Positions 1 through 62,847 of a stretch of 62,847 nucleotides of DNA are shown piece by piece. The position numbers were made by a program, and so were the translations under genes. The DNA is from a virus: positions 1-62,847 of the IMG/VR virus record IMGVR_UViG_3300050821_003799; one strand, written 5' to 3'. The notes beneath the pieces are model-generated. The model was not told the origin of the DNA, did no database searches, and saw only the letters and a program-made list of their open reading frames with translations. Position 1 is the stretch's first letter. The number at the start of each line of letters is the position of its first letter.

Positions 1-179
1 CTCCGACTGCTCCGACTGCTACCGCTGCTCCGACTGCTCCGGCTGCTCCGACTGCTCCGACTGCTCCCGCTGCTCCGACTGCTCCGGCTGCTCCGACTGC
101 TCCGACTGCTCCCGCTGCTCCGACTGCTCCGGCTGCTCCGACTGCTCCGACTGCTCCGACTGCTCCGACTGCTACCGCC
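1..179 (+). repeat. Cys-Ser triplet tandem repeat (left end)
   Basis: Nearly perfect repeat of the 9-base units tgctccgac, tgctccggc, tgctcccgc and tgctaccgc. In frame it reads Cys-Ser-Asp, Cys-Ser-Gly, Cys-Ser-Arg and Cys-Tyr-Arg, so cysteine falls at every third residue. A 45-base higher-order unit (Asp, Gly, Asp, Asp, Arg as the variable residue) occurs twice in a row. Codon choice is the same in every copy, which points to recent expansion by slippage or recombination. No stop codon occurs in any of the six frames. Confidence 0.97.
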
Positions 180-529
180 TGAAAGACGCCGCGCCAGTCG
201 AGGCCGCAAGCCCGCAGACTAAGCCGCTAGTCCCCTCCGTGCCCATCATCGAGAATCTGCACGCGAAGTTGTACGCTGCCGTGTCAGCGCCGCAAGCACT
301 CAATATGAGCGATTGGCATACCTGCGAAACTACGCACTGTCGCGCTGGCTGGGTTGTTACACTCGCAGGCGAACAGGGCAAAGCGTTGGAGAAGTTTTTT
401 GATCCGCTTCTTGCGGCAATGAAGATTTACGACGCCAGTTGCCCTGGCTTCAAGATCAACCCGTGCCGATTCTTCGATTCAAACCAAGAGGCACTGGCAG
501 ATATGAAGAGACTCGCGGAGGGTGCATGA
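2..529 (+). CDS. Cys-Ser triplet-repeat protein, C-terminal part
   Basis: The reading frame enters the window open, passes about 59 repeat residues and ends with a unique domain of about 115 residues. That domain contains W-H-T-C-E-T-T-H-C-R-A-G-W, a Cys/His pair that looks metal-binding or structural, followed by a helical region ending in R-L-A-E-G-A. The N-terminal half of the same gene starts at 62583. I recognise the architecture only as an uncharacterised phage and bacterial type and know no function. The CxxC spacing through the tract would allow metal binding, disulphides or a solenoid; this is inference. The stop overlaps the next start by ATGA, so it belongs to the early rightward operon. 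Confidence 0.9.
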   Translation, partial: SDCSDCYRCSDCSGCSDCSDCSRCSDCSGCSDCSDCSRCSDCSGCSDCSDCSDCSDCYRLKDAAPVEAASPQTKPLVPSVPIIENLHAKLYAAVSAPQALNMSDWHTCETTHCRAGWVVTLAGEQGKALEKFFDPLLAAMKIYDASCPGFKINPCRFFDSNQEALADMKRLAEGA

Positions 530-756
530 ACCTCTGCCCCATCTGCAAGCTGGTCCACGAGCCCACCAGCCCCTGTACGGTCTCGCTGCAATCCGCAATC
601 ACGATGTTGCTGAAGAACGTCGGGGAGCTGGGAACCTGCAAGGGCTGTCGCGAGCCGATCATCTGGGTAGTACATCGCAACGGCAAGCGAACGCCGTACA
701 CTCCAGCCGGCCTCAATCACTTCGTGGACTGCGTCCAGGCAAAGGACTTTCGATGA
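526..756 (+). CDS. small double-CxxC zinc-finger-like protein
   Basis: A 76-residue protein with C-P-I-C near the N-terminus, C-K-G-C near residue 44 and a late Cys near residue 69, which fits one or two zinc-binding sites. The middle reads I-I-W-V-V-H-R-N-G-K-R-T-P-Y, a pattern seen in small unannotated phage proteins. The start codon overlaps the stop of the repeat protein by ATGA, indicating translational coupling. The function is unknown. Confidence 0.75.
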   Translation: MNLCPICKLVHEPTSPCTVSLQSAITMLLKNVGELGTCKGCREPIIWVVHRNGKRTPYTPAGLNHFVDCVQAKDFR

Positions 757-806
757 AACCACGCGGACTATCCGAGAAGCAGATCCAAGAGGCGCAAGTC
801 GGATGA
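753..806 (+). pseudogene. 17-codon remnant resembling the VRR-NUC gene start
   Basis: This short frame begins M-K-P-R-G-L-S-E-K-Q-I-Q-E-A and then stops. The nuclease gene at 985 begins M-K-L-S-E-K-Q-I-Q-E-C. The shared L-S-E-K-Q-I-Q-E suggests a duplicated 5' end left when another small gene was inserted. It keeps ATGA overlaps on both sides, so it may still serve as a coupling peptide. Confidence 0.45.
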
Positions 807-988
807 TGGGCCTTGCGTATAGCCGCGTTAGGTGTGCACGTCGGGGCTGGCATCGCTGTCGGTACGTGGAAAATCCCCCGAGTGAGCTTCACGCTGCTGT
901 CTGTATTGAGTGTGCGGAAAGTGGGCCGATCTCATGGGCCTGTATTAATTTGTTCCGGGAATATGAGGCGGAGGTAAACGCCGCGTGA
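803..988 (+). CDS. small Cys-rich protein
   Basis: A 61-residue protein with C-A-R-R-G-W-H-R-C near residue 11 and V-C-I-E-C-A-E-S-G near residue 33, which suits one zinc site. The C-terminus is acidic and helical. It overlaps the flanking frames by ATGA and GTGA. It sits between the remnant and the full copy of the nuclease start, so it may be the insert that split the duplication. The function is unknown. Confidence 0.6.
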   Translation: MMGLAYSRVRCARRGWHRCRYVENPPSELHAAVCIECAESGPISWACINLFREYEAEVNAA

Positions 989-1419
989 AGTTATCCGAAA
1001 AGCAGATCCAGGAATGCTGCGATGATTTCCTCCGGTTGGATGGGTGGCGCGTCTTCAAGACGGATCTGCCGCACCTTCGCGGGCTCGGCGTGCAAGAGAA
1101 GGGCATGCCGGATCGATTATATATACGGTACGCGAATGACGGCATATGGGTAGTACCAGATCTACGTCGGCATGGATCTGCGGAGGCTCTGTGGATTGAA
1201 TGGAAGAGACGCGACAGCTTCAGTAAGAAACAAAATTGCTGGCTTCCGACTAAAGCATCGCAGGCGCAGCATGATTGGCACGCGGAGGAACGCGCTCGTG
1301 GCGCACTGGTATGGGTGGCCGGCGAAGATTTCGAGGCATCCCCGGAAACGTTCGCGGAGTTCTATGCCAAGTCCGGCCTCCAGCGGAAGAAGGTATCCAT
1401 GGGAGCCGTGAAGAAGTGA
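985..1419 (+). CDS. VRR-NUC domain nuclease
   Basis: A 144-residue single-domain protein of the VRR-NUC branch of the PD-(D/E)XK nucleases. G-M-P-D at residues 40-43 supplies the metal-binding Asp, W-I-E-W-K at 70-74 supplies the Glu and Lys of the core, and a Q-x-x-W-H segment with G-A-L-V-W-V-A-G at about 94-113 matches the family's last strand and helix. Stand-alone VRR-NUC proteins are common in phages and are thought to cut branched or flapped DNA in recombination or replication. The start is GTG, overlapping the previous stop as GTGA. Confidence 0.88.
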   Translation: MKLSEKQIQECCDDFLRLDGWRVFKTDLPHLRGLGVQEKGMPDRLYIRYANDGIWVVPDLRRHGSAEALWIEWKRRDSFSKKQNCWLPTKASQAQHDWHAEERARGALVWVAGEDFEASPETFAEFYAKSGLQRKKVSMGAVKK

Positions 1420-1589
1420 GCACTCCTGCTGCTGTGGCCCAGCGTGCCTTGGATGACGCCCAGACCGCCGCGCTGGTCGGCTCTGAGCTCGAGATGCTGC
1501 GGATTCTGCTATCGGCTTTGAGTCACATTGCCTCGGGCGGCGTTCGCGATGCTGCTCGGTGGGCTGGATTGCGGAAGGACCCGGCTTGA
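1416..1589 (+). CDS. small helical protein of unknown function
   Basis: A 57-residue Ala/Leu-rich protein predicted to be helical throughout. It starts with GTG overlapping the nuclease stop (GTGA) and ends overlapping the methyltransferase start (TTGA). The unbroken chain of overlaps supports it as a real gene. No family is recognised. Confidence 0.6.
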   Translation: MSTPAAVAQRALDDAQTAALVGSELEMLRILLSALSHIASGGVRDAARWAGLRKDPA

Positions 1590-2287
1590 TACCGTATTAC
1601 GAGCACGCTGGAATAAAGCTCTACCACGGAGACTGCCGGGAGATCCTGCCGGAGATCGAGGCCGAGGCGATCATCACTGACCCCGTATGGCCAAATTGCG
1701 AACATATCTTCCCTGGGATTGACGCGGGATCTCTTCTGGGACAGGCCTTGTCGGTAGCACGAGTACGGCGTGCGGCGATTCAACTTGGCTGTAATTCAGA
1801 TCCGCGGTTCCTGGCTTGCGTTCCTAGGCATTTCCCGTTTCTGAGGACGTGCTACCTGGAATATGCCGTCATAGGATACCTAGGCCGTATCATGCGAGAT
1901 GCCGAAGTAGCTTTTGTGTTCGGGGACGCGCCGGATTCAAAACCGGGAGCTCGAGTAATGCCGGGTCGCACTATCGCCACGCGCTGTAACGGAGACAAGA
2001 AGTGGAGCAACAAGGCGCGGACTCCTGAAATTGTTGCGGCGTCGGTCGCGACCATGAAGCATCCCACCCAACGGCTTATCCAGCACGTTCGCTGGTTATG
2101 CAAGTGGTTCGGAGGCGCATCGGTAATCGACCCGTTCATGGGCAGTGGAACGGCCGCGCTGGCGTGCTCGGGACTGGGTATCACATTCACCGGCATCGAG
2201 CTCGAGGAGCGGTACTGCGAGATCGCGGCCAAGCGGCTCAGCCAAGAGGTATTCGCTTTCAACGAAGCCGCAGAAGTAGTAGAATGA
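1586..2287 (+). CDS. orphan DNA methyltransferase with DPVW motif
   Basis: A 233-residue protein with the two signatures of amino-methylating DNA methyltransferases. D-P-V-W at residues 32-35 is in the catalytic (motif IV) place normally occupied by DPPY or DPPW, and D-P-F-M-G-S-G-T at 182-189 is the S-adenosylmethionine-binding motif I. Motif IV preceding motif I gives the beta or D21-like order. I place the start at TTG 1586, which overlaps the previous stop as TTGA and gives an N-terminus of I-P-Y-Y-E-H-A-G; the ATG at 1559 would overlap by 31 bases. No restriction enzyme is adjacent, so protection of phage DNA or regulation is likely. Confidence 0.85.
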   Translation: MIPYYEHAGIKLYHGDCREILPEIEAEAIITDPVWPNCEHIFPGIDAGSLLGQALSVARVRRAAIQLGCNSDPRFLACVPRHFPFLRTCYLEYAVIGYLGRIMRDAEVAFVFGDAPDSKPGARVMPGRTIATRCNGDKKWSNKARTPEIVAASVATMKHPTQRLIQHVRWLCKWFGGASVIDPFMGSGTAALACSGLGITFTGIELEERYCEIAAKRLSQEVFAFNEAAEVVE

Positions 2288-2352
2288 GAATGTCCGATGG
2301 TCACAGCCTTGACCGGCTGATCGGGCGCAAAAGTCTGGGGGGCGGGCCTTAG
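2284..2352 (+). CDS. possible 22-residue peptide
   Basis: A short frame starting with an ATGA overlap at the methyltransferase stop. Its coding nature rests only on the overlap. The following 30 bases hold the AAGGAG ribosome binding site of the next gene. Confidence 0.25.
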   Translation: MRMSDGHSLDRLIGRKSLGGGP

Positions 2353-2382
2353 CCGCCTCTCCAAATCTAAGGAGACTTGAAA

Positions 2383-2667
2383 GTGCAGACAGATAACCAG
2401 CCAGTTCGTCCGCCAGTTAACGGGGACGCCAAGAAAAACCAGCCGCCGAAACCTAAGACACCTGGTCCGAACAACCCCTTCCGCGAAGCACTGCTGAGTT
2501 TCAACGGCAAGCGCGTAATCGTCCTTACCGCCGAAGGCGCGGAGGTGCGCGGAAACTTTCACTGTTTCGATCTGAGCGGCTCACGGTGCCTTGCGATCGA
2601 CGTCGATGATCAGGGGCCGACAATCCTTTCACATTATCGCAGCATCCATCTGGAGACAGCGAAGTGA
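2383..2667 (+). CDS. Sm-like (Hfq/LSm fold) candidate protein
   Basis: A protein of about 94 residues with a proline/lysine-rich N-terminal tail and a C-terminal segment of about 60 residues. That segment reads L-L-S-F-N-G-K-R-V-I-V-L-T, then a short turn, G-N-F-H-C-F-D, L-A-I-D-V and finally a strand before I-H-L-E. This is the five-strand spacing of Sm-like proteins, in which the first strand follows a helix and phi-x-G-K. The GTG at 2383 lies 8 nt after AAGGAG (2369-2374), while the TTG at 2377 is too close, so GTG is preferred. If the fold is right it would bind RNA; this is inference from pattern only. Confidence 0.55.
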   Translation: MQTDNQPVRPPVNGDAKKNQPPKPKTPGPNNPFREALLSFNGKRVIVLTAEGAEVRGNFHCFDLSGSRCLAIDVDDQGPTILSHYRSIHLETAK

Positions 2668-3215
2668 CGCGCGGCGCGCGAGAGTGCCTTCGCGCCTTGA
2701 AGTTCTTCTGTTTCGGCAAGGATCATTGCTGGCCGAGCCAGAAACGGGTGGCCGATAAGATCGGGAAAAGTCTCGGTCAAACGCGCCGATACTTCGCGGA
2801 ATTGAAGGCTGAAAATGAGATTACCGTCAAGCGCGTCCCTAACTCCAGCGCAGTCTACACGTTAAAATCGGAAATGAGAGTTCCGGCGAGAGTTCCAGTG
2901 AGAGTTCCATCATTATATTCTTCTGAATCTTCATTCCCCCCTACCCCCCAAGCGCAAGGCGCGACGAACCCGGAAACCCTCTGGCCAACCGTGACTACGG
3001 ACTACTTCACCGGCCAGCGGAAGCCACAGGAAGCGCCGAGGCCCACGGTGGCAGCTGAGGACCGTGACCTGTACCGGCGGGCGCGCCAAGCGTTCCCGTT
3101 CGCCGGCCACGCTAATTTGTTGGAAGCTGTCGCAGAGATGAAACTGGAGGCAATGCGCAAGCCGCCGCAGAGCGAAACATACGACGTGCGGCAGGCAGTG
3201 GAGGGAATCGGATGA
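2664..3215 (+). CDS. helix-turn-helix replication-initiator-like protein
   Basis: A 183-residue protein. Residues about 1-65 form a winged-helix type domain: W-P-S-Q-K-R-V-A-D-K-I-G then R-R-Y-F-A-E-L, as in the HTH_36 class often found at the N-terminus of phage replication proteins. A low-complexity linker follows, with three copies of R-V-P from a short DNA repeat (about 2875-2910), and a helical C-terminus. It is the only replication-type gene visible. A role as origin-binding protein or early regulator is inferred from the fold and position. The start is GTG with GTGA overlap. Confidence 0.6.
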   Translation: MTRGARECLRALKFFCFGKDHCWPSQKRVADKIGKSLGQTRRYFAELKAENEITVKRVPNSSAVYTLKSEMRVPARVPVRVPSLYSSESSFPPTPQAQGATNPETLWPTVTTDYFTGQRKPQEAPRPTVAAEDRDLYRRARQAFPFAGHANLLEAVAEMKLEAMRKPPQSETYDVRQAVEGIG

Positions 3216-3616
3216 GCAGAGCGGGTTATTCGGACGATCTAGACCAGTGGGATTTGATCCGATGGCGCGGCCAAGTCGCAAGCGCGATCCGGGGTAAGCG
3301 CGGGCAGGCGTTTTTACGCGATCTTGTTGCGGCGCTGGACGCCTTACCCAGCAAGCGGCTGATAGCGCATGAACTCAAGGCGGAGGACGGCGAGGTATGT
3401 GCCTTGGGAGCGCTGGGGCTTGTCCGCAACATCGACATGGAAAGGCTCGACCCGGACGAACCTGACGACGTGGCGGCGGCATTCGGCATCGCCCAGCAGC
3501 TCGCTCGCGAAGTGGTTTACATGAACGATGAATACGGCCCCGAGACTCCGGAGCAGAAATTCACCCGCATGCGCGACTGGGTTGCTTCGCTGATCAAACC
3601 GGAGGTTACCAGATGA
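3212..3616 (+). CDS. conserved phage protein, S-R-A-G-Y-S family
   Basis: A 134-residue protein whose opening (S-R-A-G-Y-S-D-D then I-R-W-R-G-Q-V-A-S-A-I-R-G-K-R-G) and centre (G-E-V-C-A-L-G-A-L-G) match a conserved family of hypothetical proteins common in tailed phages. The sequence is nearly all helical and charged. The function is unknown. It overlaps both neighbours by ATGA, in the early operon. Confidence 0.8.
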   Translation: MSRAGYSDDLDQWDLIRWRGQVASAIRGKRGQAFLRDLVAALDALPSKRLIAHELKAEDGEVCALGALGLVRNIDMERLDPDEPDDVAAAFGIAQQLAREVVYMNDEYGPETPEQKFTRMRDWVASLIKPEVTR

Positions 3617-3831
3617 GGCGACCAGGGTTAATGCGGCCGGAAATGGAGACACTCTACGCAGAGGTGCGCGAGTACATCGAGGCGCTCGAAGAGGTGGCGC
3701 GACTCGCGCGGCAGTGCGCGGACTTTCGCGGAGCCCAGTGCTACGACGACTCGGAAGTTGTTGTTGCCCTACGAGAAGCCGTTCACGCGCTCCCGCCGCT
3801 GCCTGAGCGGGCCGGAAAGGGCAAGGTATGA
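3613..3831 (+). CDS. small helical protein
   Basis: A 72-residue Glu/Ala-rich protein that looks like a helical hairpin: residues 10-40 have a heptad-like pattern and two Cys occur near 34 and 43. It has ATGA overlaps on both sides. No family is recognised. Confidence 0.65.
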   Translation: MRRPGLMRPEMETLYAEVREYIEALEEVARLARQCADFRGAQCYDDSEVVVALREAVHALPPLPERAGKGKV

Positions 3832-4280
3832 GTACAGATAGGTTGGCGAGCAAGCCTGATGACATTTGCAAGTGTGGAGACTTTCGCCGCGAGCACGATT
3901 CAGTGACCGGCAAGTGTGCCCCGTGTCACGCGTTTGGAAGCGGTGTCCCTGGATTCAAGTGCACTGAGTTCAGATTGGCGAGTCGTGGTTCTGTTTTCGT
4001 CGGGCGGATTCACTCGCTGCAAGACCTGCAAGCGCGACGTGGACCGCGAGGAGAGCGAAGAATGGTAGACAAATCCGAGAGCGGGGAGAGCGTCTCAAGA
4101 CGCATCTTTGTGCCCGTGAAGGAAACGGCCTGCGACGGTGCGATCAACTCGATTACCGACTGGTTCGTCTTGGAGTGCGGGCATATGGTTTCACGTCACA
4201 GGTCGGTGAATCCAACGCCGAAGAAGATGTACTGCGGTAAGTGTACGAGAATCGCAAAGGATTCCCATGAGCACAAATAA
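3828..4280 (+). CDS. zinc-knuckle protein, possibly two genes read as one
   Basis: The first third has C-K-C-G-D-F, H, C-A-P-C and C-T-E-F, the CxCG...H...CxxC...CxxF pattern also seen in the protein at 60665. The last third, from an internal ATG at 4062 preceded by GGAGAGCGAAG, has L-E-C-G-H and Y-C-G-K-C. The linker (residues about 50-78) looks non-coding in this frame. The +1 frame over 3985-4068 instead encodes T-R-C-K-T-C-K-R-D and stops exactly at the internal ATG. The locus may therefore be two or three overlapping zinc proteins joined by a frameshift. Confidence 0.55.
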   Translation: MSTDRLASKPDDICKCGDFRREHDSVTGKCAPCHAFGSGVPGFKCTEFRLASRGSVFVGRIHSLQDLQARRGPRGERRMVDKSESGESVSRRIFVPVKETACDGAINSITDWFVLECGHMVSRHRSVNPTPKKMYCGKCTRIAKDSHEHK

Positions 4281-4524
4281 GCAGCCGGAGAGCGTCGAGT
4301 TGATCTGGAAGGGAATACTCGGGGAGCGGGTGGCCCAAGACAACCAGTGGGGCGGCAAGGAGCATGACGACTCCCACGAGCGGTTTGAATGGTTGAACTA
4401 CATTGCAAAACAGACCCGGATGGGTCTTAGCGTTGCCCACAATCCGGAGCAATTCGAGGCTCGCATGATCAAGATAGCGGCGCTAGCGGTCGCAGCGATA
4501 GAATCCTCACGGAGGCAGCGATGA
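4267..4524 (+). CDS. conserved phage protein, helical (QDxxWGG type)
   Basis: An 85-residue protein with E-R-V-A-Q-D-N-Q-W-G-G-K-E-H-D-D, a signature of a widespread phage family in which a helix, the Q-D-x-x-W-G-G loop and His/Asp residues are followed by a C-terminal helix rich in Ala (I-A-A-L-A-V-A-A-I-E). The function is unproven; the His/Asp cluster could bind a metal. It overlaps the previous gene by 14 bases. Confidence 0.75.
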   Translation: MSTNKQPESVELIWKGILGERVAQDNQWGGKEHDDSHERFEWLNYIAKQTRMGLSVAHNPEQFEARMIKIAALAVAAIESSRRQR

Positions 4525-4557
4525 AGCAGCAGCAGAAGGGCCAGAGGAGGCAAGTAG

Positions 4558-4713
4558 ATGAGCTACGAGTGCGATATTTGCGGCGTAAATTTCGAGCAGT
4601 TTGACGATGAGACTCTGTGCCCACTCTGCACGACATGTGAAATCGCCCGAATTATTGTCGGCGCTCCTGCCACGCCTCGATATCACAAGAAAGGAACACT
4701 GAGAACCCAATGA
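4558..4713 (+). CDS. 51-residue zinc-finger-like protein
   Basis: The start ATG is 7 nt after a strong AGAGGAGG site (4543-4550). The product has C-D-I-C at residues 5-8 and C-P-L-C-T-T-C at about 21-27, then a basic tail, consistent with one zinc ribbon. Its stop overlaps the next start (ATGA). Confidence 0.75.
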   Translation: MSYECDICGVNFEQFDDETLCPLCTTCEIARIIVGAPATPRYHKKGTLRTQ

Positions 4714-5015
4714 GTATCTACGAATGCGACCCGATTAGCCGAGCGTTACCGGACCAAATGGACTGCTGGATCTGTGGGAAGCCCAAAGGCCAGCCGCCTG
4801 AGCGATGTCCGGGGCATTATGATCTACCCACCGAACTCGCCACACTGCGCGAGAAGGCAACCGATTTAGCCACCCTTCTGACCATCGAGGAAAAAGCGGC
4901 GAAGTGGGACGCATCACAAGAGCAATACTACGAGATAGATCATCGCGTCCCCGGAGGATATTCGTTGAAGAAAGCCGAGAGAGCCGAGGCTTTAAAAACC
5001 GCGCGCCCGCTATGA
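4710..5015 (+). CDS. small CxxC protein with helical C-terminus
   Basis: A 101-residue protein. C-W-I-C-G-K and C-P-G-H near residues 19-36 look like a zinc site. Residues 40-70 form a Leu/Thr-rich helix and the end is basic. It has ATGA overlaps on both sides. The function is unknown. Confidence 0.7.
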   Translation: MSIYECDPISRALPDQMDCWICGKPKGQPPERCPGHYDLPTELATLREKATDLATLLTIEEKAAKWDASQEQYYEIDHRVPGGYSLKKAERAEALKTARPL

Positions 5016-5293
5016 GCGACATCAATCAAACCGCCGAGACTGAGAGATTATACGCGCAGGAATGGCGCACCCGTTGCCTCGCAGCGGAAGCGGAGCTGCG
5101 AGGGCTTAAGGCGCGAGCAGTGAGGCCATTCATCAGCAACAAAAAACTTGAGGCACTCGCCCGCACAATGAGGGGTGCGCTGCGGAGGGCAAATTCAGCT
5201 GGATCGCGTGCTTTTGGTTCAGACGATGAGTTAATAGCTATTATTCGCGAAGCCCTCGCAGCAGCCGACGCGCTCTTGGAGGAGAAGCCTTGA
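5012..5293 (+). CDS. small coiled-coil protein
   Basis: A 93-residue protein in which E-R-L-Y-A-Q-E-W-R-T-R-C-L-A-A-E-A-E-L-R looks like a coiled coil (residues 10-35), followed by a second helical part. The start is taken at the ATGA overlap. No family is recognised. Confidence 0.65.
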   Translation: MSDINQTAETERLYAQEWRTRCLAAEAELRGLKARAVRPFISNKKLEALARTMRGALRRANSAGSRAFGSDDELIAIIREALAAADALLEEKP

Positions 5294-5496
5294 GCAAAAC
5301 AAGGTTAGAGGTTGCCGAACTCAGCAGCGTGGCATGGGACGAGGAGAAAGGGAAAGCTCCACGCTGCATCGATAATCAACCTCACAATTTCAGAGAGCAG
5401 CAACGGGGAAGCCTATTCGGTTTGAACGGATACACTACTATTTTCTATTGTACAAAGTGTTTATTCAGGGTGAAACTGTGGGACTGGAAAGACTAA
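5290..5496 (+). CDS. small protein with C-terminal CxxC
   Basis: A 68-residue protein starting at TTG in a TTGA overlap. It has a Cys at residue 26 and F-Y-C-T-K-C-L-F near residue 52, with H and aromatic residues between, as in treble-clef or zinc-ribbon miniproteins. It ends in a TAATG overlap with the next gene. Confidence 0.6.
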   Translation: MSKTRLEVAELSSVAWDEEKGKAPRCIDNQPHNFREQQRGSLFGLNGYTTIFYCTKCLFRVKLWDWKD

Positions 5497-5726
5497 TGAC
5501 CGAACAAGAAGAGGCCGAGCAGCAACGCCGGGAAGCGGCGGCATGGAAGCGAATACCTGATATACGTAAAGCCATCAACAGTTGCTTCGGTGGGATGGGT
5601 CCGGGCTCAACGATCTGGGGCAATACGCAATGGGACAAAGGTTTCGCGGCTGGCGTTCTAGCGGCATTAACAGCATTCGATACCGCTTGCGAGAACGCGA
5701 TGAGCGCAGAGCGGAGTACGGAATGA
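5496..5726 (+). CDS. small hypothetical protein
   Basis: A 76-residue protein starting in a TAATG overlap. The first 30 residues form a charged helix, and the rest is a Gly/Ala-rich segment (G-F-A-A-G-V-L-A-A-L) with two Cys. No family is recognised. Confidence 0.6.
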   Translation: MTEQEEAEQQRREAAAWKRIPDIRKAINSCFGGMGPGSTIWGNTQWDKGFAAGVLAALTAFDTACENAMSAERSTE

Positions 5727-5944
5727 TCGACTACGACCGCGAACGTGACCGCCTCCAAGTGCGGGACGTCATGGAGAACGAGGCGCAGCGGCTCAAGCAG
5801 GCCATCAGATATGGGGTCAGACGTAAATCGCGCTATGGCCGGCCCGGTGGCAATCAGAAGCCATGGAACGCCGAAGGGCCGATGACGTGTTATCTTTGTG
5901 ACTCAGTGCGGAAAACGCTTGCCCTCGCGCAGAAGGCGGGCTAG
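5723..5944 (+). CDS. small basic protein with CxxC
   Basis: A 73-residue Arg-rich protein. The first half is a charged helix (Y-D-R-E-R-D-R-L-Q-V), then comes a basic loop with N-Q-K-P-W-N and C-Y-L-C near residue 56. It is the last member of the overlapping early chain. A TAGAAT hexamer near 5947 may be the -10 of a promoter for what follows. Confidence 0.6.
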   Translation: MIDYDRERDRLQVRDVMENEAQRLKQAIRYGVRRKSRYGRPGGNQKPWNAEGPMTCYLCDSVRKTLALAQKAG

Positions 5945-5994
5945 AGTAGAATCTGATGCACATCAGTTTTTCATTTCACTTCGAAGGGAATTCC

Positions 5995-6183
5995 ATGGAA
6001 GATTTTACAGCTTTGAATGCCATCGTCACCAAGTTGACGACCGACACGGCCGCGCTTATCGCGACCAAGACTGCGAATAACCAAGCGGCTATCGATGCCG
6101 CCACCGCCGCGCTCACAACACTGGACGGAACCGTGACGGCAGCGACTCCGGCTCCGGCCACTCCTCCGGCAACCGGCGTCTAA
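5995..6183 (+). CDS. small Ala/Thr-rich helical protein
   Basis: A 62-residue protein read from the ATG at 5995, which follows GAAGGGA. An in-frame ATG at 5956 would add 13 residues but lacks a ribosome binding site. The body is Asn/Ala/Thr-rich and likely a long helix or coiled coil (T-K-L-T-T-D-T-A-A-L), followed by a P-A-P-A-T-P-P tail. Proteins like this sit near holins and tail genes in many phages. The function is unknown. Confidence 0.55.
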   Translation: MEDFTALNAIVTKLTTDTAALIATKTANNQAAIDAATAALTTLDGTVTAATPAPATPPATGV

Positions 6184-6188
6184 CAGGT

Positions 6189-6315
6189 TTAGTGCTGGCG
6201 TAGGCGGTAACTCGCGTTCAGTCCGGGTACCCCGTGCGATTATCCCCGGCTAAGGTTTACCTGAGCAGGATGTCGCCAGACGCAAGCGGCGCTCCCACGG
6301 GCACGCCAGCACTAA
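6189..6315 (+). ncRNA. candidate structured leader closed by a 13-bp inverted repeat
   Basis: TTAGTGCTGGCGT at 6189-6201 is the exact reverse complement of ACGCCAGCACTAA at 6303-6315. The 101 bases between can form shorter helices (CCGGG with CCCGG, AGGT with ACCT, CGCC with GGCG). The element ends 7 nt before the ATG of the malectin-like gene, which has no ribosome binding site, so control of that gene by RNA structure is possible. A miniature inverted-repeat element is the alternative, but I see no target duplication. Confidence 0.5.
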
Positions 6316-6322
6316 TTCACCC

Positions 6323-7054
6323 ATGAAACTCCTCGCCCTACTCTCTCTTCCCTGCGTCCTGGTCGCGCAATCGCTCTCGATCAGCGCCGGGTGCGTGGCA
6401 AGCTGCGTGCCTGCGGCTGGCTTTATTCAGGACAAGTACTTCACTGGAGGGTCAACGCAGGCCATTGCAGGCGGTCAGGGCGTGTACGCGCAGCTTCGGT
6501 ATGGCGTGGCTTTCAGCTACGACATCCCGCGCACCAACGGCCTGTACGACGTGCGCTTTAACCTTGCAGAGCCATCGCAGACCGCTGCGGGCCTTCGGGT
6601 GTTTACCATCGTGGCGAACGGCGCGAGTACGCCCGCACTCGATATGTTTGCGCTGGCAGGCTTCCAGATGCCCGATCCGCAGACCGTGCGCGTGCTTGTC
6701 TCAAGCGGAAATCTGCACATCGCTTTCGCATCGAGCATACGGACGGCGTTCGTCAACGGCATCGAAATCACGCCCGTATCGCAGACGGGGCCGATCCTGC
6801 TGAGCATCGACAGTAGTGGGACGTTCCAGCCAGTCACGTTGGGGCCGACGCTTCAACTGGTGGGCGGGATGCTGATCACGTCGTTCACGCTGCCTCAGGT
6901 GGCTCAGATGGAGCAATGTATCGGTTCGCCCGTGTCCCCTGGATCCGTCTGCACGGGGTTGTACTATATCGCTCTTTCCAATGGCACCGCCTACATAGCG
7001 GCAGCGCCACCGACAGGCTTTACGCTCGGGGCTGGATGGTCACCGACTCAATAG
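6323..7054 (+). CDS. exported malectin-like carbohydrate-binding protein
   Basis: A 243-residue protein. The N-terminus is a Sec signal peptide (M-K-L-L-A-L-L-S-L-P then V-A-Q). Residues about 25-155 resemble a malectin or di-glucose-binding domain: D-K-Y-F-T-G-G, a Y-D-V-R-F-N-L-A-E strand, and F-V-N-G-I-E-I at the end of the domain. The last 90 residues are Gly/Thr-rich. It could be a virion fibre part or a surface protein made by the lysogen. It follows the inverted-repeat leader with no clear Shine-Dalgarno. Confidence 0.7.
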   Translation: MKLLALLSLPCVLVAQSLSISAGCVASCVPAAGFIQDKYFTGGSTQAIAGGQGVYAQLRYGVAFSYDIPRTNGLYDVRFNLAEPSQTAAGLRVFTIVANGASTPALDMFALAGFQMPDPQTVRVLVSSGNLHIAFASSIRTAFVNGIEITPVSQTGPILLSIDSSGTFQPVTLGPTLQLVGGMLITSFTLPQVAQMEQCIGSPVSPGSVCTGLYYIALSNGTAYIAAAPPTGFTLGAGWSPTQ

Positions 7055-7063
7055 GAGAATTCA

Positions 7064-7354
7064 ATGTCGCAATATCGCAAGAAGCCGGTTGTGATCGAGG
7101 CCGTGAGATGGAATGGCAAACTGACGGACTTGACTGAGTGGCCAGATTGGTTCCGAACGGCCTGCACCGACAGTGAAGAGAGCCCCACACTATACCCCGA
7201 TGCCGCGACTATGCACCCACAGAAAGTGTTATGCTGTGCGACCCCGGAAGGCACGATGCGAGCCAACCCAGGCGACTGGATCATCAAAGGCGTGAAGGGC
7301 GAAATCTACCCATGCAAGCCTGATATTTTCGCGGCAACATACGACCCCGCATAA
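7064..7354 (+). CDS. conserved phage protein (PGDWIIKG family)
   Basis: A 96-residue protein with the conserved beginning Y-R-K-K-P-V-V-I-E-A and the signature P-G-D-W-I-I-K-G-V-K-G-E-I-Y-P-C-K-P-D-I-F near the C-terminus. This is a common phage family of unknown function, often found near lysis or head genes. An AGGAG site precedes the start. Confidence 0.85.
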   Translation: MSQYRKKPVVIEAVRWNGKLTDLTEWPDWFRTACTDSEESPTLYPDAATMHPQKVLCCATPEGTMRANPGDWIIKGVKGEIYPCKPDIFAATYDPA

Positions 7355-7362
7355 AGGAAACC

Positions 7363-8307
7363 ATGCCCACTAGCGTACCGACCCCGCAACCGCAGCCGAC
7401 CACGAATCCATTCCCGACCTCAGCGCTCAATCTTTTTTGGCCGGGATCGCCGACAAGCCCGCTGTTCACGAACGACCCAGCTGGCCGATCCGCCGCGCTT
7501 GCCGCTGGATTTACGGTGCCTGCGTATGATCCGACGAAGCCAAGCAAGTGCTGGGCGGCGACATCTTGGCCGACTACGATCCCCCAGGGCTATTACGACG
7601 GGACAGGCAACTTAGTTCCGCTCGGCGCTGATCCCACTGATCCGCTCAATATCTGGGGACCCACCGAATACCCCGTATACGAGCCCGCACCGACGCCCGC
7701 ATTATACATGGGCCTTGAAACAGCACCAGCAACCTTCATCGATCAGCAGCCGGTACCTGCTTCGATGCTGGCTACGCAGGATCAGGGCAATGCGCTCGCC
7801 CTGGCTTGGGGCCTCACTGCGGCTGCACTTAGCGACCAATCCGCGGCGCAGATGATGACGCGTAACGGCGAAACCAGAGGTCTGTGGTATATCGACTTCA
7901 ACGGCGTGGCCTACAACGTGGGTCAGCAGATCGCGCTTCAGAACGCCAATGGAGTGGGCGCGCCGGGGCACTGGGACACCACCATGAGCGTGGGGAACGT
8001 CAGTCAGCCCATCACGCCAGTATGGGTCAGCGATATTCCCCCGCTGAACCCCAATCCTAATCCTCCGCGGCCGATCCCTCAGCGGCAATTACTCCCCAAT
8101 GAGCGGTTGCAAGCTGGCGGTCTGATGGACCCGACCCTGATGGTGTGGACTACACCTCTTGCAGCGGGGTCGGCTCCATCTGCTGGTGGGTCAGCGACCC
8201 TCAGCGCGTACCAGGCGGCGCAGTTGACCAACATCGAGAGCATCCTGGTGCAGATGGCCACGCAGCGGCTGGGGCTGACGGGCGTGAGCGTGACGCCAAA
8301 GAGTTGA
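7363..8307 (+). CDS. Pro-rich hypothetical protein, possible virion component
   Basis: A 314-residue protein with a Pro/Thr-rich start, an extended middle rich in aromatic residues (Y-D-P-T-K, L-W-Y-I-D-F-N-G-V-A) and an N-P-N-P-N-P-P-R-P linker before a helical end. There are no catalytic motifs. The composition suggests a structural or adhesin-like part. Its stop is followed at once by a hairpin and then by a terminator. Confidence 0.6.
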   Translation: MPTSVPTPQPQPTTNPFPTSALNLFWPGSPTSPLFTNDPAGRSAALAAGFTVPAYDPTKPSKCWAATSWPTTIPQGYYDGTGNLVPLGADPTDPLNIWGPTEYPVYEPAPTPALYMGLETAPATFIDQQPVPASMLATQDQGNALALAWGLTAAALSDQSAAQMMTRNGETRGLWYIDFNGVAYNVGQQIALQNANGVGAPGHWDTTMSVGNVSQPITPVWVSDIPPLNPNPNPPRPIPQRQLLPNERLQAGGLMDPTLMVWTTPLAAGSAPSAGGSATLSAYQAAQLTNIESILVQMATQRLGLTGVSVTPKS

Positions 8308-8331
8308 GTTGTCCGAGAAAATCGGATAACT
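8307..8331 (+). terminator. hairpin at the stop codon
   Basis: AGTTGTCCGA pairs with TCGGATAACT over 10 bp (one G-U) with a GAAAA loop, starting on the last base of the stop. Only ATTTT follows, so it is a weak terminator or RNA-stabilising hairpin ahead of the strong one. Confidence 0.5.
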
Positions 8332-8365
8332 GATTTTGAGCACTCCCTTCTTCTTGCGCTCACCA

Positions 8366-8399
8366 ACCGGGGCGGTTCCGACGACCGCTCCGGTTTTTT
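8366..8399 (+). terminator. rho-independent terminator
   Basis: ACCGGGGCGG and CCGCTCCGGT form a 10-bp stem (one G-U pair) with a 9-base loop, followed by six T. It ends the rightward transcript and lies against the stop of the convergent gene. Confidence 0.9.
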
Positions 8400-8640
8400 A
8401 CTGATGCCGCTCGCGTTCTAGCTGCTGATAAGCCTCGATCTGCCGCACTCGGTCATTGAGATTCCGATACTGCTCCTGAAGAACTCCCAATTGCTGCACG
8501 GCCTTGAGAGTATCTTTCATGTCAGTGAGCGTCGAATCCACATTTTGCAGGTGGAGGCTGATGTTTTGCGCCCAAGCAGCACCAGCGGCGACGGTCATTA
8601 TGCAGAACAGGAGACAGGCAATCGCAACCTTGAGGCTCAT
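8398..8640 (-). CDS. membrane-anchored coiled-coil protein (inner-spanin-like)
   Basis: An 80-residue protein. An N-terminal hydrophobic anchor (residues 3-22) is followed by an Ala-Gln site and a long coiled coil ending in E-A-Y-Q-Q-L-E-R-E-R-H-Q. Size, one membrane segment and a charged coiled coil match inner spanins of Gram-negative phages, but it is on the strand opposite the holin and amidase. The start is taken at ATG 8640 with AAAGG upstream. Confidence 0.5.
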   Translation of the reverse strand: MSLKVAIACLLFCIMTVAAGAAWAQNISLHLQNVDSTLTDMKDTLKAVQQLGVLQEQYRNLNDRVRQIEAYQQLERERHQ

Positions 8641-8714
8641 CGTGATTTGCCTTTCATCGAGAGGCGGCTCTGGCATCACACCAACGATAGCGCAAGTGTA
8701 GTACCATTCGGTAA

Positions 8715-9080
8715 ATGATTACAACGGATGGCTGGAAGCACGTAGAGCTGCTCTTATCCGGGGCCACAATGATGGGATTGGCCGGTCACGCGGTCAATAC
8801 CTTCCCTACGCCGAAGAACGTCTACGGCCAGTGGCTGCTCGGCGTCATAAAGTTCGCCGTGGGCCAACGAATCAGCGCCATGAACGCCTTCCAGGGACAC
8901 GATACCGTGGTGGTGGCGGTTCCTCAGGGCATGGGCACAGCGACGACCGGGACGGCCACGAAATCGCAGGCGATGAAGACCGACATCACCCCCGAGGCGA
9001 TCACGACCGAGACAGAGCAGACCGTCAAGACATCCACCACCGTGCCGAACCCCAACCCGCCCGAGACGCCGAAGCCTTAG
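8715..9080 (+). CDS. hypothetical protein next to the holin
   Basis: A 121-residue protein with an amphipathic or weakly hydrophobic first half (L-L-L-S-G-A-T-M-M-G-L-A-G and W-L-L-G-V-I-K-F-A-V) and a Thr/Pro-rich tail. It may be a membrane-associated lysis or envelope protein. A TAGTAC hexamer at 8699 could be a -10 site. Function is inferred only from its place before the holin. Confidence 0.5.
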   Translation: MITTDGWKHVELLLSGATMMGLAGHAVNTFPTPKNVYGQWLLGVIKFAVGQRISAMNAFQGHDTVVVAVPQGMGTATTGTATKSQAMKTDITPEAITTETEQTVKTSTTVPNPNPPETPKP

Positions 9081-9101
9081 AATAGGGGCTGAGGTGGTTT
9101 A

Positions 9102-9305
9102 ATGCCATACGATTTGGTCTATCTGGTAGTCGCCCTGGTGATCGCAGGCTTGATTCTGTACATAATCTCGCTGCTGCCGTTGCCTGCTCCGTTCCCGCAG
9201 ATAATCCGCGTTGTCGTGATTGTCGCGGTGTGCCTGTACCTACTGTTCTGGCTATTGGCGTTGATTCCCGAGGGCGGCGGCGGATTCTATCCGCATCACC
9301 ACTGA
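9102..9305 (+). CDS. putative holin, two membrane segments
   Basis: A 67-residue protein with two hydrophobic helices (about residues 5-25 and 31-53) separated by P-L-P-A-P-F-P-Q, and a Gly/His-rich tail. Size, topology and position directly before the amidase (TGATG overlap) fit a class II-type holin that would let the endolysin reach the cell wall. Confidence 0.75.
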   Translation: MPYDLVYLVVALVIAGLILYIISLLPLPAPFPQIIRVVVIVAVCLYLLFWLLALIPEGGGGFYPHHH

Positions 9306-9799
9306 TGGAGGCCGCCGAACCCATCCTGTACCCAGAGGCCGTGTGGCGTCCGCTGCTTGATCATTCGGCATACGGACGGCTGGAGCAACGCGACCTCATT
9401 GTGCTGCATTGCACGCAGGGGCCTACCGCCGAGGGCGCGATAGCCACATTCGAGGCGTCAGTCCATCCCAACCGCGTGAGTGCACACTTCGTCATCGACC
9501 GCGACGGCACGGTGTACCAGCTTCTGAGCATCGCGGATACCGCGTGGCACGCAAGCCAAGTCAATAGCCGATCCATCGGCATCGAGCATGCTGCGATGAC
9601 TGGGACGCTGATGGCGACTGATGCTCAGTACGAGGAGAGCGCGAAACTGATCGCGTGGTTGTGTAAGGAGATGCTTATGGCGTGCGACCGGGAGCACATT
9701 CAGGGACACAACGAATGTTCACCGCGAGACGGGCATACGCTATGTCCCACAGGTGCGCTCAACATCGACAAGGTTGTGGGGATGGCGGCAGCGATCTAA
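9305..9799 (+). CDS. endolysin, N-acetylmuramoyl-L-alanine amidase (Amidase_2)
   Basis: A 164-residue protein of the Amidase_2/PGRP family, which cuts the amide bond between MurNAc and L-alanine. I see L-H-C-T-Q at residues 34-38 (first zinc His), S-A-H-F-V-I-D-R-D-G-T at 59-69, G-I-E-H, Q-G-H-N-E at 133-137 (second His) and L-C-P at 146-148 (Cys ligand), as in T7 lysozyme. There is no signal peptide, so it depends on the holin. The start in the TGATG overlap is preferred to earlier ATGs. Confidence 0.92.
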   Translation: MEAAEPILYPEAVWRPLLDHSAYGRLEQRDLIVLHCTQGPTAEGAIATFEASVHPNRVSAHFVIDRDGTVYQLLSIADTAWHASQVNSRSIGIEHAAMTGTLMATDAQYEESAKLIAWLCKEMLMACDREHIQGHNECSPRDGHTLCPTGALNIDKVVGMAAAI

Positions 9800-10059
9800 G
9801 GTATTGGTGCGATCTGGTGAAGTTGCGCGATGACCTGATCCACAGTCTGGCCAGTAGCAGCAGCTTTGGCTGCAATCGCTCCGCCGATGATCTTCTCAAG
9901 GCTGAGGGCGATGGGCGCGAACGGCTGGGCCGGAGACGGGACCACGCTCATGATTTCGGTTGCAACTTCGAGGTAGGTCAGGATCTTATCGAAGATCGAG
10001 TTGGTGGTGGTCATCGCGACCTGCGCGGTCGGGGTTGGCGTAACCGGGACGGCGCTCAT
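9796..10059 (-). CDS. small Ala-rich helical protein
   Basis: An 87-residue protein with T-P-T-P-T then a helical Ala/Ile-rich body (I-A-L-S-L-E-K-I-I-G-G-A-I-A). It ends overlapping the amidase stop from the other strand. The start is fixed by an ATGA overlap with the upstream Cys-rich peptide. The function is unknown. Confidence 0.6.
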   Translation of the reverse strand: MSAVPVTPTPTAQVAMTTTNSIFDKILTYLEVATEIMSVVPSPAQPFAPIALSLEKIIGGAIAAKAAATGQTVDQVIAQLHQIAPIP

Positions 10060-10199
10060 GCGGCGTTCACCTCGAAGGTCTCTTCCTCCACCAAAATACC
10101 TCCGCAATCCGTAACTGGGCAGCCGATTCCAGTCCCGCCACCCGCGCATGGCACTCCGTCTCCGAGCAAGCACCGAAAACCGCACAGCGGGCACTTCAT
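10056..10199 (-). CDS. 47-residue Cys-rich peptide
   Basis: The product begins M-K-C-P-L-C-G and has six cysteines, including C-P-V-T-D-C, in a Gly-rich body, consistent with a zinc ribbon. Its stop overlaps the next start (ATGA). A GGAGGCTCGC stretch lies before the ATG. Confidence 0.6.
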   Translation of the reverse strand: MKCPLCGFRCLLGDGVPCAGGGTGIGCPVTDCGGILVEEETFEVNAA

Positions 10200-10219
10200 G
10201 CGAGCCTCCAGGATTGATT

Positions 10220-10576
10220 TCACGGCTTCCCTCCATACAGACTCACCATCGCAGTCACATTCGAGAGCAACTGCGTCACCTGCGCGGTCAGCGCGGTAGC
10301 ATCCGCCGACGTGCCAGCCTTCACCGCTGCGTGGTAGACCAGATAAGCCGACTCGGCCGTATTGTACGCAGCGATGACTCGATTCAGCGGATCTTTCAGC
10401 CCCGGATTCGTCGCGACCAGTGGCTCAGCCTGTGTTATCGCCGTTTGCGCCGTCAGCAGCCAAGCAGCAATCTGAGAATCCGCGCTCTGCTGAACCGGGG
10501 TCGGCGTCACCGCAGTACTGGGGTTCCCGCAGGCCAGAAGGAAACAAAAAAGCAACGAAATCGCTGTAGTTCGCAT
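10220..10576 (-). CDS. lipoprotein (possible outer spanin)
   Basis: A 118-residue protein with a lipoprotein signal: a hydrophobic stretch, then L-L-A-C-G-N, with the Cys at about residue 16 as the lipidation site. The rest is a Pro-containing linker and helices. With the membrane-anchored coiled-coil protein at 8398 it could form a two-part spanin, but it is longer than usual outer spanins. The start ATG follows CGGAGG. Confidence 0.65.
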   Translation of the reverse strand: MRTTAISLLFCFLLACGNPSTAVTPTPVQQSADSQIAAWLLTAQTAITQAEPLVATNPGLKDPLNRVIAAYNTAESAYLVYHAAVKAGTSADATALTAQVTQLLSNVTAMVSLYGGKP

Positions 10577-10665
10577 GTGCCTCCGATATTACCACGCGCT
10601 CACGCAAATAGGCATCGAGAAGTTGCTCCAGGCCACGGTCGTTGCGGACCATTTGGGTAGAGTAT

Positions 10666-10789
10666 ACGATTTTCCTTGACAAGGAAGTTTCTAGGGGCGT
10701 AATCTGTCGGTGTCGGGTAGCTCCCGATTGAGTAAAAGATCGAGACGGCGGGCGCTTCATTTACCCGCTCGCCTCTCACCCTAAGGTAA
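10666..10789 (+). promoter_or_regulatory. promoter and structured leader, copy 1 of a duplicated module
   Basis: The first 63 bases (10666-10728) are identical to 11415-11477. They hold the palindrome TTCCTTGACAAGGAA (10672-10686) whose centre is a perfect -35 box TTGACA, with CGTAAT 17 bases later as a possible -10. After this come TCGGG-tagc-TCCCGA and a longer hairpin, GGCGGGC with GCTCGCC. The TAAGG next to the ATG at 10790 would be the ribosome binding site. A repressor or activator binding the palindrome is likely; control by the leader is possible. Confidence 0.7.
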
Positions 10790-10963
10790 ATGGCAATCTA
10801 CAATTCGATCCTCGATACAATCCAGAAGCGAATAGATTACGCGAACTACGATCTGCGTCCACCGACTCGCGAGGAAATGGCACGGCGCATCGATAGCGTG
10901 AACGAACTCCGCCTAGGAACACAATCTTCGTACTGCTGGGCCGAAGAGGAGACGCTACCGTGA
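10790..10963 (+). CDS. 57-residue protein, duplicated-module gene 1
   Basis: A small acidic helical protein. Its C-terminus (R-I-D-S-V-N-E-L-R-L-G then A-E-E-E-T-L-P) is nearly the same as that of the gene at 11535, while the N-termini differ. Both genes follow copies of the same leader and both overlap the next gene at GTGA. No family is recognised. Confidence 0.75.
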   Translation: MAIYNSILDTIQKRIDYANYDLRPPTREEMARRIDSVNELRLGTQSSYCWAEEETLP

Positions 10964-11298
10964 AGACGCGCCGAGGATTCCTAGGAGCCCTGCTAGGCGG
11001 CGCTGCTGCGCTGACGCTCGATCCAGAGCGGCTGCTGTGGAAGCCAGGGGCGAAACTAATCTCGATCCCGAACAAGCGATTAGTTAGTGGCCAGATCACT
11101 GAGATCGTGCAGCGGTTTCAGGTCACGCAAAGGTTCCAAGCCACTCCAGTCGAAGGCGGCTGGACTGGGCTGGCGTTTAACGGCGCGGCTATAGTTCCAA
11201 ACCCGTACATGCCGAGAGACGTCGTGAAGATCAAGAATCTGTCGATGGCTCATGATGCCCGCTACAACCGGACATTCGCACTGAGGGATCTGGCGTGA
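10960..11298 (+). CDS. twin-arginine signal protein with a capsid-like segment
   Basis: A 112-residue protein starting at GTG (GTGA overlap). K-T-R-R-G-F-L-G followed by a Gly/Ala/Leu stretch is a Tat export signal. Residues about 56-85 (T-Q-R-F-Q, then G-G-W-T-G-L-A-F-N-G-A-A-I and P-Y-M-P) align with residues 211-242 of the phage's own capsid protein (Q-Q-R-F-Q, G-G-F-R-G-L-E-Y-N-G-A-V-I, Y-A-P). The function is unknown; an exported fragment of capsid origin is my inference. Confidence 0.65.
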   Translation: MKTRRGFLGALLGGAAALTLDPERLLWKPGAKLISIPNKRLVSGQITEIVQRFQVTQRFQATPVEGGWTGLAFNGAAIVPNPYMPRDVVKIKNLSMAHDARYNRTFALRDLA

Positions 11299-11402
11299 AC
11301 TTCCTAGACAGACGCTCCCGCTGGCAGAGGTTCCGAGACCGCTGGATACGCCGATGGAAGGAATACCGCCGTAGCCGTAGGAGGGCTTTTCGCATAAGGT
11401 GA
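11295..11402 (+). CDS. 35-residue arginine-rich peptide
   Basis: It starts at GTG in a GTGA overlap. About 15 of 35 residues are Arg and several are Trp or Phe, giving a strongly cationic amphipathic peptide. It could bind nucleic acid or membranes. The coding call rests on the overlap and the preserved frame. Confidence 0.45.
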   Translation: MNFLDRRSRWQRFRDRWIRRWKEYRRSRRRAFRIR

Positions 11403-11414
11403 AACTAGAGTAAC

Positions 11415-11534
11415 ACGATTTTCCTTGACAAGGAAGTTTCTAGGGGCGTAATCTGTCGGTGTCGGGTAGCTCCCGATGATGTACAGGCTTGAGACGGCGG
11501 GCGATTATGCCCCGCTCGCCTCTCACCTTAGGGC
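11415..11534 (+). promoter_or_regulatory. promoter and structured leader, copy 2 of a duplicated module
   Basis: The same 63-base block as at 10666, including the TTCCTTGACAAGGAA palindrome at 11421-11435. The downstream hairpin keeps GGCGGGC and GCTCGCC but its loop and flanks differ from copy 1, so the stem is conserved while the loop is free to vary. The leader runs directly into the ATG at 11535 with AGGG adjacent to it. Confidence 0.7.
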
Positions 11535-11720
11535 ATGAAAAACAACAAATCGATCATCGACGTAGTGAACGATCGAATGGCAGATCCGAACTACGTTCCC
11601 ACCGGACCGACCTACGCAGAAATTGTCGCGCCGCCGTCCCTAGGTGAGTTGAAGCGTCGTATCGATGCGGTGAACGAAGCGCGTCTTGGCTACTGGGCTG
11701 AAGAGGAGACACTGCCGTGA
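11535..11720 (+). CDS. 61-residue protein, duplicated-module gene 1 paralogue
   Basis: A paralogue of the gene at 10790: R-R-I-D-A-V-N-E-A-R-L-G then W-A-E-E-E-T-L-P at the C-terminus. The N-terminus begins M-K-N-N-K-S-I-I-D and is otherwise different. It ends in a GTGA overlap with the next gene, as in the first module. Confidence 0.75.
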   Translation: MKNNKSIIDVVNDRMADPNYVPTGPTYAEIVAPPSLGELKRRIDAVNEARLGYWAEEETLP

Positions 11721-12037
11721 ATCTCCACAGTCTCATGGTGGCGCTCGACGATTACCGCTTCAAGTACCGTCGTGAGCCCGAGTCTCTCCGTATGACCGCC
11801 GTGCTCTACGGCTGGTATCACGACCGCATGGTGGAGCGCCGGGAAAATTACTTCCCGATGATGTTCAACGGAATTGAAGTCATGTTGGACCGCGATCTAG
11901 AAGACGGGTTCACCTTCGAGAGCAAATCAAGTCCTTCTCTCAGCTCGATCCGTCCGCTTGCGGACGCCGGCACAAAGAGCGGGCCAGCCGAGCGGAACGA
12001 AGCCCTTGCGCTGAAATCCTCAACGCCTCCGCAATAA
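11717..12037 (+). CDS. hypothetical protein, second gene of module 2
   Basis: A 106-residue protein starting at GTG. The segment F-N-G-I-E-V-M-L-D-R-D-L-E-D-G (about 50-64) resembles the F-N-G-A-x-I segment of the Tat protein in module 1 and a motif common in small phage proteins (F-x-G-I-x-V-x-x-D). The C-terminal 35 residues are low complexity. There is no signal peptide, unlike its counterpart. Confidence 0.6.
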   Translation: MNLHSLMVALDDYRFKYRREPESLRMTAVLYGWYHDRMVERRENYFPMMFNGIEVMLDRDLEDGFTFESKSSPSLSSIRPLADAGTKSGPAERNEALALKSSTPPQ

Positions 12038-12182
12038 CAAGCCGGTGAATAACGGCGAGCGAGCGGAGCAGGCCAATCGATGGCGTAAGCGTCGATCCTA
12101 GCGCAAACCTGCTAGGGGGGTAGGGGGGACTCCGTAAATCGGTCATCTTGCGGTTCCGTAGACTTTCACCTATAATCTCCCC
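12038..12182 (+). promoter_or_regulatory. intergenic region with hairpins and a strong promoter
   Basis: GCAGG (12068) can pair with CCTGC (12108), ATCGA (12076) with TCGAT (12092), and CCTAG (12097) with CTAGG (12112), so several alternative folds exist; runs of G follow. The promoter is TTGCGG (12148-12153), a 17-bp spacer and TATAAT (12171-12176). TTTCACC lies directly against the -10. Only 6 bases separate the -10 from the ATG at 12183, so the mRNA is probably leaderless. Confidence 0.7.
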
Positions 12183-12359
12183 ATGGACCAAACCGACCTC
12201 GACCAAGCCACCTCCGAACGCTGCCCCTCCTGCTTACTCGAAGGCCGCGCACCTCACGAGTGTCCCCTAGCCCTCCACGAGTCTGGTGACCACGGCCTCT
12301 GCTCCTGTTGCGCCTTCTGCGCCCGCACCAAGTGCGCTATCCCGGTACCTGAGGTATAG
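12183..12359 (+). CDS. 58-residue Cys-rich protein, leaderless
   Basis: The product has about eight cysteines: C-P-S-C, H-E-C, C-S-C-C-A-F-C and K-C. This suits two zinc sites. The TATAAT box ends 6 bases before the ATG and there is no ribosome binding site, so translation from a leaderless transcript is expected. The function is unknown. Confidence 0.7.
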   Translation: MDQTDLDQATSERCPSCLLEGRAPHECPLALHESGDHGLCSCCAFCARTKCAIPVPEV

Positions 12360-12708
12360 CCGCAGGGCTGGGCGGCTCAAGGGTGGGGCATACGATCCCG
12401 TCTTGACGATCCCAGCATCTCTGCGGCAGCCTCAATCCTACCACGAGTTTCACCTAACCACCCAGCTAAACTTTTCAGACCTGCACGCTTCCGGCGCGCG
12501 CGGCGCGCATCCCCCTGGACCCCCTCAACAATGAATGGTCCATGCAAAGCCAATGGAATGAGCTTGATACGCACGCGATCGATGTGGTGTTGTGAGCAGC
12601 GACGATGACGCCAGCGTAACGGGAGGGTCAGGGTCGGCTAGCTGGTCGAATGATAATGGTTATTAGCGATAGCAAACAAAGGGCGAACACCACGCAATGG
12701 TGGTGCTA
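12360..12708. other. gene-poor stretch of about 350 bases
   Basis: No convincing gene is visible on either strand. It contains a GC-rich alternating tract near 12493-12508 and, at its right end, the hairpin described next. A TTTCACCT word occurs at 12453 without a clear promoter. A 65-codon minus-strand frame (12377-12574) is open but its sequence does not look coding. Confidence 0.5.
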
Positions 12709-12710
12709 TC
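12668..12710 (-). terminator. nested hairpin at the end of the Cys gene
   Basis: GATAGC (12668) pairs with GCTATC (12705), and inside it CACCAC (12688) pairs with GTGGTG (12700). It overlaps the stop codon of the minus-strand gene. There is no T run, so it is a stabiliser, attenuator or protein-binding site as much as a terminator. The word GGCGAACACCAC recurs in the promoter palindrome of the same gene. Confidence 0.45.
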
Positions 12711-12903
12711 AGAGGCCGTACTTAGCCAGCTTCGAGCTGGTGTGGAAGCACTCCTGTCGGATGCGATCCTTTAACCTAGTCCATCTAGGGCGACCAGGTG
12801 GGCGACCGCAAACCCTACACAACGCCGTCTTGCTCCGATGCCAGATGCGGCAGTGCTTGCACCACCAGTCAGAATCGTATTTGCCACCATTGTTGATGGA
12901 CAT
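12709..12903 (-). CDS. 64-residue zinc-finger-like protein
   Basis: The start at ATG 12903 gives M-S-I-N-N-G-G-K-Y-D-S-D-W-W-C-K-H-C, then C-R-V-C-G-R-P-P-G-R-P-R: two CxxC knuckles followed by a basic G-R-P-like patch as in DNA-binding minor-groove motifs. A TACAAT -10 overlaps a perfect palindrome just upstream. A small DNA-binding regulator is plausible. Confidence 0.65.
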   Translation of the reverse strand: MSINNGGKYDSDWWCKHCRIWHRSKTALCRVCGRPPGRPRWTRLKDRIRQECFHTSSKLAKYGL

Positions 12904-12915
12904 ACAGTAGTTAAG

Positions 12916-12940
12916 ATTGTACACCACTTACAGGTGGTGT
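12916..12940 (-). promoter_or_regulatory. promoter -10 next to a 7-bp palindrome (operator-like)
   Basis: ACACCAC (12921-12927) and GTGGTGT (12934-12940) form a perfect inverted repeat separated by six bases. On the minus strand it abuts TACAAT, a -10 for the zinc-finger gene. A regulator could bind here, perhaps the gene's own product since the half-site recurs at 12687. Confidence 0.55.
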
Positions 12941-12956
12941 TCGCCTTCTCTGCAAC

Positions 12957-13040
12957 TATTTTCACCTCACAAGTCGATTATGCTGGTAAAGTTTCACCTA
13001 GTGTATTAGCATAAGCCTAGTAGTTCACTTCAATAAGGAG
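12957..13040 (+). promoter_or_regulatory. promoter region with two TTTCACCT boxes
   Basis: TTTCACCT occurs at 12960-12967 and 12992-12999. The second is followed by TATTAG as a candidate -10. AAGGAG at 13035-13040 is the ribosome binding site of the gene at 13049, so this transcript has a normal leader. Confidence 0.55.
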
Positions 13041-13048
13041 CCAAGCAC

Positions 13049-13408
13049 ATGGCACTTGAGTACAGAGTCTTTTACAGCAACCATGGATACTTTGCGGATC
13101 GCGTGTTTGCGAGCTTTGAGCTTGCTATCGCGCATGCGAAGAATATTCACTTTGACGCGCAAATCTACGAAGTCCCTGCCGGCGAACATCCGTATTCCTC
13201 GAACAACGTAAAACAGGTCGGATCGTGGAGCGTATTCGGCGGAACGCGGGATAACCGAAAGACGGCAAAGCCGTATCCTCCGCTGGTCACTGAAGCGCTT
13301 GCCGATGGTCGCAAGTGGAATGGCTTGGCTTACGTGCACGATGAGCCAGTGGAGGGATGCACGTGTGGATCGTGCAAGGGATACTTCGACGTGCGGAGGT
13401 CGGCATGA
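13049..13408 (+). CDS. hypothetical protein with C-terminal Cys cluster
   Basis: A 119-residue protein. It has a mixed alpha/beta N-terminus (Y-R-V-F-Y-S-N-H-G-Y), a middle resembling a small surface loop, and E-G-C-T-C-G-S-C-K-G-Y near residues 102-112 as a metal-binding end. AAGGAG stands 8 nt before the ATG. No family is recognised. Confidence 0.7.
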   Translation: MALEYRVFYSNHGYFADRVFASFELAIAHAKNIHFDAQIYEVPAGEHPYSSNNVKQVGSWSVFGGTRDNRKTAKPYPPLVTEALADGRKWNGLAYVHDEPVEGCTCGSCKGYFDVRRSA

Positions 13409-13656
13409 TTACGAGACCACTTCCGAAAGCCAAGATCGCGGAGGATATGGGCGCGATGGCTGGATTGCGCCACGCCGAAGTGATGAATGCGAAGATCGCC
13501 GATGGTGCGAGCATTCTGTACGATCCGTGGCAGGATGCTCTTCGCGTCGCCAAGGATGGCGTGCGAAAGTTTGTTGCACTCAAAGACAAAATCGCCTATG
13601 AGCATTGCTTCATGGCCACGTTCCGCGATAACTTCACGCTCGGAGCGGGTAAGTAA
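13405..13656 (+). CDS. small hypothetical protein
   Basis: An 83-residue protein starting in an ATGA overlap and ending in TAATG. It is mostly helical with Ala/Lys/Asp (A-K-I-A-E-D-M-G-A-M-A-G) and one Cys. No family is recognised. Confidence 0.65.
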   Translation: MITRPLPKAKIAEDMGAMAGLRHAEVMNAKIADGASILYDPWQDALRVAKDGVRKFVALKDKIAYEHCFMATFRDNFTLGAGK

Positions 13657-13856
13657 TGCGCTTCGGGTGGCAGTGCGATTCTTGCGGCAAGATCGACGCT
13701 AAACAGCCATGGAATTGTCCCACATGCGGGACGGAGACTTGTGAGCATTGCTTTGATTCTTACGCGCACTGTAAGAAATGCGCGTCGACACTGGATCGAC
13801 TGACCATGATACGCCGTGCTACCGCGCACGGATACGATTTCGATGAGGTAATCTGA
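13656..13856 (+). CDS. multi-CxxC zinc protein
   Basis: A 66-residue protein with four CxxC pairs: C-D-S-C, C-P-T-C, C-E-H-C and C-K-K-C between residues 7 and 42, enough for two zinc ions in a rubredoxin- or RING-like arrangement. The C-terminus is a short basic helix. It is coupled to the previous gene by TAATG. Confidence 0.75.
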   Translation: MRFGWQCDSCGKIDAKQPWNCPTCGTETCEHCFDSYAHCKKCASTLDRLTMIRRATAHGYDFDEVI

Positions 13857-14351
13857 ATGCCCGATAAGCCACCGTCTGATAACTTCATGCGGGCTCTGCT
13901 GGCGCATACTTTCGCTACCGACGTTCCACATGCCGACTCCACGCATATTGCAAAACTGGTAAAGGAATCCGAGTGCCCATGTTGCCGCGGCGCGTCGGTC
14001 CTACAGCCGTGCCAAGAGTGCCACGGGTCAAAACTGGCAAGCGTCGCCTATGACACGCTGCGAGTCCATTACAAATCGCTCCAGGAGTACTGCGAGAACG
14101 TAAAGAACGCCCTACGCGATGCGCTCGATGTGGTTGAGATATCGGGCGAATGGCTACGACGGGCGGAGGGTAACGCGGGCGATCCGACCAATGAAGACGC
14201 GGCTAAGGTCTGCGATGAAGTAGTAGCCTATGCGCGCGGGCTCGGCGTCAGACGCAATTGTCCCGGTAAAGATGCGACGTGCCCGTGTCAGGATGGCGAT
14301 GCCTGCCACTACGAGGGGCCGGACGCTTGGCCGATACCACCGACTTTGTAG
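13857..14351 (+). CDS. Cys-rich protein with DnaJ-like zinc knuckle
   Basis: A 164-residue protein. C-P-C-C-R-G-A then C-Q-E-C-H-G-S (about 40-57) resembles the CxxCxGxG zinc region of DnaJ. A helical middle (residues 60-115) follows, and a second Cys cluster, N-C-P-G-K-D-A-T-C-P-C, lies near the end. The function is unknown. Confidence 0.65.
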   Translation: MPDKPPSDNFMRALLAHTFATDVPHADSTHIAKLVKESECPCCRGASVLQPCQECHGSKLASVAYDTLRVHYKSLQEYCENVKNALRDALDVVEISGEWLRRAEGNAGDPTNEDAAKVCDEVVAYARGLGVRRNCPGKDATCPCQDGDACHYEGPDAWPIPPTL

Positions 14352-14354
14352 GTG

Positions 14355-14413
14355 TGTGCTCACCTGCTAACCGGCCTGACCTCGGGGGAGGCGGGCCGGG
14401 TTAAATTCGCACA
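14355..14413 (+). ncRNA. candidate structured 5' leader
   Basis: TGTGC (14355) pairs with GCACA (14409), enclosing TAACCGGCC (14368) that pairs with GGCCGGGTTA (14394) apart from one bulged G. The loop holds a further GACCTC/GGGGGAGG region. The element stops 8 nt before the GAGGAGGGG ribosome binding site of the next gene, so it could act as an attenuator or ligand-sensing leader. Confidence 0.5.
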
Positions 14414-14426
14414 TGAGGAGGGGAAA

Positions 14427-14690
14427 ATGACGTTGCACTTACTTACACTCGTGGATGGGACACCGCACGAGTACACCGATACGTTTGTGGTTGAATTTGA
14501 CCCGACTGTACATCGCGAGGATGGAACCTATGACGGTGGTTTGCTGCGTGTGACTCGTGATCCATCGCAAGCCCGTCAGTTTGCCAATTTCGAGGAACTC
14601 GCGCGGTACTGGCAGCAAGACTACGGCTTGCGCGCGGACGGGGAACCCAATCGCCCGCTAACGGCTTTCAACGTGGAGGTCGCGCCGTGA
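14427..14690 (+). CDS. hypothetical beta-rich protein
   Basis: An 87-residue protein with strands around L-H-L-L-T-L-V-D-G, F-V-V-E-F-D-P-T and L-L-R-V-T-R-D, and a helical end. A strong GAGGAGG precedes the ATG. No family is recognised. Confidence 0.7.
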   Translation: MTLHLLTLVDGTPHEYTDTFVVEFDPTVHREDGTYDGGLLRVTRDPSQARQFANFEELARYWQQDYGLRADGEPNRPLTAFNVEVAP

Positions 14691-14815
14691 TTCCCACCGA
14701 ACCAGTAGCTTACGCGCTCGCGCTCATCATCGCGGGCATACTCGCTTGGGCTGTCCGCGAAAACCGCAGGGATCGCAGACGCGCTCACGTGCTCAAGAGG
14801 ATTCTGGGAGCCTGA
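14687..14815 (+). CDS. 42-residue single-membrane-segment protein
   Basis: It starts at GTG in a GTGA overlap. One hydrophobic helix (about residues 7-23) is followed by a very basic tail (R-E-N-R-R-D-R-R-R-A-H), predicting an N-out, C-in membrane peptide. The function is unknown. Confidence 0.55.
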   Translation: MIPTEPVAYALALIIAGILAWAVRENRRDRRRAHVLKRILGA

Positions 14816-14821
14816 GCCTGA

Positions 14822-14986
14822 ATGCTGTCCCCTACGATTTACCACAAAGAACCCTGTCCGGACTGCGGAAAGCATTCGGTCGAATTAATCCGCTCGGGCT
14901 TGCCTAACGGTATATCCCGCTGGCTGTGCCGTAAATGTGGCTGGACCCAACGTATTGCAATATGGGAGCTATCGCATGGCCGCTAA
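14822..14986 (+). CDS. 54-residue zinc-ribbon protein
   Basis: C-P-D-C-G-K at residues 12-17 and C-R-K-C-G-W near 36-41 form a classic two-CxxC zinc ribbon. It ends 11 bases inside the integrase gene. It may bind DNA or protein; the function is unknown. Confidence 0.7.
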   Translation: MLSPTIYHKEPCPDCGKHSVELIRSGLPNGISRWLCRKCGWTQRIAIWELSHGR

Positions 14987-15953
14987 ACCGTTAGAAATAC
15001 TACACTCGCGCCTGCCCGTGCCTCAGAGCGACCTGCAAACGCTCGCGGACCTGGCCGTCCTGAGCCTCAACAGCCCGAGCAGCCGGCGGAATTATGCGCG
15101 ATGCATCCGGCTCTTTTTGGCCTCAGGAGCCTCTATAACGCGTTCCGGCATCCAGGGGTATCTCAACAGCCTCCGGCTCACTGGAGGCGGCGCAGTGACC
15201 CTCAATGTCACACTGGCGGCTATTCGGCTGCTTGCCCGCGAAGCGGAGGCGCGATCCCTGCTCAGCCTCGCGGAAATGGCCGCGATCGAGCGAATCAAGG
15301 GCGTACCCATCCGGGGAACACGCACCGGCAACTGGCTGGACCTAGAAGGAGTTAAGGCTCTAATAGATACAGCTAAACTGGGGATGGATGGTGTCCGCAA
15401 TGCCGCGCTGATCGCCTGCATGGTCGGCTGTGGTCTGAGACGCGCGGAGGTCTGCGCCTTGACTTGGGATCAGTGGCAGATGCGGGAGGGGCGATGGTGT
15501 TTCATTGACTTATGCGGCAAAGGCGGCAGGATTCGCACAGTGCCAGCCCCGCGCTGGGTAGCTGATTACGTGGAGGCGTGGCACGAACTGACCCAGGATC
15601 GCAGGCTATTCGCGCTCACCCCGCAATCCGCGTTCCTGATCGTGCGCGATACCGCTCGAGGCGCTGGGCTGGGACCGCTGGCTCCCCACGACCTGAGGCG
15701 CACCTGCTCAAAACTGATGAGATCAGGGGGGGCTTCGATTGAGCAGATATCTAGGATATTAGGACACGTGAATATCGCGACCACGGAACGCTATCTCGGA
15801 ACTGACCTTGAGCTTCGAGAAGGGCTCGCCGCCGTTGACTATATACGACTGGATGATTTACAATGTAGATCATATGGTAACGATATCCGCTACGACTCTA
15901 AGATACCGGAAAATCAGCGAAGAGGTGCGAGCGAAACTGGGCGGCAAGTGTAA
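14976..15953 (+). CDS. int: tyrosine recombinase (integrase)
   Basis: A 325-residue phage integrase. A SAM-like core-binding domain (about 15-100) is followed by the catalytic domain with R155 (G-L-R-R-A-E-V), K182 (G-K-G-G-R-I-R), H238-x-x-R241 (H-D-L-R-R), H264 (L-G-H-V-N-I-A-T-T) and the nucleophile Y273. It would integrate the phage at an att site, showing a temperate life style. The tail of about 52 residues after Y273 is long and overlaps the HNH gene by 80 bases. The start at ATG 14976 is preferred to one 39 bases upstream. No duplicated att core could be found in the window. Confidence 0.93.
   Translation: MAAKPLEILHSRLPVPQSDLQTLADLAVLSLNSPSSRRNYARCIRLFLASGASITRSGIQGYLNSLRLTGGGAVTLNVTLAAIRLLAREAEARSLLSLAEMAAIERIKGVPIRGTRTGNWLDLEGVKALIDTAKLGMDGVRNAALIACMVGCGLRRAEVCALTWDQWQMREGRWCFIDLCGKGGRIRTVPAPRWVADYVEAWHELTQDRRLFALTPQSAFLIVRDTARGAGLGPLAPHDLRRTCSKLMRSGGASIEQISRILGHVNIATTERYLGTDLELREGLAAVDYIRLDDLQCRSYGNDIRYDSKIPENQRRGASETGRQV
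15835..15864 (+). promoter_or_regulatory. promoter inside the integrase gene
   Basis: TTGACT, an 18-bp spacer and TACAAT, ending 9 bases before the ATG of the HNH gene. It would give a leaderless or nearly leaderless HNH transcript that is independent of the integrase. Confidence 0.6.
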
Positions 15954-16683
15954 GCGATGCGGCTTCTCAGACAAGCGTGCACTACAGTTCGATCACATAG
16001 AAGGAATTGGCAGCAAACGTCCCACAGGATGGGCCTATTTCAAGGACATACAAGAAGGCGCCAGGGCTGGGAAGATTCAGCTGTTATGTGCCAATTGCAA
16101 TCAAATCAAGCGTCACGAAGTTGGGGCTCGCGAACTTGGAGGAAAAATTACATGGAGGGACCGCGAACAAACAGAACAGCGGTTCACTCTGATGCTGGCA
16201 AAGCTTGTGGAGGCTGGTTTTATAGCCCCCAAAAATCGAAGGAATGCAAAACGATGCACCTCGAATACTATTGCTCCCATTGCGCAGTCGGTATTGAAGA
16301 TTGTCGGCTTCGGACTCACGGGAGCCGAAATGGCTTTTGCGCTTAGATCGTTCGGATGGGACTTCGGTAGTGGCAAGAAAAGTTATGCTATGGGCTCCAT
16401 GATCTGTCGAACTGCCATGGTTAGAAGGCCTGACATTTTTACGCTCCAAGATCATCGCTTCGATTTAGTTCCGGGCGCAAGAGACCTTCTCTCTGATCAG
16501 GTTACATGCCTGAAATGCGGACACAAGTGGATTCCTAACAAGCTTCCGCCCCGTTCTTGCGCCAGTTGCAAGAGAGATTGGCGGAAAAGAGATCCACGTA
16601 AGCCGTGGAAGAGAGTCTCTCGGGTGCTGCCTCCCCTCGAACTGCGCGAGGGCAAAGCGGCGGGGGATTACATTAAGTTTTAA
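15874..16683 (+). CDS. HNH endonuclease (probable homing type)
   Basis: A 269-residue protein. C-K-R-C-G-F, then L-Q-F-D-H-I-E-G and L-L-C-A-N-C-N-Q-I-K form the zinc-bound HNH core (about residues 25-85). The middle is basic and helical, and the end carries C-L-K-C-G-H-K-W and C-A-S-C-K-R-D, a zinc ribbon that could contact DNA. The ATG at 15874 is chosen because a promoter ends 9 bases before it. It starts inside the integrase 3' end, as expected for a mobile endonuclease gene. Confidence 0.82.
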   Translation: MVTISATTLRYRKISEEVRAKLGGKCKRCGFSDKRALQFDHIEGIGSKRPTGWAYFKDIQEGARAGKIQLLCANCNQIKRHEVGARELGGKITWRDREQTEQRFTLMLAKLVEAGFIAPKNRRNAKRCTSNTIAPIAQSVLKIVGFGLTGAEMAFALRSFGWDFGSGKKSYAMGSMICRTAMVRRPDIFTLQDHRFDLVPGARDLLSDQVTCLKCGHKWIPNKLPPRSCASCKRDWRKRDPRKPWKRVSRVLPPLELREGKAAGDYIKF

Positions 16684-16685
16684 GT

Positions 16686-16715
16686 TTGACACCGGCACGG
16701 TTTCACCTGTAAACT
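16686..16715 (+). promoter_or_regulatory. promoter with internal TTTCACCT box
   Basis: TTGACA, an 18-bp spacer and TAAACT, with TTTCACCT at 16701-16708 in the spacer. The -10 ends 8 bases before the ATG at 16724, predicting a leaderless mRNA for the regulator. Confidence 0.7.
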
Positions 16716-16723
16716 CATGAGAC

Positions 16724-16954
16724 ATGGCAACTCCCACAGCCGTGGAACGCAAACCGCTCTCACCTCCCGAGCAGCGCATCAAGAATTGGCTAGCCAAGAA
16801 TTACGGCGTGCTCACCCGCGTATCGAAAGAACTGGGCCTCTCCATCGCATTCGTGCAGCGCGTGGCCTACAATCGTGGGGCTCGCTCGCGCGGGCTCAAG
16901 GTCGAACGGAGACTGCTGGAGTTAGGTGCTCCTTTGATCCAAAGATTGAAATGA
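16724..16954 (+). CDS. small helix-turn-helix regulator
   Basis: A 76-residue basic protein: I-K-N-W-L-A-K-N-Y-G-V-L-T-R-V-S-K-E-L-G-L then S-I-A-F-V-Q-R-V-A-Y fits a helix-turn-helix with the recognition helix at about 40-52. Being next to the integrase with its own promoter, it may control lysogeny or excision. Confidence 0.65.
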   Translation: MATPTAVERKPLSPPEQRIKNWLAKNYGVLTRVSKELGLSIAFVQRVAYNRGARSRGLKVERRLLELGAPLIQRLK

Positions 16955-16962
16955 GGTGATGC

Positions 16963-17133
16963 GTGCCGAAGTTTTTGATCGACAAACTCAAGTCCGAGTA
17001 CGGGGCCGACAGTAAGATTCCGTATAAGGTGGCAAACTCCATCGGGGCGATGAGAGGCAGCAAAGAAACCGCTCTAGGCAAGCGCATGGAGAAGAAGCAC
17101 GCAGCCGATATGAAGAAGAAACGCGCTAAATGA
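16963..17133 (+). CDS. 56-residue Lys-rich conserved phage protein
   Basis: It begins at GTG after GAGGTGAT. F-L-I-D-K-L-K-S-E-Y-G, then P-Y-K-V-A-N-S-I-G-A-M-R-G, and a K-K-H-A-A-D-M-K-K-K tail recall small basic proteins seen in many phage head or packaging regions. It could bind DNA. Its stop overlaps the next start (ATGA). Confidence 0.6.
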   Translation: MPKFLIDKLKSEYGADSKIPYKVANSIGAMRGSKETALGKRMEKKHAADMKKKRAK

Positions 17134-17330
17134 TCGGCGTCCCCGAATACTGCCCGTGCGGAGGGAAGCGCCAGGGCATATCCGAAGGCATCGGCTACTT
17201 CGAGTGCGGCAATCAGTGCGTGCAGAAGAATCATCAAGAGTGGTACTGGAAAGCGACGTGTACAGCATCGAATGAAACTAAACTTCAAGCCACTCAGCAA
17301 CCCGCTCCTGCTGATCTCGGACGCGCCTGA
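17130..17330 (+). CDS. small Cys-rich protein
   Basis: A 66-residue protein with Y-C-P-C-G-G, F-E-C-G-N-Q-C and a further Cys, suiting a zinc ribbon. The last 20 residues overlap the glycosyltransferase start by 59 bases in another frame, unusual in this genome. The function is unknown. Confidence 0.6.
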   Translation: MIGVPEYCPCGGKRQGISEGIGYFECGNQCVQKNHQEWYWKATCTASNETKLQATQQPAPADLGRA

Positions 17331-18456
17331 GCAACTCACCGGACTCGCCCGCGTTGGCCGCGATCTGGCTACGCTTGCTTGCACGATGCCTGAATTTCGC
17401 GTTGGCTACTTGGGCATGGGTGGTTACGGTCGGCGGAAATTCCCCTTTGCTCAATATCACTTCCCGCAATCGACGGCGTGGGGTTCGGACTACATCCAAT
17501 CGGTCTGGCACGACTTCGCAGGCAAAGAAGACGGCGTCATCATGAGCCTGTGGGACGCGAGCCGCATGCTATGGTTCGGCCAGCCCCAGGCCTTGCGTGC
17601 GGACTTAGCGAAGTTCCTCGGCCCTGGACGCAACTTCGCGAAATGGGGCTACTTCCCCGTCGATAGCACGGGGCCGGATGAGAACGGCCTATCGAGCGAG
17701 CCACGCGCGGCGGTTACGGGTTATGATCGCGTGCTCGCTGCCTCAGAGTGGGGCAAGAACGTACTGGTGGCGAGCGGACGTAGAGACGCCGACTGGATAC
17801 CGCACGGGATCTGGATGGATAAGTTCCATCCCGTCGAAAACGCACGGCAATTGCTCGGATGGCACGACGGCCAAATCATCGTAGGCTGCAATATGGCGAA
17901 CCAGCCGCGCAAGGACTGGGCCGTAGCGTTCGAGACGGCGGCAATCCTTAAGGCGCAGCATGGTAATCGCTTTAAGTTCTGGGCGCATACCGACGAGTTG
18001 GTGCGCTATTGGACGTTCTATACGCTCGCTGCCGATTACGGCGTCAGCGACTGCACCGAGATCACCACTGAATTGAGCGATGAGCAGCTTGCGCTGCGAT
18101 ATTCCGCTTGCGATTGTACGATGCTACCGACCGCGGGGGAAGGATTCGGCTTCCCCATAGCTGAATCGATGGCATGCGGGGTGGGTTGCGTCGTGACCGA
18201 TTACGCAGCCGGCCAAGAGTTAGTCCCGGAAGAATTACGTGTCCCTCCCGTGACGTATAAGGTCGATACGCTGTTCAACGTGCGACGTGCCGTGCTGAGT
18301 GGGTGGGGATTCGCTTCGCGAGTCCAGCAGCAGATTGAGCGGGCTCAGGAAGATATTCAAGGTGAGCGCGAACGGATGGTGGAACTGACGCGGCATCTTG
18401 ACTGGAACAACCTGAAGCATGTTTGGATGCGATGGCTAAGGGAAGGAGTGCGATGA
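17272..18456 (+). CDS. GT4-type glycosyltransferase
   Basis: A 394-residue protein of the GT-B fold. The C-terminal half has G-C-N-M-A-N-Q-P-R-K-D and the nucleotide-sugar-binding signature G-E-G-F-G-F-P-I-A-E-S-M-A-C-G, followed by V-V-T-D-Y. It would move a sugar from a nucleotide donor to an unknown acceptor. There is no membrane segment, so it is cytoplasmic. It is the first gene of the glycosylation island. Confidence 0.85.
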   Translation: MKLNFKPLSNPLLLISDAPEQLTGLARVGRDLATLACTMPEFRVGYLGMGGYGRRKFPFAQYHFPQSTAWGSDYIQSVWHDFAGKEDGVIMSLWDASRMLWFGQPQALRADLAKFLGPGRNFAKWGYFPVDSTGPDENGLSSEPRAAVTGYDRVLAASEWGKNVLVASGRRDADWIPHGIWMDKFHPVENARQLLGWHDGQIIVGCNMANQPRKDWAVAFETAAILKAQHGNRFKFWAHTDELVRYWTFYTLAADYGVSDCTEITTELSDEQLALRYSACDCTMLPTAGEGFGFPIAESMACGVGCVVTDYAAGQELVPEELRVPPVTYKVDTLFNVRRAVLSGWGFASRVQQQIERAQEDIQGERERMVELTRHLDWNNLKHVWMRWLREGVR

Positions 18457-18620
18457 GATTACTGGGAGACTTAATAATCGCGACAGTGACTGTACTTTGT
18501 CTATTTGTGATTGCCTCCGAAATACAGAATGTGTGGAATCGTCTTTGCGACATAGAGGCTCATCTCGGGATGCCCCACGGGAAGGACGGGTCGTATTCGT
18601 GCCGAGCAGAGCATAAATGA
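18453..18620 (+). CDS. 55-residue membrane protein
   Basis: One hydrophobic helix (about 5-24, L-I-I-A-T-V-T-V-L-C-L-F-V-I) and a short soluble tail. ATGA overlaps at both ends tie it to the glycosyltransferase operon, where it might anchor or scaffold enzymes. Confidence 0.6.
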   Translation: MRLLGDLIIATVTVLCLFVIASEIQNVWNRLCDIEAHLGMPHGKDGSYSCRAEHK

Positions 18621-19300
18621 ACGCCTATATCGTTTCCGTCCGGTGTGGGGGGCTTGGGTTTGAGTGCGGGCATAAGGTCAAGTACTACGACAACAGCCGC
18701 AACGAAATGACGCCATGCGAAGCGTATCAAGGCCTGCTGGATGTTTGCCATGAGCCAATAATTGTCTATGGGCATGACGACGTAAGTATCCACGATCCCG
18801 ACTGGCTCTCTCGCGTGCTCACGGTGTTCAGTAACCCAAATGTGGTCGTAGTCGGCCTAGGCGGTGCGATTTCGCTGGGCCATCCTGATCTCTACAAAAA
18901 GCCGTACAAGTTGCAGGACATGGCACGCGGCGGATACGTGAGCAACCAGACCGACTGGGCAACGCACGGCGGTCGTGAGCGCGGCATGAAGCGCGTTGCG
19001 GTGGTCGATGCTTTCTTTATGGCTGTGAGGCGCGATTGGCTGGTGAGTATTGGGGGATGGCCCGTGAAGCATCTCAGCCACCATTGCCTTGATTTGTGGA
19101 TCTGCTGTGAGGCCGCGCGACACAGCAAGGAAGTGTGGATGGTCGGTGCGGAGTGTACGCACCATGGAGGGGGGACCAGCACCAAGCCGATCTATGCTGA
19201 GGCGAAGTGGTTGCAAGGTGGGACGCTCGAAAGCGATCACCAAGAGCCGCATCGCTGGCTGTACGAGAATTACAGGGACGTGCTTCCGATTCGAGTATGA
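18617..19300 (+). CDS. GT2-like glycosyltransferase
   Basis: A 227-residue GT-A-type protein. I-I-V-Y-G-H-D-D-V-S-I-H-D-P-D-W-L (about 48-64) holds the Asp cluster where the metal and nucleotide sugar bind, and D-A-F-F-M-A-V-R-R-D-W then G-G-W-P (about 133-150) is the acceptor-side helix and loop of this family. H-H-C-L-D-L follows. There is no membrane segment. Confidence 0.7.
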   Translation: MNAYIVSVRCGGLGFECGHKVKYYDNSRNEMTPCEAYQGLLDVCHEPIIVYGHDDVSIHDPDWLSRVLTVFSNPNVVVVGLGGAISLGHPDLYKKPYKLQDMARGGYVSNQTDWATHGGRERGMKRVAVVDAFFMAVRRDWLVSIGGWPVKHLSHHCLDLWICCEAARHSKEVWMVGAECTHHGGGTSTKPIYAEAKWLQGGTLESDHQEPHRWLYENYRDVLPIRV

Positions 19301-19998
19301 CCAACATCATCATTCTAGTTAAAGACCGAATAAGGCTCACGGAACAGTGCTTACGCACTCTGTATGCCTACACGCCACGGAAAGAGTTTACTCTGACGGT
19401 CTGCAACGACAGCAGCAACTCTGCGACGAATCGATTACTGGAAGGCTACGTTCATCAACAAGATCAAATCGTGCATTTCCTTCGGCCTGTCGGCATTGTC
19501 GGATTCCTCCGCAACGTCGGCATCTGGACCAGTGAGAGAGTGTTCGGGCGCGGGGATTACATCTGCGCTTGCGACAACGATTTAGTTTTTCTACCGAACT
19601 GGCTGGAGACGATGACGCGAGCGAAAGAAACGCCGTGGTCTGAGCGCGAGGACAGCGGAACCTATTCGGTGCTGGGCGGCTACCGTCATCCGTTCCACGG
19701 CATCAACCACGTCACCCACGGAGAACGATTGCGGATCGAAGAGACCGACGCGGTAGCGGGCTACATGCACTTCATGACGTGGGCGACGTGGGATAAATTC
19801 GGCCCCTATGACGCGCACGCGAAGGGCGTCTGCCAGTCTGAGGACCACGCCCTGTGCCAGAAGATCATTGCGAATCGCGGACACGTCGGGTACGTTGATC
19901 CGCCCTGTATTGTGAATTGCGGCATCACTAATTCCGAGGGCAAGCCAGCGGTCGGCAGTGAATCGTTTCCGAGAGTGCCGGGCATCGTCTATGAGTAA
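19297..19998 (+). CDS. GT2 family glycosyltransferase
   Basis: A 233-residue protein: I-I-I-L-V-K-D-R then T-L-T-V-C-N-D-S-S, and Y-I-C-A-C-D-N-D-L-V-F as the DxD-like site (about 84-94), all typical of GT-A enzymes. The C-terminal W-D-K-F-G-P-Y and S-E-D-H-A-L segment is the usual catalytic-base region. The start is ATGA-coupled to the previous gene. Confidence 0.8.
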   Translation: MTNIIILVKDRIRLTEQCLRTLYAYTPRKEFTLTVCNDSSNSATNRLLEGYVHQQDQIVHFLRPVGIVGFLRNVGIWTSERVFGRGDYICACDNDLVFLPNWLETMTRAKETPWSEREDSGTYSVLGGYRHPFHGINHVTHGERLRIEETDAVAGYMHFMTWATWDKFGPYDAHAKGVCQSEDHALCQKIIANRGHVGYVDPPCIVNCGITNSEGKPAVGSESFPRVPGIVYE

Positions 19999-20617
19999 AC
20001 CGGTAGCCGTTATCGTGCCCAGCCTGTGCCCCGACGACACCGTGAAGGGCTACGAGACGCGCTGCCTCAAGCAGCTCGCGGAGAATACCGACCCATCGCT
20101 CTATAACCTCATGCTGATGGAGGGAACGCGCAGCTACCCCGAGAAGGTGAACCATGCGGCGCGGCAGACGGTCAGTGATTGGATCTGCATCCTGAGTAAT
20201 GACGTATTTGTGAGCCCTGATTGGCTGGAGATACTGATTGAAGTGCATCGCGAAACGGAACGATGTGGCGTGCTTTCTCCAATGGAGCCCTCAGGAGATA
20301 ATCGGCTCCTGCCTCATCTTACGAGGGATGACCATTGGTGGGCCTGCGTGCTCATGAAGCGGTCGCTGTTCGAGTTTATGGGAGGTTTAGATGAAACGCT
20401 ACCTCTCGTTTACCATGACCAAAATTTCTCCATACGAATCAAGCGCGACTTGCGACTCGACACCTGCCGCACTGGAGCGGTGGTCGTCGAGCACGTGGGG
20501 TCTGCTACTCGCAGTCGAGTCGGGACGATGGATGATGAATGGGAACGCACCGAGATGGTCAAGCGTTACGGCGCGGCGGAATTGCACGAATGGGTGAGGC
20601 TGCACAAATGCGCGTAG
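19991..20617 (+). CDS. GT2 family glycosyltransferase
   Basis: A 208-residue protein with W-I-C-I-L-S-N-D-V-F-V-S-P-D-W-L (DxD-like site near residue 65), S-L-F-E-F-M-G-G-L-D-E and Y-H-D-Q-N-F, the GT-A acceptor and base region. It overlaps the previous gene by 8 bases and the next by 10. Confidence 0.8.
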   Translation: MSKPVAVIVPSLCPDDTVKGYETRCLKQLAENTDPSLYNLMLMEGTRSYPEKVNHAARQTVSDWICILSNDVFVSPDWLEILIEVHRETERCGVLSPMEPSGDNRLLPHLTRDDHWWACVLMKRSLFEFMGGLDETLPLVYHDQNFSIRIKRDLRLDTCRTGAVVVEHVGSATRSRVGTMDDEWERTEMVKRYGAAELHEWVRLHKCA

Positions 20618-21492
20618 CCTTCCTCAACCGAGGCCGCGAAACTCATCCCGGAGGCGATATCATCGCCCTTGACGCGACGATGGTTGCACTCAGGCGCAAG
20701 GGCGTGGAGTGCATCGAGACGGGGTGGGATACGAAGGCAATCGCATCGGGCGGTTTCGACCTATGCCATATCTTCCACAGTAATTTCGATTGGTCCTGGG
20801 GCAATTACAAGGCGGTAAGCGAAGCACGGTTCGTTACGCGGATCGCAAAAGGCCCAATTGAATACGTTCTCACTCCCATCTACTATCCTGGAGTTCTCGC
20901 TGGAATAACTCAACAGCAACTCAACGAGATCGTCCTGAATGCTCGCTTGGTGCTGCCCTTCTCTCATCGCGAAGCGAAGGAACTGCGCGACTCCGTGGGC
21001 TACTTCCCCTACGACGCAATCCCAAACGGAACCGATCCCATGTTCCACTGCACGACGCCAGCCAGCGAGCGCCAAGGCGTCCTATGCGTCTCCGCTCGTG
21101 GGTGTGAAGACAAGGGCGTACCAGTAGTGCGCGAAGCCTGCAAACGGCTGAATCTGCCGTTTACTTGCGCTACTGGCATTGGCCGCGAAGAACTGGTCGC
21201 GCTCTACAAGAGCCATCGCGTGTTCGTGAACAACAGCGACTCGGAGCGCATGAGCCTGACGGTCGGAGAGGCGCTGTGCGCCGGGTGTCGCGTGATGTGC
21301 CATGAAGGAAATCGCGGAAATGAATGGTATCCACACCTGATTAGGTTCTCCGACTTTGAAGAAGATCATTTGAAAGAGGTCTACCTTTCCCATTTTGGTA
21401 ATCCCTATGATCCGAGTGCGGTGGCTAGGACTCTCACATGGGATTACGTCGCTGATCGATTGATCGAAGTCTACAAATGGAGCATTCGATGA
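20608..21492 (+). CDS. GT4-like glycosyltransferase
   Basis: A 294-residue protein. R-G-R-E-T-H-P-G-G-D opens a Rossmann-like half. V-S-A-R-G-C-E-D-K-G-V-P and V-F-V-N-N-S-D-S-E-R-M-S-L-T-V-G-E-A-L-C-A-G-C (about 208-232) match the donor-binding part of GT-B enzymes. It is shorter than most GT4 proteins. It is coupled to both neighbours. Confidence 0.75.
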   Translation: MRVAFLNRGRETHPGGDIIALDATMVALRRKGVECIETGWDTKAIASGGFDLCHIFHSNFDWSWGNYKAVSEARFVTRIAKGPIEYVLTPIYYPGVLAGITQQQLNEIVLNARLVLPFSHREAKELRDSVGYFPYDAIPNGTDPMFHCTTPASERQGVLCVSARGCEDKGVPVVREACKRLNLPFTCATGIGREELVALYKSHRVFVNNSDSERMSLTVGEALCAGCRVMCHEGNRGNEWYPHLIRFSDFEEDHLKEVYLSHFGNPYDPSAVARTLTWDYVADRLIEVYKWSIR

Positions 21493-22115
21493 GCAGCCAA
21501 GTAACTATCCTCAGTGGAGCGTTCACATCCGATCCATCCAAGTATCAGTGGCTGCTTAAGACCGCTGAGAAGTTCGGCGTTCCGCCGATCCAGATGTTCG
21601 GCCACGGTCGGCACCATCCAGGGGATGCGAAGGTCATTCCCGAAATCATCACTCATCTTCGATCAATCCACACCAAGTACGTGCTTTGTACCGATGCCTA
21701 CGATACGATGTTCTGCCGCTGGGACGAGCACGAACTGATTCTGCGAATTGAGGACGCGAGCGGTCTGCTCATCTCGACCGAGACAGAGTGCTACCCTCCT
21801 GGGCCGTGGTGCGACGTGTACGGAGGGCGTGCGGCGATCAACGGTGGCCAGTTCTGCGGAACGGTGCCGCGAGTGATTGGCTTGCTCCGTGAGATGGAGC
21901 GGTACGACCACATCGGCAATTGCCAAGAGCGGTTGCATCGGATCTACGGGACCGGCTACCCAATGAAACTCGATGCGCTGCGTGAGGTGTTCTATTCGAT
22001 GAGCGGGGGTCAGGGAGACCGCGCGGAAGAATACCTGAGCGAGACGATGATGTTGCACTTCAACGGGAGAACGCCAGGAATTGAGGGATGGGCAGCGAAG
22101 GTGCTGGATGCTTAA
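21489..22115 (+). CDS. glycosyltransferase of the PLOD/galactosyltransferase type
   Basis: A 208-residue protein with V-L-C-T-D-A-Y-D-T-M-F (about 65-75), the D-x-x-D-T-M/L-F signature of enzymes related to procollagen-lysine glycosyltransferases, and N-G-G-Q-F-C-G-T. H-F-N-G near the C-terminus completes a GT-A fold. It may act on hydroxyl groups of protein or glycan; the acceptor is unknown. Confidence 0.7.
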   Translation: MSSQVTILSGAFTSDPSKYQWLLKTAEKFGVPPIQMFGHGRHHPGDAKVIPEIITHLRSIHTKYVLCTDAYDTMFCRWDEHELILRIEDASGLLISTETECYPPGPWCDVYGGRAAINGGQFCGTVPRVIGLLREMERYDHIGNCQERLHRIYGTGYPMKLDALREVFYSMSGGQGDRAEEYLSETMMLHFNGRTPGIEGWAAKVLDA

Positions 22116-22611
22116 ATTGAATTGCGGCAGCGGTCAGCGCAAATTCGGAGAGGGCTGGACTAACATTGATACCAACCCGCGATGGTCTCCCGACGTTATC
22201 GCGGACTGCGCGAGCATGCCGATGTTCGAGGACGGATCAGCGGAGGTGATCGTGTTCCACCATTGCGCTGAACACACGACGCTGGGCGGAAGTGAGGCCG
22301 CATTCCGTGAGGCGTACCGCATTCTCTGCCCCGGTGGTTCGATGCTAGTATTCGTGCCAGACCTGAACGCCTTAACAAGGGCATGGCTTCAAGGTCGCAT
22401 CACTGACTACATCTTCTGCGTGAACCTTCACGGGGCGTACATGGACGATGAAGCGGATCTTCATAAATGGTCTTTTACGTATCAGTCCTTGAGAGAACAC
22501 ATCGGTAAGTCTGCTCCGTGGAAATGGATAGAACGATTCAATAAACACGCTATCCCGAATGCTCCAATCGCGGACGACTGGTGGATCTTGGGCATCGAGG
22601 CGGTAAAGTGA
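22108..22611 (+). CDS. class I SAM-dependent methyltransferase
   Basis: A 167-residue protein of the Methyltransf_11 type. L-N-C-G-S-G-Q-R (residues 3-10) is the SAM-binding loop, W-T-N-I-D-T-N-P gives the acidic residue at the end of strand 2, and V-I-V-F-H-H-C-A-E-H is motif III. Placed inside the glycosyltransferase chain, it probably methylates a sugar. Confidence 0.8.
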   Translation: MLKLNCGSGQRKFGEGWTNIDTNPRWSPDVIADCASMPMFEDGSAEVIVFHHCAEHTTLGGSEAAFREAYRILCPGGSMLVFVPDLNALTRAWLQGRITDYIFCVNLHGAYMDDEADLHKWSFTYQSLREHIGKSAPWKWIERFNKHAIPNAPIADDWWILGIEAVK

Positions 22612-23309
22612 ATCACGTCATCGTAGTTGCTCGGAACAATCTCGCACTTACCAAGAAAGCCGTGGCCTCCGCGCTCCTGCAAGACGTGCCCTGCACAGTG
22701 CTAGTAGTGGATAACGCATCGACCGATGGCACCGCAGACTGGCTGCGCGGCAAGGATGGCATCCACTATTGGGTGGAGAACAAACAGCAATCGCTCGCCC
22801 GATGTTGGAACGTGGCGCTAAAGTGCGTCTGGGCGATGGGTGGAAAGCATGCGCTGGTGATTAACAACGATGTAGAGCTACGTTCAGACTGCTACCGCGT
22901 TCTCCGCGATCATGGCTCGCTGTTTGTCACAGCATTTCCTGTCGATACGAAAGCAGAGATGGGAGTGCCAGGAGACTGCGATGAAAAGGACCTGCACGAT
23001 AGGCCCTATCCCGTATTCTCCTGCTGGCTCATCCGCAAGGAAGTCACTGACAGGGGCTGCTGGTTCCGCGAAGAACTGTATCCCGCCTACACAGAAGACA
23101 ATTTTTTTCACCTAGCCATGCACCACGCCGGCATCAAAGCAATCTGCATCGATCTGCCGTTTCTCCATCACGGGGAAGCCACACTGAAGCATTGCGATCC
23201 TGCCGAGAAGTCCATGATCCTCCGTGGAGCGCAAAAGAATCGCGAGAAGTTCAAGCGCGAGTTCGGTTGCTATCCGGCGTCACCCGAATATTCCGCGCTA
23301 TTTCGGTAG
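22608..23309 (+). CDS. GT2 family glycosyltransferase (rhamnosyltransferase-like)
   Basis: A 233-residue protein starting at GTG. V-V-D-N-A-S-T-D-G-T (about 31-40) and L-V-I-N-N-D-V-E-L (about 82-90) are the nucleotide and metal sites of GT2 enzymes, followed by E-D-N-F as the base region. It is the last gene of the island; its end overlaps the convergent virion gene by 12 bases. Confidence 0.85.
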   Translation: MNHVIVVARNNLALTKKAVASALLQDVPCTVLVVDNASTDGTADWLRGKDGIHYWVENKQQSLARCWNVALKCVWAMGGKHALVINNDVELRSDCYRVLRDHGSLFVTAFPVDTKAEMGVPGDCDEKDLHDRPYPVFSCWLIRKEVTDRGCWFREELYPAYTEDNFFHLAMHHAGIKAICIDLPFLHHGEATLKHCDPAEKSMILRGAQKNREKFKREFGCYPASPEYSALFR

Positions 23310-24641
23310 CAGGTCGCTCGGACCCGTAGGCAGCTTCTTATTAGTGAGCAGGTAGTTGTGGATCGCACTCATCTGATCTGCCGACAGCATCGACCAACTC
23401 GGCACACCGAATACCTTCTTAGCGGTCATCGACAGTTGAGCGTGGCCGCTCTTACCCGCTGGACTTCCTGGCAGTTCGAGTTCCTGCGCGACTCCGTGAG
23501 CCGCTCGGTTCGCTTCTTGGATCGGAGTCATCCTATTCTGCATAGTCGGGGTTTGCGATAGGTCAAGTAACTGCGGTTGTGCGATGGGCGCAGGCGCGGA
23601 CTGCGCTGTTGGTGCTTGCGAGATTGGCCCTCCAGTGGTCTTGCCTTGCCAGATGGGCACACGCGGTTCTGGGGGCAGCGATTCAGGCAGCGGGCCTGGG
23701 ATGCGCCCAGAGGGGAACTGCTGGAAGGATTGTGGGATCGGCGACAGGTCTGGTAGCTCGTTGGGACGCATCGGCCCCTGGAAATCTTCCCACGCTGGTG
23801 CTCCCCGTTGGACAGTCGGCCCCTGCACTGGAGCGGGCTCCAGTGGCATGTTCATTCCCGGGAATGTGGATGGGTCCATTCTACCAGGTTGATCCCAGAT
23901 CCCAGGAAGGGCAGGAGGCGTTACGGAAGGACGCTCCGCGAATCCCTTGGCCGCTCCCTTGACGGCTCCAATCGCCTTGGGGATTGCGCCGAGCGCCCCC
24001 AGCATGGGATGGCCCGAACTAACGCCGAGCGCTTCGAGGGCGGCAGTGAGCGGAATATCCACGGGTGGGGCCTTCATTCCCTGCCATGCTCCGCGTGCCG
24101 TACTGCTGATCGTACTGCCCCTCGGAGCGGCAGCGGCGATATCAGGCAGTATGAACGGCAGGACGGCCCCCAGAGCGTGCGCTGTGGCCTGCCCAGGCTG
24201 TCCCATGCGGTATTCTTCGCCTGCCTGCGATGCCAGCGGTCCAACTCCAGGAGTAAGTGCTAGCAACCCATGCAGGCCGGCCCGCATGTAATCGTGCTCC
24301 TTGGCGGCTTCGATGGCTCGCTTACCGGTATCCCATGCGCCCTGTCCAGCACTCAGAATTTGGTTCCTTGCGATCTGGTTAGGGTCGAGGTCCATGATAT
24401 TGCTAGGGACCAGACTCCCGAGCATCTCCAAGCCAGTTGAGGCGAAGCCTTTATCCTCGGGATTGACGCTGGTCGGAATCGGATGGAAACTCTGGGCCGC
24501 GTGATATAGAACGGTGCCCTGAGCCTTAGGAGAGAGCGCCGCAAACTTAGGATCGGTCGTACGCATCACCGCCAGCCTGCTTTTCAGCGGCAGTTGGTGG
24601 AACTTCGGATCGTCCAGCGGACTGGTGGTCTCATCGGCCAT
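23298..24641 (-). CDS. large Ala/Pro-rich virion protein (ejection-type)
   Basis: A 447-residue protein. The N-terminal 60 residues are helical (K-F-H-Q-L-P-L-K-S-R-L), the middle has hydrophobic Ala/Gly-rich stretches (H-A-L-G-A-V-L-P-F-I-L-P-D-I-A-A-A-A) that could enter membranes, and residues 220-380 are Pro-rich. With the next two genes this makes three low-complexity proteins at the end of the head-tail operon, the place of internal or ejection proteins in short-tailed phages. Confidence 0.55.
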   Translation of the reverse strand: MADETTSPLDDPKFHQLPLKSRLAVMRTTDPKFAALSPKAQGTVLYHAAQSFHPIPTSVNPEDKGFASTGLEMLGSLVPSNIMDLDPNQIARNQILSAGQGAWDTGKRAIEAAKEHDYMRAGLHGLLALTPGVGPLASQAGEEYRMGQPGQATAHALGAVLPFILPDIAAAAPRGSTISSTARGAWQGMKAPPVDIPLTAALEALGVSSGHPMLGALGAIPKAIGAVKGAAKGFAERPSVTPPALPGIWDQPGRMDPSTFPGMNMPLEPAPVQGPTVQRGAPAWEDFQGPMRPNELPDLSPIPQSFQQFPSGRIPGPLPESLPPEPRVPIWQGKTTGGPISQAPTAQSAPAPIAQPQLLDLSQTPTMQNRMTPIQEANRAAHGVAQELELPGSPAGKSGHAQLSMTAKKVFGVPSWSMLSADQMSAIHNYLLTNKKLPTGPSDLLPK

Positions 24642-26655
24642 TTAGGTATTTGTCGGCTTCTGGGTCTCCGGTGGAGTATTGCTGGCGTGATTTCGGGGCA
24701 CCGGGAAGCGGAGTAATCACACCACTCTTCTTTTCCTGATCAATGACTGCCTGACGTGCTTCCATGAGGCGGGTTTCCATCTCTTTCAACTTTGTCACGA
24801 TCATTGCCGGTTCGTCGGAATTAATCCCAATTACTGGGGTGTGTTCCAGCGCTCGGTTCAAGATCGGATAGGCTCGTGATCCAGTTCCCGCTAGGGCCTG
24901 TGCAGCGCTTCTGAGGTCCGCGAAACTAAGGCTGGAAATCAACGCGGTATCGGGACTGTCTAGGTGCAGATAGTTGTATTTAATCCAGTTCTCCGCGAGC
25001 CGCTTTTTGCCTTCGCTTGTGCCCATCTTCGCTATTCCCGATTCGTCCATCATCTGCTGAACACGCTTGACTTCATCGATGATCGGATCGATGCTTGCGA
25101 TGGCTTTTTGCCCTACGGGACTGTATGGAGTCGGAACCTCCCAGCCCTTCTTTGCCATGATGTCCTGGACGGCGAGACTGGAGCGCATGTCGCTCGGTAA
25201 TGGACGTTTCCCATCACGAACATCCTGAGCGAGTTTTTCGAGCGCAGAACCAGCCGACTGAGGACCTGGGCTGGGAGTTAGTTTTGTAGTAGACTTCGCC
25301 CCTCCAGTGGAAACGGGAGGCGGTGTCGCTGCGCTTGGAGCCACCCCAAGCGGATTCACTGGAGTTCTGATGGTGGTAACCGGAGGAGCGCCAGGCGAGA
25401 CCTGCGTTGAGGTAGATCCAAGCACTGGCGGCTTCGCTCCTAATGTGCGCCCAAGTTCATTCCCTGACCGATCCCGCACCACGATTGAATAGCCCGTGGG
25501 CGAGTTCTTGTCCGGCAGAATGTCTTCCTTGGTCACGCCAACCACGGGGTAGTATTCAGTCTCGCCCGTCAATAGGCTTTGCCGCGCCCGAACGTAGGGA
25601 GTTTCCTTGGGATCAATGACCTGTCCCATGGCGTCCGTCGTGCCCGGAGGAAGGGAAGTTGACGGGGTCACTCCCGGCAAATTGATCGGCTTCATCAGAT
25701 TGGCGATGCCGGGGATCTGGATGCCGTAAGCCCCCGCTTGCGCCGAAGCACGCAGCGCCGGCGGAAGATTGTCCAGGATGCCGCTATCCTGCATGGCCTC
25801 AATCTTGCGTCGCGCCAGTTCCTGATTGATCTGGCCAGTTTGCATTACCTGTGTAATAGCGGTTTGACGCTCAAGCTCCTTCGGAAGCGCCATTTCCAGG
25901 AGTGGGTCGATATAGCCTGTGTTGTGGAGCGCCGAAACCGAAGGACCATACAGATCATGCAGGTCCAATAGCGGAGGAACGTCGAGCGTGGTGCTCCGCA
26001 TAACGCCCGGAGCTTGGTCTATTTGTGGAGCATTCGGAACAGGTGCCCCAAGCCCTGCGCTGCTAGGCCCCCCAGCGTTTGGCTGGACTGGTACGGGGCT
26101 AGGCCCGCCTGTAGGGGATTGAAAGGTGGCAGAAGAGCTACTGCCCCCTCCTTGTGCTTGAGGTTGAACTGGCGAAAGGTTCGGCTGCGCTGCGGGTGTG
26201 GGAGGTGGTTGAGCCTGAGCAATCAGCGGGGCGAACGGTGCCGGAGCATGGAAGCCGCCGCCTGCGTTTGGCTGAACGCCGCCGACCATCGGAATCTGAG
26301 ATGGAGGAGCCGAAACCGCGCCGGCAGCGGGAGCCTGCTTTGCGCCTTGGACAGCGTTCTGTGCGATTTCCTGCTCTGCCTTCTGGCGATGCTGGGAGTA
26401 CTTCGTGAAGTATGGTCCAAGATCCGCTCCGGGACGCAGCGCATTGACTTCCATTTGGAGATCACGAAGGCGTTCTCCCTCCGCCCCTTGGTATTTCCCC
26501 GCCGCACGCTCGACTGCGTCCGCTAGGGCTTGGTGCTGAGTCTGCCAACGATTCAGTTCATTCTCCTGGTGCTGGTAGCGATTCTGGCGCTCCTGCTGAC
26601 CATACTGAGCGGCTCCCTGTCCCAGCCCTCCGATGAGTGATCCAAATGCGCCCAT
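24631..26655 (-). CDS. large internal virion / ejection-type protein
   Basis: A 674-residue protein. The start (M-G-A-F-G-S-L-I-G-G-L-G-Q-G-A-A-Q-Y-G) is a Gly-rich amphipathic stretch, followed by a Gln/Arg coiled coil, a Pro/Ala/Gln low-complexity region (about 105-215), a mixed middle and a helical C-terminus with a final E-A-D-K-Y-L-N. No enzymatic motif is seen. It is probably packaged in the head and ejected with DNA, inferred from composition and location. Confidence 0.6.
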   Translation of the reverse strand: MGAFGSLIGGLGQGAAQYGQQERQNRYQHQENELNRWQTQHQALADAVERAAGKYQGAEGERLRDLQMEVNALRPGADLGPYFTKYSQHRQKAEQEIAQNAVQGAKQAPAAGAVSAPPSQIPMVGGVQPNAGGGFHAPAPFAPLIAQAQPPPTPAAQPNLSPVQPQAQGGGSSSSATFQSPTGGPSPVPVQPNAGGPSSAGLGAPVPNAPQIDQAPGVMRSTTLDVPPLLDLHDLYGPSVSALHNTGYIDPLLEMALPKELERQTAITQVMQTGQINQELARRKIEAMQDSGILDNLPPALRASAQAGAYGIQIPGIANLMKPINLPGVTPSTSLPPGTTDAMGQVIDPKETPYVRARQSLLTGETEYYPVVGVTKEDILPDKNSPTGYSIVVRDRSGNELGRTLGAKPPVLGSTSTQVSPGAPPVTTIRTPVNPLGVAPSAATPPPVSTGGAKSTTKLTPSPGPQSAGSALEKLAQDVRDGKRPLPSDMRSSLAVQDIMAKKGWEVPTPYSPVGQKAIASIDPIIDEVKRVQQMMDESGIAKMGTSEGKKRLAENWIKYNYLHLDSPDTALISSLSFADLRSAAQALAGTGSRAYPILNRALEHTPVIGINSDEPAMIVTKLKEMETRLMEARQAVIDQEKKSGVITPLPGAPKSRQQYSTGDPEADKYLNGR

Positions 26656-26662
26656 AGTCCTC

Positions 26663-27223
26663 CTACAGCATCCCCAGTAAACCGTTCATTGCAGCGCCGC
26701 CGCCGAATGGAGTAGTCGCCAGCCCGAACAATCCCTGCCCCAGTCCACTCCACATCGAATTGGTGATTTGCTGCTGACGCTGACCGAGGTCCCCGAGTTG
26801 ACCGGCAGCGTTTCCGCCCACACCGAATAGATTCGTCCCGGCCCCGATCTGCCCTTGGCCGATCTGCGCCAAGTTGGTAGCGGCCGAGGATCGCAGAGGG
26901 TTGTACAGACTCTGGATCTGGCGATTCTGCTGGAACGGGAGATCGAATAATGTCCCCGACCGTCCCCCCCCGCGCGGCATGAGCGTCGAGACGCCCTGAA
27001 GCGTTCCTTGGTTCGCCTGCTGGATGCGGTTGATGTCCGGGGCGAGCGCCGCGGCTCCTTCGGCCTGGTTGCCGTTCAGGATATTGCTGAAAAAATTGGT
27101 GCCCTGCTGAAGATTGCCGGTGCCTGAGTTCATCAGGTTCAGACCATGCCCGATGGCGGTGTTATACAGACCGCTGAGATCGTTTTCCGAGGTCTTGGTT
27201 GTCGAGCTAGGTCCGAAGCTCAT
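26663..27223 (-). CDS. Gly/Gln/Asn-rich virion protein
   Basis: A 186-residue protein made of G-T-N-L-F-G-V-G-G-N and Q-N-R-Q-I-Q-S-L-Y-N-P-like stretches. Its C-terminus (G-L-G-Q-G-L-F-G-L-A-T) resembles the Gly-rich starts of ejection proteins. It precedes the two larger proteins of this class. Confidence 0.55.
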   Translation of the reverse strand: MSFGPSSTTKTSENDLSGLYNTAIGHGLNLMNSGTGNLQQGTNFFSNILNGNQAEGAAALAPDINRIQQANQGTLQGVSTLMPRGGGRSGTLFDLPFQQNRQIQSLYNPLRSSAATNLAQIGQGQIGAGTNLFGVGGNAAGQLGDLGQRQQQITNSMWSGLGQGLFGLATTPFGGGAAMNGLLGML

Positions 27224-27690
27224 TGGATCACCTCCTCTAACTCAGGCACCGCTTCGGCTTTAATGAACTTAGAATACACGTTCCAAGGTTCGAGTTTCAT
27301 TCCAACGTGCGAGGCGAGCTTGGAATGCCTTCCAGCCTCTGCGAACAGGTAGATCCAGCATCCGTTGACGCGCTCAGAGATGGTCTTTTCGGCGATGTTT
27401 ACCAGCGAGCGGAACAGGGCTTCGTGTCCCGGCTGAATCCACATCGGCTGTGCGTGCACTTTTAGTTGCATCACTAGGAAGGCGACAACTTTGCCGTTTG
27501 CGTCCACCGATCCGACCACGAAGGAAGTAGCGGGGTCTGGAAGATCCTGAGCACCGTGTTCCTTGAAGATCGGCTCGAGCGAAGAGATTTCGGAGGGGGT
27601 TAAGAGGCGAGTAGAAACCCCCTCGGATGGAGAGGATTGCGGATCGGACTGCGTTGAACGATCCGGCAACGGGAGCATCTCCAGCTTCAT
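27220..27690 (-). CDS. GNAT-fold-like protein
   Basis: A 156-residue protein. F-V-V-G-S-V-D-A-N-G-K-V-V-A-F-L-V-M-Q (about 58-76) reads like strands 2-4 of an acetyltransferase and H-V-G-M-K-L-E-P near the end like the last strand, but the acetyl-CoA loop is not clear. It sits between virion genes; a structural or host-modifying role is possible. Confidence 0.45.
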   Translation of the reverse strand: MKLEMLPLPDRSTQSDPQSSPSEGVSTRLLTPSEISSLEPIFKEHGAQDLPDPATSFVVGSVDANGKVVAFLVMQLKVHAQPMWIQPGHEALFRSLVNIAEKTISERVNGCWIYLFAEAGRHSKLASHVGMKLEPWNVYSKFIKAEAVPELEEVIQ

Positions 27691-27705
27691 AGACTTGATT
27701 CTACA

Positions 27706-28203
27706 TCAGATTCTGGAAAGTAGCAGGTAGTTCGTTCCATCGGACTGGATAGTGAGGCAGTTTCCTGGGGCTAGCACGTAACTGGTCGCCGCCGCTCCGT
27801 CGATAGTCTGTTTATTCGCTGCCTGTAGGGTGACGTTAGACATGCTCGCTGCCGCGTTCTTAATGACGAATATTTGACCGGCTGGAGGCGTCGTCGGAGG
27901 AAGCGGACATAGTGCGGGACCGCCGAAGGTGATGACGAAATAGAGCGTATAATCGGAAGCCGTCAGGCCCGTCGAGACACCGCTCGTTCGGAACGCCTGC
28001 GTTTGCGCTCCCGGCGTGCTCATCTGCGTCTGAAGTGCCGATAATTGGGATTGAACGGTAGCGAGTCCAGTCTGAAGCGTGGCCTGCCCGTTCGTCAGCG
28101 CGGTGTTGTTCTGGTCCACCGTCGCCCCGACCGCCTGCACTTTGTCGTACAGGTCCGACTGGACCGGAGTAGTCGGTAGCCTGGTGAAGGGAGGCGCGGG
28201 CAT
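27706..28203 (-). CDS. small fibre-like protein with coiled coil
   Basis: A 165-residue protein. Residues 15-60 are a coiled coil (N-T-A-L-T-N-G-Q-A-T-L-Q), followed by a beta-rich end (Y-T-L-Y-F-V-I-T-F, then I-Q-S-D-G-T-N-Y-L-L), the layout of trimeric tail fibres. It abuts the next gene at base 28203. Confidence 0.55.
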   Translation of the reverse strand: MPAPPFTRLPTTPVQSDLYDKVQAVGATVDQNNTALTNGQATLQTGLATVQSQLSALQTQMSTPGAQTQAFRTSGVSTGLTASDYTLYFVITFGGPALCPLPPTTPPAGQIFVIKNAAASMSNVTLQAANKQTIDGAAATSYVLAPGNCLTIQSDGTNYLLLSRI

Positions 28204-28547
28204 TACTGGAAGTAGCTGTAGGTCAGGCTATCGCCGCTCGCGCTGCAGGCGAAGTAGGTGGTGCCGAGGTTGTATGCCGCTGTGTTGGATTGCGGAGGTG
28301 AAGTATAGGAATCGCCGCTCTTGAGGAAGAAGCCCTGCGAGGTCGATACCGTCGATCCTCCGATATAGACCGATCCCGTATTGGCCGTGGGAGCTTGGAG
28401 CGTGTACGTGACGGCCTTGATGGTGGTGCTCGAAACGACTTTATTGCCCGAAGTCGGGCAACTTACGGAGCCTGAGAAGATTTGACCAGCGGGAAGCGCG
28501 AGCGCCAAGCCCAGCAGAACGACAGCAATCCGAATGGTGGATTTCAT
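28203..28547 (-). CDS. exported small beta-rich protein
   Basis: A 114-residue protein with a clear signal peptide (I-A-V-V-L-L-G-L-A-L-A-L-P-A-G) and a Ser/Thr-rich mature part with two Cys. Two starts compete. ATG 28547 gives the natural signal peptide and has TACAAT 6 bases upstream (leaderless). ATG 28592 has AGGAG 5 bases upstream and directly follows a hairpin, but adds a 15-residue polar extension. Confidence 0.6.
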   Translation of the reverse strand: MKSTIRIAVVLLGLALALPAGQIFSGSVSCPTSGNKVVSSTTIKAVTYTLQAPTANTGSVYIGGSTVSTSQGFFLKSGDSYTSPPQSNTAAYNLGTTYFACSASGDSLTYSYFQ

Positions 28548-28597
28548 GAGTGTATTGTATCCCCTTTTGTTAAGATGGAGAGGAAGCGTCATAAACG

Positions 28598-28666
28598 CTC
28601 CTAACTCACCGGAACATCCCGACTCCGTAGGGCAGGTCTCCTCAGCGGTAAGGGCAACTGTTCCGG
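28598..28666 (-). ncRNA. candidate structured leader with 8-bp closing stem
   Basis: CCGGAACA (28609-28616) and TGTTCCGG (28659-28666) are exact inverted repeats enclosing 42 bases rich in CC and GG. On the minus strand the stem ends 6 bases before the AGGAG of ATG 28592, the same layout as the leaders at 14355 and 61288. Confidence 0.45.
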
Positions 28667-28698
28667 CTTTCTAGGTGAATGTTTTAACCGCCCACTTT

Positions 28699-30906
28699 TT
28701 AGGTGTTCCATACAGATAGTTCCAGATAGCTCGGCTGAACCCATTCCTTCGTCTCCAGCGTGAACGCATCGGGGAATAGCGCAAACGCCGTCCCCTGCCC
28801 GTCAAGTTGATAGGCGAACGCGAGATCCTTGCAGCCGTGCGGGATCATCAGCGGGATGATGCGGAACTGGCCGCCCGTGGAGGGAATGGTAACCGGCCCG
28901 TAAGTCCTGCCGTCCTGCGTCTGGATGGTGAAGATGACCGGGGCAAGCGAGATAAGCCCAGCATATAGCCGCCGATGATGCTTCCATCCGGGAAAGGCGA
29001 GATTGATGAATTGCGTGACGATGCTCGTTGAGACGTAGGGTTGAGCATACCCAGATGGTTCAAAGGCGTAAAGGCGTGGCCCATCGGGTCCTCCTGTGAA
29101 GCCATAGCGGATGGAAATGTTGCGGTAGAGTGCGAGGTTCGTCAGAGACGCGATGTTCTCCAGGAACTGCTGACGGAGTCCTGTCGGATTCATGCCGATC
29201 AGCGGTCCCACGATCTGCTGATTGTTGAATTGAATCTGCGCTGCGATGCTTCCAACTTGATCGGCCTCGGTCATCGCATCCACGTACAGCTTTTGCGCTC
29301 GCTCATCCCCACCATCGATAGAGGCAAGTTGAACCCAGACTTGAATATCAGTTCCCGCGTCCGTATCGCCGCCAGACTTCATGATGTTCGGCCCGGCCAG
29401 CATCAGAAGCTGCTGATCATTTGGGTTGGTGCTTGAAGGTTCGTCGAGATAATGGTACGTGATTCCTGGATTGTAGATGTGTGGAAACCAACGCTTCTGC
29501 GGAATCTCATACCGAAGCGTGTTGATGATAGAGAACATCTTAGGCTTGACGGTCAAAGAGTATTGAGCAGTGACCGTTTGATTCGCCGAGACCGTGATGG
29601 TGCAACTCGTTTGCGCCGTGTTCGATGCGCTATCCGTAACCTGTCCCGTGTAGGAAAATATTCCTGCTGCCGAGGGCGTTCCGCTCACCAATCCGGTGCT
29701 GGTGTTGAGCGAGAGCCCGGTTGGCAGGGAGCCGGAGATGATAGCGTATGCAGTATATGGAGGAGTCCCACCGCTTGCGGCAAAAGAGGAACTGTATGGC
29801 ACTCCACGTTGTGCTGTCGAGCGCGGACACGCTAGGGATAACTCCGCAGCAGAATACCAAAACCACATTGGATAGCCATCATCCGGTGGACTGGGAGTGA
29901 CCTTGTCAAGAAGAATATAAGATGACGCCGTCAAAGTTGGAGTTGGCGGATCTGGGGCCATTGACGCCAGGAGATTGCAGAATATAGCGAAGAACGAATC
30001 ATCTCCAGATCCGGTCGATATATCTACAACCATGGCTGTGTTGCCGGATCTTGTTCCCCAATTTGTAACCCGTGTGGCAGAGGTTGAATCAGTCAATGAA
30101 AGGCTGACTGTTCCAGTTCCGCTTCCCTGCTGAATCGCCCCCGAAGATATTGTCGTTCCGAGAGCGCCGGTGAACTCAGCCGCGACAATCGAAAGGACTC
30201 CGTCTTCTGTGGCGAATGGCTGTGCGTTCCATGCTCCACAAACGAACTTGATCGCATTCGCCCCTCCGCTTGCCGAGGTCGTCGCGAAGATCCCCATGGC
30301 GTTTTGTCCGCCGTTTGAACCCCCGCTGATCTGATCATGCCAATCGCATTGGGTGTACGAGTTACCTAGCGTGTCTCGCACGGGGCTAGATGGAGGACTG
30401 ACACTGCCAGTTCCGAAAGAACTTAGCAGAATCGATACTCCAGCGTTCGGCAGATTTCCGGAGGATAACAACTTCAGTCCTCCCGCGCCGGTGAGAGATC
30501 CATATACATTCCAAGTGACCGCGCCAGGGAGTACGTTAATCGAGGGGTTTGGTTGAGAGAAAGTTACAGAGATCTGATCATTGGAGGTGGTACCAAAAAC
30601 ACCAGACATTGTTTCCGTGCCTGCGGCGTCGGTATAACTCACCGCATACGTGTAGTCATGGAAAATTCCGCTGTGCCCTCCTGTAAAAGTAACAAAAGCC
30701 AGAATTGGCCCAAGTGTTACCTGATCTCCAGCTAATGGCAATTCCCCCTGAACTGCGAATACGATGACGTTCCCAGGAGTGATTGGATTTGGAAAATTTA
30801 CCGTGACTGCCAACATGCCGCGGGTGCCGGGTCCGAAGTCTCCTCCAGTCATGGAAGTAACGCCGACCGCTTTGCAGATTTGACCTGGGACTAGAACTAA
30901 CGCCAT
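28699..30906 (-). CDS. tail protein with putative-Ig domain
   Basis: A 735-residue protein. The N-terminal 350 residues are beta-rich and Gly/Ser/Thr-rich. Residues about 365-445 form a putative-Ig (He_PIG) domain: G-G-T-P-P-Y-T, L-P-T-G-L-S-L-N-T-S-T-G, V-S-G-T-P. A different C-terminal domain of about 270 residues follows (Y-H-Y-L-D-E-P, and R-L-Y-A-F-E-P). It is probably a baseplate or fibre part that contacts the cell. Confidence 0.6.
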   Translation of the reverse strand: MALVLVPGQICKAVGVTSMTGGDFGPGTRGMLAVTVNFPNPITPGNVIVFAVQGELPLAGDQVTLGPILAFVTFTGGHSGIFHDYTYAVSYTDAAGTETMSGVFGTTSNDQISVTFSQPNPSINVLPGAVTWNVYGSLTGAGGLKLLSSGNLPNAGVSILLSSFGTGSVSPPSSPVRDTLGNSYTQCDWHDQISGGSNGGQNAMGIFATTSASGGANAIKFVCGAWNAQPFATEDGVLSIVAAEFTGALGTTISSGAIQQGSGTGTVSLSLTDSTSATRVTNWGTRSGNTAMVVDISTGSGDDSFFAIFCNLLASMAPDPPTPTLTASSYILLDKVTPSPPDDGYPMWFWYSAAELSLACPRSTAQRGVPYSSSFAASGGTPPYTAYAIISGSLPTGLSLNTSTGLVSGTPSAAGIFSYTGQVTDSASNTAQTSCTITVSANQTVTAQYSLTVKPKMFSIINTLRYEIPQKRWFPHIYNPGITYHYLDEPSSTNPNDQQLLMLAGPNIMKSGGDTDAGTDIQVWVQLASIDGGDERAQKLYVDAMTEADQVGSIAAQIQFNNQQIVGPLIGMNPTGLRQQFLENIASLTNLALYRNISIRYGFTGGPDGPRLYAFEPSGYAQPYVSTSIVTQFINLAFPGWKHHRRLYAGLISLAPVIFTIQTQDGRTYGPVTIPSTGGQFRIIPLMIPHGCKDLAFAYQLDGQGTAFALFPDAFTLETKEWVQPSYLELSVWNT

Positions 30907-30907
30907 C

Positions 30908-32608
30908 TTAGGAATCCGTCACGCTCACAGTGTAAGCAAATGTCCCTGAGCCCGTAGGAGTGCCGGTGATTTCTCCCGTGGATGTATTGAGCGATAATCC
31001 AGGAGGCAAGCCCGTCTCTCCGAAAGTGTAGGGGGGAACGCCGCCTGACACAGGAATGAACTCGTCAAAGGGCACGCCCACGATAGCCTCGGCCATAATA
31101 CATCCGATTGTTAAAGCTCCCGCCACGAAGGTGTTGGTGATGGTGACCGTCACGTTATCTCCGTTCGCCACAGTAAGAACATTCCCGACGAGCGCCCCGC
31201 CTGTGCCGCTCAACACCCATGCTCCAGCAGGAAACCCGAGCACGGGGACTTGCGTTAGCACATAAGTCCCGATTCCCACTCCAACTGGACCGAAGCCTCC
31301 TGATCCAGACTGAGACGTTGGACCCATAGCCGTCACGGTCGTAGGCGAAGCCGTTCCTCCTGTGATGACTTGAACTGCGGTAATCGTTGCTCCAGTGGGC
31401 GAAGGAGGAGCGGCTGGAGGCCACGTATACAAAACTCCTTCGGCAAAAACAGGAGTCACTTGCCGGAGGCCGACGAGCACTCCGATGGAACCATTGGTCA
31501 GCGTGTTACTGAAGATCGAAATGCGAAATAGAGAGGACGGAGGGGCGGGGGGAGTTGTACTCTCGTCGTAGTAGAGCGAAGGCGCGCTCCATCCACTCAT
31601 GAGATTCTTTGAACTGGATTGCTGGACCGTGTAATGCTCCGCCGGAAAGCTCTGGTAGAACCAGAACACGGTGAAACTATTGCCTGCGCTATTGCCCACG
31701 ATGTTCACGAAATCGAGCGAGTCTCCAGAGACTTCCTGATGAGTCGTATATCCAGCCACGAGCACGACAGTGAAGACTGGAGAAGCGGAAGGCGTTCCGA
31801 TCAGCAACACGGGACCATCGAGAGAAACACCGCCGACTACAGCGCCCGAAAGAGCGGGGAATACCACGGAGTCTGAAGTGGAATCGTAAAGCGGAGCGCA
31901 CCACACCCCGCTATCGCGGTGCGCCGGCATGGATGTCGTCTGTCGTGAGAGAACTGAGGTGCCGTCGAATCGGGCATATAGTTTGTTCCCGGAACGGAAC
32001 ACTATATTTAGCCCCTGCTCGTAAACGATCCCTACATCTCCCGATCCGTCTATGACAGCGTTCTCGAAGTACCAAGCCGGTGCTGATCCATCATCGATCT
32101 CGATGGGAGTGTGCCATGAACCGGAACTGAAGGTCATTGCGAACAACGGAAGCCCGTACTGCGAATAGACCATCACGAGATGTCCGCTGGGCTGGACTAG
32201 CATCGCGAGATTCGTTAGACCCATGCCGGAAGATCCAATAGGAACCGTGACGCCCGTTGGAACTACGCTTCCGAAAGCACCCGTGCTCATGTCAAACGTG
32301 ATGGAGTTGAGGCTTAGGTCTGGAGCCTGATATCCGATATCAATGACTGTTCCTGAGCCGCGGTAGTATATGTAGACTGAAGCCTCCGAGATAAACACCG
32401 GAACGAGAGTCGTTGCAGGCCCAGCAATCCAACGGACATTGTTCTTGTAAGCTACGAGATTAGGAGGAGCCACTGAACTGGCGATCTCCACCGAGATGGT
32501 CCAGTTGTCTGAACCGTGAAGATAAGGACCTGGTCTACAGGAGTGTAGTACCGACTGCGAAAGCGGCAATGCCAGAGCGCCGAGAATGGTAGGAGCAGGC
32601 TGACTCAT
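30908..32608 (-). CDS. tail protein, propeller-like with C-terminal Ig-like domain
   Basis: A 566-residue protein. Repeated short blocks such as S-G-H-L-V-M-V-Y-S-Q and G-D-V-G-I-V-Y-E-Q suggest a sialidase-like beta-propeller (about 40-390). The last 60 residues are another putative-Ig domain (G-V-P-P-Y-T-F, L-P-P-G-L-S-L-N-T-S-T-G), closely matching that of the next protein. A host-binding role is inferred. Confidence 0.6.
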   Translation of the reverse strand: MSQPAPTILGALALPLSQSVLHSCRPGPYLHGSDNWTISVEIASSVAPPNLVAYKNNVRWIAGPATTLVPVFISEASVYIYYRGSGTVIDIGYQAPDLSLNSITFDMSTGAFGSVVPTGVTVPIGSSGMGLTNLAMLVQPSGHLVMVYSQYGLPLFAMTFSSGSWHTPIEIDDGSAPAWYFENAVIDGSGDVGIVYEQGLNIVFRSGNKLYARFDGTSVLSRQTTSMPAHRDSGVWCAPLYDSTSDSVVFPALSGAVVGGVSLDGPVLLIGTPSASPVFTVVLVAGYTTHQEVSGDSLDFVNIVGNSAGNSFTVFWFYQSFPAEHYTVQQSSSKNLMSGWSAPSLYYDESTTPPAPPSSLFRISIFSNTLTNGSIGVLVGLRQVTPVFAEGVLYTWPPAAPPSPTGATITAVQVITGGTASPTTVTAMGPTSQSGSGGFGPVGVGIGTYVLTQVPVLGFPAGAWVLSGTGGALVGNVLTVANGDNVTVTITNTFVAGALTIGCIMAEAIVGVPFDEFIPVSGGVPPYTFGETGLPPGLSLNTSTGEITGTPTGSGTFAYTVSVTDS

Positions 32609-35301
32609 TAGCTTCCCACCGACAAATAATCGAAATAGATGTCGTTATCCGCCGCACTCAATCGAAGGGCTGCGAGCTGGGACATATCCACAGCGGCCAT
32701 GTCAGGAGTTCCCGCTCCGGGCTGACCGTCATGAGGAAATAGCGGATAGAGAGGATCATGGCGCGGATCAGGAGACGCCACGCGCTCCACACCGCCATCG
32801 GTCGCCCGATAGGTACCGTCACGTCCCAGGAAGTACACACCATCCTGTCCAGCACAGCAGGCCCAGCGTGACCACATACCGGAAGGAGAAGGAAGTCGTT
32901 GAAATTGGAACAGCGGTGTCTGCTGATAGGTATACCGAACCAGATAGATATTCTCCCGCGATCCCACGATGACGATGCCATTCCATGTCGCCCCAGAGAT
33001 CAGGGGTTCTCCAGGTCCGCAGATTTCCAGCGTGTTCTTATCGCTCGCTCCATCGAGGTTCGCTGAGTTGGAATAATAAAGCGTCCCTGGGCTGCGCGGG
33101 TCACCCAACGCGAATGCCACCGGAGCGAACGGGCCTTCGAGCGGCCCAAATGCGAACGGCATAGGCTGTGCCCCGAGAGTCGGAGACTGTACTTGGAACG
33201 TGGCCCCGGTAAGCACCCCTCCTGAGGTAAACAGATTCAAGAGAGCCGAGTTGTCCGGCTGTCCATAAACCTGATAAGCAATTCCGTTGATGAGAATGAC
33301 CTGACCAGAGAGTAGTTTAACGTTGAAACTTGTGCCGCCCGTGTTTATTACTCTGGTCCCGACCACATTGCACGTGCCGCTCCAAGGAAGATCCACTACC
33401 GGCCAGGGCTGGATTAGTGTGAGATCCGCCTGGGGACTCGATTGAATGCTCGTATCCGGCTGGTTGTCCAAGAATACGTTCGGAGAGCCTGGATTGTTCG
33501 CGACGGTTCCGTCATAAGTTGGATTGGAAAGCGTCCCCCCTTGCCGATAAACGTCGAGCGAATCTACCCCAACCTCGGTCGAGGTCAAGGGCGTGACAAG
33601 CACCTGCTCACGAAGTGGATTCAGTTCATACCGCGTCGGAGGGCCGATTACTGAAGCAGCGCCGGTCGTTGAATCACGATTAGCGGAAGCATATAGATAA
33701 CCAGCGGGATCGCTAGTCTGAATCTCAGGCCCATAGGTGCCGAAGACGTACCACCAGTCGAAAAAGAACTGTGTCACGACACTGCTGGTGTACAGTTTGA
33801 TCTTTAGTGCCCGGATCGAAGCGAGAGTGCGTGTCGGGTCATTCCCGTATCTAACGCCTTCCGATAGCTTGACGACAATCTCGTTCCATACCAGCCCCGC
33901 GGGCGCTCCAGACGGTGGTCCTCCAGGCCCAAAGATTTGCTCCGGGGCTAGCGTCCAGAGGATGTAATTGTTACTGAAGGCGTCCGTATCCGAAGCAGGT
34001 GGAACATTCAATGTAGACGTGGCCACATCGATATCAATGCCGATTTCCATGGCAACGATGGCCGGAGCATTCGAGGCCAGGAACGACAGGTGCATGTAGT
34101 CGTTTGCAAGCGAGATCGGGCGTCCATTCGCCGTCGAAGCATCGATATTGGCAAGCCGAATCATCTCGGCATAATTATTCCCAAATGCCGCACCCACAGC
34201 CGCTAGGCAGTTCGTGGATACAGCTTCCCCCGCGGTGTGAGTGTTGATCGTGAAGACATACCATGACGTTAACCCCGTCACCGTTTCCCCAGCGACATGA
34301 CCGACTGTGGTGCGGCATCGAATGGAATAGGTAGATCCATCTGGTGATAGGCTCAACGAAAGAACACGTACCGCTTCGCTCCCAATTGCAATGAGCGAAT
34401 TACGGGCGAGAGTAGCGGGGGAAGATGCCAGCACCGCAGTGCACAGGCCGCTCGAACCTGGATCGTAATAAATTCCGGCGAGTGTTGTATCTGGAATCTT
34501 AGGATGGATCTCACGGAGCAAGCAGGTCTCCGCACCGCCTCCGGTTCCGAGGATCACCTTCATCCGAGGTCCCGCCCAGATCGGTTCGTTATCCACCGAA
34601 GTGTCGGAGGTGACTACATTCATGCAGCACCAGCCGACTGATCCCGAATCGTAAACGATTTGGTTGATCGTCGATGTCACCGATCCTCCGGTGGGAGTCA
34701 GTTCACGATTGATTAAGGTGGCCGGCAGCGCGGGAATACCGCCGCCGATTACGTCACCGATGGTGAGCCACTGATTTCCTCCAACTGTTACCGCTTGACC
34801 ATCGTCGATAGTGGCGATCGCGGGAGTCCCGTAGGTCGCCTCAACTGGACCGGGAGGCGGTGCGACTCCGATATCCCTAACCGTTCCCCCAGGATTTACC
34901 TTCGATTGCTTGTTCCCATCATAGACGTACATCCACGACTCGGGAGATGCGTCAGGACGGAATGTCAGTAGGGAGAGGGGATCGCCGGAGTATCCTGTAT
35001 CCACAGTCGTCAACGCACTCTCGACCCCGGCCTCTAAAGTGGTTCCATTACCCGCCACATAGATATAGCCGCTTGGAGCTTCGGAAAGATCCTCATCATT
35101 GAGACGGCGGATTGAATGGTAATTCGACAGAGCAGGCCCGCTGAACTGCGTGAAGCCAGGTCGTGAATCTATCCGGCCCTCGGAGACGACGCGAGCATTC
35201 GACAAGTACGGATAGTAGCCCTCTGGCATCTTATCGACTGGGTGAACCAAATCGATTCCTAAGCAGTTAAGCCTAGTCTGTGCGCGAATGATCTCAGGCA
35301 C
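32608..35301 (-). CDS. large beta-propeller-type tail/stabilisation protein
   Basis: An 897-residue protein beginning with L-N-C-L-G-I-D-L-V-H and Y-L-S-N-A-R-V-V-S-E-G-R-I-D-S-R-P-G, the opening of tail hub or stabilisation proteins (phage P22 gp10-like in general plan), followed by long beta-rich stretches and Y-F-L-G-R-D-G-T-Y-R near the end. It is the largest conserved-looking tail gene here and probably closes the portal vertex. It shares one base with the next gene. Confidence 0.6.
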   Translation of the reverse strand: MPEIIRAQTRLNCLGIDLVHPVDKMPEGYYPYLSNARVVSEGRIDSRPGFTQFSGPALSNYHSIRRLNDEDLSEAPSGYIYVAGNGTTLEAGVESALTTVDTGYSGDPLSLLTFRPDASPESWMYVYDGNKQSKVNPGGTVRDIGVAPPPGPVEATYGTPAIATIDDGQAVTVGGNQWLTIGDVIGGGIPALPATLINRELTPTGGSVTSTINQIVYDSGSVGWCCMNVVTSDTSVDNEPIWAGPRMKVILGTGGGAETCLLREIHPKIPDTTLAGIYYDPGSSGLCTAVLASSPATLARNSLIAIGSEAVRVLSLSLSPDGSTYSIRCRTTVGHVAGETVTGLTSWYVFTINTHTAGEAVSTNCLAAVGAAFGNNYAEMIRLANIDASTANGRPISLANDYMHLSFLASNAPAIVAMEIGIDIDVATSTLNVPPASDTDAFSNNYILWTLAPEQIFGPGGPPSGAPAGLVWNEIVVKLSEGVRYGNDPTRTLASIRALKIKLYTSSVVTQFFFDWWYVFGTYGPEIQTSDPAGYLYASANRDSTTGAASVIGPPTRYELNPLREQVLVTPLTSTEVGVDSLDVYRQGGTLSNPTYDGTVANNPGSPNVFLDNQPDTSIQSSPQADLTLIQPWPVVDLPWSGTCNVVGTRVINTGGTSFNVKLLSGQVILINGIAYQVYGQPDNSALLNLFTSGGVLTGATFQVQSPTLGAQPMPFAFGPLEGPFAPVAFALGDPRSPGTLYYSNSANLDGASDKNTLEICGPGEPLISGATWNGIVIVGSRENIYLVRYTYQQTPLFQFQRLPSPSGMWSRWACCAGQDGVYFLGRDGTYRATDGGVERVASPDPRHDPLYPLFPHDGQPGAGTPDMAAVDMSQLAALRLSAADNDIYFDYLSVGS

Positions 35302-36616
35302 TGGCCTTCTCCATAGCGTCCGGTCGCATCGCGGACTCCGCTTGCGGCTGACCGAACAGCGGTGTCAGGTAACGAATCTTCGCCTTGTTAATTCCACCGC
35401 GCATCGAGCACGCATCGAGGAACGAATCGTACTGCGCGAAGGAATCCTTGAACTCCTGACCGCCGCACTTAAACGTCAGGTAGTGCGTGGCGTAGTCGAT
35501 CAGATGAGGAATGTCCTCCGGTCCCACCGGAATGAAGTCTCCAGCCACCAGCGGGATCGGTGCGCTCTGCACCACGTCCGCAGCAATGCCGTAAGCCTGA
35601 TCGGGAGTGGGGGCGAACGCGAGGAAGTCATACAGTACGCCCGCCAATTGCGGGCGCTGCTGCTGGTTCCTCCAGAACGGCAAGCCCGCATCGATGGCCG
35701 CGAATGCATCGATAGGCAGTGGAACTCCATTGATTAGGAGCCGCATGATCGAGCGAGCATTCTTGCAGAAGTCGATGGACTGCTGATACCGCATCTGAGC
35801 GTACTGAGCTCGTAGCGGGTCTTTGTTCTGCGACTCGGCCGAGAAGATATCCTGAAGCGCCGCGTACTTGACTGCATGAACCCACTCGTCTGGCACGTTG
35901 AAGGTGGCATTTGGATTGGTCAGGTCGATCAGCATGGAGGGCACGCCCAGTAGTTCCATTGAGCCAACATTCAGAGGAGGAGGCGCAACCTGAAGTTGCA
36001 GCGGTGATAGTTCCGATTCGGAGTAAACCGCAGGGCTTCCGGGTTCAAGTGTCCAATTCGGATCGGCCTTGTCGATGGACCACGCATCCTCTCGCCAGAG
36101 GTTCGTCCATGTTCCCGTAAAACTATCCTGCCAGCCTGCCCGATGGACGTAGACCGCGCTCTGCGTGAACTGCACCACGCCCTGTGAAGACGGCGAGGCC
36201 GGGGCGGTTAGAACCGAATACGGGAAACGTGCATCGATGACAAACTGGTTCCGCGCTCGCTGGATGGATTGCAGAATAGAGGTGACGCTAATCTGCCCGC
36301 TCATCCCGGCCCCGCCGATGCCGTTGGCCGCTTCGAGGCAGGCGAACTGAATCTCCTGCGTCAGTTGGTTGAGCGTCCACGTCCGCGTGCGGAGCGTCGG
36401 CAGGACTACCGAGAGGTCATAGTAGGGAGAGGCCGCTGGGTTGAGGTTGAACGTGCCACGCGCACGCCAGTAGTTCGTGAAAGCGCCCCAGACCCGGAGC
36501 GCCTCCTGGATGGCGTAGAACTTCTCAGCTTGCGTCCAGTACAACTCGGACGTGTCGTCGAGCAGCACGCCTAGCTGCGTGGACAGCGCCCCGAGCGTAG
36601 TAGTCGTATAAGGCAA
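35294..36616 (-). CDS. head-tail connector / tail protein
   Basis: A 440-residue protein with helical ends and a middle of mixed strands. W-T-Q-A-E-K-F-Y-A-I-Q-E-A-L-R-V-W (about 26-42) and W-V-H-A-V-K-Y-A-A-L-Q-D (about 244-255) are typical of adaptor and collar proteins. No catalytic motif is seen. The gene order between capsid and tail supports a connector role. Confidence 0.55.
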   Translation of the reverse strand: MPYTTTTLGALSTQLGVLLDDTSELYWTQAEKFYAIQEALRVWGAFTNYWRARGTFNLNPAASPYYDLSVVLPTLRTRTWTLNQLTQEIQFACLEAANGIGGAGMSGQISVTSILQSIQRARNQFVIDARFPYSVLTAPASPSSQGVVQFTQSAVYVHRAGWQDSFTGTWTNLWREDAWSIDKADPNWTLEPGSPAVYSESELSPLQLQVAPPPLNVGSMELLGVPSMLIDLTNPNATFNVPDEWVHAVKYAALQDIFSAESQNKDPLRAQYAQMRYQQSIDFCKNARSIMRLLINGVPLPIDAFAAIDAGLPFWRNQQQRPQLAGVLYDFLAFAPTPDQAYGIAADVVQSAPIPLVAGDFIPVGPEDIPHLIDYATHYLTFKCGGQEFKDSFAQYDSFLDACSMRGGINKAKIRYLTPLFGQPQAESAMRPDAMEKASA

Positions 36617-36625
36617 GGCTCACGG

Positions 36626-36832
36626 TTACCGCTTGCGGCTTCCGCCCGAGGCAGGGCCTTCGATCATCCCGCCTGTCTTGCTCGATCCCTTGCCGATTGA
36701 TCCGCTGCCAGGATACGACTTAACCGGGGCGTCGATGGACTTGGGTTCCTTCCCGTTGTATCCAGCGGGCGTGCAGATACCGGACTTGGTGTCGGGCATC
36801 GATTCGGGTTGCTCTGCTTTTGGTTCGGCCAT
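36626..36832 (-). CDS. 68-residue Gly/Ser/Pro-rich protein
   Basis: A disordered, lysine-containing small protein (K-S-Y-P-G-S-G-S-I-G-K-G-S-S-K) ending G-S-R-K-R. It lies between two connector genes and may be a minor virion or assembly protein. Confidence 0.55.
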   Translation of the reverse strand: MAEPKAEQPESMPDTKSGICTPAGYNGKEPKSIDAPVKSYPGSGSIGKGSSKTGGMIEGPASGGSRKR

Positions 36833-36854
36833 TGTGTTTCTCCTTCGTTCTATT

Positions 36855-38105
36855 CTAACCGTTCAAAAAAGGTGCGTGCGTTTGCTGCCAACTCCCATCC
36901 AGCCACGGACTTGGCGACATTGGATATTGCTGATAATCTACGCGAGATTGTCCAACTTCTTGATCGTTGCGCTCCATATCCTCAATCAAGTCCATTGCCC
37001 GCCCGTAATGAAGTTGGGATAAGTTCAAATTGAAGTATGGATTCGGATGGTCCATGTCGGAACCAGGAAAGGTCGCGCATTTCGCTAGCGCCATCTCGAT
37101 CAGCACCTCACCGCGATTCGCCACGAACGGCGGAAGCGACGGCGCATCCACGGTCAGGTCGTATTCCTTCACGAGGTACTGATAGGGATAGAGGTATCCG
37201 CTGAACGTCGGCCCCGGCCATAGTTCATAGCGCGGCCCCGATTGCGTCACAACCGACTGCGCGTTGATGACGAATAGGTCGTTCGCCACGTAGGTCGCAG
37301 AGTCTGGCCAGTAAATCTGCACCCCGTCCATCAGGTCTTGTGCGAGATCGGAGGTGGTCTGGGTGGGCTGGAACGCCGTCTGTCCTGACCGCATCCACTG
37401 GAAGGTTGCCGTGCCGCTCACGCCGCCCAGGACGACCTGGATGATGTAAGTGGCGTTCGATACATAGGAGAAGCCAGTGGACGTCGTAGAGATCGGCGCT
37501 GCCCCTACAGCGGCCACAGGAAGCACTGGCCCGATGCTGCCGCCGAACAACTGATTGTAGTCGCGGAAGACGCAGGCGTAGGTCTGGCCCTGGTTGGTGC
37601 GCTGCGGGTCCATCACTGCCAGGTCGGACTCTGTTACGTTCGTCCACAACCTGTAGGCGTCCTTGATCGAAATGAGGTATAGCCAGTAGCCGAAGTCGTC
37701 TGGGACTGGGAAGTAAATCTGGAGGATCTGATAGGGCTGAAGCGTGACATCCGGCCCCGCCCATGGCTGGTCGATCAGGATGGATGTGGGTGATAAGAAC
37801 CCAACGATTGTGTAATAGGGATACAGCAGTCCACCAATGCGGATCTGCGATCCAATCATGTCGGCGGTCCATGTCGTGCCCGTTCCGGTGATTAGATTGG
37901 GGTTGCCCGCCGCTACATTCGTGGTGGCTTGTCCAGTCTGGTAGAGGTTCGGCGGCGCGAAGGTCCCCGAACGTCGACGCCAGCTCCACTCGTTGCGGGA
38001 CTGAAGCGTTCTCCATGAGTCATTAACGAATTGTCCAGCGAGGACTGGCCCAATCGCAGGGCAGCGACTTAGGAGGCGATTCGATAGAGTAACGTAGTTG
38101 TCCAC
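36855..38105 (-). CDS. head-tail adaptor protein
   Basis: A 416-residue protein. V-N-D-S-W-R-T-L-Q-S-R-N-E-W-S-W-R-R (about 28-45) is typical of phage adaptor proteins, and a Thr/Gly strand region (T-G-T-G-T-T-W) suggests beta domains as in tail connectors. The C-terminus has helical A-L-A-K-C-A-T-F-P-G, also seen in gp4-type adaptors. Confidence 0.6.
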   Translation of the reverse strand: MDNYVTLSNRLLSRCPAIGPVLAGQFVNDSWRTLQSRNEWSWRRRSGTFAPPNLYQTGQATTNVAAGNPNLITGTGTTWTADMIGSQIRIGGLLYPYYTIVGFLSPTSILIDQPWAGPDVTLQPYQILQIYFPVPDDFGYWLYLISIKDAYRLWTNVTESDLAVMDPQRTNQGQTYACVFRDYNQLFGGSIGPVLPVAAVGAAPISTTSTGFSYVSNATYIIQVVLGGVSGTATFQWMRSGQTAFQPTQTTSDLAQDLMDGVQIYWPDSATYVANDLFVINAQSVVTQSGPRYELWPGPTFSGYLYPYQYLVKEYDLTVDAPSLPPFVANRGEVLIEMALAKCATFPGSDMDHPNPYFNLNLSQLHYGRAMDLIEDMERNDQEVGQSRVDYQQYPMSPSPWLDGSWQQTHAPFLNG

Positions 38106-38111
38106 ACGGCT

Positions 38112-38378
38112 CTATCCAACCCTGGAGATGACCTGGATGACCTCGTTGACCATCGTGTTCGATGAGGTGAATGTAAGCGTTCCGCTGGAATTACTGATCC
38201 CGGTGATGAGCGAAGCCGTCCCAGCTTGCGTGAAGTTCTGGTTGTCGATCCACAGGATATCGGTCAATCCGGTGACCAACGTGGACCCGCTGGCCCCGTT
38301 GACCACGTAGATCCGCATGACCAGATCGCCAATGATGTGCCGGGACTGTGCCGGGGTTCCGAAAGTGACTGCGGCCAT
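38112..38378 (-). CDS. small beta-rich virion protein
   Basis: An 88-residue protein of short strands (I-I-G-D-L-V-M-R-I-Y-V-V-N and G-T-L-T-F-T-S-S-N-T). The size and place after the capsid gene resemble small head or decoration proteins. Confidence 0.6.
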   Translation of the reverse strand: MAAVTFGTPAQSRHIIGDLVMRIYVVNGASGSTLVTGLTDILWIDNQNFTQAGTASLITGISNSSGTLTFTSSNTMVNEVIQVISRVG

Positions 38379-38389
38379 GCTGATTCTCC

Positions 38390-38992
38390 TTAGTCTACGA
38401 AGCCGATGTTGATGTCTACAGGCGTGGTGTTAGCAGGCCCCGGAGCGCCGAGAACGCTGTTCGCGCACACACCGATCACCTGACTCACGGGAGCCGTGGT
38501 AACAGTGGACTGACTGATAACGCGGGCGGTATTGGCGGTGGTGTCCGCGATCGCGTAGGTGCCAGCCAGGATGGTGCCGTTCGCCTGTACCGGGTAAGCC
38601 CGCTTCTGGATCACCAGATCGCAGACGTAGGTGACGGGGTTGCCGTTGGCATCGTTGATCCCCGGAGCCGCCGTGACCGCAAGCTGGAAGATGCCGGCCA
38701 CGCGATTGATCGCGCCCGAAGGTCCGACGTCGCACTGATTCTTGTCATTAGTGACGAGCGCCTGAGATTGATCCTTCCAAAATGCCAGTTGCCCCGCCGC
38801 GACCGCGCCAACGGAGGTCGAGGACGTCGCGCCGGAATCCAGGCGCACGCGGAGGTAGGAGCCGCCCGAACTCTGGTCGTTGAACGCGGAGCCGATCTCG
38901 CCAGGAGCGTAGAATGGCGTGGGCGAATTGGTCTTGTCTGGCGTCCCTTGGGGCATGAATGGATTTTGAATCCGAGGGTATACTTGAGCCAT
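38390..38992 (-). CDS. capsid decoration / head fibre candidate
   Basis: A 200-residue protein, beta-rich and Ala/Thr/Gly-rich, following the capsid gene. D-Q-S-S-G-G-S-Y-L-R-V-R-L and Q-L-A-F-W-K-D-Q-S are typical of phage head-surface proteins. It is an assignment by order and composition. Confidence 0.55.
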   Translation of the reverse strand: MAQVYPRIQNPFMPQGTPDKTNSPTPFYAPGEIGSAFNDQSSGGSYLRVRLDSGATSSTSVGAVAAGQLAFWKDQSQALVTNDKNQCDVGPSGAINRVAGIFQLAVTAAPGINDANGNPVTYVCDLVIQKRAYPVQANGTILAGTYAIADTTANTARVISQSTVTTAPVSQVIGVCANSVLGAPGPANTTPVDINIGFVD

Positions 38993-39022
38993 TCGTTTTC
39001 TCCTTTAAGTCCTTTTGTTTAC

Positions 39023-40069
39023 TTAGCCTGTGAAGCCCATTCCGTAGCAATGATAACCCGGAAGGACCGTTAAATTGTGAGCCAGCAGGATCTTCCCGAC
39101 GATCTTGGTATTGCCTGCGCTCGGGATGAACCCGTCATCGTCGAGTGAACCGTTGAACGGCGCGTTCTTCGAGATGCGGTACTTGATCATCGGTTTGCGG
39201 GCGTTCATGAACCAGATCGATTCGCCGGTGCTCCCGATCCCAGTCAGAGCCGGGTAGGAAGTCACAGCGCCGCTGGTGGTGTAGGTGAAGTACCGGGTTG
39301 CCACGCGGTCGTTTGTGCCATTCGATGCTTCGAGGTACGAACCGGGAGCGTAGCGGGAGGCCAGGATCACCGCGCCGTTGTACTCCAGGCCACGGAAGCC
39401 GCCCTTGGCGACGGTCACGTTCTGGAACCGCTGCTGGGTCTGGTAGTTGTTGCGGATATAGCCGAAGCCCTTGACGGTAGTGAGGATGATGTTCGGCTCG
39501 TATTCACCAGACCCGTAGTTGACCGACTGGTACATCGACTCCATGATCGGCAGCGTGATGGCGCCAGTGATGGTCACCGGGGCGGGCGCGAGCATACGGC
39601 CGCCATAAGTGGCTCTGGTCAGCGTCCCGTAGATCGGGTAGGAGTTGCCATCGAGACCCGCCGTGGTTCCGTCCGAAAGCGCCTCCATCAAGCCGTTGAT
39701 GAGCTTGACGTAGTTGCCGGACTGCCCCTGCAAGTAAAGCTGCAAGGCGGTCTGAGCGCCCAACTGCATGTAGGCACTGTCCACGCGCTCTTCGACCAGT
39801 TTGACCACCGCGAGCGGCCCGTTGTTCAAGACCTTGATGTCTTCTTTGTAGAATGGGATCAGAACCGCTTGGTACTTCGGGTCGAACCGAAGCTGCTGCT
39901 CGATTTGGCGCTGGTCAGCCGGGAGGTCTTGTCCTTTCGAGTACGACCCGCCATCCTGGACGTCATACTCGATGTTGTCGTTCCACGTGGAACCTCCCTC
40001 GACTTCATCGAGGCAGTTTTCGTCGAGAAAGGACATCAGGGGGTCCTTGTTGAAAACCAAGTCCCGCAA
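39023..40069 (-). CDS. major capsid protein (start codon unclear)
   Basis: A 348-residue frame from a TTG at 40069. F-Y-K-E-D-I-K-V (about 73-80), G-G-F-R-G-L-E-Y-N-G-A-V-I (about 223-235) and the position after a scaffold-like gene fit a major capsid protein. The frame stays open for 27 codons upstream (to 40150) and this part looks coding (Y-T-P-D-T-L-S-Q-I-E, then R-R-Y-I-D-E-Q-P), yet contains no ATG, GTG or TTG. The TTG has no ribosome binding site. A non-standard start or a sequence error is likely. Confidence 0.75.
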   Translation of the reverse strand: MRDLVFNKDPLMSFLDENCLDEVEGGSTWNDNIEYDVQDGGSYSKGQDLPADQRQIEQQLRFDPKYQAVLIPFYKEDIKVLNNGPLAVVKLVEERVDSAYMQLGAQTALQLYLQGQSGNYVKLINGLMEALSDGTTAGLDGNSYPIYGTLTRATYGGRMLAPAPVTITGAITLPIMESMYQSVNYGSGEYEPNIILTTVKGFGYIRNNYQTQQRFQNVTVAKGGFRGLEYNGAVILASRYAPGSYLEASNGTNDRVATRYFTYTTSGAVTSYPALTGIGSTGESIWFMNARKPMIKYRISKNAPFNGSLDDDGFIPSAGNTKIVGKILLAHNLTVLPGYHCYGMGFTG

Positions 40070-40162
40070 TTTCGGCTGCTCGTCGATGTAGCGCCGCGTG
40101 GTTACTTCAATTTGAGAGAGCGTGTCCGGCGTATAAGTACCCTGCTTTCTTTAACTTACCTA

Positions 40163-40948
40163 CTATTGCACCGCTGGCTCATATTTGCCAGTAACTGCGG
40201 CTTCGACAACTTTGTTGCGGTCGTACTTGCGATCTGCGGTCGAGCGCGTGATTCCCTGGGTCGAGGGTGTCGCATCGGCACCTGCCGGGAAGAACTGCGG
40301 GGTCTGACGTTTCGCAAGTTCCTCATCGACGCGGCGCTTGATCTCCGATTCGGTCTGTGTTTTCTCTGCTGCCTGACGTTCAGGGGCATCCCATTCGTCA
40401 TAAGCGGCCATCAGGTCACCGTTCTTGGTGGCGGCGATCTCGCCCAGCTTCTTGAAATCGATGTCGGTCTTGCGGCCCGAGCGCATGTGCTTCTGGACGA
40501 TGCTGCCGGTGTTGGTCAGCAAGTCCGACCAGCGCGGCGCGTAGTTGTTCTGGATGGTCTCATTGACGATCTTTTGGACGTCCTCGGCGTTGAATGTGGT
40601 CGTGGCGGCGGCTGCTGCTGCCGATGGCTTCACGGGAGTGTTCGGGTCGAGAGGCCCGAACCGTTCCTCATAGATCGCGGCCTTGCGCTGAAGCTCCTCG
40701 ATAGCAGGCTTGTTTTTGGCGTACCACTCTTCGTATGCCTTTGAGCCGGGGCGCTGGGGCGTGCCGTTGTAACTCAACTCCAGAGCGGCGGCGCGGCGTT
40801 CGAGTTCGTCATAGTCCTTCTTCTGAAGGAGCGTCTGCGCCTTGGCGTTCACCTTGTCATTCACAAGACCCTTCATGATGACTTCGACGGTCGGGGCATC
40901 GAGGCCCGCATCCTGCACCAGATATTCGGCTAGTTCTTTGGCTGTCAT
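40163..40948 (-). CDS. scaffolding protein candidate
   Basis: A 261-residue, strongly charged, helical protein (A-K-A-Q-T-L-L-Q-K-K-D-Y-D-E-L-E, R-K-A-A-I-Y-E-E-R-F) with a Pro/Ala linker near 105-118, directly upstream of the capsid gene. This composition and place are those of head scaffolds. No protease signature is seen. Confidence 0.65.
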   Translation of the reverse strand: MTAKELAEYLVQDAGLDAPTVEVIMKGLVNDKVNAKAQTLLQKKDYDELERRAAALELSYNGTPQRPGSKAYEEWYAKNKPAIEELQRKAAIYEERFGPLDPNTPVKPSAAAAAATTTFNAEDVQKIVNETIQNNYAPRWSDLLTNTGSIVQKHMRSGRKTDIDFKKLGEIAATKNGDLMAAYDEWDAPERQAAEKTQTESEIKRRVDEELAKRQTPQFFPAGADATPSTQGITRSTADRKYDRNKVVEAAVTGKYEPAVQ

Positions 40949-40951
40949 GCG

Positions 40952-41329
40952 CTATCCTTGGGGACCTCCTGCGATGGGCGGCGGTCCACCGGGCGACGGA
41001 GGCATGGGCGTCATACCGCCCTGAGGCCCACCGGCACCGGCTGGTTGAAAGGCGTTCTGCGCGGCCATCGGCAGCAGCGAGGTCGCCATTGCCACAATCT
41101 GACCGCAAATCTGTTCCGCTCCTGGGACCGAGCCCGACTTGATAATCGAGGCGCAAGCCTGATTGATCTGGTCCACCGCGCTCTTGACCGGAGCGATGCC
41201 GCTCAGGATCGAAGCCAGCGCATTCGGTGGTTCCCCGCCCGCGCTCTGCGAGTTGCTCGAAAGATCCGGCAACGGAGGCAGCGATGCGGTGGCTGCTTGG
41301 GGCGACGGGAATGGAGAGGGGCTGGTCAC
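40952..41329 (-). CDS. Pro/Gly/Ala-rich small protein
   Basis: A 125-residue protein: Ser/Pro-rich start, a helical core with two Cys (V-D-Q-I-N-Q-A-C-A-S-I-I and E-Q-I-C-G-Q-I), and a Gly/Pro tail. It may be a minor head protein. The function is unknown. Confidence 0.55.
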   Translation of the reverse strand: MTSPSPFPSPQAATASLPPLPDLSSNSQSAGGEPPNALASILSGIAPVKSAVDQINQACASIIKSGSVPGAEQICGQIVAMATSLLPMAAQNAFQPAGAGGPQGGMTPMPPSPGGPPPIAGGPQG

Positions 41330-41491
41330 TTACTTTCCTGCGGGAGACATTTCCTTGCCAAAGGATTTGTGCTTCTTGCCGAGCTTACCTGAGAAGCCGA
41401 CTTCCTTCTTGCCGAGACCGGGCTGACCGCCGTGTTTACCCATGCCCTCGTGGTGCTTCTTACCCATGTGCTCTTTCTTCTCTTCTTTCAC
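41330..41491 (-). CDS. 53-residue Lys/His-rich peptide
   Basis: It starts at GTG in a GTGA overlap. K-E-E-K-K-E-H-M-G-K-K-H-H-E-G and G-L-G-K-K-E-V-G-F-S-G-K-L-G-K-K make a very basic, disordered protein. DNA condensation or capsid lining is possible. Confidence 0.55.
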   Translation of the reverse strand: MKEEKKEHMGKKHHEGMGKHGGQPGLGKKEVGFSGKLGKKHKSFGKEMSPAGK

Positions 41492-41682
41492 TTGGTCGCT
41501 CCTTTGCGGCGTAGTTTCGAGAGAGTCTCCGCGAGCCGCGATTCCTTGCCCAACTTGCCGGGAGAATCTTCCTTCTTTTTGGCGAAGCCCATCGTGCTCA
41601 TGCCCGCAGATTTCGCTTTCTTCCCGAGCGCACCCTTCTGCATTCCAGAGTGTTCGATCCAAAGAGGATCTGAGTTAGCCAT
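41488..41682 (-). CDS. 64-residue basic peptide, leaderless
   Basis: A Lys-rich protein (G-A-L-G-K-K-A-K-S-A-G-M, K-L-G-K-E-S) similar in composition to the next gene (both carry G-K-L-G-K). Its ATG is 8 bases after the -10 of the head promoter and lacks a ribosome binding site, predicting a leaderless start for the head operon. Confidence 0.6.
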   Translation of the reverse strand: MANSDPLWIEHSGMQKGALGKKAKSAGMSTMGFAKKKEDSPGKLGKESRLAETLSKLRRKGATK

Positions 41683-41690
41683 TAGCAGAG

Positions 41691-41720
41691 AGAATACGGC
41701 AAAACTAGAAACCTTGTCAA
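41691..41720 (-). promoter_or_regulatory. head-operon promoter
   Basis: Minus strand TTGACA (41720-41715), 18-bp spacer and TATTCT (41696-41691). The words CTTGACAAGG and TTTCTAG match the duplicated promoters at 10672 and 11421, although here the palindrome is partial. The same factor may control all three. Confidence 0.65.
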
Positions 41721-41800
41721 GTGAGGGAAAACAAAGGACTTAATTTAACCTATAAAGTTAGGGGAAAGTTTGGGTTAAACTTGTGATACCCTGAATCGTT

Positions 41801-42061
41801 ATGGAAGTGCCCGAACAGTGCCCGCTCTGTAACTCTCCACGCATCGGAATTGTGGGAGATTTGTACGTTCAAAACATACGAGGCGACACTCCAACAATAG
41901 TTTCGCCGGAATACGCGGTCTATGATTGCGGCGCGAGAATCTTCACGGACACTGGGTCAATGGCGTCTGGATCATGCCGAGTTCGCGGTCTAACCGGACA
42001 ACTTGAGGCCGACAACACCGATCTATCCAAGTACGAATGGTGGGGAATATCGCGTGACTAA
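41801..42061 (+). CDS. small Cys protein on the opposite strand
   Basis: An 86-residue protein: C-P-L-C near residue 7, then a beta-rich body and a late Cys near 59. It lies alone on the plus strand between head-operon genes. TACCCT 8 bases before the ATG may be a weak -10. It might be an independently expressed (moron-type) gene. Confidence 0.55.
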   Translation: MEVPEQCPLCNSPRIGIVGDLYVQNIRGDTPTIVSPEYAVYDCGARIFTDTGSMASGSCRVRGLTGQLEADNTDLSKYEWWGISRD

Positions 42062-44013
42062 CTCGTCTGCAACGTCACGTCGCCCCCGCCGTCGTTAGAC
42101 ACTTGCGGCGGTGCGGAGTCCGTAGCCTTGCGGCCCTGCGCGTTCGCGATCATACCAATCCCCAATTGCTGCTGAAGTTGTAGGCGCTCCAGTTCGGAGT
42201 TAGGCACGATGATGCTAGGAGGCGCGAAGTTCATCTTGCCTAGGTTCTCCATCAGCGTGAACACGGACAGATAGCCCATCTTAGAGAGCAGCAAATCTTC
42301 CATGCGGTCCTGCTGCGCGGCGCTATTGAGCAGCGATCCAGGCTTGTAGTTGTAGGCAAACGATTCTAGCATGAGGCGTGCGCGAGCATAGCGCGGCATG
42401 GGCTCGTCAGTCCCCAGCGCATCCGTGAACGAAGCGATGTCGCCGGGATCGCCGTCAGGAATGTTGTCGGGGATGAACGTCTTGGGATCGAAGTCCATAT
42501 CCTCAGTGGTGATTGCGGACGGCCCGAACTTCGCGATGCGTTTTGGCAGCGTCTCAAACTCCGCGATGCAATACAGGTACATCTCAGCGAGTTCCTTCAT
42601 GAAGCCTTCGAGGATGCGCGAACGGAGCCGCGCTCCCGGCGTCATGGCCTTCATGATCGTGTCGATGGTGTCGTCGCTGGGGATCTGCGCGAGCTGCGCC
42701 ATCTGCGAAACGTCCGCAGTGCCCGCGAGATTCTTCGCCATGTCGATGATCCAATTGACGTGCTGCCAGAGCGACTGATCGAGTGGCGGCGGATTGTTGA
42801 TCTGAATGCCCTTTCCAGATGCAAGATTGGTGCGGATCTTGGCACCAGGCGTCCGCGAATTGAATTTATCGAGTTCCGCCCGAGATACGTTGCGGTCTGC
42901 GGTAACGCTGGGCTGTGCCACCTGCGCCGCATGGTCATCGATCACCCGGAGCAGTGCGTTCAGGGAATCGACCAGCGGCAGGATATCCCACAGCGGAGCT
43001 TTGCCGAGCCATGCTTTCGGCCACGGATTGAGTGTGAGCTTGATGAGCGGGAACTTGGCGTGCCAGTAGGGAGACGGTCCATCGTAAAGCAGCGCCCCGC
43101 CGCCCCACACAATCATGCGCTTAAACGGATAGAGCGGCTTGTTTGGTTTAACGGTATAGGACCACTGTGTCTGCGGAGAACCGTCCTTCCACTCGCCCAT
43201 GTAGACCGTTTCATTAGTCTTGTTCGTCCGTGGATCGCTCAAGTACATCGTGTTGACGAACACAGTAGGCGTAGCAGGGATCGGATCGTCCTCGCCGCGT
43301 GCGCCTTTCGACAGCGGACCACTGACGCGATTCTTCGATGCACCGCCGAACACGCGAGTGAACCATCCGAAGATGCCAGGGTCTCCGATATCAGCTTTCA
43401 CTTCCTTCTGATATTCAGCCCGTACCCAGTCCGGCGTGCGCGGCTTGCGAATGATGACGCCCAGCGCGTCTTGGATCGTGTGGTAGGAGATTGGCTCGAC
43501 GGGGAACACGCAGCGCGGGTCCTCCGCATCGATCATCATGTCGTTCAGCCGGCGGGAGTAGTAGAGATGCGCCCAGCCAGTACCAGCCGCCGCGTAATAC
43601 CTGATGATGTCCCCGATTCTCAGGTCGATCAACCGTGAGGTGTACCAGTCCTCCGCTTGTTTGTTCGAGATACGGGCCTGCGCTTCGTACTTCGGATTGC
43701 GCGTGCCATAGTTCCAGAACACCCGCGTGTCGGTCAATTGCGCTGTGATATCCTCGGCGGTCTTGGCGGTGAGGTTGGCTTTGGTGCGCGAGAGCGGCTT
43801 CGGCGTGGGTACGTAAGAAGCGGTGGATTCGCGCTCATTGGCGAAGATCGCATCGAGCGTTTGATTGATCTTGTCATAGCCGACCGAGGCTTCAACGAAC
43901 CGCTGACCGGCTCTCAGCTTCCCCTCGCACCACTCGACTATGGCGTAATCGCGAGTTCCGGGCTTGGCTGCATCGTCGCGTAACGGCGGGAGATCGGAGA
44001 AGTTGTCGGCCAT
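42058..44013 (-). CDS. portal protein
   Basis: A 651-residue protein with the order of podovirus-type portals: charged N-terminus, W-N-Y-G-T-R (about 99-104), G-T-G-W-A-H-L-Y-Y, an A-K-F-P-L-I-K-L-T-L region, L-N-A-L-L-R-V-I-D-D-H-A-A-Q helix, then K-N-L-A-G-T-A-D-V-S-Q-M and a long helical C-terminus. The portal forms the ring through which DNA enters and leaves the head. It lies between terminase and scaffold as expected. Confidence 0.85.
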   Translation of the reverse strand: MADNFSDLPPLRDDAAKPGTRDYAIVEWCEGKLRAGQRFVEASVGYDKINQTLDAIFANERESTASYVPTPKPLSRTKANLTAKTAEDITAQLTDTRVFWNYGTRNPKYEAQARISNKQAEDWYTSRLIDLRIGDIIRYYAAAGTGWAHLYYSRRLNDMMIDAEDPRCVFPVEPISYHTIQDALGVIIRKPRTPDWVRAEYQKEVKADIGDPGIFGWFTRVFGGASKNRVSGPLSKGARGEDDPIPATPTVFVNTMYLSDPRTNKTNETVYMGEWKDGSPQTQWSYTVKPNKPLYPFKRMIVWGGGALLYDGPSPYWHAKFPLIKLTLNPWPKAWLGKAPLWDILPLVDSLNALLRVIDDHAAQVAQPSVTADRNVSRAELDKFNSRTPGAKIRTNLASGKGIQINNPPPLDQSLWQHVNWIIDMAKNLAGTADVSQMAQLAQIPSDDTIDTIMKAMTPGARLRSRILEGFMKELAEMYLYCIAEFETLPKRIAKFGPSAITTEDMDFDPKTFIPDNIPDGDPGDIASFTDALGTDEPMPRYARARLMLESFAYNYKPGSLLNSAAQQDRMEDLLLSKMGYLSVFTLMENLGKMNFAPPSIIVPNSELERLQLQQQLGIGMIANAQGRKATDSAPPQVSNDGGGDVTLQTS

Positions 44014-44022
44014 TGAAGCCGA

Positions 44023-44445
44023 TTATACGCTTGGTTCGTCCAAACCGCGAATCGGAGGCGCGTTGAGGCAGGCTTCCATGTCTCGTTCTGCCGTCGCACT
44101 ACCGGGATCGTACCAGGACCGTTCGTGGATGCGGCCTGTTTCTTTTTCGTACTGCCGGATGGCTTGCGGAGTGTCTAACTCCACTCTTTCATAGCCTTGT
44201 CGAGCATAGACAGGAGGGATTGGCTGGTCGTTCCGTGGCGGGTATCGAGTTTCACCCGTGCGCGGATTGCGATAGATGACAGACTTTTCGGAGTGGTGCA
44301 TGGCGGTGATACGGCTTCCTCCGTGGGGCATGGTGTGGCCGTGCTTGCCGGTCCCGTCACTACAGATGGGCCATGATCCTTGCGGTCGCAGCTGTCCACA
44401 TATTTCACAGATCACCGTTCCGTTCAAAGTAATCTGCCTTTCCAT
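44023..44445 (-). CDS. FmdB-like zinc-ribbon protein
   Basis: A 140-residue protein starting at ATG 44445 after AAGGG. C-E-I-C-G-Q, C-S-D and G-K-H-G-H form the zinc end. V-I-Y-R-N-P-R-T-G-E-T-R-Y-P-P-R-N-D-Q-P then Q-G-Y-E-R-V-E-L matches a conserved phage family near portal genes. The function is unknown. Confidence 0.65.
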   Translation of the reverse strand: MERQITLNGTVICEICGQLRPQGSWPICSDGTGKHGHTMPHGGSRITAMHHSEKSVIYRNPRTGETRYPPRNDQPIPPVYARQGYERVELDTPQAIRQYEKETGRIHERSWYDPGSATAERDMEACLNAPPIRGLDEPSV

Positions 44446-44642
44446 ATACCCTTGTCGATGAGCCATACAGAAAGGCCGCTTATCCCAAATGCTTGAATGT
44501 AAAAAATCTCAAGCCATCCTAACTGAAGAAGTCCTGAATCGGTTTGCTCAATTCGATTGTTTACGATCCACATTTCGGAGCATGCATTAACCCACACACA
44601 TAAGGCTATGACCGCAATGGATGCTAGGATCTTAAAAAACAT
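44424..44642 (-). CDS. small membrane protein
   Basis: A 72-residue protein with a hydrophobic start (F-F-K-I-L-A-S-I-A-V-I-A-L-C-V-W) and a second weakly hydrophobic helix (L-E-I-F-Y-I-Q-A-F-G-I-S-G-L). ATG 44642 with GAAGG upstream is preferred to TTG 44651. The function is unknown. Confidence 0.55.
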   Translation of the reverse strand: MFFKILASIAVIALCVWVNACSEMWIVNNRIEQTDSGLLQLGWLEIFYIQAFGISGLSVWLIDKGIWKGRLL

Positions 44643-44862
44643 GGCCTTCAATGGACCGCTTGATGATGTTCTCGTTCAAGTATTCGCCGAGGTCCTGATG
44701 GAATGCCCGCCCCTTCAGACGCTTCGCGATCTCCGGTGGGATCTTGACCGACGCTGTGACCCAGCCGTTCGGCTCATCCTTCGTGGTGCAGGTAATCACC
44801 TCTGGCAAAAAGACGGGGGCCGGAGGAAGCGCCCCCGTTTTGGAAAGAGTATCGGCTTTCAT
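44632..44862 (-). CDS. ribbon-helix-helix-like protein
   Basis: A 76-residue protein: W-V-T-A-S-V-K-I-P-P-E-I-A-K-R-L-K then L-G-E-Y-L-N-E-N-I-I, the strand-helix-helix spacing of RHH regulators. GAGGG lies 9 bases before the ATG. It may regulate the divergent promoter region upstream of it. Confidence 0.5.
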   Translation of the reverse strand: MKADTLSKTGALPPAPVFLPEVITCTTKDEPNGWVTASVKIPPEIAKRLKGRAFHQDLGEYLNENIIKRSIEGHVF

Positions 44863-44876
44863 ACTGTACGTCCCTC

Positions 44877-44919
44877 ATTCTATGGGTGAAAGATTTACGT
44901 GTCAAGCTAGGTGAAAGTC
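44877..44919 (-). promoter_or_regulatory. promoter with two TTTCACC boxes
   Basis: Minus strand TTGACA (44905-44900), 17-bp spacer and TAGAAT (44882-44877). TTTCACCC lies in the spacer (44891-44884) and a second box, TTTCACCT, just upstream (44916-44909). Confidence 0.75.
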
Positions 44920-44935
44920 ATGGTACGATTCCTTA

Positions 44936-45048
44936 GTGGTCCGTCCCGGCACTTGCAGTTCCAGGCGGGGAGAGCGGTAGGGATTGGTTCCGTTCGGTAC
45001 AAGTGGGACGGAGCAAGATGAGTGGGTTCGACTCCCACCACGGATCAC
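44936..45048 (+). ncRNA. candidate structured RNA with a tRNA-like T-arm
   Basis: GTGGTCCGT (44936-44944) pairs with ACGGATCAC (45040-45048) over 9 bp with one G-U. Near the 3' end GTGGG-TTCGACT-CCCAC (45022-45038) is a perfect T-arm with the tRNA B-box. An alternative helix joins CCGTCC/CACTTG (44941-44955) with CAAGTG/GGACGG (45000-45011). No anticodon arm or 3' CCA is clear, so I do not call a tRNA. It ends 9 bases before the next ATG. Confidence 0.5.
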
Positions 45049-45057
45049 GTCAATTTT

Positions 45058-45369
45058 ATGACTCGTAGATTCTTCGGAAAGATAATCGCGCAGGCTGTCT
45101 ACGGCATATATGCAGCGATGCCCATTCTTGCTTCGCCTGAGCAATTGCGCCCGCGCACTCCACCGCCAGAGCCGAATGCAATCGACATGAGCGCGGGGCC
45201 TCTATCCCGCAAGCGGATCGCATGGCCCGCATTAAACGAAGAGGCGTTCGCCCAACGATGTCAAATTGCTTGGGAACTGAAGCACCAAGAGGACTTTGGT
45301 TCTGGCCTGTCAGAACAATTCGTGGGAGTCAACGGAAGAACCAGACGGCCTAGCTTCATTTATCGCTAG
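45058..45369 (+). CDS. hypothetical plus-strand protein
   Basis: A 103-residue basic protein (R-R-F-F-G-K-I-I-A-Q-A-V-Y-G-I, then P-R-T-P-P-P-E-P-N). It has no ribosome binding site; the structured element lies just upstream. Its end overlaps the convergent terminase gene by four bases. The function is unknown. Confidence 0.5.
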   Translation: MTRRFFGKIIAQAVYGIYAAMPILASPEQLRPRTPPPEPNAIDMSAGPLSRKRIAWPALNEEAFAQRCQIAWELKHQEDFGSGLSEQFVGVNGRTRRPSFIYR

Positions 45370-46262
45370 CCCCAGTTGTCCACTGCGTCAATCCACTGCT
45401 CGCGATACGAGCGATACTCGCCCAGCGTCGGCGCATAGTTCTGGTGCTCGACAAAGGGTTTATCGGTGACCGGCTCCTCAGTCCGTTCTGGATCATACGC
45501 CCATTTATGACCTGCCCAGTAACAGAGGTTGGCGGCTTGAATGCGGTCATCTTTCGCTCCATAAGCTGCCCGCGCCCGCATCTTCTCGATGTCGATGACG
45601 GCATTCGAGTATTCAGCGAGCAGGTAAGGCGAACTGATCTTGGCGCGGCGTTCCATCAGGTGACGACGCGAGCGATACCACAGGATCTTTTGGGTGTTGC
45701 TGTTGGAGTGCCAGCCGATAGAACGTGTCGGCTCGGCTACGGAATCCGCGATGGTTTCCCAGTACCATAAGTTCGCATAGCCCAAGCGCAATAATTCCTG
45801 CGTCGTGAGAATCCCAGGGCCAGGATAACTCTCAAAGATGAACTCGCACTGATCCTCCTCGGTCCCTGCGTAGATCCGTCCGAGCATGTTAGCGATACGG
45901 GCCATCTCGACCGAATCGACCGGAGCGGCGAACTCGCAGACCTGCAAGTCCCGATAGATGAATCGCTGCACCTTGGTCAGCGGGTCGATGTCGGGTGCTC
46001 CATTCTTTAGTAGCGGCATCTTGATCGCATCGACGCGGAAGATTTCGATTGCGGCGTTGTCGGTCTTCTCATCGCCGTCCACGCGAAGGTGCCGCTGCCA
46101 CCCCGTGATGCCCACCGTGGGATCGCCGCCCATGATGTAGGTCGCATTGGCTTTCGGCTCCTCGAACATCAGTACGAGGCCGCGTGGGTCGTCCGCTATG
46201 GACTCCTCGGACTCCTGCGTGAGCTTAAGATTGGAGCCAGAGACGTGGTAAGCGTCTTGCAT
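45366..46262 (-). CDS. terminase large subunit, nuclease part
   Basis: A 298-residue protein. Y-I-M-G-G-D-P-T-V-G-I (about 42-52) is the first acidic motif of the RNase H-like terminase nuclease, F-I-F-E-S-Y-P-G-P-G and D-D-R-I-Q-A carry later acidic residues. It would cut concatemeric DNA to genome length. It begins on the last base of the stop of the ATPase part (TAATG), so the two halves are made as separate chains. Confidence 0.8.
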   Translation of the reverse strand: MQDAYHVSGSNLKLTQESEESIADDPRGLVLMFEEPKANATYIMGGDPTVGITGWQRHLRVDGDEKTDNAAIEIFRVDAIKMPLLKNGAPDIDPLTKVQRFIYRDLQVCEFAAPVDSVEMARIANMLGRIYAGTEEDQCEFIFESYPGPGILTTQELLRLGYANLWYWETIADSVAEPTRSIGWHSNSNTQKILWYRSRRHLMERRAKISSPYLLAEYSNAVIDIEKMRARAAYGAKDDRIQAANLCYWAGHKWAYDPERTEEPVTDKPFVEHQNYAPTLGEYRSYREQWIDAVDNWG

Positions 46263-47533
46263 TACGCCGCAATCTCCACATCGAACGCATCGAAGTCTCC
46301 ACAGTCCTGCTCCATCGTTTCAAGCAACTCCGCTGGCAGCGCCCCCTGCTGGGGGTTCTGGAAGGACTGCTCAGGAGTGGCGGGATAGTTGGTAAGGAAC
46401 TCAGCGAGTGCCATCTTGCGGATGTAGGATGCCCGCGTGGACTCCCACCAGTAAAGCTGTTCGAGGGTCGGGCGGTACACCACGCCGTCATTGAACTCAG
46501 GGCTAGTTCGTTCGATTAATGCGCCGTGACGGATCGTATGCTCATCAGGGACCCAGTTCGGAGCCACGATGTCGCGGTACTTCATCTTGTTGAAATACCA
46601 CGGAATGAACGCATAGACCCAGTGCTCGAAGCCGCGCTTCTTGTGCCGCGCCGCCTCCGTCACTTCTTGCCAGTAGCCCTTGCCGTTAGCTGTGCTCTCT
46701 TCGATATGCAGCGTGGTTGAGGCTTTCGGAATCGCTGGCCAGAATGAGAAGTCGATGTAGGACGGTCCCTGCCACAGCGCGACCTCGGTAAGATGCGATA
46801 CGTCTAGTTGCATACCAACGCCCAATCCACCGCGTCCTTGCTGCTGATTCTCAGCCTGATAGACGCAGCGCGTTGAGATGGGAGACTCGAAGCCGATCTC
46901 GGTGTCCTTAACGTCGGGATACATCTTGGGCTTCATCCAGAACGGCAGGCGGTCGATGGCGGTATGGTCCCTGCTGAACAACTCACTGACGCGGGGCTCA
47001 TCGAGCGATGCAGCGAAGCAGTGCTGCCCTGGCCAAAACAGCATCCGGTGGAGTGTCATCGCCCGTGCCGTAGCGGTCGCTGCCACCTGCCGGACCTTGT
47101 GGAAATAGGCGTGGATCCCGACCGTGAACTTGTATTTCTTGCGCTCCTCGGCGCACTCCTCCTCACGTCGTCCGAGCAGATGGATGAATCGCTTCTGAGA
47201 TTCGAGCAGTTCTGGTGGTGGGCCGATCTTAAGCGAGTCCTGGTCGCCGCCCATACCGACACCGGGGTCGATGCGGAGCGAGTAGTAGCGCAGAAAGAAG
47301 TACTCTAAGTCGCACTTGCAGATCGACAGTTCGGAGTCTATGTGCGCCTGCTCATCGGGGTTGACGGGCCGCGCCAACTGGCCTTCAGGGAGCGGCCTGC
47401 CGTGTTTGTCGTGACGGAGCCGTTCGAGCTTTCCGGCGATCTCGATAGAATCTGCCCGCGGAAGACGGCGGTAGGTCAATCCTGCTTTGCGGGCCGCGTA
47501 GAGACGGCGTTCGACAATAGCGGTCGAGTACAT
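46262..47533 (-). CDS. terminase large subunit, ATPase part
   Basis: A 423-residue protein. K-V-R-Q-V-A-A-T-A-T-A (about 146-156) is at the P-loop position though it lacks the usual G-x-x-x-x-G-K-S/T; D-V-S-H-L-T-E (244-250) is the Walker B with catalytic Glu, and E-S-T-A-N-G (279-284) the coupling motif. It powers DNA entry into the head. Its start directly follows the stop of the small upstream gene. Confidence 0.85.
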   Translation of the reverse strand: MYSTAIVERRLYAARKAGLTYRRLPRADSIEIAGKLERLRHDKHGRPLPEGQLARPVNPDEQAHIDSELSICKCDLEYFFLRYYSLRIDPGVGMGGDQDSLKIGPPPELLESQKRFIHLLGRREEECAEERKKYKFTVGIHAYFHKVRQVAATATARAMTLHRMLFWPGQHCFAASLDEPRVSELFSRDHTAIDRLPFWMKPKMYPDVKDTEIGFESPISTRCVYQAENQQQGRGGLGVGMQLDVSHLTEVALWQGPSYIDFSFWPAIPKASTTLHIEESTANGKGYWQEVTEAARHKKRGFEHWVYAFIPWYFNKMKYRDIVAPNWVPDEHTIRHGALIERTSPEFNDGVVYRPTLEQLYWWESTRASYIRKMALAEFLTNYPATPEQSFQNPQQGALPAELLETMEQDCGDFDAFDVEIAA

Positions 47534-47761
47534 CTATTCCGGTTCATCTTCCTGATCCCAGCCTAATGCTTTCTTCCACGGGGGACGCTTATCGACCATC
47601 CCCGTGTACATGACCTCCGTGTCTTTTTGGTTCGGCTTCTCAGTGAATCGATAGAGGGGAGGATTACGGGAACCAAGATCGAGTTCGTATAGTTCTCTGA
47701 GTATCTTCAGTTCTTGAGCGATGGAACGAAGCGGCCGGAAGAACGCGAGGAGGCTTTTCAT
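47534..47761 (-). CDS. 75-residue protein before the terminase
   Basis: A helical first half (F-R-P-L-R-S-I-A-Q-E-L-K-I-L-R-E-L-Y) and a polar second half. Its stop TAG is adjacent to the ATG of the terminase ATPase gene, so they are probably translated together. The function is unknown; too small and without helix-turn-helix for a usual small terminase. Confidence 0.6.
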   Translation of the reverse strand: MKSLLAFFRPLRSIAQELKILRELYELDLGSRNPPLYRFTEKPNQKDTEVMYTGMVDKRPPWKKALGWDQEDEPE

Positions 47762-48057
47762 TTGGCTGGGGCAGGCGACGGAGGTGGTAGCCCGCAGTCA
47801 TATTCCTTTTCCTTGCCGTCGCCCACGATGCCATTGGCTCCGCACTTCGCCTGTAGCTTCTGGACTTCTGCGGACAACGCGGCTTGCGCTTGCTTCAGTT
47901 GTTCCTGAAGCGTGCTAATCTCTGCCACTATGCTACTGGCTGCACCCTGAGCTTTGTAGTACGGCAGAAGATCGTCGGAGGTGAGATGAGGTTGTGTAGG
48001 CTTCGGATCTTCCGCCCATGCCACACTCGCCAGAATCAGAATAAGGAATAGTTTCAA
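47758..48057 (-). CDS. exported small coiled-coil protein
   Basis: A 99-residue protein with a signal peptide (L-F-L-I-L-I-L-A-S-V-A-W-A), then a coiled coil (I-S-T-L-Q-E-Q-L-K-Q-A-Q-A-A-L) and a Pro-rich tail with two Cys. It is coupled by ATGA to the large gene before it. A periplasmic role is likely; the function is unknown. Confidence 0.6.
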   Translation of the reverse strand: MKLFLILILASVAWAEDPKPTQPHLTSDDLLPYYKAQGAASSIVAEISTLQEQLKQAQAALSAEVQKLQAKCGANGIVGDGKEKEYDCGLPPPSPAPAK

Positions 48058-51000
48058 TGGATCACCGTCTGTCCTTGTAGTTTAACCTGTCCGCTGAGTC
48101 CGCTGCCCCCCAATAGGACGGCACCACGAGGAACGATAGCGAATTGCGGACTAGCGCTGATTACTGAATTTCCTAACAAGATCCCCGCTATGAGGCTCCA
48201 TGCTGGCCCTCCGTTAGTTAATGAGGTGGTGAATGAAGAGGCAGACATTGCAACATAGCGGTAGCAATCCGCACAGTTACCTGCGTCTCCAGGACTCATC
48301 ATTGTACCCGTCCAATCCGTAAAATTGGGATCTAGATATCCGGTTTTCAATTGCGTAAAGGTCGTACCGAACCACGTATTGCTCATGTTGCCGGCCGGTT
48401 GCTCGTAAGCCGCTGCCAAAAAATAGTTGTATCCAGAGTTAGTGAGTTCACCCACGATACGCTGCCCCAGGAATGCCAAAGTTGGAGTTCCAGAGAACCC
48501 AAGTTCTACCGCACGCCCAACAGCAATTACCATGAAATCCTCTTCCCATGTGGTTACGCCTCTTGCGACCGTCGAGGTGTTGAGGCCGTCCAGAAGCCCC
48601 GTATCCCCGAAATTTACCTGTCCCAGGGGTGACGGATTATTAGCTGTGTCCCTCATTAGAAAGATAGATTTGCCAGCCTGCCAAGTCCAAACGGGATTAC
48701 CGTTATAGCTACCCGTAGTGATGTTGTATCCGCCTTCCATTGCGGAGAAGGCGTCGGCCATGCCCTGAATCAGTTCAGTGCCGATGGCTCCGTCTGGAGC
48801 CGCCCAGGCAAGGTTAGCGCGTGTTCTTAGTACCCAAGCTGTAGCGCGGGTTTGAACCACCGTAAGCACGCTTTCAGCTCCCGTTGGCCCTCGGCCGTAC
48901 CCAACCGAGGAATCCGCCGAATCCTCCAGTGAGTTATAGGAATGCCAAAACAGGGACTCTTCGTAGTCCGTATACTCTCCGCGTAGCAAATAGACCAAGT
49001 TCCAAGCATCGAATCCGTGCGACTGATCCGGCGTCCAGCCCTGATCCGTTAGAGTGCCCACGGCGGTAATGTTATCAGATGAATCGCTCGATCCGGTCGG
49101 ATTATTAAGAGCAAGGGTGGGATGTCCGGCAGTAGACACAGGTAACCCTAACGCCGCCAGCGCATGGGCCTGATCGTAGAATCTGGTGCCGCTGCTCCTG
49201 GTGTTTGTCCCTTCCCTAAAATGGACTGGCCAAGTCATCGAAAGCTCCGACATGCGAGTTAGGACATCCCACATCTGGTAGTTCTGAGTGTAAGCCCAGA
49301 TGACCACCCATAAGGGTAGCGGAGCAATTTCTTGTCGGCCTCCAGTTGTGGGCATGTACTTCGTGTAAAACCCAGAATCCGTATAGAATAGGTCGTGCGG
49401 AGAACTCGCCCAACTAGCTAGCTCGGAGGTCGCCGTAGGAGTTGCAGCTTGGTTGTAATTGAAAATCTGCTTAGTCGAAGCCAGGTACGTGAAATCGTGG
49501 TTGATCTCGATGGCGGTTGGGGCAGTGTTGATCCAGAACTCCCGAGACCACCGCGTCATGCCAGAATGCGTGATGCTGGTTTGCGTAAGGACCGTTGCGG
49601 GAGACGCGTTTCCGGTCTTAAGTACGACGCTGTAGGATTGGTCCTGGAGCGCGATTGTGTCCGCATCTTCCAGCGTGATTCGCACCCTGACCTTGTTGAT
49701 GGTTGGCCAGAAACACGCCTCGAAGCGAGGACGCAAACTTTTATGCGAATCAGATCCAATGTCATAGGCGCGAGTCAGTGAGTCGTCGGCAATCAAGGCG
49801 CAGGTGTTGATAGAGCCCTGGAGCCAATACGTCCATGAGCCGGCGTTAAGCATCGTTCGGGCGTCCGCCGTTGCTGATACTCCGCCCGTGAGAACTATCT
49901 GAGCGTTAAAGTCGTAACCACTGCCTAGCATGGTTGCCTGACTTAAGCGTGACCCGGAGCCGCAATTACAGCCGGTCTGATTCTGGAAGGCCACAGTAAT
50001 TGTCGAGCCGGAAGCGAGGCTTGGGATTAGGAACGACAGGACCGCGTGCTTTACTGAGGTATCTGGCCAGCGGCTCATCACATCAGCCTGTGTGGTGACC
50101 GGAGTGCCGTTGATGACTGCCTGCGGGTAGTTCGCGATTGCGCCTTGAACAAACACACGTCCCAACTGAATTGGATAATTGGTAGTGGTGGTTGCCGCTT
50201 TCTCGGTAATAGTGATCGGAGCAAACACGGGGTTGGTGAGTGTTGCGACAAACACTTTACCATCATAGGAGTTGGCGGGACTGGAGCTTGAGGAATTATT
50301 GAAAATAACCAGCGCATTCTGGCTGACATCCACAGCCATCCCGACTGCATTGTAGGGCGTGGTGAATGCTGCTTGACAGGTTGTGCAAACCGTCACCCAA
50401 CTTGAGTAGGGATAGGCAATTGTGTAGAGCCCATCTACTGCCGAATCTGGCTTATAGTAGTAGAACTTACCGTCATTGACGTTGAAGTCCAAAGGCACAC
50501 CGATGTAGTTCGGATCGTACTGGTTTGGCACCGGCGGCATACCAGACGGCGCTGGGTTGCTCCAGGTCTTCGTCGGCACGTCATAGACGTTCACCGTAAG
50601 ACTCATCAGCCGAGTCGGTCCGGGAGTGAACGCGCCTATCACGAGAATCTTCTTGTTGGTCTTGTCGTAAGCAACTCCTGGATTAGAAGTCGCGGTGGGA
50701 GCCGTGCCGCTGGTAGTGAGCGTCGTGAAATCGTTATTGTTGACACAGCCCGCCGCCGTTTGTTTCGCGGTGAACGTGCCAGGGGTAGGGTTTAGGTTAG
50801 CCGAGCACAGCAACGTCGTATTTGCTTCTCCGAAGCAAAACGTTACGTCATCGTCGCCGTCATAAGCACAACCGTTCTCACCTTGCCCGAGAGTGCTGGA
50901 TGTTAAATTCACTCTCGTCCATGTGTCCCCCGTAGGCGTAGCGGTTAGCGCCAGCTTCCAAAGGTCAAGTGGTGGGGCAGGGGAACTCGTCGGGCATACC

Positions 51001-51374
51001 TGATTAGCTCCATCCGAGAGCCAAAGCACATTCGCATGGGTATCTATGCTCATCTGGCCGTAGGGGTGGCGATCCCTAGGCCAACTAGCCGTGACTGCTG
51101 GGCAGTTACTTCCGTTTGTACCAGTGGACCCGCTTGTGCCAATCTTAGTCATCGTGCTCGCCGCGGTACTCCACGCCCAAAACGAATTGGCGTAAATCGA
51201 GTCTCCTTGGTCGTTCACGTAGATGAGAACGGTGTGTGAAATAGGATCATAGAGAGGCTTGTACCACGAAGTAGGGTACGGAGGATTGGTGTACGGTGCG
51301 TTGCGAAAACTCGTCCATGTAGGCTGAGCACTGAGCGGCAGCAATGATAGCAAGAATAGTAGACAACTCTTCAA
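48054..51374 (-). CDS. large exported protein, possible tail spike or glycan lyase
   Basis: A 1106-residue protein from a TTG start with AAAGAGG upstream. A signal peptide (L-L-F-L-L-S-L-L-P-L-S-A-Q) opens it. Residues about 20-420 hold kelch-like repeats (Y-D-P-I-S-H-T-V-L-I-Y, A-Y-D-K-T-N-K-K-I-L-V). A C-terminal half with long helices (W-V-V-I-W-A-Y-T-Q-N-Y-Q-M-W, W-T-P-D-Q-S-H-G-F-D-A-W) resembles alpha/alpha-barrel polysaccharide lyases. Binding and degrading a surface glycan is a plausible job. Confidence 0.6.
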   Translation of the reverse strand: MKSCLLFLLSLLPLSAQPTWTSFRNAPYTNPPYPTSWYKPLYDPISHTVLIYVNDQGDSIYANSFWAWSTAASTMTKIGTSGSTGTNGSNCPAVTASWPRDRHPYGQMSIDTHANVLWLSDGANQVCPTSSPAPPLDLWKLALTATPTGDTWTRVNLTSSTLGQGENGCAYDGDDDVTFCFGEANTTLLCSANLNPTPGTFTAKQTAAGCVNNNDFTTLTTSGTAPTATSNPGVAYDKTNKKILVIGAFTPGPTRLMSLTVNVYDVPTKTWSNPAPSGMPPVPNQYDPNYIGVPLDFNVNDGKFYYYKPDSAVDGLYTIAYPYSSWVTVCTTCQAAFTTPYNAVGMAVDVSQNALVIFNNSSSSSPANSYDGKVFVATLTNPVFAPITITEKAATTTTNYPIQLGRVFVQGAIANYPQAVINGTPVTTQADVMSRWPDTSVKHAVLSFLIPSLASGSTITVAFQNQTGCNCGSGSRLSQATMLGSGYDFNAQIVLTGGVSATADARTMLNAGSWTYWLQGSINTCALIADDSLTRAYDIGSDSHKSLRPRFEACFWPTINKVRVRITLEDADTIALQDQSYSVVLKTGNASPATVLTQTSITHSGMTRWSREFWINTAPTAIEINHDFTYLASTKQIFNYNQAATPTATSELASWASSPHDLFYTDSGFYTKYMPTTGGRQEIAPLPLWVVIWAYTQNYQMWDVLTRMSELSMTWPVHFREGTNTRSSGTRFYDQAHALAALGLPVSTAGHPTLALNNPTGSSDSSDNITAVGTLTDQGWTPDQSHGFDAWNLVYLLRGEYTDYEESLFWHSYNSLEDSADSSVGYGRGPTGAESVLTVVQTRATAWVLRTRANLAWAAPDGAIGTELIQGMADAFSAMEGGYNITTGSYNGNPVWTWQAGKSIFLMRDTANNPSPLGQVNFGDTGLLDGLNTSTVARGVTTWEEDFMVIAVGRAVELGFSGTPTLAFLGQRIVGELTNSGYNYFLAAAYEQPAGNMSNTWFGTTFTQLKTGYLDPNFTDWTGTMMSPGDAGNCADCYRYVAMSASSFTTSLTNGGPAWSLIAGILLGNSVISASPQFAIVPRGAVLLGGSGLSGQVKLQGQTVIH

Positions 51375-51377
51375 TTT

Positions 51378-51473
51378 TTACCTCTTTCGCAATGCTCGGA
51401 GTGAACCGACAACACCAAGGGCGACCGTTAGTAGAACCACCAAGGAAAAAACTGCGAGGTCAACGTATGTCAT
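51378..51473 (-). CDS. 31-residue membrane peptide
   Basis: M-T-Y-V-D then a hydrophobic helix (F-S-L-V-V-L-L-T-V-A-L-G-V-V-G) and R-A-L-R-K-R. It stops 3 bases before the TTG of the large exported gene and its end supplies that gene's AAAGAGG site, so it could act as a coupling leader. It may also be an independent membrane peptide. Confidence 0.45.
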   Translation of the reverse strand: MTYVDLAVFSLVVLLTVALGVVGSLRALRKR

Positions 51474-51486
51474 GCGTCCAACTTTA

Positions 51487-52281
51487 TCAGAACGTGGAGG
51501 AATGCGCCGGGGTTAGACTATTTCCGCCTGGACAGGTGCTATTGGCGGCTTTGATGGTCGCGACACTGGTTGCGTGCGTAATGTTCGCTGAGTCCGTCCA
51601 AGTTGGATTGATCGCAGCAATAGAAGTCTGCACCTTCCACGCCAATGCGGAACTCCAGTAGTTGACTCCGCCCACCCCATCCACAATCGTGGCCCCGATG
51701 GTCATGCCGCTGTCCACTGAGAGTGTTCCCGAAGCTCCGGTCGTCGCTAAACCAGATACGATTAATTCATTACACTGGGTGGGGGTTACGCTGCCTGCCG
51801 CTATTGTGGTTACGTTTCCAGTACTGCCAAGACCGGACGATTGGTCGAAAGGAGAACTAGTGGACCGGCTTGTATCGAAAAGGCCGACTACCATCGAAGC
51901 ATAGACAGAAGCGCCTGAGGTGTTGGATGCGTTGATAATATCCCCCGCATTACCTTGGAAATTAGTGGCCGTCCACAAGCAGTTATTAACATCCGGTCCT
52001 CCGCTGCTCGCATAATTGGTATGCGCCACCCAAGTGTCACCTCCTGTGTTTGTAACGGTGAAAGAAGTGCAGGCGTTTCGGATATTGGTGGCTATCGTGA
52101 TGACAGCGAAGCCACCTCGATATGGGGTGGTATCGACTGGGCCAACCGTCATGTTCCCGCCAGGTCCGTTGCAATCTCCACCAATAAGGAGACAGGGTGC
52201 GGTGTAGAAGGTCGGAGCCAGCGATAACGCGGGTAGACATAATACGAACAAACCAAGAAGTAGAACTATCACTGATCGCAT
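51487..52281 (-). CDS. exported beta-rich fibre-like protein
   Basis: A 264-residue protein with a signal peptide (V-I-V-L-L-L-G-L-F-V-L-C-L-P-A) and a Ser/Thr/Gly-rich beta body (G-G-D-T-W-V-A-H, S-V-D-S-G-M-T-I-G-A, T-S-V-A-T-I-K-A). It overlaps the end of the upstream fibre gene by 13 bases. A surface or tail-associated role is likely. Confidence 0.55.
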   Translation of the reverse strand: MRSVIVLLLGLFVLCLPALSLAPTFYTAPCLLIGGDCNGPGGNMTVGPVDTTPYRGGFAVITIATNIRNACTSFTVTNTGGDTWVAHTNYASSGGPDVNNCLWTATNFQGNAGDIINASNTSGASVYASMVVGLFDTSRSTSSPFDQSSGLGSTGNVTTIAAGSVTPTQCNELIVSGLATTGASGTLSVDSGMTIGATIVDGVGGVNYWSSALAWKVQTSIAAINPTWTDSANITHATSVATIKAANSTCPGGNSLTPAHSSTF

Positions 52282-54770
52282 TGGAGTTGTCCTGTGATAG
52301 ATTTTGCTGTTGCGACGGCGGTAACAACCATGCCGATCATGTCGTTCGCGCTCACGGTGGTGGTCGTGAAGTCGGTAACCGTACTGGATTGAATTGCTGT
52401 GCCGCTTGCGATCCCCACGCCTGAGGTGTTGATGACATTACTGATTGTGGGGATTGCGGTGCCCGATGCGACCTTCCAAAACTTTACTGTGATTGTCCCA
52501 GAGTCCCCCACTCCAAACTGAAGTGAGTATCCGCTTATGGTGCAGGCGAAAGGAACCGTTATAACAGCCGAAACACTTGAGGTCGTCAACGCGGCACTAT
52601 TCTGCGGATCACCAATCGAAAACGGAATCGCTCTGCGCCGAATAGCAACTGGCAATGCGCCCGCCGGTAACCCTGTTGCGTTCGTCAAAACTATTGCGGA
52701 GGGAGTTCCAAGTGCTGGGGTGACCATCGCGCAGGAGGTCGTCATACAGAAACTCCCCGTCCCACTGATCCCCGTCCATGTCCACGTCGCGATGTTAGAC
52801 GAAGGTGCTCCGAACAGCATCACGTTATTCGCTAAAGGAACAGCATTGGGGGTTTGAAGCCGCACGGAGGTCGTCATCGTAGTGCCGACTCCCCAACCGA
52901 AACTATTGGAAGGCACCGCAGCCACAGTTCCGTTAATCATATCGTCGGCCCCAGCGATTCCACTTCCGTTGCCCGTAGTCAGTGTACCTGCTAGAATCTC
53001 ATTTCCGCTGCTATCCAACGTGCTGGTGGCGCTGGGAGTTTGCACGGTCTGTGCTCCTCCGCCAGTCACTAGAGCGGTATTTGTAAGCGTCCCAGATCCA
53101 ACGACCGTCACCGTTCCGCTTCCGGCTGGCGATGCCCACGTTCCATCGCCTCTCCAAAAAGTAGAACTCGTGGCGCCGGTGCCGCTGTTCAAGTGAGATA
53201 CCGCTAGGTTTCCTGTGACCTTAGCCGAGATATCGATTGTGTTGTTCGTGATGTCGGCATTTACGAGAAGTCCACCAGCCACCGCTCCAGTCGTTGTAGT
53301 TACGTGGAGCAAACCAGTCGTATATCCTCCAGGTACAAAGAATCCGCTGGTCCCTGAAGCGTGCAGATCCAATATTCCTGAAGCTCCAGACTGTAGCGTG
53401 TGGCTGGAAATCGAGAAGTCAGCCGAAGAAGCGCATCCTCCAGAGCCGGTATCGGATAGTAGTTGTCCTGCGGACCCTCCTGGCGTGCATCCTCCACTTC
53501 CGCCAGGTGTGGCCCATGAGTTGTCGCCCCGGAGGAAGGTGGTCACCGATGGCGTCCCTGTCGCGCTTAGTGCGGTAGTAGCGGTAAGTTGGCCGCCCCC
53601 CGCCGCATTAGTATGTCCGTGGGTGGCGTTCACGAAACTTCCGATGGTCGGAGTGGTGAGCGTCTTATTAGATAACGTCTGGGAGCCGTCTAGTGTTGCG
53701 AAGGTCCTCGTAGCAGAGGCATCTCGAAACAATACCGCCCCGGAGTTGTACCAGACATCGCCCTGTGCTGGCCCAGATGGATCAGCGGTTAGGATGCCGA
53801 GGTTAAGGCCAGCCGTCGTGCCCGACTGCGAAAACGTCTGCTTCGCTCCAGCGGTGTAGGTGGTGGCCGTGGTCGGTCCGACGTAATCGGTTCCTGAAGT
53901 TCCTGCGCTCGGCACGCCCGATGTCATCTTGACCATGCCAGTGATCCCCGTGATGACCGTACTTAGGAGTTGGTTCGCGTCTACGATGCCCGTGCCTGAC
54001 CGCACTAGCGAAGCTCCGCTGCCAACCGTCATCGTGGCTGTCGTGTTAGTGCTGGTGGTTAGCGCAGAGAACGCATTCGATGCTGCTCCTCCACAAGCTC
54101 CTCCAGCATCTACCGTATTGCCGTTGGCGTCGAACTTCACGCAATCGTTGGTGGTGGTACTCCCCGTGCTCAGTTGGAACTTGCTGCCGTTACCCTGGGC
54201 CGATGTGACGGCGGCTGGCGGAATGCCCGTTAGGTTCGTGCCTACTCCGCTGGCGGGTGTTCCGAGGGCCGGAGTGATGAACGTAGGCGATGTCAGGGTA
54301 ACGGCGGTTCCATTGGTGGTCGCTCCCGTGATCCCTCCGAACGAACCAGAATTGTTGTACTGGATCTGCCCGCTGATACCGCCTGGAGTCCCTCCGCCCC
54401 CACCACCTGAGTCCGAGAGAACCACGTCACGCAGGATCAGGAACGGCGTTCCGATATTCGCGTTCGACAGCCTCACGTCATACCGCCCGTTGGCCGCGTA
54501 GAACTCCCATATCCCAATGGTGTTTGCGGTGAACGGGTTCGATAGCGGCGTGGAGCTATTATCTGAGAAGATCGTCGCAAGCGTCATGGTGCCGTTCAGA
54601 TAGACCGTCACCGTGCAGGAAGGATAGGACCCCTGAATCTTGGGACTCCCCGGCTTACCTCCGGTCATCAGGGTGATGCCGCCCTTTTCGCAAAAGCCCT
54701 GCGCTGGTTCCATGGCGTGCACCAGTGGAGATAACAGCGCCAACAGAACACACAAGCGTAGGCTGCTCAT
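52269..54770 (-). CDS. exported tail-fibre-like protein
   Basis: An 833-residue protein. A signal peptide (L-C-V-L-L-A-L-L-S-P-L-V-H-A) is followed by about 100 residues of beta domain, a poly-Gly hinge, and many fibre repeats of the type T-P-A-L-G-T-P-A-S-G-V and F-L-R-G-D-N-S-W-A-T-P-G, the W-R-G-D-G-T-W-type motif of phage tail fibres. The C-terminal 100 residues form a different domain. ATG 54770, 8 bases after TATACT, is preferred to the TTG at 54776; the mRNA is probably leaderless. Confidence 0.7.
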   Translation of the reverse strand: MSSLRLCVLLALLSPLVHAMEPAQGFCEKGGITLMTGGKPGSPKIQGSYPSCTVTVYLNGTMTLATIFSDNSSTPLSNPFTANTIGIWEFYAANGRYDVRLSNANIGTPFLILRDVVLSDSGGGGGGTPGGISGQIQYNNSGSFGGITGATTNGTAVTLTSPTFITPALGTPASGVGTNLTGIPPAAVTSAQGNGSKFQLSTGSTTTNDCVKFDANGNTVDAGGACGGAASNAFSALTTSTNTTATMTVGSGASLVRSGTGIVDANQLLSTVITGITGMVKMTSGVPSAGTSGTDYVGPTTATTYTAGAKQTFSQSGTTAGLNLGILTADPSGPAQGDVWYNSGAVLFRDASATRTFATLDGSQTLSNKTLTTPTIGSFVNATHGHTNAAGGGQLTATTALSATGTPSVTTFLRGDNSWATPGGSGGCTPGGSAGQLLSDTGSGGCASSADFSISSHTLQSGASGILDLHASGTSGFFVPGGYTTGLLHVTTTTGAVAGGLLVNADITNNTIDISAKVTGNLAVSHLNSGTGATSSTFWRGDGTWASPAGSGTVTVVGSGTLTNTALVTGGGAQTVQTPSATSTLDSSGNEILAGTLTTGNGSGIAGADDMINGTVAAVPSNSFGWGVGTTMTTSVRLQTPNAVPLANNVMLFGAPSSNIATWTWTGISGTGSFCMTTSCAMVTPALGTPSAIVLTNATGLPAGALPVAIRRRAIPFSIGDPQNSAALTTSSVSAVITVPFACTISGYSLQFGVGDSGTITVKFWKVASGTAIPTISNVINTSGVGIASGTAIQSSTVTDFTTTTVSANDMIGMVVTAVATAKSITGQLQCDQ

Positions 54771-54778
54771 ATCCAAAG

Positions 54779-54795
54779 AGTATAGAGAGGTGAAA
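54779..54795 (-). promoter_or_regulatory. promoter with TTTCACCT box for the fibre gene
   Basis: On the minus strand TTTCACCT (54795-54788) is followed by TATACT (54784-54779), then 8 bases to the ATG at 54770. The -35 is weak. Confidence 0.6.
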
Positions 54796-54796
54796 G

Positions 54797-55492
54797 TTAT
54801 TTTTGGGATTCCTCGAACTCTACATCGAAGCTGATCGGGGCTAGTTTCTGCACCGCCGATTCGATCCCAGCCCCTCCGAAGTTCTGAGCGATCTGCACCG
54901 TGACGCCTCCGCGCTTGCCGGTGTGCCCTGCCATCTCCAAGAGCATTCGGCGTGAGTCCGTGTCCCCCGGCTTGCTGATCGATTTATCCCCCTTACAGGC
55001 TGGACACATACGAACCTTGCGCTCGCCCATTTGTTCAAACTCCATGCCGGGAACTACTCCATCCACGAATACCCAGCCGGTTCCGTCGCAGCGGTCGCAG
55101 TAGACCTTTCGGCTGTGGGCGTCAGAAACCATATCAGGAGCGATCTCCACGATGCCGTCCTGCACGATGGCAATAGCCCGCACGTTCTGAGCTTTCTGCC
55201 AGAACTCTCCGAACTCAGCGAGCCCGATGCCGCACGTCTTGGCAATTCCCGCAAGATTGTAACGTCGATAGTGCGGCAAATACAGACGTTCCAGGAAGTG
55301 ATGGAACCTCGTATCGGTGGTCTGAGCGAGCGCCAAACGGACGGCTAACGACTTCTCTGAATCTCCGCGCGGGTCCAGTTGATCGAGGTAGGTGTTGTAC
55401 GGAACATCCATAGCGCTGTGCGCTACGTCGGGAACTTGGCCCCGTGAAGCGCTCCCCGGCTCTTTCATCAGGGCTTTCGGATTTACTTTCAC
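54797..55492 (-). CDS. small terminase-like protein with zinc knuckles
   Basis: A 231-residue protein. Residues about 75-105 resemble a helix-turn-helix (Y-N-L-A-G-I-A-K-T-C-G-I-G-L-A-E-F), C-D-R-C-D-G-T-G-W and C-P-A-C-K-G-D-K (about 133-168) form a DnaJ-like zinc site, and the end (R-R-M-L-L-E-M-A-G, then V-Q-I-A-Q-N-F) recalls small terminase subunits. It starts at GTG 6 bases after a TATCAT -10. It lies 7 kb from the large terminase. The assignment is tentative. Confidence 0.45.
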   Translation of the reverse strand: MKVNPKALMKEPGSASRGQVPDVAHSAMDVPYNTYLDQLDPRGDSEKSLAVRLALAQTTDTRFHHFLERLYLPHYRRYNLAGIAKTCGIGLAEFGEFWQKAQNVRAIAIVQDGIVEIAPDMVSDAHSRKVYCDRCDGTGWVFVDGVVPGMEFEQMGERKVRMCPACKGDKSISKPGDTDSRRMLLEMAGHTGKRGGVTVQIAQNFGGAGIESAVQKLAPISFDVEFEESQK

Positions 55493-55511
55493 CTCTGTAT
55501 GATAGCGTGAT
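55487..55511 (+). promoter_or_regulatory. promoter with TTTCACCT box, overlapping a divergent start
   Basis: TTTCACCT (55487-55494), TATGAT (55498-55503), then 8 bases to the ATG at 55512. On the other strand the same DNA holds the GTG start of the terminase-like gene (55492) and its TATCAT box, so one binding event could affect both. Confidence 0.65.
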
Positions 55512-56114
55512 ATGAAGCCAGTTCATCATCTGCTGCTGGTGGTGCTCCTCATCGCCGTGCTCTTTACGGTACCCGTCCATCCACAGGGCGGCATTACCGT
55601 CAGGGCTCTGATTTATGTCTCTGCCGACCCAACGGGGGCTTGCACGAATGGGCAAGCTAGCCAGTACAACTACGTGGACAATGTCCTATGGGGATGCAGC
55701 GGGAGCGTATGGACCACCATTGCGGGAGGTGGGGCGACTGGAACGGTCAGTAATATCGCCACCAGCGCCCCAATTACTGGCGGCCCGATCACGACCACAG
55801 GGACTATCGCTTGCGCTACCTGTACGGTCACGGTTTGTTCAGGCTCCATCAACATCGGCAGCACCACCGTTGCCTCGGGTGCTCATTCTGACTTCACCAG
55901 CACATGTACGGGCCTTGCAACTACTGACAACCTCATGGTGGACTTCAATGCTAGCCCTATTGCTGTAGCTGGATTTATCCCAAGCGGAACGAATGGTATT
56001 TTGACCATCTACAAATGGCCCACCTCGAACACCGTGAACGTGTCGCTAGTCAACAACACGTCGGGCTCCTTCACTACTGGAACGATGACCCTGAATTACC
56101 GGGTAACACGATGA
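55512..56114 (+). CDS. exported beta-rich fibre-like protein
   Basis: A 200-residue protein with a signal peptide (H-L-L-L-V-V-L-L-I-A-V-L-F-T-V) and a Thr/Gly/Ser-rich beta body (I-A-T-S-A-P-I-T-G-G-P-I-T-T-T-G, typical of fibre repeats) with several Cys. Its transcript is probably leaderless. It is coupled by ATGA to the next gene. Confidence 0.55.
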   Translation: MKPVHHLLLVVLLIAVLFTVPVHPQGGITVRALIYVSADPTGACTNGQASQYNYVDNVLWGCSGSVWTTIAGGGATGTVSNIATSAPITGGPITTTGTIACATCTVTVCSGSINIGSTTVASGAHSDFTSTCTGLATTDNLMVDFNASPIAVAGFIPSGTNGILTIYKWPTSNTVNVSLVNNTSGSFTTGTMTLNYRVTR

Positions 56115-57049
56115 TCCGCCTTCTAGCTTTTGTCTTGCTGGCCGCTGCATGCTTTGGCCAATCTCACCAGTACTGGCGTCTCAATGGAAACAGCGCTGGT
56201 CAAGCTGGAGATGGTCTGATGGTCGTTGGGAACGTGGTGTTTTATGATGCCACAAACACGCCGATTTCAACTGTAGGCGGGACGGCGTCAGCATCGAGTT
56301 CAAACACCCCGGCGTCTTCAGCCTTCCTAGGGGATACAACTTGCACCAATTTTTGGGCGGCAGGAGCCGCAGGAGTGTCATGGCTAAAAATGGCCTTCAC
56401 GGGTCCGGTCGCAGTCGATCACATTGGCGTGACCTATGGATGCGCCAGTGGGCGAGGATTTGGGTACTATCTGCAACTCCAGTACAGCGACAATAATTCA
56501 ACTTGGACAACGCTGAATGAATGGGATGGGGTGGATTCTCCGAGTACCACGACCACTGTGTTTACGTCAGCGAACGCTCTGCCAGTCTCTCCTGGAATCT
56601 ACTGGAGACTCTCCTTTAATTTGACAAGCAGTTGCGTAGGCATGACTTCGCTAGCCTTTTTCACGATGCCGAACGCGATGGGAGCCATCACTACAACCAA
56701 CTATGCGGCGATAACGACGTCAATCTTCGGTGACAACACCGCAGCCATGGGAGCGTTTACTGTATCAAATCCTTGGGGATCGCAGAATGATAGCACGGTT
56801 ACTAGAACGTGGACCTATGCTTTTCCAACACTTCAAACGGTGGGTTCTATCCAATTCTCGAATGCCAATATCAGTGGGTGTTCACAGGTAAACAACCTGA
56901 ACGTCCTCTACAGTCTTGATGGCGTTACTTACACTTCCGCAAATACTTTCACCCCAACGTGGGGAGGCCCTGAAACCAAAACTTTCAATATCACTGGAGG
57001 CCCTGGCGGATTCGCTCCACAGGTAGGTGCGTTTATTGTAGGTCCCTGA
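56111..57049 (+). CDS. exported discoidin-like carbohydrate-binding protein
   Basis: A 312-residue protein with a signal peptide (L-L-A-F-V-L-L-A-A-A-C-F-G-Q). Two domains follow, about 25-175 and 180-312, each with Y-W-R-L and S-D-N-N-S-T-W-T-T-L patterns (second: Y-S-L-D-G-V-T-Y-T-S) typical of F5/8 type C (discoidin) domains. It probably binds glycans. ATG 56111 is taken because of the ATGA overlap and the signal peptide. Confidence 0.65.
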   Translation: MIRLLAFVLLAAACFGQSHQYWRLNGNSAGQAGDGLMVVGNVVFYDATNTPISTVGGTASASSSNTPASSAFLGDTTCTNFWAAGAAGVSWLKMAFTGPVAVDHIGVTYGCASGRGFGYYLQLQYSDNNSTWTTLNEWDGVDSPSTTTTVFTSANALPVSPGIYWRLSFNLTSSCVGMTSLAFFTMPNAMGAITTTNYAAITTSIFGDNTAAMGAFTVSNPWGSQNDSTVTRTWTYAFPTLQTVGSIQFSNANISGCSQVNNLNVLYSLDGVTYTSANTFTPTWGGPETKTFNITGGPGGFAPQVGAFIVGP

Positions 57050-57122
57050 TCGCCCACTCCAGGCGCTTCCGCACCGCGCGGCGATAGCGCCAGTACATCA
57101 CGTATTGCAATAATCCGATCAT
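57033..57122 (-). CDS. 29-residue basic membrane-type peptide
   Basis: I-G-L-L-Q-Y-V-M-Y-W-R-Y-R-R-A-V-R-K-R: a short hydrophobic part and an Arg-rich amphipathic helix. It begins in an ATGA overlap with the preceding short frame and ends overlapping the convergent gene. It is low confidence by itself. Confidence 0.35.
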   Translation of the reverse strand: MIGLLQYVMYWRYRRAVRKRLEWAIRDLQ

Positions 57123-57220
57123 CGTTCCTCCAGCCACTTCAGGAAGCGCTCCCACCAGCGTAGCTTTCGCGCTTCTATCGCGAGTCTCACGGCACGCATC
57201 TTGTCGGGTGGTATGGTCAC
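57119..57220 (-). CDS. 33-residue basic amphipathic peptide
   Basis: It starts at GTG in a GTGA overlap with the zinc protein and ends by ATGA. The sequence (M-R-A-V-R-L-A-I-E-A-R-K-L-R-W-W-E-R-F-L-K-W) is a textbook amphipathic helix. Confidence 0.35.
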   Translation of the reverse strand: MTIPPDKMRAVRLAIEARKLRWWERFLKWLEER

Positions 57221-57432
57221 ATGCGCCTTCTTGCGAACATGCACAGGTTGCATAAATGCCCGTCCTTAAGCATTCTCCAGCCTGCATCGTAGAGCGCCAA
57301 ATTGCAAAGCTCCCGCGTGATCTTCAGTACCTCTATGTTGTTGTCGCACTTACTGCACTTCAACCGAATGATGTGCATGGTGCGGGGCTCATCCAAAACG
57401 ATCATAGTGGGCGCACCCCCAATATCTAGCAT
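57217..57432 (-). CDS. 71-residue zinc-site protein
   Basis: C-S-K-C-D-N-N (about 26-32) and C-N-L-C (about 61-64), with a helical stretch between, form a probable zinc site. The ATG overlaps the stop region of the preceding membrane peptide. The product ends in A-R-R-R-M. Confidence 0.55.
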   Translation of the reverse strand: MLDIGGAPTMIVLDEPRTMHIIRLKCSKCDNNIEVLKITRELCNLALYDAGWRMLKDGHLCNLCMFARRRM

Positions 57433-57509
57433 GCCACCGAGACGACAGCAATCCAGACCAGCAGGCCCTGGAGGATGGCGATGGCGAGTTCGCGGAGGAA
57501 ATGGGTCAT
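57426..57509 (-). CDS. 27-residue membrane peptide
   Basis: H-F-L-R-E-L-A-I-A-I-L-Q-G-L-L-V-W-I-A-V-V-S-V is one membrane helix. It starts in an ATGA overlap with GGAGG 8 bases upstream, which supports translation. Confidence 0.45.
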   Translation of the reverse strand: MTHFLRELAIAILQGLLVWIAVVSVAC

Positions 57510-57697
57510 TGGCATGGCCTCCAGTGTGTAGGTCGGTAGTATACGTACATTGATCCATCTGGAAACCACCAGAGATTGCCACTCCTCACCAGCTTCTGTT
57601 CGTTACGGCATCCATTAGCATCGTCAATTTTAGTCTCTACGATTGTCTGATTCGGAGCCGTTTCAATCGGGTTCCACTCTGCGCTGGGCGTCATCAT
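57506..57697 (-). CDS. DUF551-like small protein
   Basis: A 63-residue protein with E-W-N-P-I-E-T-A-P-N-Q at the start and W-W-F-P-D-G-S-M-Y near the end, the W-x-P-I-x-T-A-P signature of small phage proteins of the DUF551 type. Two ATGs in a row overlap the Gp157 stop. The function is unknown. Confidence 0.65.
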   Translation of the reverse strand: MMTPSAEWNPIETAPNQTIVETKIDDANGCRNEQKLVRSGNLWWFPDGSMYVYYRPTHWRPCQ

Positions 57698-58551
57698 TCT
57701 ACCCTCAAGTGAAACTGATTTCGGATCAATCGGGCTCCTGGGACGTGCCCCGGAACGCGACCGGTTCCTTCGCAGCGCGGGCATGGAGCCTGCGGACCAT
57801 CAGATCCATCCTGGTTTATCAGTATGGACTTTGCGCTACCCCCGCACTCCGGGCAAACCATTCCCGCTTCTATGGTGGCCTTGATTCGAGAGAGAGAGAT
57901 TTCTCGTTCAGCATCATCGAAAACACCGAGTGCTTGTGGGGCACCTTGGCAAAGTTGCCGAATGAAGCCGTAGGCTGCCGGGCTCATCTTAACCGTGAAA
58001 TTAAGAAACTCATCCGGCACGGCGGCGGGTTCCGTCACTTCCACCGATACCGGGCCGGGGTGCAGCCTCAGCCGGCGTCCGTGAGAGCCCTCCAGGCGCT
58101 TCTTGCCCATGTCCTGCATGACGAATACTGCCGCGGCCTTGACGCGCTCTACCGCGGCCTCCCACGCTTTCCTGGAGCGGTATAGGCGTTGTTCCTCGGC
58201 TTTTATCTGGGCAGCGAGCGCGATGGCGGATTTTATGAAACCGTTGTAGCTGTCCACTTTCGCGACTTCCGCTCCGAGGTATCCGCGAAGCTGTGTTTGG
58301 ATTGCGTCAATCTCGGCGTGGCACCTAATGACGTCCGCGATTGGGGCCCGCTCTCCAAGCCGCTCCAGTTCCAAGTGTTCTGCTTCTACCTCTTGCAGCA
58401 ACTCACCTAGCTCCTGCATTTCTGCCGTGATCCGGTAGAGGCTCATCGGCGTTGTGATCGGCTCGGGCTTGATGGCTTTAGCGAGTTGGTTGGAAAGCTC
58501 TCCAGCCAGTTGCTTGCGTGCTTCGGGGGTTAGGTCTTCGGCGGGTGTCAT
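57694..58551 (-). CDS. Gp157-like protein with added zinc domain
   Basis: A 285-residue protein. Residues about 35-185 match the siphovirus Gp157 family: L-Y-R-I-T-A-E-M-Q-E-L, K-V-D-S-Y-N-G-F-I-K, I-K-A-E-E-Q-R-L, and G-K-K-R-L-E-G-S with R-L-R-L-H-P-G-P-V-S-V-E-V. The last 55 residues add C-P-E-C-G-G and C-P-R-C-E-G-T-G, a DnaJ-like zinc knuckle absent from usual members. Gp157 genes sit in phage recombination modules; their biochemical role is uncertain. Confidence 0.75.
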   Translation of the reverse strand: MTPAEDLTPEARKQLAGELSNQLAKAIKPEPITTPMSLYRITAEMQELGELLQEVEAEHLELERLGERAPIADVIRCHAEIDAIQTQLRGYLGAEVAKVDSYNGFIKSAIALAAQIKAEEQRLYRSRKAWEAAVERVKAAAVFVMQDMGKKRLEGSHGRRLRLHPGPVSVEVTEPAAVPDEFLNFTVKMSPAAYGFIRQLCQGAPQALGVFDDAEREISLSRIKATIEAGMVCPECGGSAKSILINQDGSDGPQAPCPRCEGTGRVPGHVPGARLIRNQFHLRVE

Positions 58552-58760
58552 GGCTTGCCTTTCGAGATAAACTCAGAGGCTTCCTTGTGCATGCGCGCAG
58601 CAATGGGCCCGTGAAACGGAGTATCGTCAGGTAGCCCGTGAACGGCGTTGCGGGCCTTCAGCGCACACAGTGGACATGATTCCAGCGTGCCTTTGTTGGT
58701 GACCATAGCTTGAATCAGGTGAGGCGGAAACGGGCGTTCGCAGATTCGACAGGTTTTCAT
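58548..58760 (-). CDS. 70-residue zinc-finger protein
   Basis: C-R-I-C-E-R-P-F at the start and C-P-L-C-A-L-K near residue 29 form a treble-clef-like zinc site, followed by a helix. It is coupled by ATGA to both neighbours. Confidence 0.7.
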   Translation of the reverse strand: MKTCRICERPFPPHLIQAMVTNKGTLESCPLCALKARNAVHGLPDDTPFHGPIAARMHKEASEFISKGKP

Positions 58761-59929
58761 TTGGCCTCTGGATCGAAAGTCCCGCCGAGGTTCTTAGGTA
58801 AGTCGCTGTCGTCAATCAGGTCCTTTGCTGATTGTAGACCGGCAGGATGGGCTGGAGCGGGCTCACGCAGCCGTGCGGCGTGGTACTGGATGCGCTTCCA
58901 AATCTCCAGCGCGTTGCGTTTCGCGAATCCGCCCTTGCTGAATGGGTCCCCGTAATGCTCCTTGATGGCGTCCACTTCCATCTGGGCTGGTTCTCCGATG
59001 AGTTCCCAGAGCTGCTGTCGGAGAATTTCAAGTTCCTGCCCGATGGTCTTGCGGTCGATCATGCGGGCCTGGATCGCAGCGACTTCTGGAGGAAGGGAGG
59101 AGCCCCCGGTCGGACTTTCGCCCGTTTGCCCCGCATTCGGAGGTGCACCTTCCGTGCGGACCGGGGGCACATTGCTTGGCGGCGGTTCAGGTTGCGGAAT
59201 ACTTGGTATCTCCACCATCTCGTCTAAATCTTGGGTGAAATATTGGCTCGCACCCGTGGCCGAAAGCGTGGCCGCGATGTACGCTCGCTTCTGGCCCATC
59301 TTTTGAACGGTGTTGATGGTGTCTGCGAAGTCTGGGTTAGTAACACGTCCAACTTGTTGGCTCGTGATTCGTTCATCGGCGATTGGAAACTTCGCGCGAC
59401 AGCCACCCTTTTTCTCGAAGCATACCCATTCCTTTGGGTCGCTCGGCTTCCACTGCTTCCCTTCGATTAGGGCGGCGACTCCGCATGTCGGACATACGCG
59501 CTTGCCGACACGATAGCGGTATTTAGTCTCCCAGGAATTACAAGAACCTCGGCCCTCGCCAACGGGCTCGCCGTCTTTCTTCAGCACGCAGGTGAAGTCG
59601 TAATAGAATAGCGGTTCCCCGCGCTCCGCTCCGGTCCAATCCTCGATCTGGCGTGCTTCGTAATGCGGCACGTATCCGAAGAACGTGCACAGCTTTTGAG
59701 CCCCCGGCAGGAGCAGCGTTGGCTTGTTCTTATCGGTTCCAGGGATCACGCCGTAGTCAACATTCTCCACTAGCATGTTCTTCAGCTCACGCAAGAGATT
59801 CTCGCGTTCACTGAATTGCTTGACGGTTAGTGTCGGCATGTAGCGGGCGCCGAGGCGCTCGCGCTCCTCTACGATGCGATCGAGTAGGCTGGTGGTCAGC
59901 GTTTCAGGTGCTTGTAATTGAGGGGTCAT
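58757..59929 (-). CDS. probable recombination / ssDNA-annealing-associated protein
   Basis: A 390-residue protein. D-Y-G-V-I-P-G-T-D then K-P-T-L-L-L-P-G-A-Q-K-L-C (about 58-80) and a middle Y-I-A-A-T-L-S-A-T-G-A-S-Q-Y-F-T-Q-D (about 218-235) mark a conserved phage family. C-P-T-C-G and a later Cys pair form a zinc site (about 143-178). The C-terminus is Pro-rich then helical. The place beside Gp157 suggests homologous recombination; I cannot show activity from sequence. Confidence 0.6.
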   Translation of the reverse strand: MTPQLQAPETLTTSLLDRIVEERERLGARYMPTLTVKQFSERENLLRELKNMLVENVDYGVIPGTDKNKPTLLLPGAQKLCTFFGYVPHYEARQIEDWTGAERGEPLFYYDFTCVLKKDGEPVGEGRGSCNSWETKYRYRVGKRVCPTCGVAALIEGKQWKPSDPKEWVCFEKKGGCRAKFPIADERITSQQVGRVTNPDFADTINTVQKMGQKRAYIAATLSATGASQYFTQDLDEMVEIPSIPQPEPPPSNVPPVRTEGAPPNAGQTGESPTGGSSLPPEVAAIQARMIDRKTIGQELEILRQQLWELIGEPAQMEVDAIKEHYGDPFSKGGFAKRNALEIWKRIQYHAARLREPAPAHPAGLQSAKDLIDDSDLPKNLGGTFDPEAK

Positions 59930-60222
59930 GCGGTCGCCGGAGCCTCCTTCGTAGCTTTCGGAGTCGCGGACAATGTGCCACGCTTTACTCGCGGCTTTCG
60001 CGGAGCTCCTACGGGCTTCAACGCGGCCAGTTCCTTCTCGGCGTCCTTTCGTTCATCGATGCGCTTGCGAAGCTCTGCGATGCGGTTCTGGCGTTCTTCA
60101 TCCATGACGGTCTGCGCTTCGTCGCGGACCTGCTTCGCCGCTTCATAGACGTTCGGAGATCCCCACGAGGCACTGCGCGTGGATATCAATTCTCTAACCT
60201 GGCTGGTGCTTGCTAGGGTCAT
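59926..60222 (-). CDS. 98-residue coiled-coil protein
   Basis: ATG 60222 follows GGAAGGA and overlaps the previous stop (ATGA). The middle is a charged coiled coil (A-E-L-R-K-R-I-D-E-R-K-D-A-E-K-E) and the end Lys/Pro/Ala-rich, like a DNA-binding tail. The function is unknown. Confidence 0.65.
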   Translation of the reverse strand: MTLASTSQVRELISTRSASWGSPNVYEAAKQVRDEAQTVMDEERQNRIAELRKRIDERKDAEKELAALKPVGAPRKPRVKRGTLSATPKATKEAPATA

Positions 60223-60668
60223 CGGGGTTCCTTCCATCGTCCAACTTTCGTATCTAGCGCATCTTGTATTGAGAGGCCTTTAGAAATACGGCTTCTTAGC
60301 GTCCCCTCATTGAGGCCGCGAATCCTGGCCCATTCAGCAAGCACTCTTCGTTCTCCGTTGAAAACCAGAAAAACGCAGTTGCTCTTATTACGATTCTGCT
60401 CAGCCTGAGTAGCCCAGCGACAATTGGATGGAGAATATCCCTTGCTATTATCGAGCCGGTCAATTGTGTGCTGAGAACTCGGCTTTCTTCCCATGTCGGC
60501 CAGAAAATCTTCGTAACGATGCCAACGAGAGCAGACACGTACCCCCTTGGCTCCGTATTGCGCGTAAGACGTACACTGTTCATAGCATCGGCGCATCATA
60601 TTTCGCCACGTCTGCCATTCAGGGGTTCGTCCAGCAGATCGAGCCTCTCCATGCCTCAATGTAGTCAT
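60219..60668 (-). CDS. HNH homing-type endonuclease
   Basis: A 149-residue protein. W-R-N-M-M-R-R-C-Y, Y-G-A-K-G-V-R-V-C-S-R-W (about 38-49), T-I-D-R-L-D-N-S-K-G-Y (about 68-78) and N-C-R-W-A-T-Q-A-E-Q-N-R-N-K (82-95) match the HNH/AP2-like endonucleases found as mobile genes in phages. The end (L-A-E-W-A-R-I-R-G-L-N-E-G-T-L-R-S-R) is a NUMOD-like DNA-recognition helix-turn-helix. The ATG is coupled by ATGA. Confidence 0.82.
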   Translation of the reverse strand: MTTLRHGEARSAGRTPEWQTWRNMMRRCYEQCTSYAQYGAKGVRVCSRWHRYEDFLADMGRKPSSQHTIDRLDNSKGYSPSNCRWATQAEQNRNKSNCVFLVFNGERRVLAEWARIRGLNEGTLRSRISKGLSIQDALDTKVGRWKEPR

Positions 60669-60862
60669 CTGGGCTCGTAACCTCTGCCACCGAACTGGTG
60701 GAAATCTTCCAAGTCGCGCGGGTCGTAATGGCCCATCGGTTTCGGGCGCCGCTCGCGAAACACCACGCAGTTGCAGTCCGCTTGCTTGCACTCGATATTC
60801 TTGATCGGGTCGGCGTGCGGCTTCTCGTGCTGGCTTAGGGTGTGTCCACACATGCAGGTCAT
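60665..60862 (-). CDS. 65-residue zinc-knuckle protein
   Basis: C-M-C-G-H-T-L-S-Q-H, C-K-Q-A-D-C-N-C and F-R-E form the same CxCG...H...C...CxC...F pattern as the first third of the gene at 3828, suggesting a shared small zinc fold. The ATG lies in the ATGA overlap with the upstream gene. Confidence 0.7.
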   Translation of the reverse strand: MTCMCGHTLSQHEKPHADPIKNIECKQADCNCVVFRERRPKPMGHYDPRDLEDFHQFGGRGYEPR

Positions 60863-61272
60863 CCGGCCCACTCCGCAGTTTTGGGCGCTTCACGTCGCCC
60901 GAGAATAAACTCAACATCGACCACGACGCCCTGGGGAAGCGCGTCGAATCCATCGTGCTTGTCGGCTGCGCGATTCGATGGACACCACAGCTTGTCTTTC
61001 TCAAACTCATGGTGCCGATTGAGCAAGTACATATGAGCCACGAACATGGTGCGCGGATTCTGGCCCCATGCGAACGGGTCGATGTGTGCCGAGCATGGCT
61101 CACCACCGTTGATCTTGCACAGGACGATGTACTCGGATTGATCCTCCATCGTGCGACCGAAGCCGGATCGCGCCAACAGGTATCGCTCAGCTTCATTGGG
61201 AGATCCCAACCGCACAGCGAGTGCCGGTATGAACGTCCCGGAATCGTGGATCTCAATTATTTTTGTGACCAT
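60859..61272 (-). CDS. conserved phage protein, hypothetical
   Basis: A 137-residue protein starting M-V-T-K-I-I-E-I-H-D-S-G-T-F-I-P-A-L-A-V-R-L, the signature of a conserved phage family near recombination genes. ATG 61272 follows AAAGGAAA. The rest (G-F-G-R-T and W-G-Q-N-P-R-T-M) is mixed alpha/beta. The function is unknown. Confidence 0.75.
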   Translation of the reverse strand: MVTKIIEIHDSGTFIPALAVRLGSPNEAERYLLARSGFGRTMEDQSEYIVLCKINGGEPCSAHIDPFAWGQNPRTMFVAHMYLLNRHHEFEKDKLWCPSNRAADKHDGFDALPQGVVVDVEFILGRREAPKTAEWAG

Positions 61273-61434
61273 TTCAATTTTCCTTTCGCGCCGGGTCAGG
61301 ACCCGACCATCCGCGGCTGGCCCCTGGTTAGAACCCCCGGCGCACAATCATATTGCCATGCCGTTCTGTACGCAGGCTCTAGGATTATCCTTACCCGCGT
61401 CTCGTTGCCTTGACCTGAATCGCAGGAGCCAGAA
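61273..61434 (-). other. intergenic stretch, structured leader side
   Basis: About 160 bases without a gene. The hairpin at 61288-61343 occupies the part nearest the gene at 61272. In the rest I see no promoter of good quality. Confidence 0.5.
61288..61343 (-). ncRNA. candidate structured leader with 8-bp closing stem
   Basis: GCGCCGGG (61288-61295) and CCCGGCGC (61336-61343) are exact inverted repeats. CGGGT-cagg-ACCCG (61292-61305) is a competing hairpin, so two folds exclude each other. The stem ends 15 bases before the ATG of the downstream gene, next to its ribosome binding site. Confidence 0.5.
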
Positions 61435-61518
61435 TCACGGCTTGTCGTATGTCGGAACCTTGGCATTGCGGAGCCGCATCCGGGCGGCGTGGACTTCGCT
61501 GGTGTCTTTCTACTTCAT
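61435..61518 (-). pseudogene. small frame interrupted by an amber codon
   Basis: ATG 61518 overlaps the previous stop (ATGA), as real genes here do, but the third codon is TAG; the following 24 codons (K-D-T-S-E-V-H-A-A-R-M-R-L-R) run in the same frame to TGA at 61435. It may be a broken small gene, a sequencing error, or chance. Confidence 0.3.
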
Positions 61519-61793
61519 GCCGAACCCATTTCGCTGTCGCAGCCAATTCCAATCCCCATCCTCAGTCGCAGATAGTGAGACTCTGCCGTGCCGATCCGCC
61601 TAGTTATTTGCAGCGCTCCGCAGAGATACCGGGAACCGTCCCAGTCGAGCAGGGCGCACGGACCCTCGGCGGTTGAGCCAGTTATCATGCGACCGATCAG
61701 GCACGTCTCGTTCTGACAGCAGTAGCCGCATCCGTTGCACGGCTGACCTTCGCGAGGTTTTTGCGGCGATAATAGAACGAAATCGACGCTCAT
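61515..61793 (-). CDS. YkgJ-like Cys-cluster protein
   Basis: A 92-residue protein with C-N-G-C-G-Y-C-C-Q-N and later C-L-I-G, P-C-A-L-L and Y-L-C-G, the Cys pattern of the YkgJ (zinc/iron-chelating) family. The ATG at 61793 is fixed by ATGA overlap. The function in the phage is unknown. Confidence 0.75.
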   Translation of the reverse strand: MSVDFVLLSPQKPREGQPCNGCGYCCQNETCLIGRMITGSTAEGPCALLDWDGSRYLCGALQITRRIGTAESHYLRLRMGIGIGCDSEMGSA

Positions 61794-62122
61794 GCGTCCC
61801 ACCATGGCCCTTTCCCGTCGTCTTGCTTAAACGAATCCTGATAGTGAGCGACCATAATCTCTCGATTCAATCCGTGAAACCGGAAGAACCGCACGCCCAG
61901 CCGGTGATGCGATGTGCTTCCCGTTCGATGGTGCAGGCTGCATAAGGCGATTGTCTCGCGATCCGGCGACTTCTGCGAGAGGCCGCGCAATCCAATATGG
62001 GCAACCTCAGTCCTGGTGGTCTGTTTCATCTTCCATCGAAGGCATACGCAGCATGGCTGAGAGCGAATGAACGCGACGTAAGCGGCGTCTCTCCCGATGC
62101 GGTTCTTGGTCGCCGATCTCAT
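61790..62122 (-). CDS. HNH-like / DUF968-like nuclease
   Basis: A 110-residue protein: Y-V-A-F-I-R-S-Q-P-C-C-V-C, E-V-A-H-I-G-L-R-G-L-S-Q-K and L-C-S-L-H-H-R-T-G, as in DUF968-type HNH proteins of phage recombination regions. H42 and the H-H pair are candidate catalytic and metal residues. It is coupled by ATGA on both sides. Confidence 0.7.
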   Translation of the reverse strand: MRSATKNRIGRDAAYVAFIRSQPCCVCLRWKMKQTTRTEVAHIGLRGLSQKSPDRETIALCSLHHRTGSTSHHRLGVRFFRFHGLNREIMVAHYQDSFKQDDGKGPWWDA

Positions 62123-62376
62123 CGCGTGCCCTTCATGCGCTTCGCACCTCGAGCTACCTTGAGCGAAGAATAGTTCAAGCCCTTGCGGTCATCTAGATTC
62201 AGCAGCCGTTCTTTCTCTGCGGCGTCCTTGAGTGCTGAGTCCACAGCTCCTTTGCTTAATTCAAACAGCACTTGCATTTCGGGGCGCGTGAATCCCAACC
62301 GAAGCGCCTCTAGCATCTGACGTTCACGATCATTCAGTTTAAATACATGTGATCTAGTAGTGGGCCGCGTAACCAT
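62119..62376 (-). CDS. LuxR/GerE-like helix-turn-helix protein
   Basis: An 85-residue protein: K-L-N-D-R-E-R-Q-M-L-E-A-L-R-L-G, then F-T-R-P-E-M-Q-V-L-F-E-L-S-K-G-A-V, which fits a GerE-type helix-turn-helix, and a basic C-terminus. It is the first gene of the leftward early operon. ATG 62376 is taken because it leaves a divergent promoter gap; its SD (GGAG) is only 2 bases away. Confidence 0.6.
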   Translation of the reverse strand: MVTRPTTRSHVFKLNDRERQMLEALRLGFTRPEMQVLFELSKGAVDSALKDAAEKERLLNLDDRKGLNYSSLKVARGAKRMKGTR

Positions 62377-62442
62377 CGCTCCATCATATTCGCACGAAAT
62401 AAATATTTCCGCAAGGGCTAATTTGTGGTATGCTGATTTCCG
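62377..62442. promoter_or_regulatory. divergent early promoter region
   Basis: A 66-base AT-rich gap between two outward genes. TATGCT (62430-62435) is a -10 for the rightward operon, and TATGAT on the minus strand (62389-62384) one for the leftward operon. The -35 boxes are weak, which suggests activation or repression by the flanking regulators. Confidence 0.55.
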
Positions 62443-62586
62443 ATGACTACCAGACTTGTGACGATCACACTGCCGCGCTCGTTGCATCAGCAAATGAAGA
62501 CGCTGGCGAATCGCATGGACATTAAGGTATCTGAAGCGTACCTTCGGGCGGTCGCGGCTTACGTCGCAAAGGAGAAAACAGTATGA
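62443..62586 (+). CDS. ribbon-helix-helix protein
   Basis: A 47-residue protein: R-L-V-T-I-T-L-P-R-S-L-H-Q-Q-M-K-T-L-A-N-R-M, then V-S-E-A-Y-L-R-A-V, a clear strand-helix-helix of the RHH class of small DNA-binding repressors. Its stop overlaps the next start (ATGA), so it is made with the Cys-Ser repeat protein. Confidence 0.75.
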   Translation: MTTRLVTITLPRSLHQQMKTLANRMDIKVSEAYLRAVAAYVAKEKTV

Positions 62587-62847
62587 CTTGGGTTACTGAC
62601 GCAAACGGAAACCGATGCTCGGTAGAGTATTGGGGCTCGGAAGAAGCCGCACAGAAGGCGCTCGATAGCTTACGGGGCTGCTCCGGCTGCTCCGACTGCT
62701 CCGACTGCTACCGCTGCTCCGACTGCTCCGGCTGCTCCGACTGCTCCGACTGCTCCGGCTGCTCCGACTGCTCCGACTGCTACCGCTGCTCCGACTGCTC
62801 CGGCTGCTCCGACTGCTCCGACTGCTCCGGCTGCTCCGACTGCTCCG
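62583..62847 (+). CDS. Cys-Ser triplet-repeat protein, N-terminal part
   Basis: ATG 62583 follows AAAGGAG by 8 bases. The unique N-terminus (T-W-V-T-D-A-N-G-N-R-C-S, then E-E-A-A-Q-K-A-L-D-S-L-R) is about 31 residues, then the Cys-Ser tract runs off the window. It continues conceptually at position 2. With both ends the tract is at least about 115 residues; the full length cannot be read because the ends do not join in frame. Confidence 0.93.
   Translation, partial: MTWVTDANGNRCSVEYWGSEEAAQKALDSLRGCSGCSDCSDCYRCSDCSGCSDCSDCSGCSDCSDCYRCSDCSGCSDCSDCSGCSDCS
62676..62847 (+). repeat. Cys-Ser triplet tandem repeat (right end)
   Basis: The same 9-base units as at the left end. Here a 72-base higher-order unit with one Tyr-Arg triplet per eight occurs twice. 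The nearly matching left end has SRC where this end has SGC, so the two ends are not simply the same sequence twice. Confidence 0.95.

Follow-up and report, generated by a model that had tools for sequence, protein, structure and literature searches.

The DNA analysed here, called the window below, is the whole of the IMG/VR virus record IMGVR_UViG_3300050821_003799 (62,847 nucleotides), and its two ends encode a protein in which cysteine recurs at every third residue. The question is what kind of protein such a tract makes. The gene probably encodes a modular capped rod of Cys-Ser-x units, doing the job that is done in other phage proteins by rods of pentapeptide or hexapeptide repeats.

The gene and its place in the record

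The triplet-tract gene lies on the plus strand and spans both ends of the 62,847-base record (62583-62847, then 2-529). The ORF at 62583..62847 (+) starts with ATG and encodes a 32-residue N-terminal domain, followed by CSG, CSD and CYR triplets up to the last base; the ORF at 2..529 (+) carries the triplets on with 19 cysteines, passes through a linker and closes with a C-terminal domain of 96 residues. The N-terminal cap domain (MTWVTDANGNRCSVEYWGSEEAAQKALDSLRG, 62583..62678, +), made of short strands and a helix with an AlphaFold2 pLDDT of about 87-93, matches phrog_15341 (E = 8e-12). The first part of the tract (C-S-D/G and C-Y-R, 19 Cys) occupies 62679..62847 (+) and is open at the window end, and the second part, also with 19 Cys, occupies 2..178 (+) and is open at the window start, so the 19 + 19 Cys-x-x triplets describe two parts as they stand in the record and are not a count for the joined tract. 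The linker (LKDAAPVEAASPQTKPLVPS) follows at 179..238 (+), and then the C-terminal domain at 239..529 (+, stop codon 527-529), which matches phrog_31265 (E = 6e-28). Period-3 Cys runs reach 19 triplets in each part, against 2-4 in 20 shuffles of the window and 3 in the remaining window, and the cysteine at every third residue reported in an earlier note, made by a model from the letters, is therefore real. The Cys/His character which that note gave to the C-terminal domain is likewise borne out by an invariant H-x-C-x(3)-H-C-R-A-G-W.

In full-length IMG/VR homologues the N-domain, the tract and the C-domain lie within a single ORF, and three further IMG/VR contigs (G002, G003 and G006) are divided just as the window is, one end carrying the N-domain with tract and the opposite end carrying tract with the C-domain; consequently, the two window parts are one gene. 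Judged from its sequence, the record is a circular genome cut open inside the tract. The same split in other contigs indicates that assemblers evidently open circular phage genomes within the triplet tract, and positions 1 and 62847 of the window, like the corresponding ends of G002, G003 and G006, are contig ends in the tract and not genome ends. A head-to-tail join of the two ends without overlap loses the reading frame, and the possible overlap is 5 or 14 bases and no other length.

Upstream of the tract gene, 62443..62586 (+) encodes a small Arc-like ribbon-helix-helix (RHH) protein of 47 aa, which weakly matches the Arc-like repressor profile phrog_582 (E = 0.0044). This gene ends in a TGA that shares bases with the start ATG of the tract gene (ATGA), and reading of the sequence gives a Shine-Dalgarno-like AAAGGAG (62568..62574, +) 8 bases upstream of that ATG; a consensus scan found no sigma-70-like promoter for the tract gene. 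Downstream are an endonuclease-like ORF, a DNA methyltransferase and a replication-initiator-like ORF, so that, together with the RHH gene upstream, the tract gene is placed in an early DNA-metabolism region. The gene order thus agrees with the earlier proposal of an early operon after an RHH repressor, and early expression may be expected from this position. The next gene (526-756, +), whose product begins MNLCPICKLVHEP..CKGCREP, overlaps the stop codon of the tract gene (ATGA) and appears to encode a small CxxC zinc-ribbon-like protein.

The cysteine lattice and its conservation in phages

A total of 143 non-redundant tracts was gathered, each joined to the same C-domain as in the window protein. 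The earlier note had suggested a search with the flanking domains for homologues of variable repeat number, and such a family exists, the tract length being 6-59 triplets with a median of 28 (113 complete tracts). The lattice is strict: the Cys-Cys spacing is exactly 3 residues in 3746 of the 3783 intervals of the 143 tracts, and the exceptions are nearly all in register, that is, they have an additional Cys at the third position or a single missing Cys. One tract (L091) has a register slip, and another exception is an N-masked run. Lattice cysteines are replaced at 16 of 3903 sites, compared with 114 minority synonymous TGC/TGT codons; as the cysteines themselves define a tract, the replacement count leans towards conservation.

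Within one tract nearly all units share a single Cys codon and a single Ser codon. Among the phages, 11 combinations of Cys and Ser codons occur, including TCN and AGY serines, which are two base changes apart, with GAC or GAT for Asp, and the amino-acid pattern C-S-[DGRYNS] stays constant. Therefore, the DNA has been homogenised repeatedly in eleven codon backgrounds with the residues kept, and selection acts on the protein. The earlier note had said that homologues with a tract not conserved in frame would count against its reading; in the homologues examined the frame is kept. It is accordingly very improbable that the tract is a DNA-level artefact or function, such as a slippage array, a wrong frame or an assembly repeat, with no protein feature. 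Contigs do often break inside the tract, and pure CSG or CSC runs from a pattern scan do resemble repeat genes in the wrong frame or strand, but more than 100 ORFs have conserved N- and C-domains connected by the Cys frame, synonymous codons vary among phages while the residues do not, and the tract is present in the cultured Flavobacterium phage FL-1. The pure CSG/CSC repeats (L396, L403, L410, L414, L470 and others) are a trap for pattern searches; they have neither the varied third residue nor the domains of the family and are probably other repeat genes in the wrong strand or frame, and a wrong-frame artefact was rejected for the family.

At its third position the triplet has D, G, R, Y, N or S. 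Hardly any Ala, Val or Cys occurs there despite their one-base distance from Asp or Gly codons, which argues for selection of polar residues, probably facing the solvent. The order of third residues along the tracts looks random. The first 86 tracts gave an enrichment at a lag of four triplets (Tyr-Tyr +4.4 SD, Asp-Arg about +3), as for 12 residues per turn, but the signal was gone in 58 independent tracts (YY +0.8, DR 0.0), and it is dismissed as due to chance or to lineage, many lags having been compared. No tract length is preferred modulo 3, 4 or 5, that is, whole turns are not visible, and the length differs freely even among close relatives, for example 41 and 21 triplets. This free length and the random order would suit a flexible, disordered spacer or a sticky low-complexity tract of neutral length which merely separates the N-cap from the C-domain, as would the low AlphaFold confidence in the tract described below. 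Such a spacer is nevertheless improbable, since it would not hold Cys at every third residue across eleven codon backgrounds; moreover, the one-step A and V substitutions are excluded at the third position, and sister proteins have ordered rods at the position of the tract.

Relatives with both triplets and the C-domain occur in contigs assigned to the Alphaproteobacteria (Bosea, Kaistia, Rhizorhapis, Phyllobacterium and Methylobacterium), to the Methylococcaceae, to the Bacteroidota (Spirosoma and Dyadobacter) and to others, and many unrelated phages carry the triplet protein in the early region. In phage FL-1 the depositors annotated a short C-terminal fragment only of the triplet gene (L082:5496-6313), which has a frame change inside the C-domain, either real or a sequencing error. 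The neighbours, named from sequence, include a YqaJ-like nuclease, RecT- and ERF-like proteins, a cytosine methyltransferase and a helicase; none is constant across 125 loci, and the commonest, the YqaJ-like nuclease, is near 18 of the 125. Some loci are variant. One (L373) encodes two apparent paralogues, triplet proteins of 46 and 53 triplets whose C-domains are 95% identical; at the end of contig L411 a primase-like zinc-finger ORF (NCPNPSHEDKHPSC) runs into a pure CSD tract, possibly a chimera; and two copies are broken, by a TAG within one triplet (L003 near 4840) and by a frame change at the tract end (L039 near 4880).

All 48 members scanned match both phrog_15341, a profile of the N-domain plus tract, and phrog_31265, a profile of the C-domain. 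Both profiles are labelled 'unknown function', and their library entries make no mention of the lattice, of swapping or of a role. Pfam and NCBIfam gave no match to the window, and in Pfam neither the window nor the triplet homologues match PF00805 or the hexapeptide/YdcK families. Furthermore, no profile of known anti-phage defence proteins (PADLOC) matches, and a PDB sequence search with the C-domain profile gave weak matches at most, the best being MoaC (E = 0.14), taken as chance. A literature search on phage Cys triplet repeats and the motif returned nothing relevant, and the libraries and literature searched yielded no described class that is based on a cysteine in every third position. 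The sequences are already in PHROG families, so the proteins are not unseen; what is new is the lattice, the selection at the protein level and the exchange with solenoids.

Exchange of the tract with known beta-solenoids

Relatives of the C-domain, recognised by HTCxTTHCRAGW, follow triplets in 147 cases, pentapeptide repeats in 59 and an LRR-like repeat in one; all loci were retrieved by similarity to chosen queries, and these proportions are not frequencies in nature. The pentapeptide forms, which PF00805 strongly matches, are found in other phages and prophages and also in a Bordetella plasmid element (L520). The LRR-like case (L100:2-424, from a Paracoccus bin) has the C-domain after TPITALPDGLTVGGxLYLSG and is possibly a further rod type.

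Other C-terminal domains after triplets were found by scanning for triplet-coding DNA. The IQIGCQxH..W..FDD domain follows triplets in L482, L415 and L525 and pentapeptides in L517-L519; it occurs after pentapeptide repeats in Acinetobacter, Rheinheimera and other phages. The CGCFxG domain follows triplets in L433, L442 and L523 and hexapeptide/YdcK solenoids in L515 and L516 (Chryseobacterium phage MA9V-1 and Bacteroides phage BF766P1), both of which match the hexapeptide/YdcK solenoid in Pfam. The prior expectation that this class of C-domains follows hexapeptide solenoids thus held for CGCFxG, and IQIGCQxH follows pentapeptides instead. The MA9V-1 gene (L515:856-1770) is annotated as a UDP-3-O-(3-hydroxymyristoyl) glucosamine N-acyltransferase; its product resembles a hexapeptide/YdcK solenoid with a CGCFxG domain, which makes the annotated enzyme name a probable error. 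In addition, a further triplet form ends in a short helix-like LTKEEYE segment (L412, L446 and L471), and that of L492 ends in CETTHCLSGW, a relative of the main C-domain.

The HTCxTTHCRAGW, IQIGCQxH and CGCFxG domains have no detectable mutual similarity. Three dissimilar C-domains are therefore found sometimes on Cys triplets and sometimes on an established beta-solenoid, which is most simply explained if the tract is a third kind of rod. As far as sequence comparison goes, the triplet tract is a swappable module, and such swaps indicate equivalent position and not equivalent structure. The tree of the HTCxTTHCRAGW domain has only 2-3 changes of tract type, which are weakly supported because the domain is short.

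Pentapeptide repeat proteins (PF00805, the fold of the MfpA/Qnr class) share with the triplet proteins the C-terminal domains, the place among early-region phage genes, many near-identical short units in variable number and a surface rich in D/N/R/S/G/Y. However, the pentapeptide unit has five residues and a central Leu, whereas the triplet unit has three and an invariant Cys. The triplet tract has the same partner domains and the same position, by which a pentapeptide-type rod is recognised. The hexapeptide/YdcK beta-solenoid proteins of phages (PF00132, PF18836) have the CGCFxG domain in common with the Cys triplets but are built from six-residue GNAxVx units and lack the Cys lattice. MfpA and similar pentapeptide rods are DNA mimics that act on gyrase (PMC10886550). 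The median net charge of the triplet tracts is -0.11 per triplet, that is, they are slightly acidic on average, and DNA mimicry is therefore not specifically supported.

The proposed rod and its thiols

AlphaFold2 was run twice, with 48 and 31 homologues. The caps are predicted with high confidence to be folded, the N-cap as two short strands plus a helix and the C-domain as helical; the N-terminal domain, which the earlier note had described as helical, thus keeps its helix in the model but does not consist of it alone. Most of the tract has a pLDDT under 50 in both runs. In the model of L004 every third residue forms a beta-bridge through roughly the first seven triplets, with the pLDDT falling from 87 to 73; the beta-bridge pattern of the first run was lost in the second. 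Foldseek gave no fold match in the PDB, and in BFVD low E-values solely for C-domain relatives, from FL-1 and Campylobacter phage CP20. BFVD also has an unnamed viral protein, A7RAH6, that is matched weakly in fold (E = 0.6), is 68% identical over 72 columns and is possibly another Cys tract.

Three options had been offered for the tract, namely a chain of metal ions, disulphide cross-links and a solenoid with one Cys stripe. Domain swaps with two classes of known beta-solenoids favour a solenoid or rod. Moreover, the tract protein has no obvious signal peptide and so is likely to be cytosolic and reduced, which makes free or metal-bound thiols likelier than disulphides and stable disulphides unlikely. 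The earlier interpretation is thus partly supported, and it is extended here. In the capped rod a small N-terminal cap would start a regular rod of three-residue Cys-Ser-x units, the Cys of each unit pointing into the core or along one stripe and D, G, R, Y, N or S facing the solvent. The folded C-terminal domain at the rod end would be the active or binding part, for which the rod would be a rigid, length-adjustable scaffold or surface in the early DNA recombination/replication region of the phage, and the tract would fill the role of the pentapeptide or hexapeptide beta-solenoids which bear these C-terminal domains in sister proteins. We infer this role in infection, and likewise that the rod is ordered, with its cysteines inward or on one stripe.

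Three-residue protein repeats are rare, collagen being the classic case, and solenoid-like proteins are not known to have a repeat unit shorter than three residues. The beetle antifreeze protein is the closest structural precedent, and not a homologue. In its solved structure, a regular beta-helix, positions 2, 5, 8 and 11 of the 12-residue coil point inward, that is, every third residue, and Cys fill the core (PMC8038014). TmAFP and DhbAFP resemble the proposed triplet rod in the period-3 inward pattern, the Cys core and small coils without a large hydrophobic core, but these insect proteins are secreted and disulphide-bonded and have a 12-residue T-C-T unit with two Cys per coil; the coil TCTxSxNCxxAx is absent from the window tract.

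The main rival to a plain rod, or perhaps an added property of it, is metal binding by the thiols. Reduced cysteines would bind a chain of Zn, Cu(I) or Fe-S; the protein would store metal like a metallothionein or form a rod nucleated by metal, and its fold would depend on metal. Near-absolute conservation of the lattice Cys suggests a thiol-specific role, the CxxC spacing suits metal sites, AlphaFold did not resolve the tract without metals, and the C-domain carries its own invariant H/C set. The metal reading is nevertheless doubtful, since sister proteins fill the same positions with known solenoids that lack such a Cys lattice, and no recurring metal-related gene was seen among the neighbours. 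Metallothioneins and multi-CxxC zinc or Fe-S proteins do share with the triplets a very high Cys content and the CxxC spacing; however, metallothioneins are not bound to one exact Cys spacing, whereas the triplets keep one over 6-59 units, have folded caps and are swapped with solenoids, and their sequence would allow metal binding. A combination of both readings is tentatively proposed: a triplet rod with a continuous thiol core, interchangeable with pentapeptide and hexapeptide solenoids as a scaffold, might in the reducing cytoplasm hold stacked thiols or a single row of metal bound by thiolates.

Several phage C-terminal domains emerge from the comparison as recurrent partners of repeat rods, and the natural exchange with two beta-solenoid classes at the same position makes an ordered rod the direct expectation. 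If the tract is an ordered rod with a thiol core, it would be a new class of protein repeat and possibly a genetically encoded metal or thiol wire.
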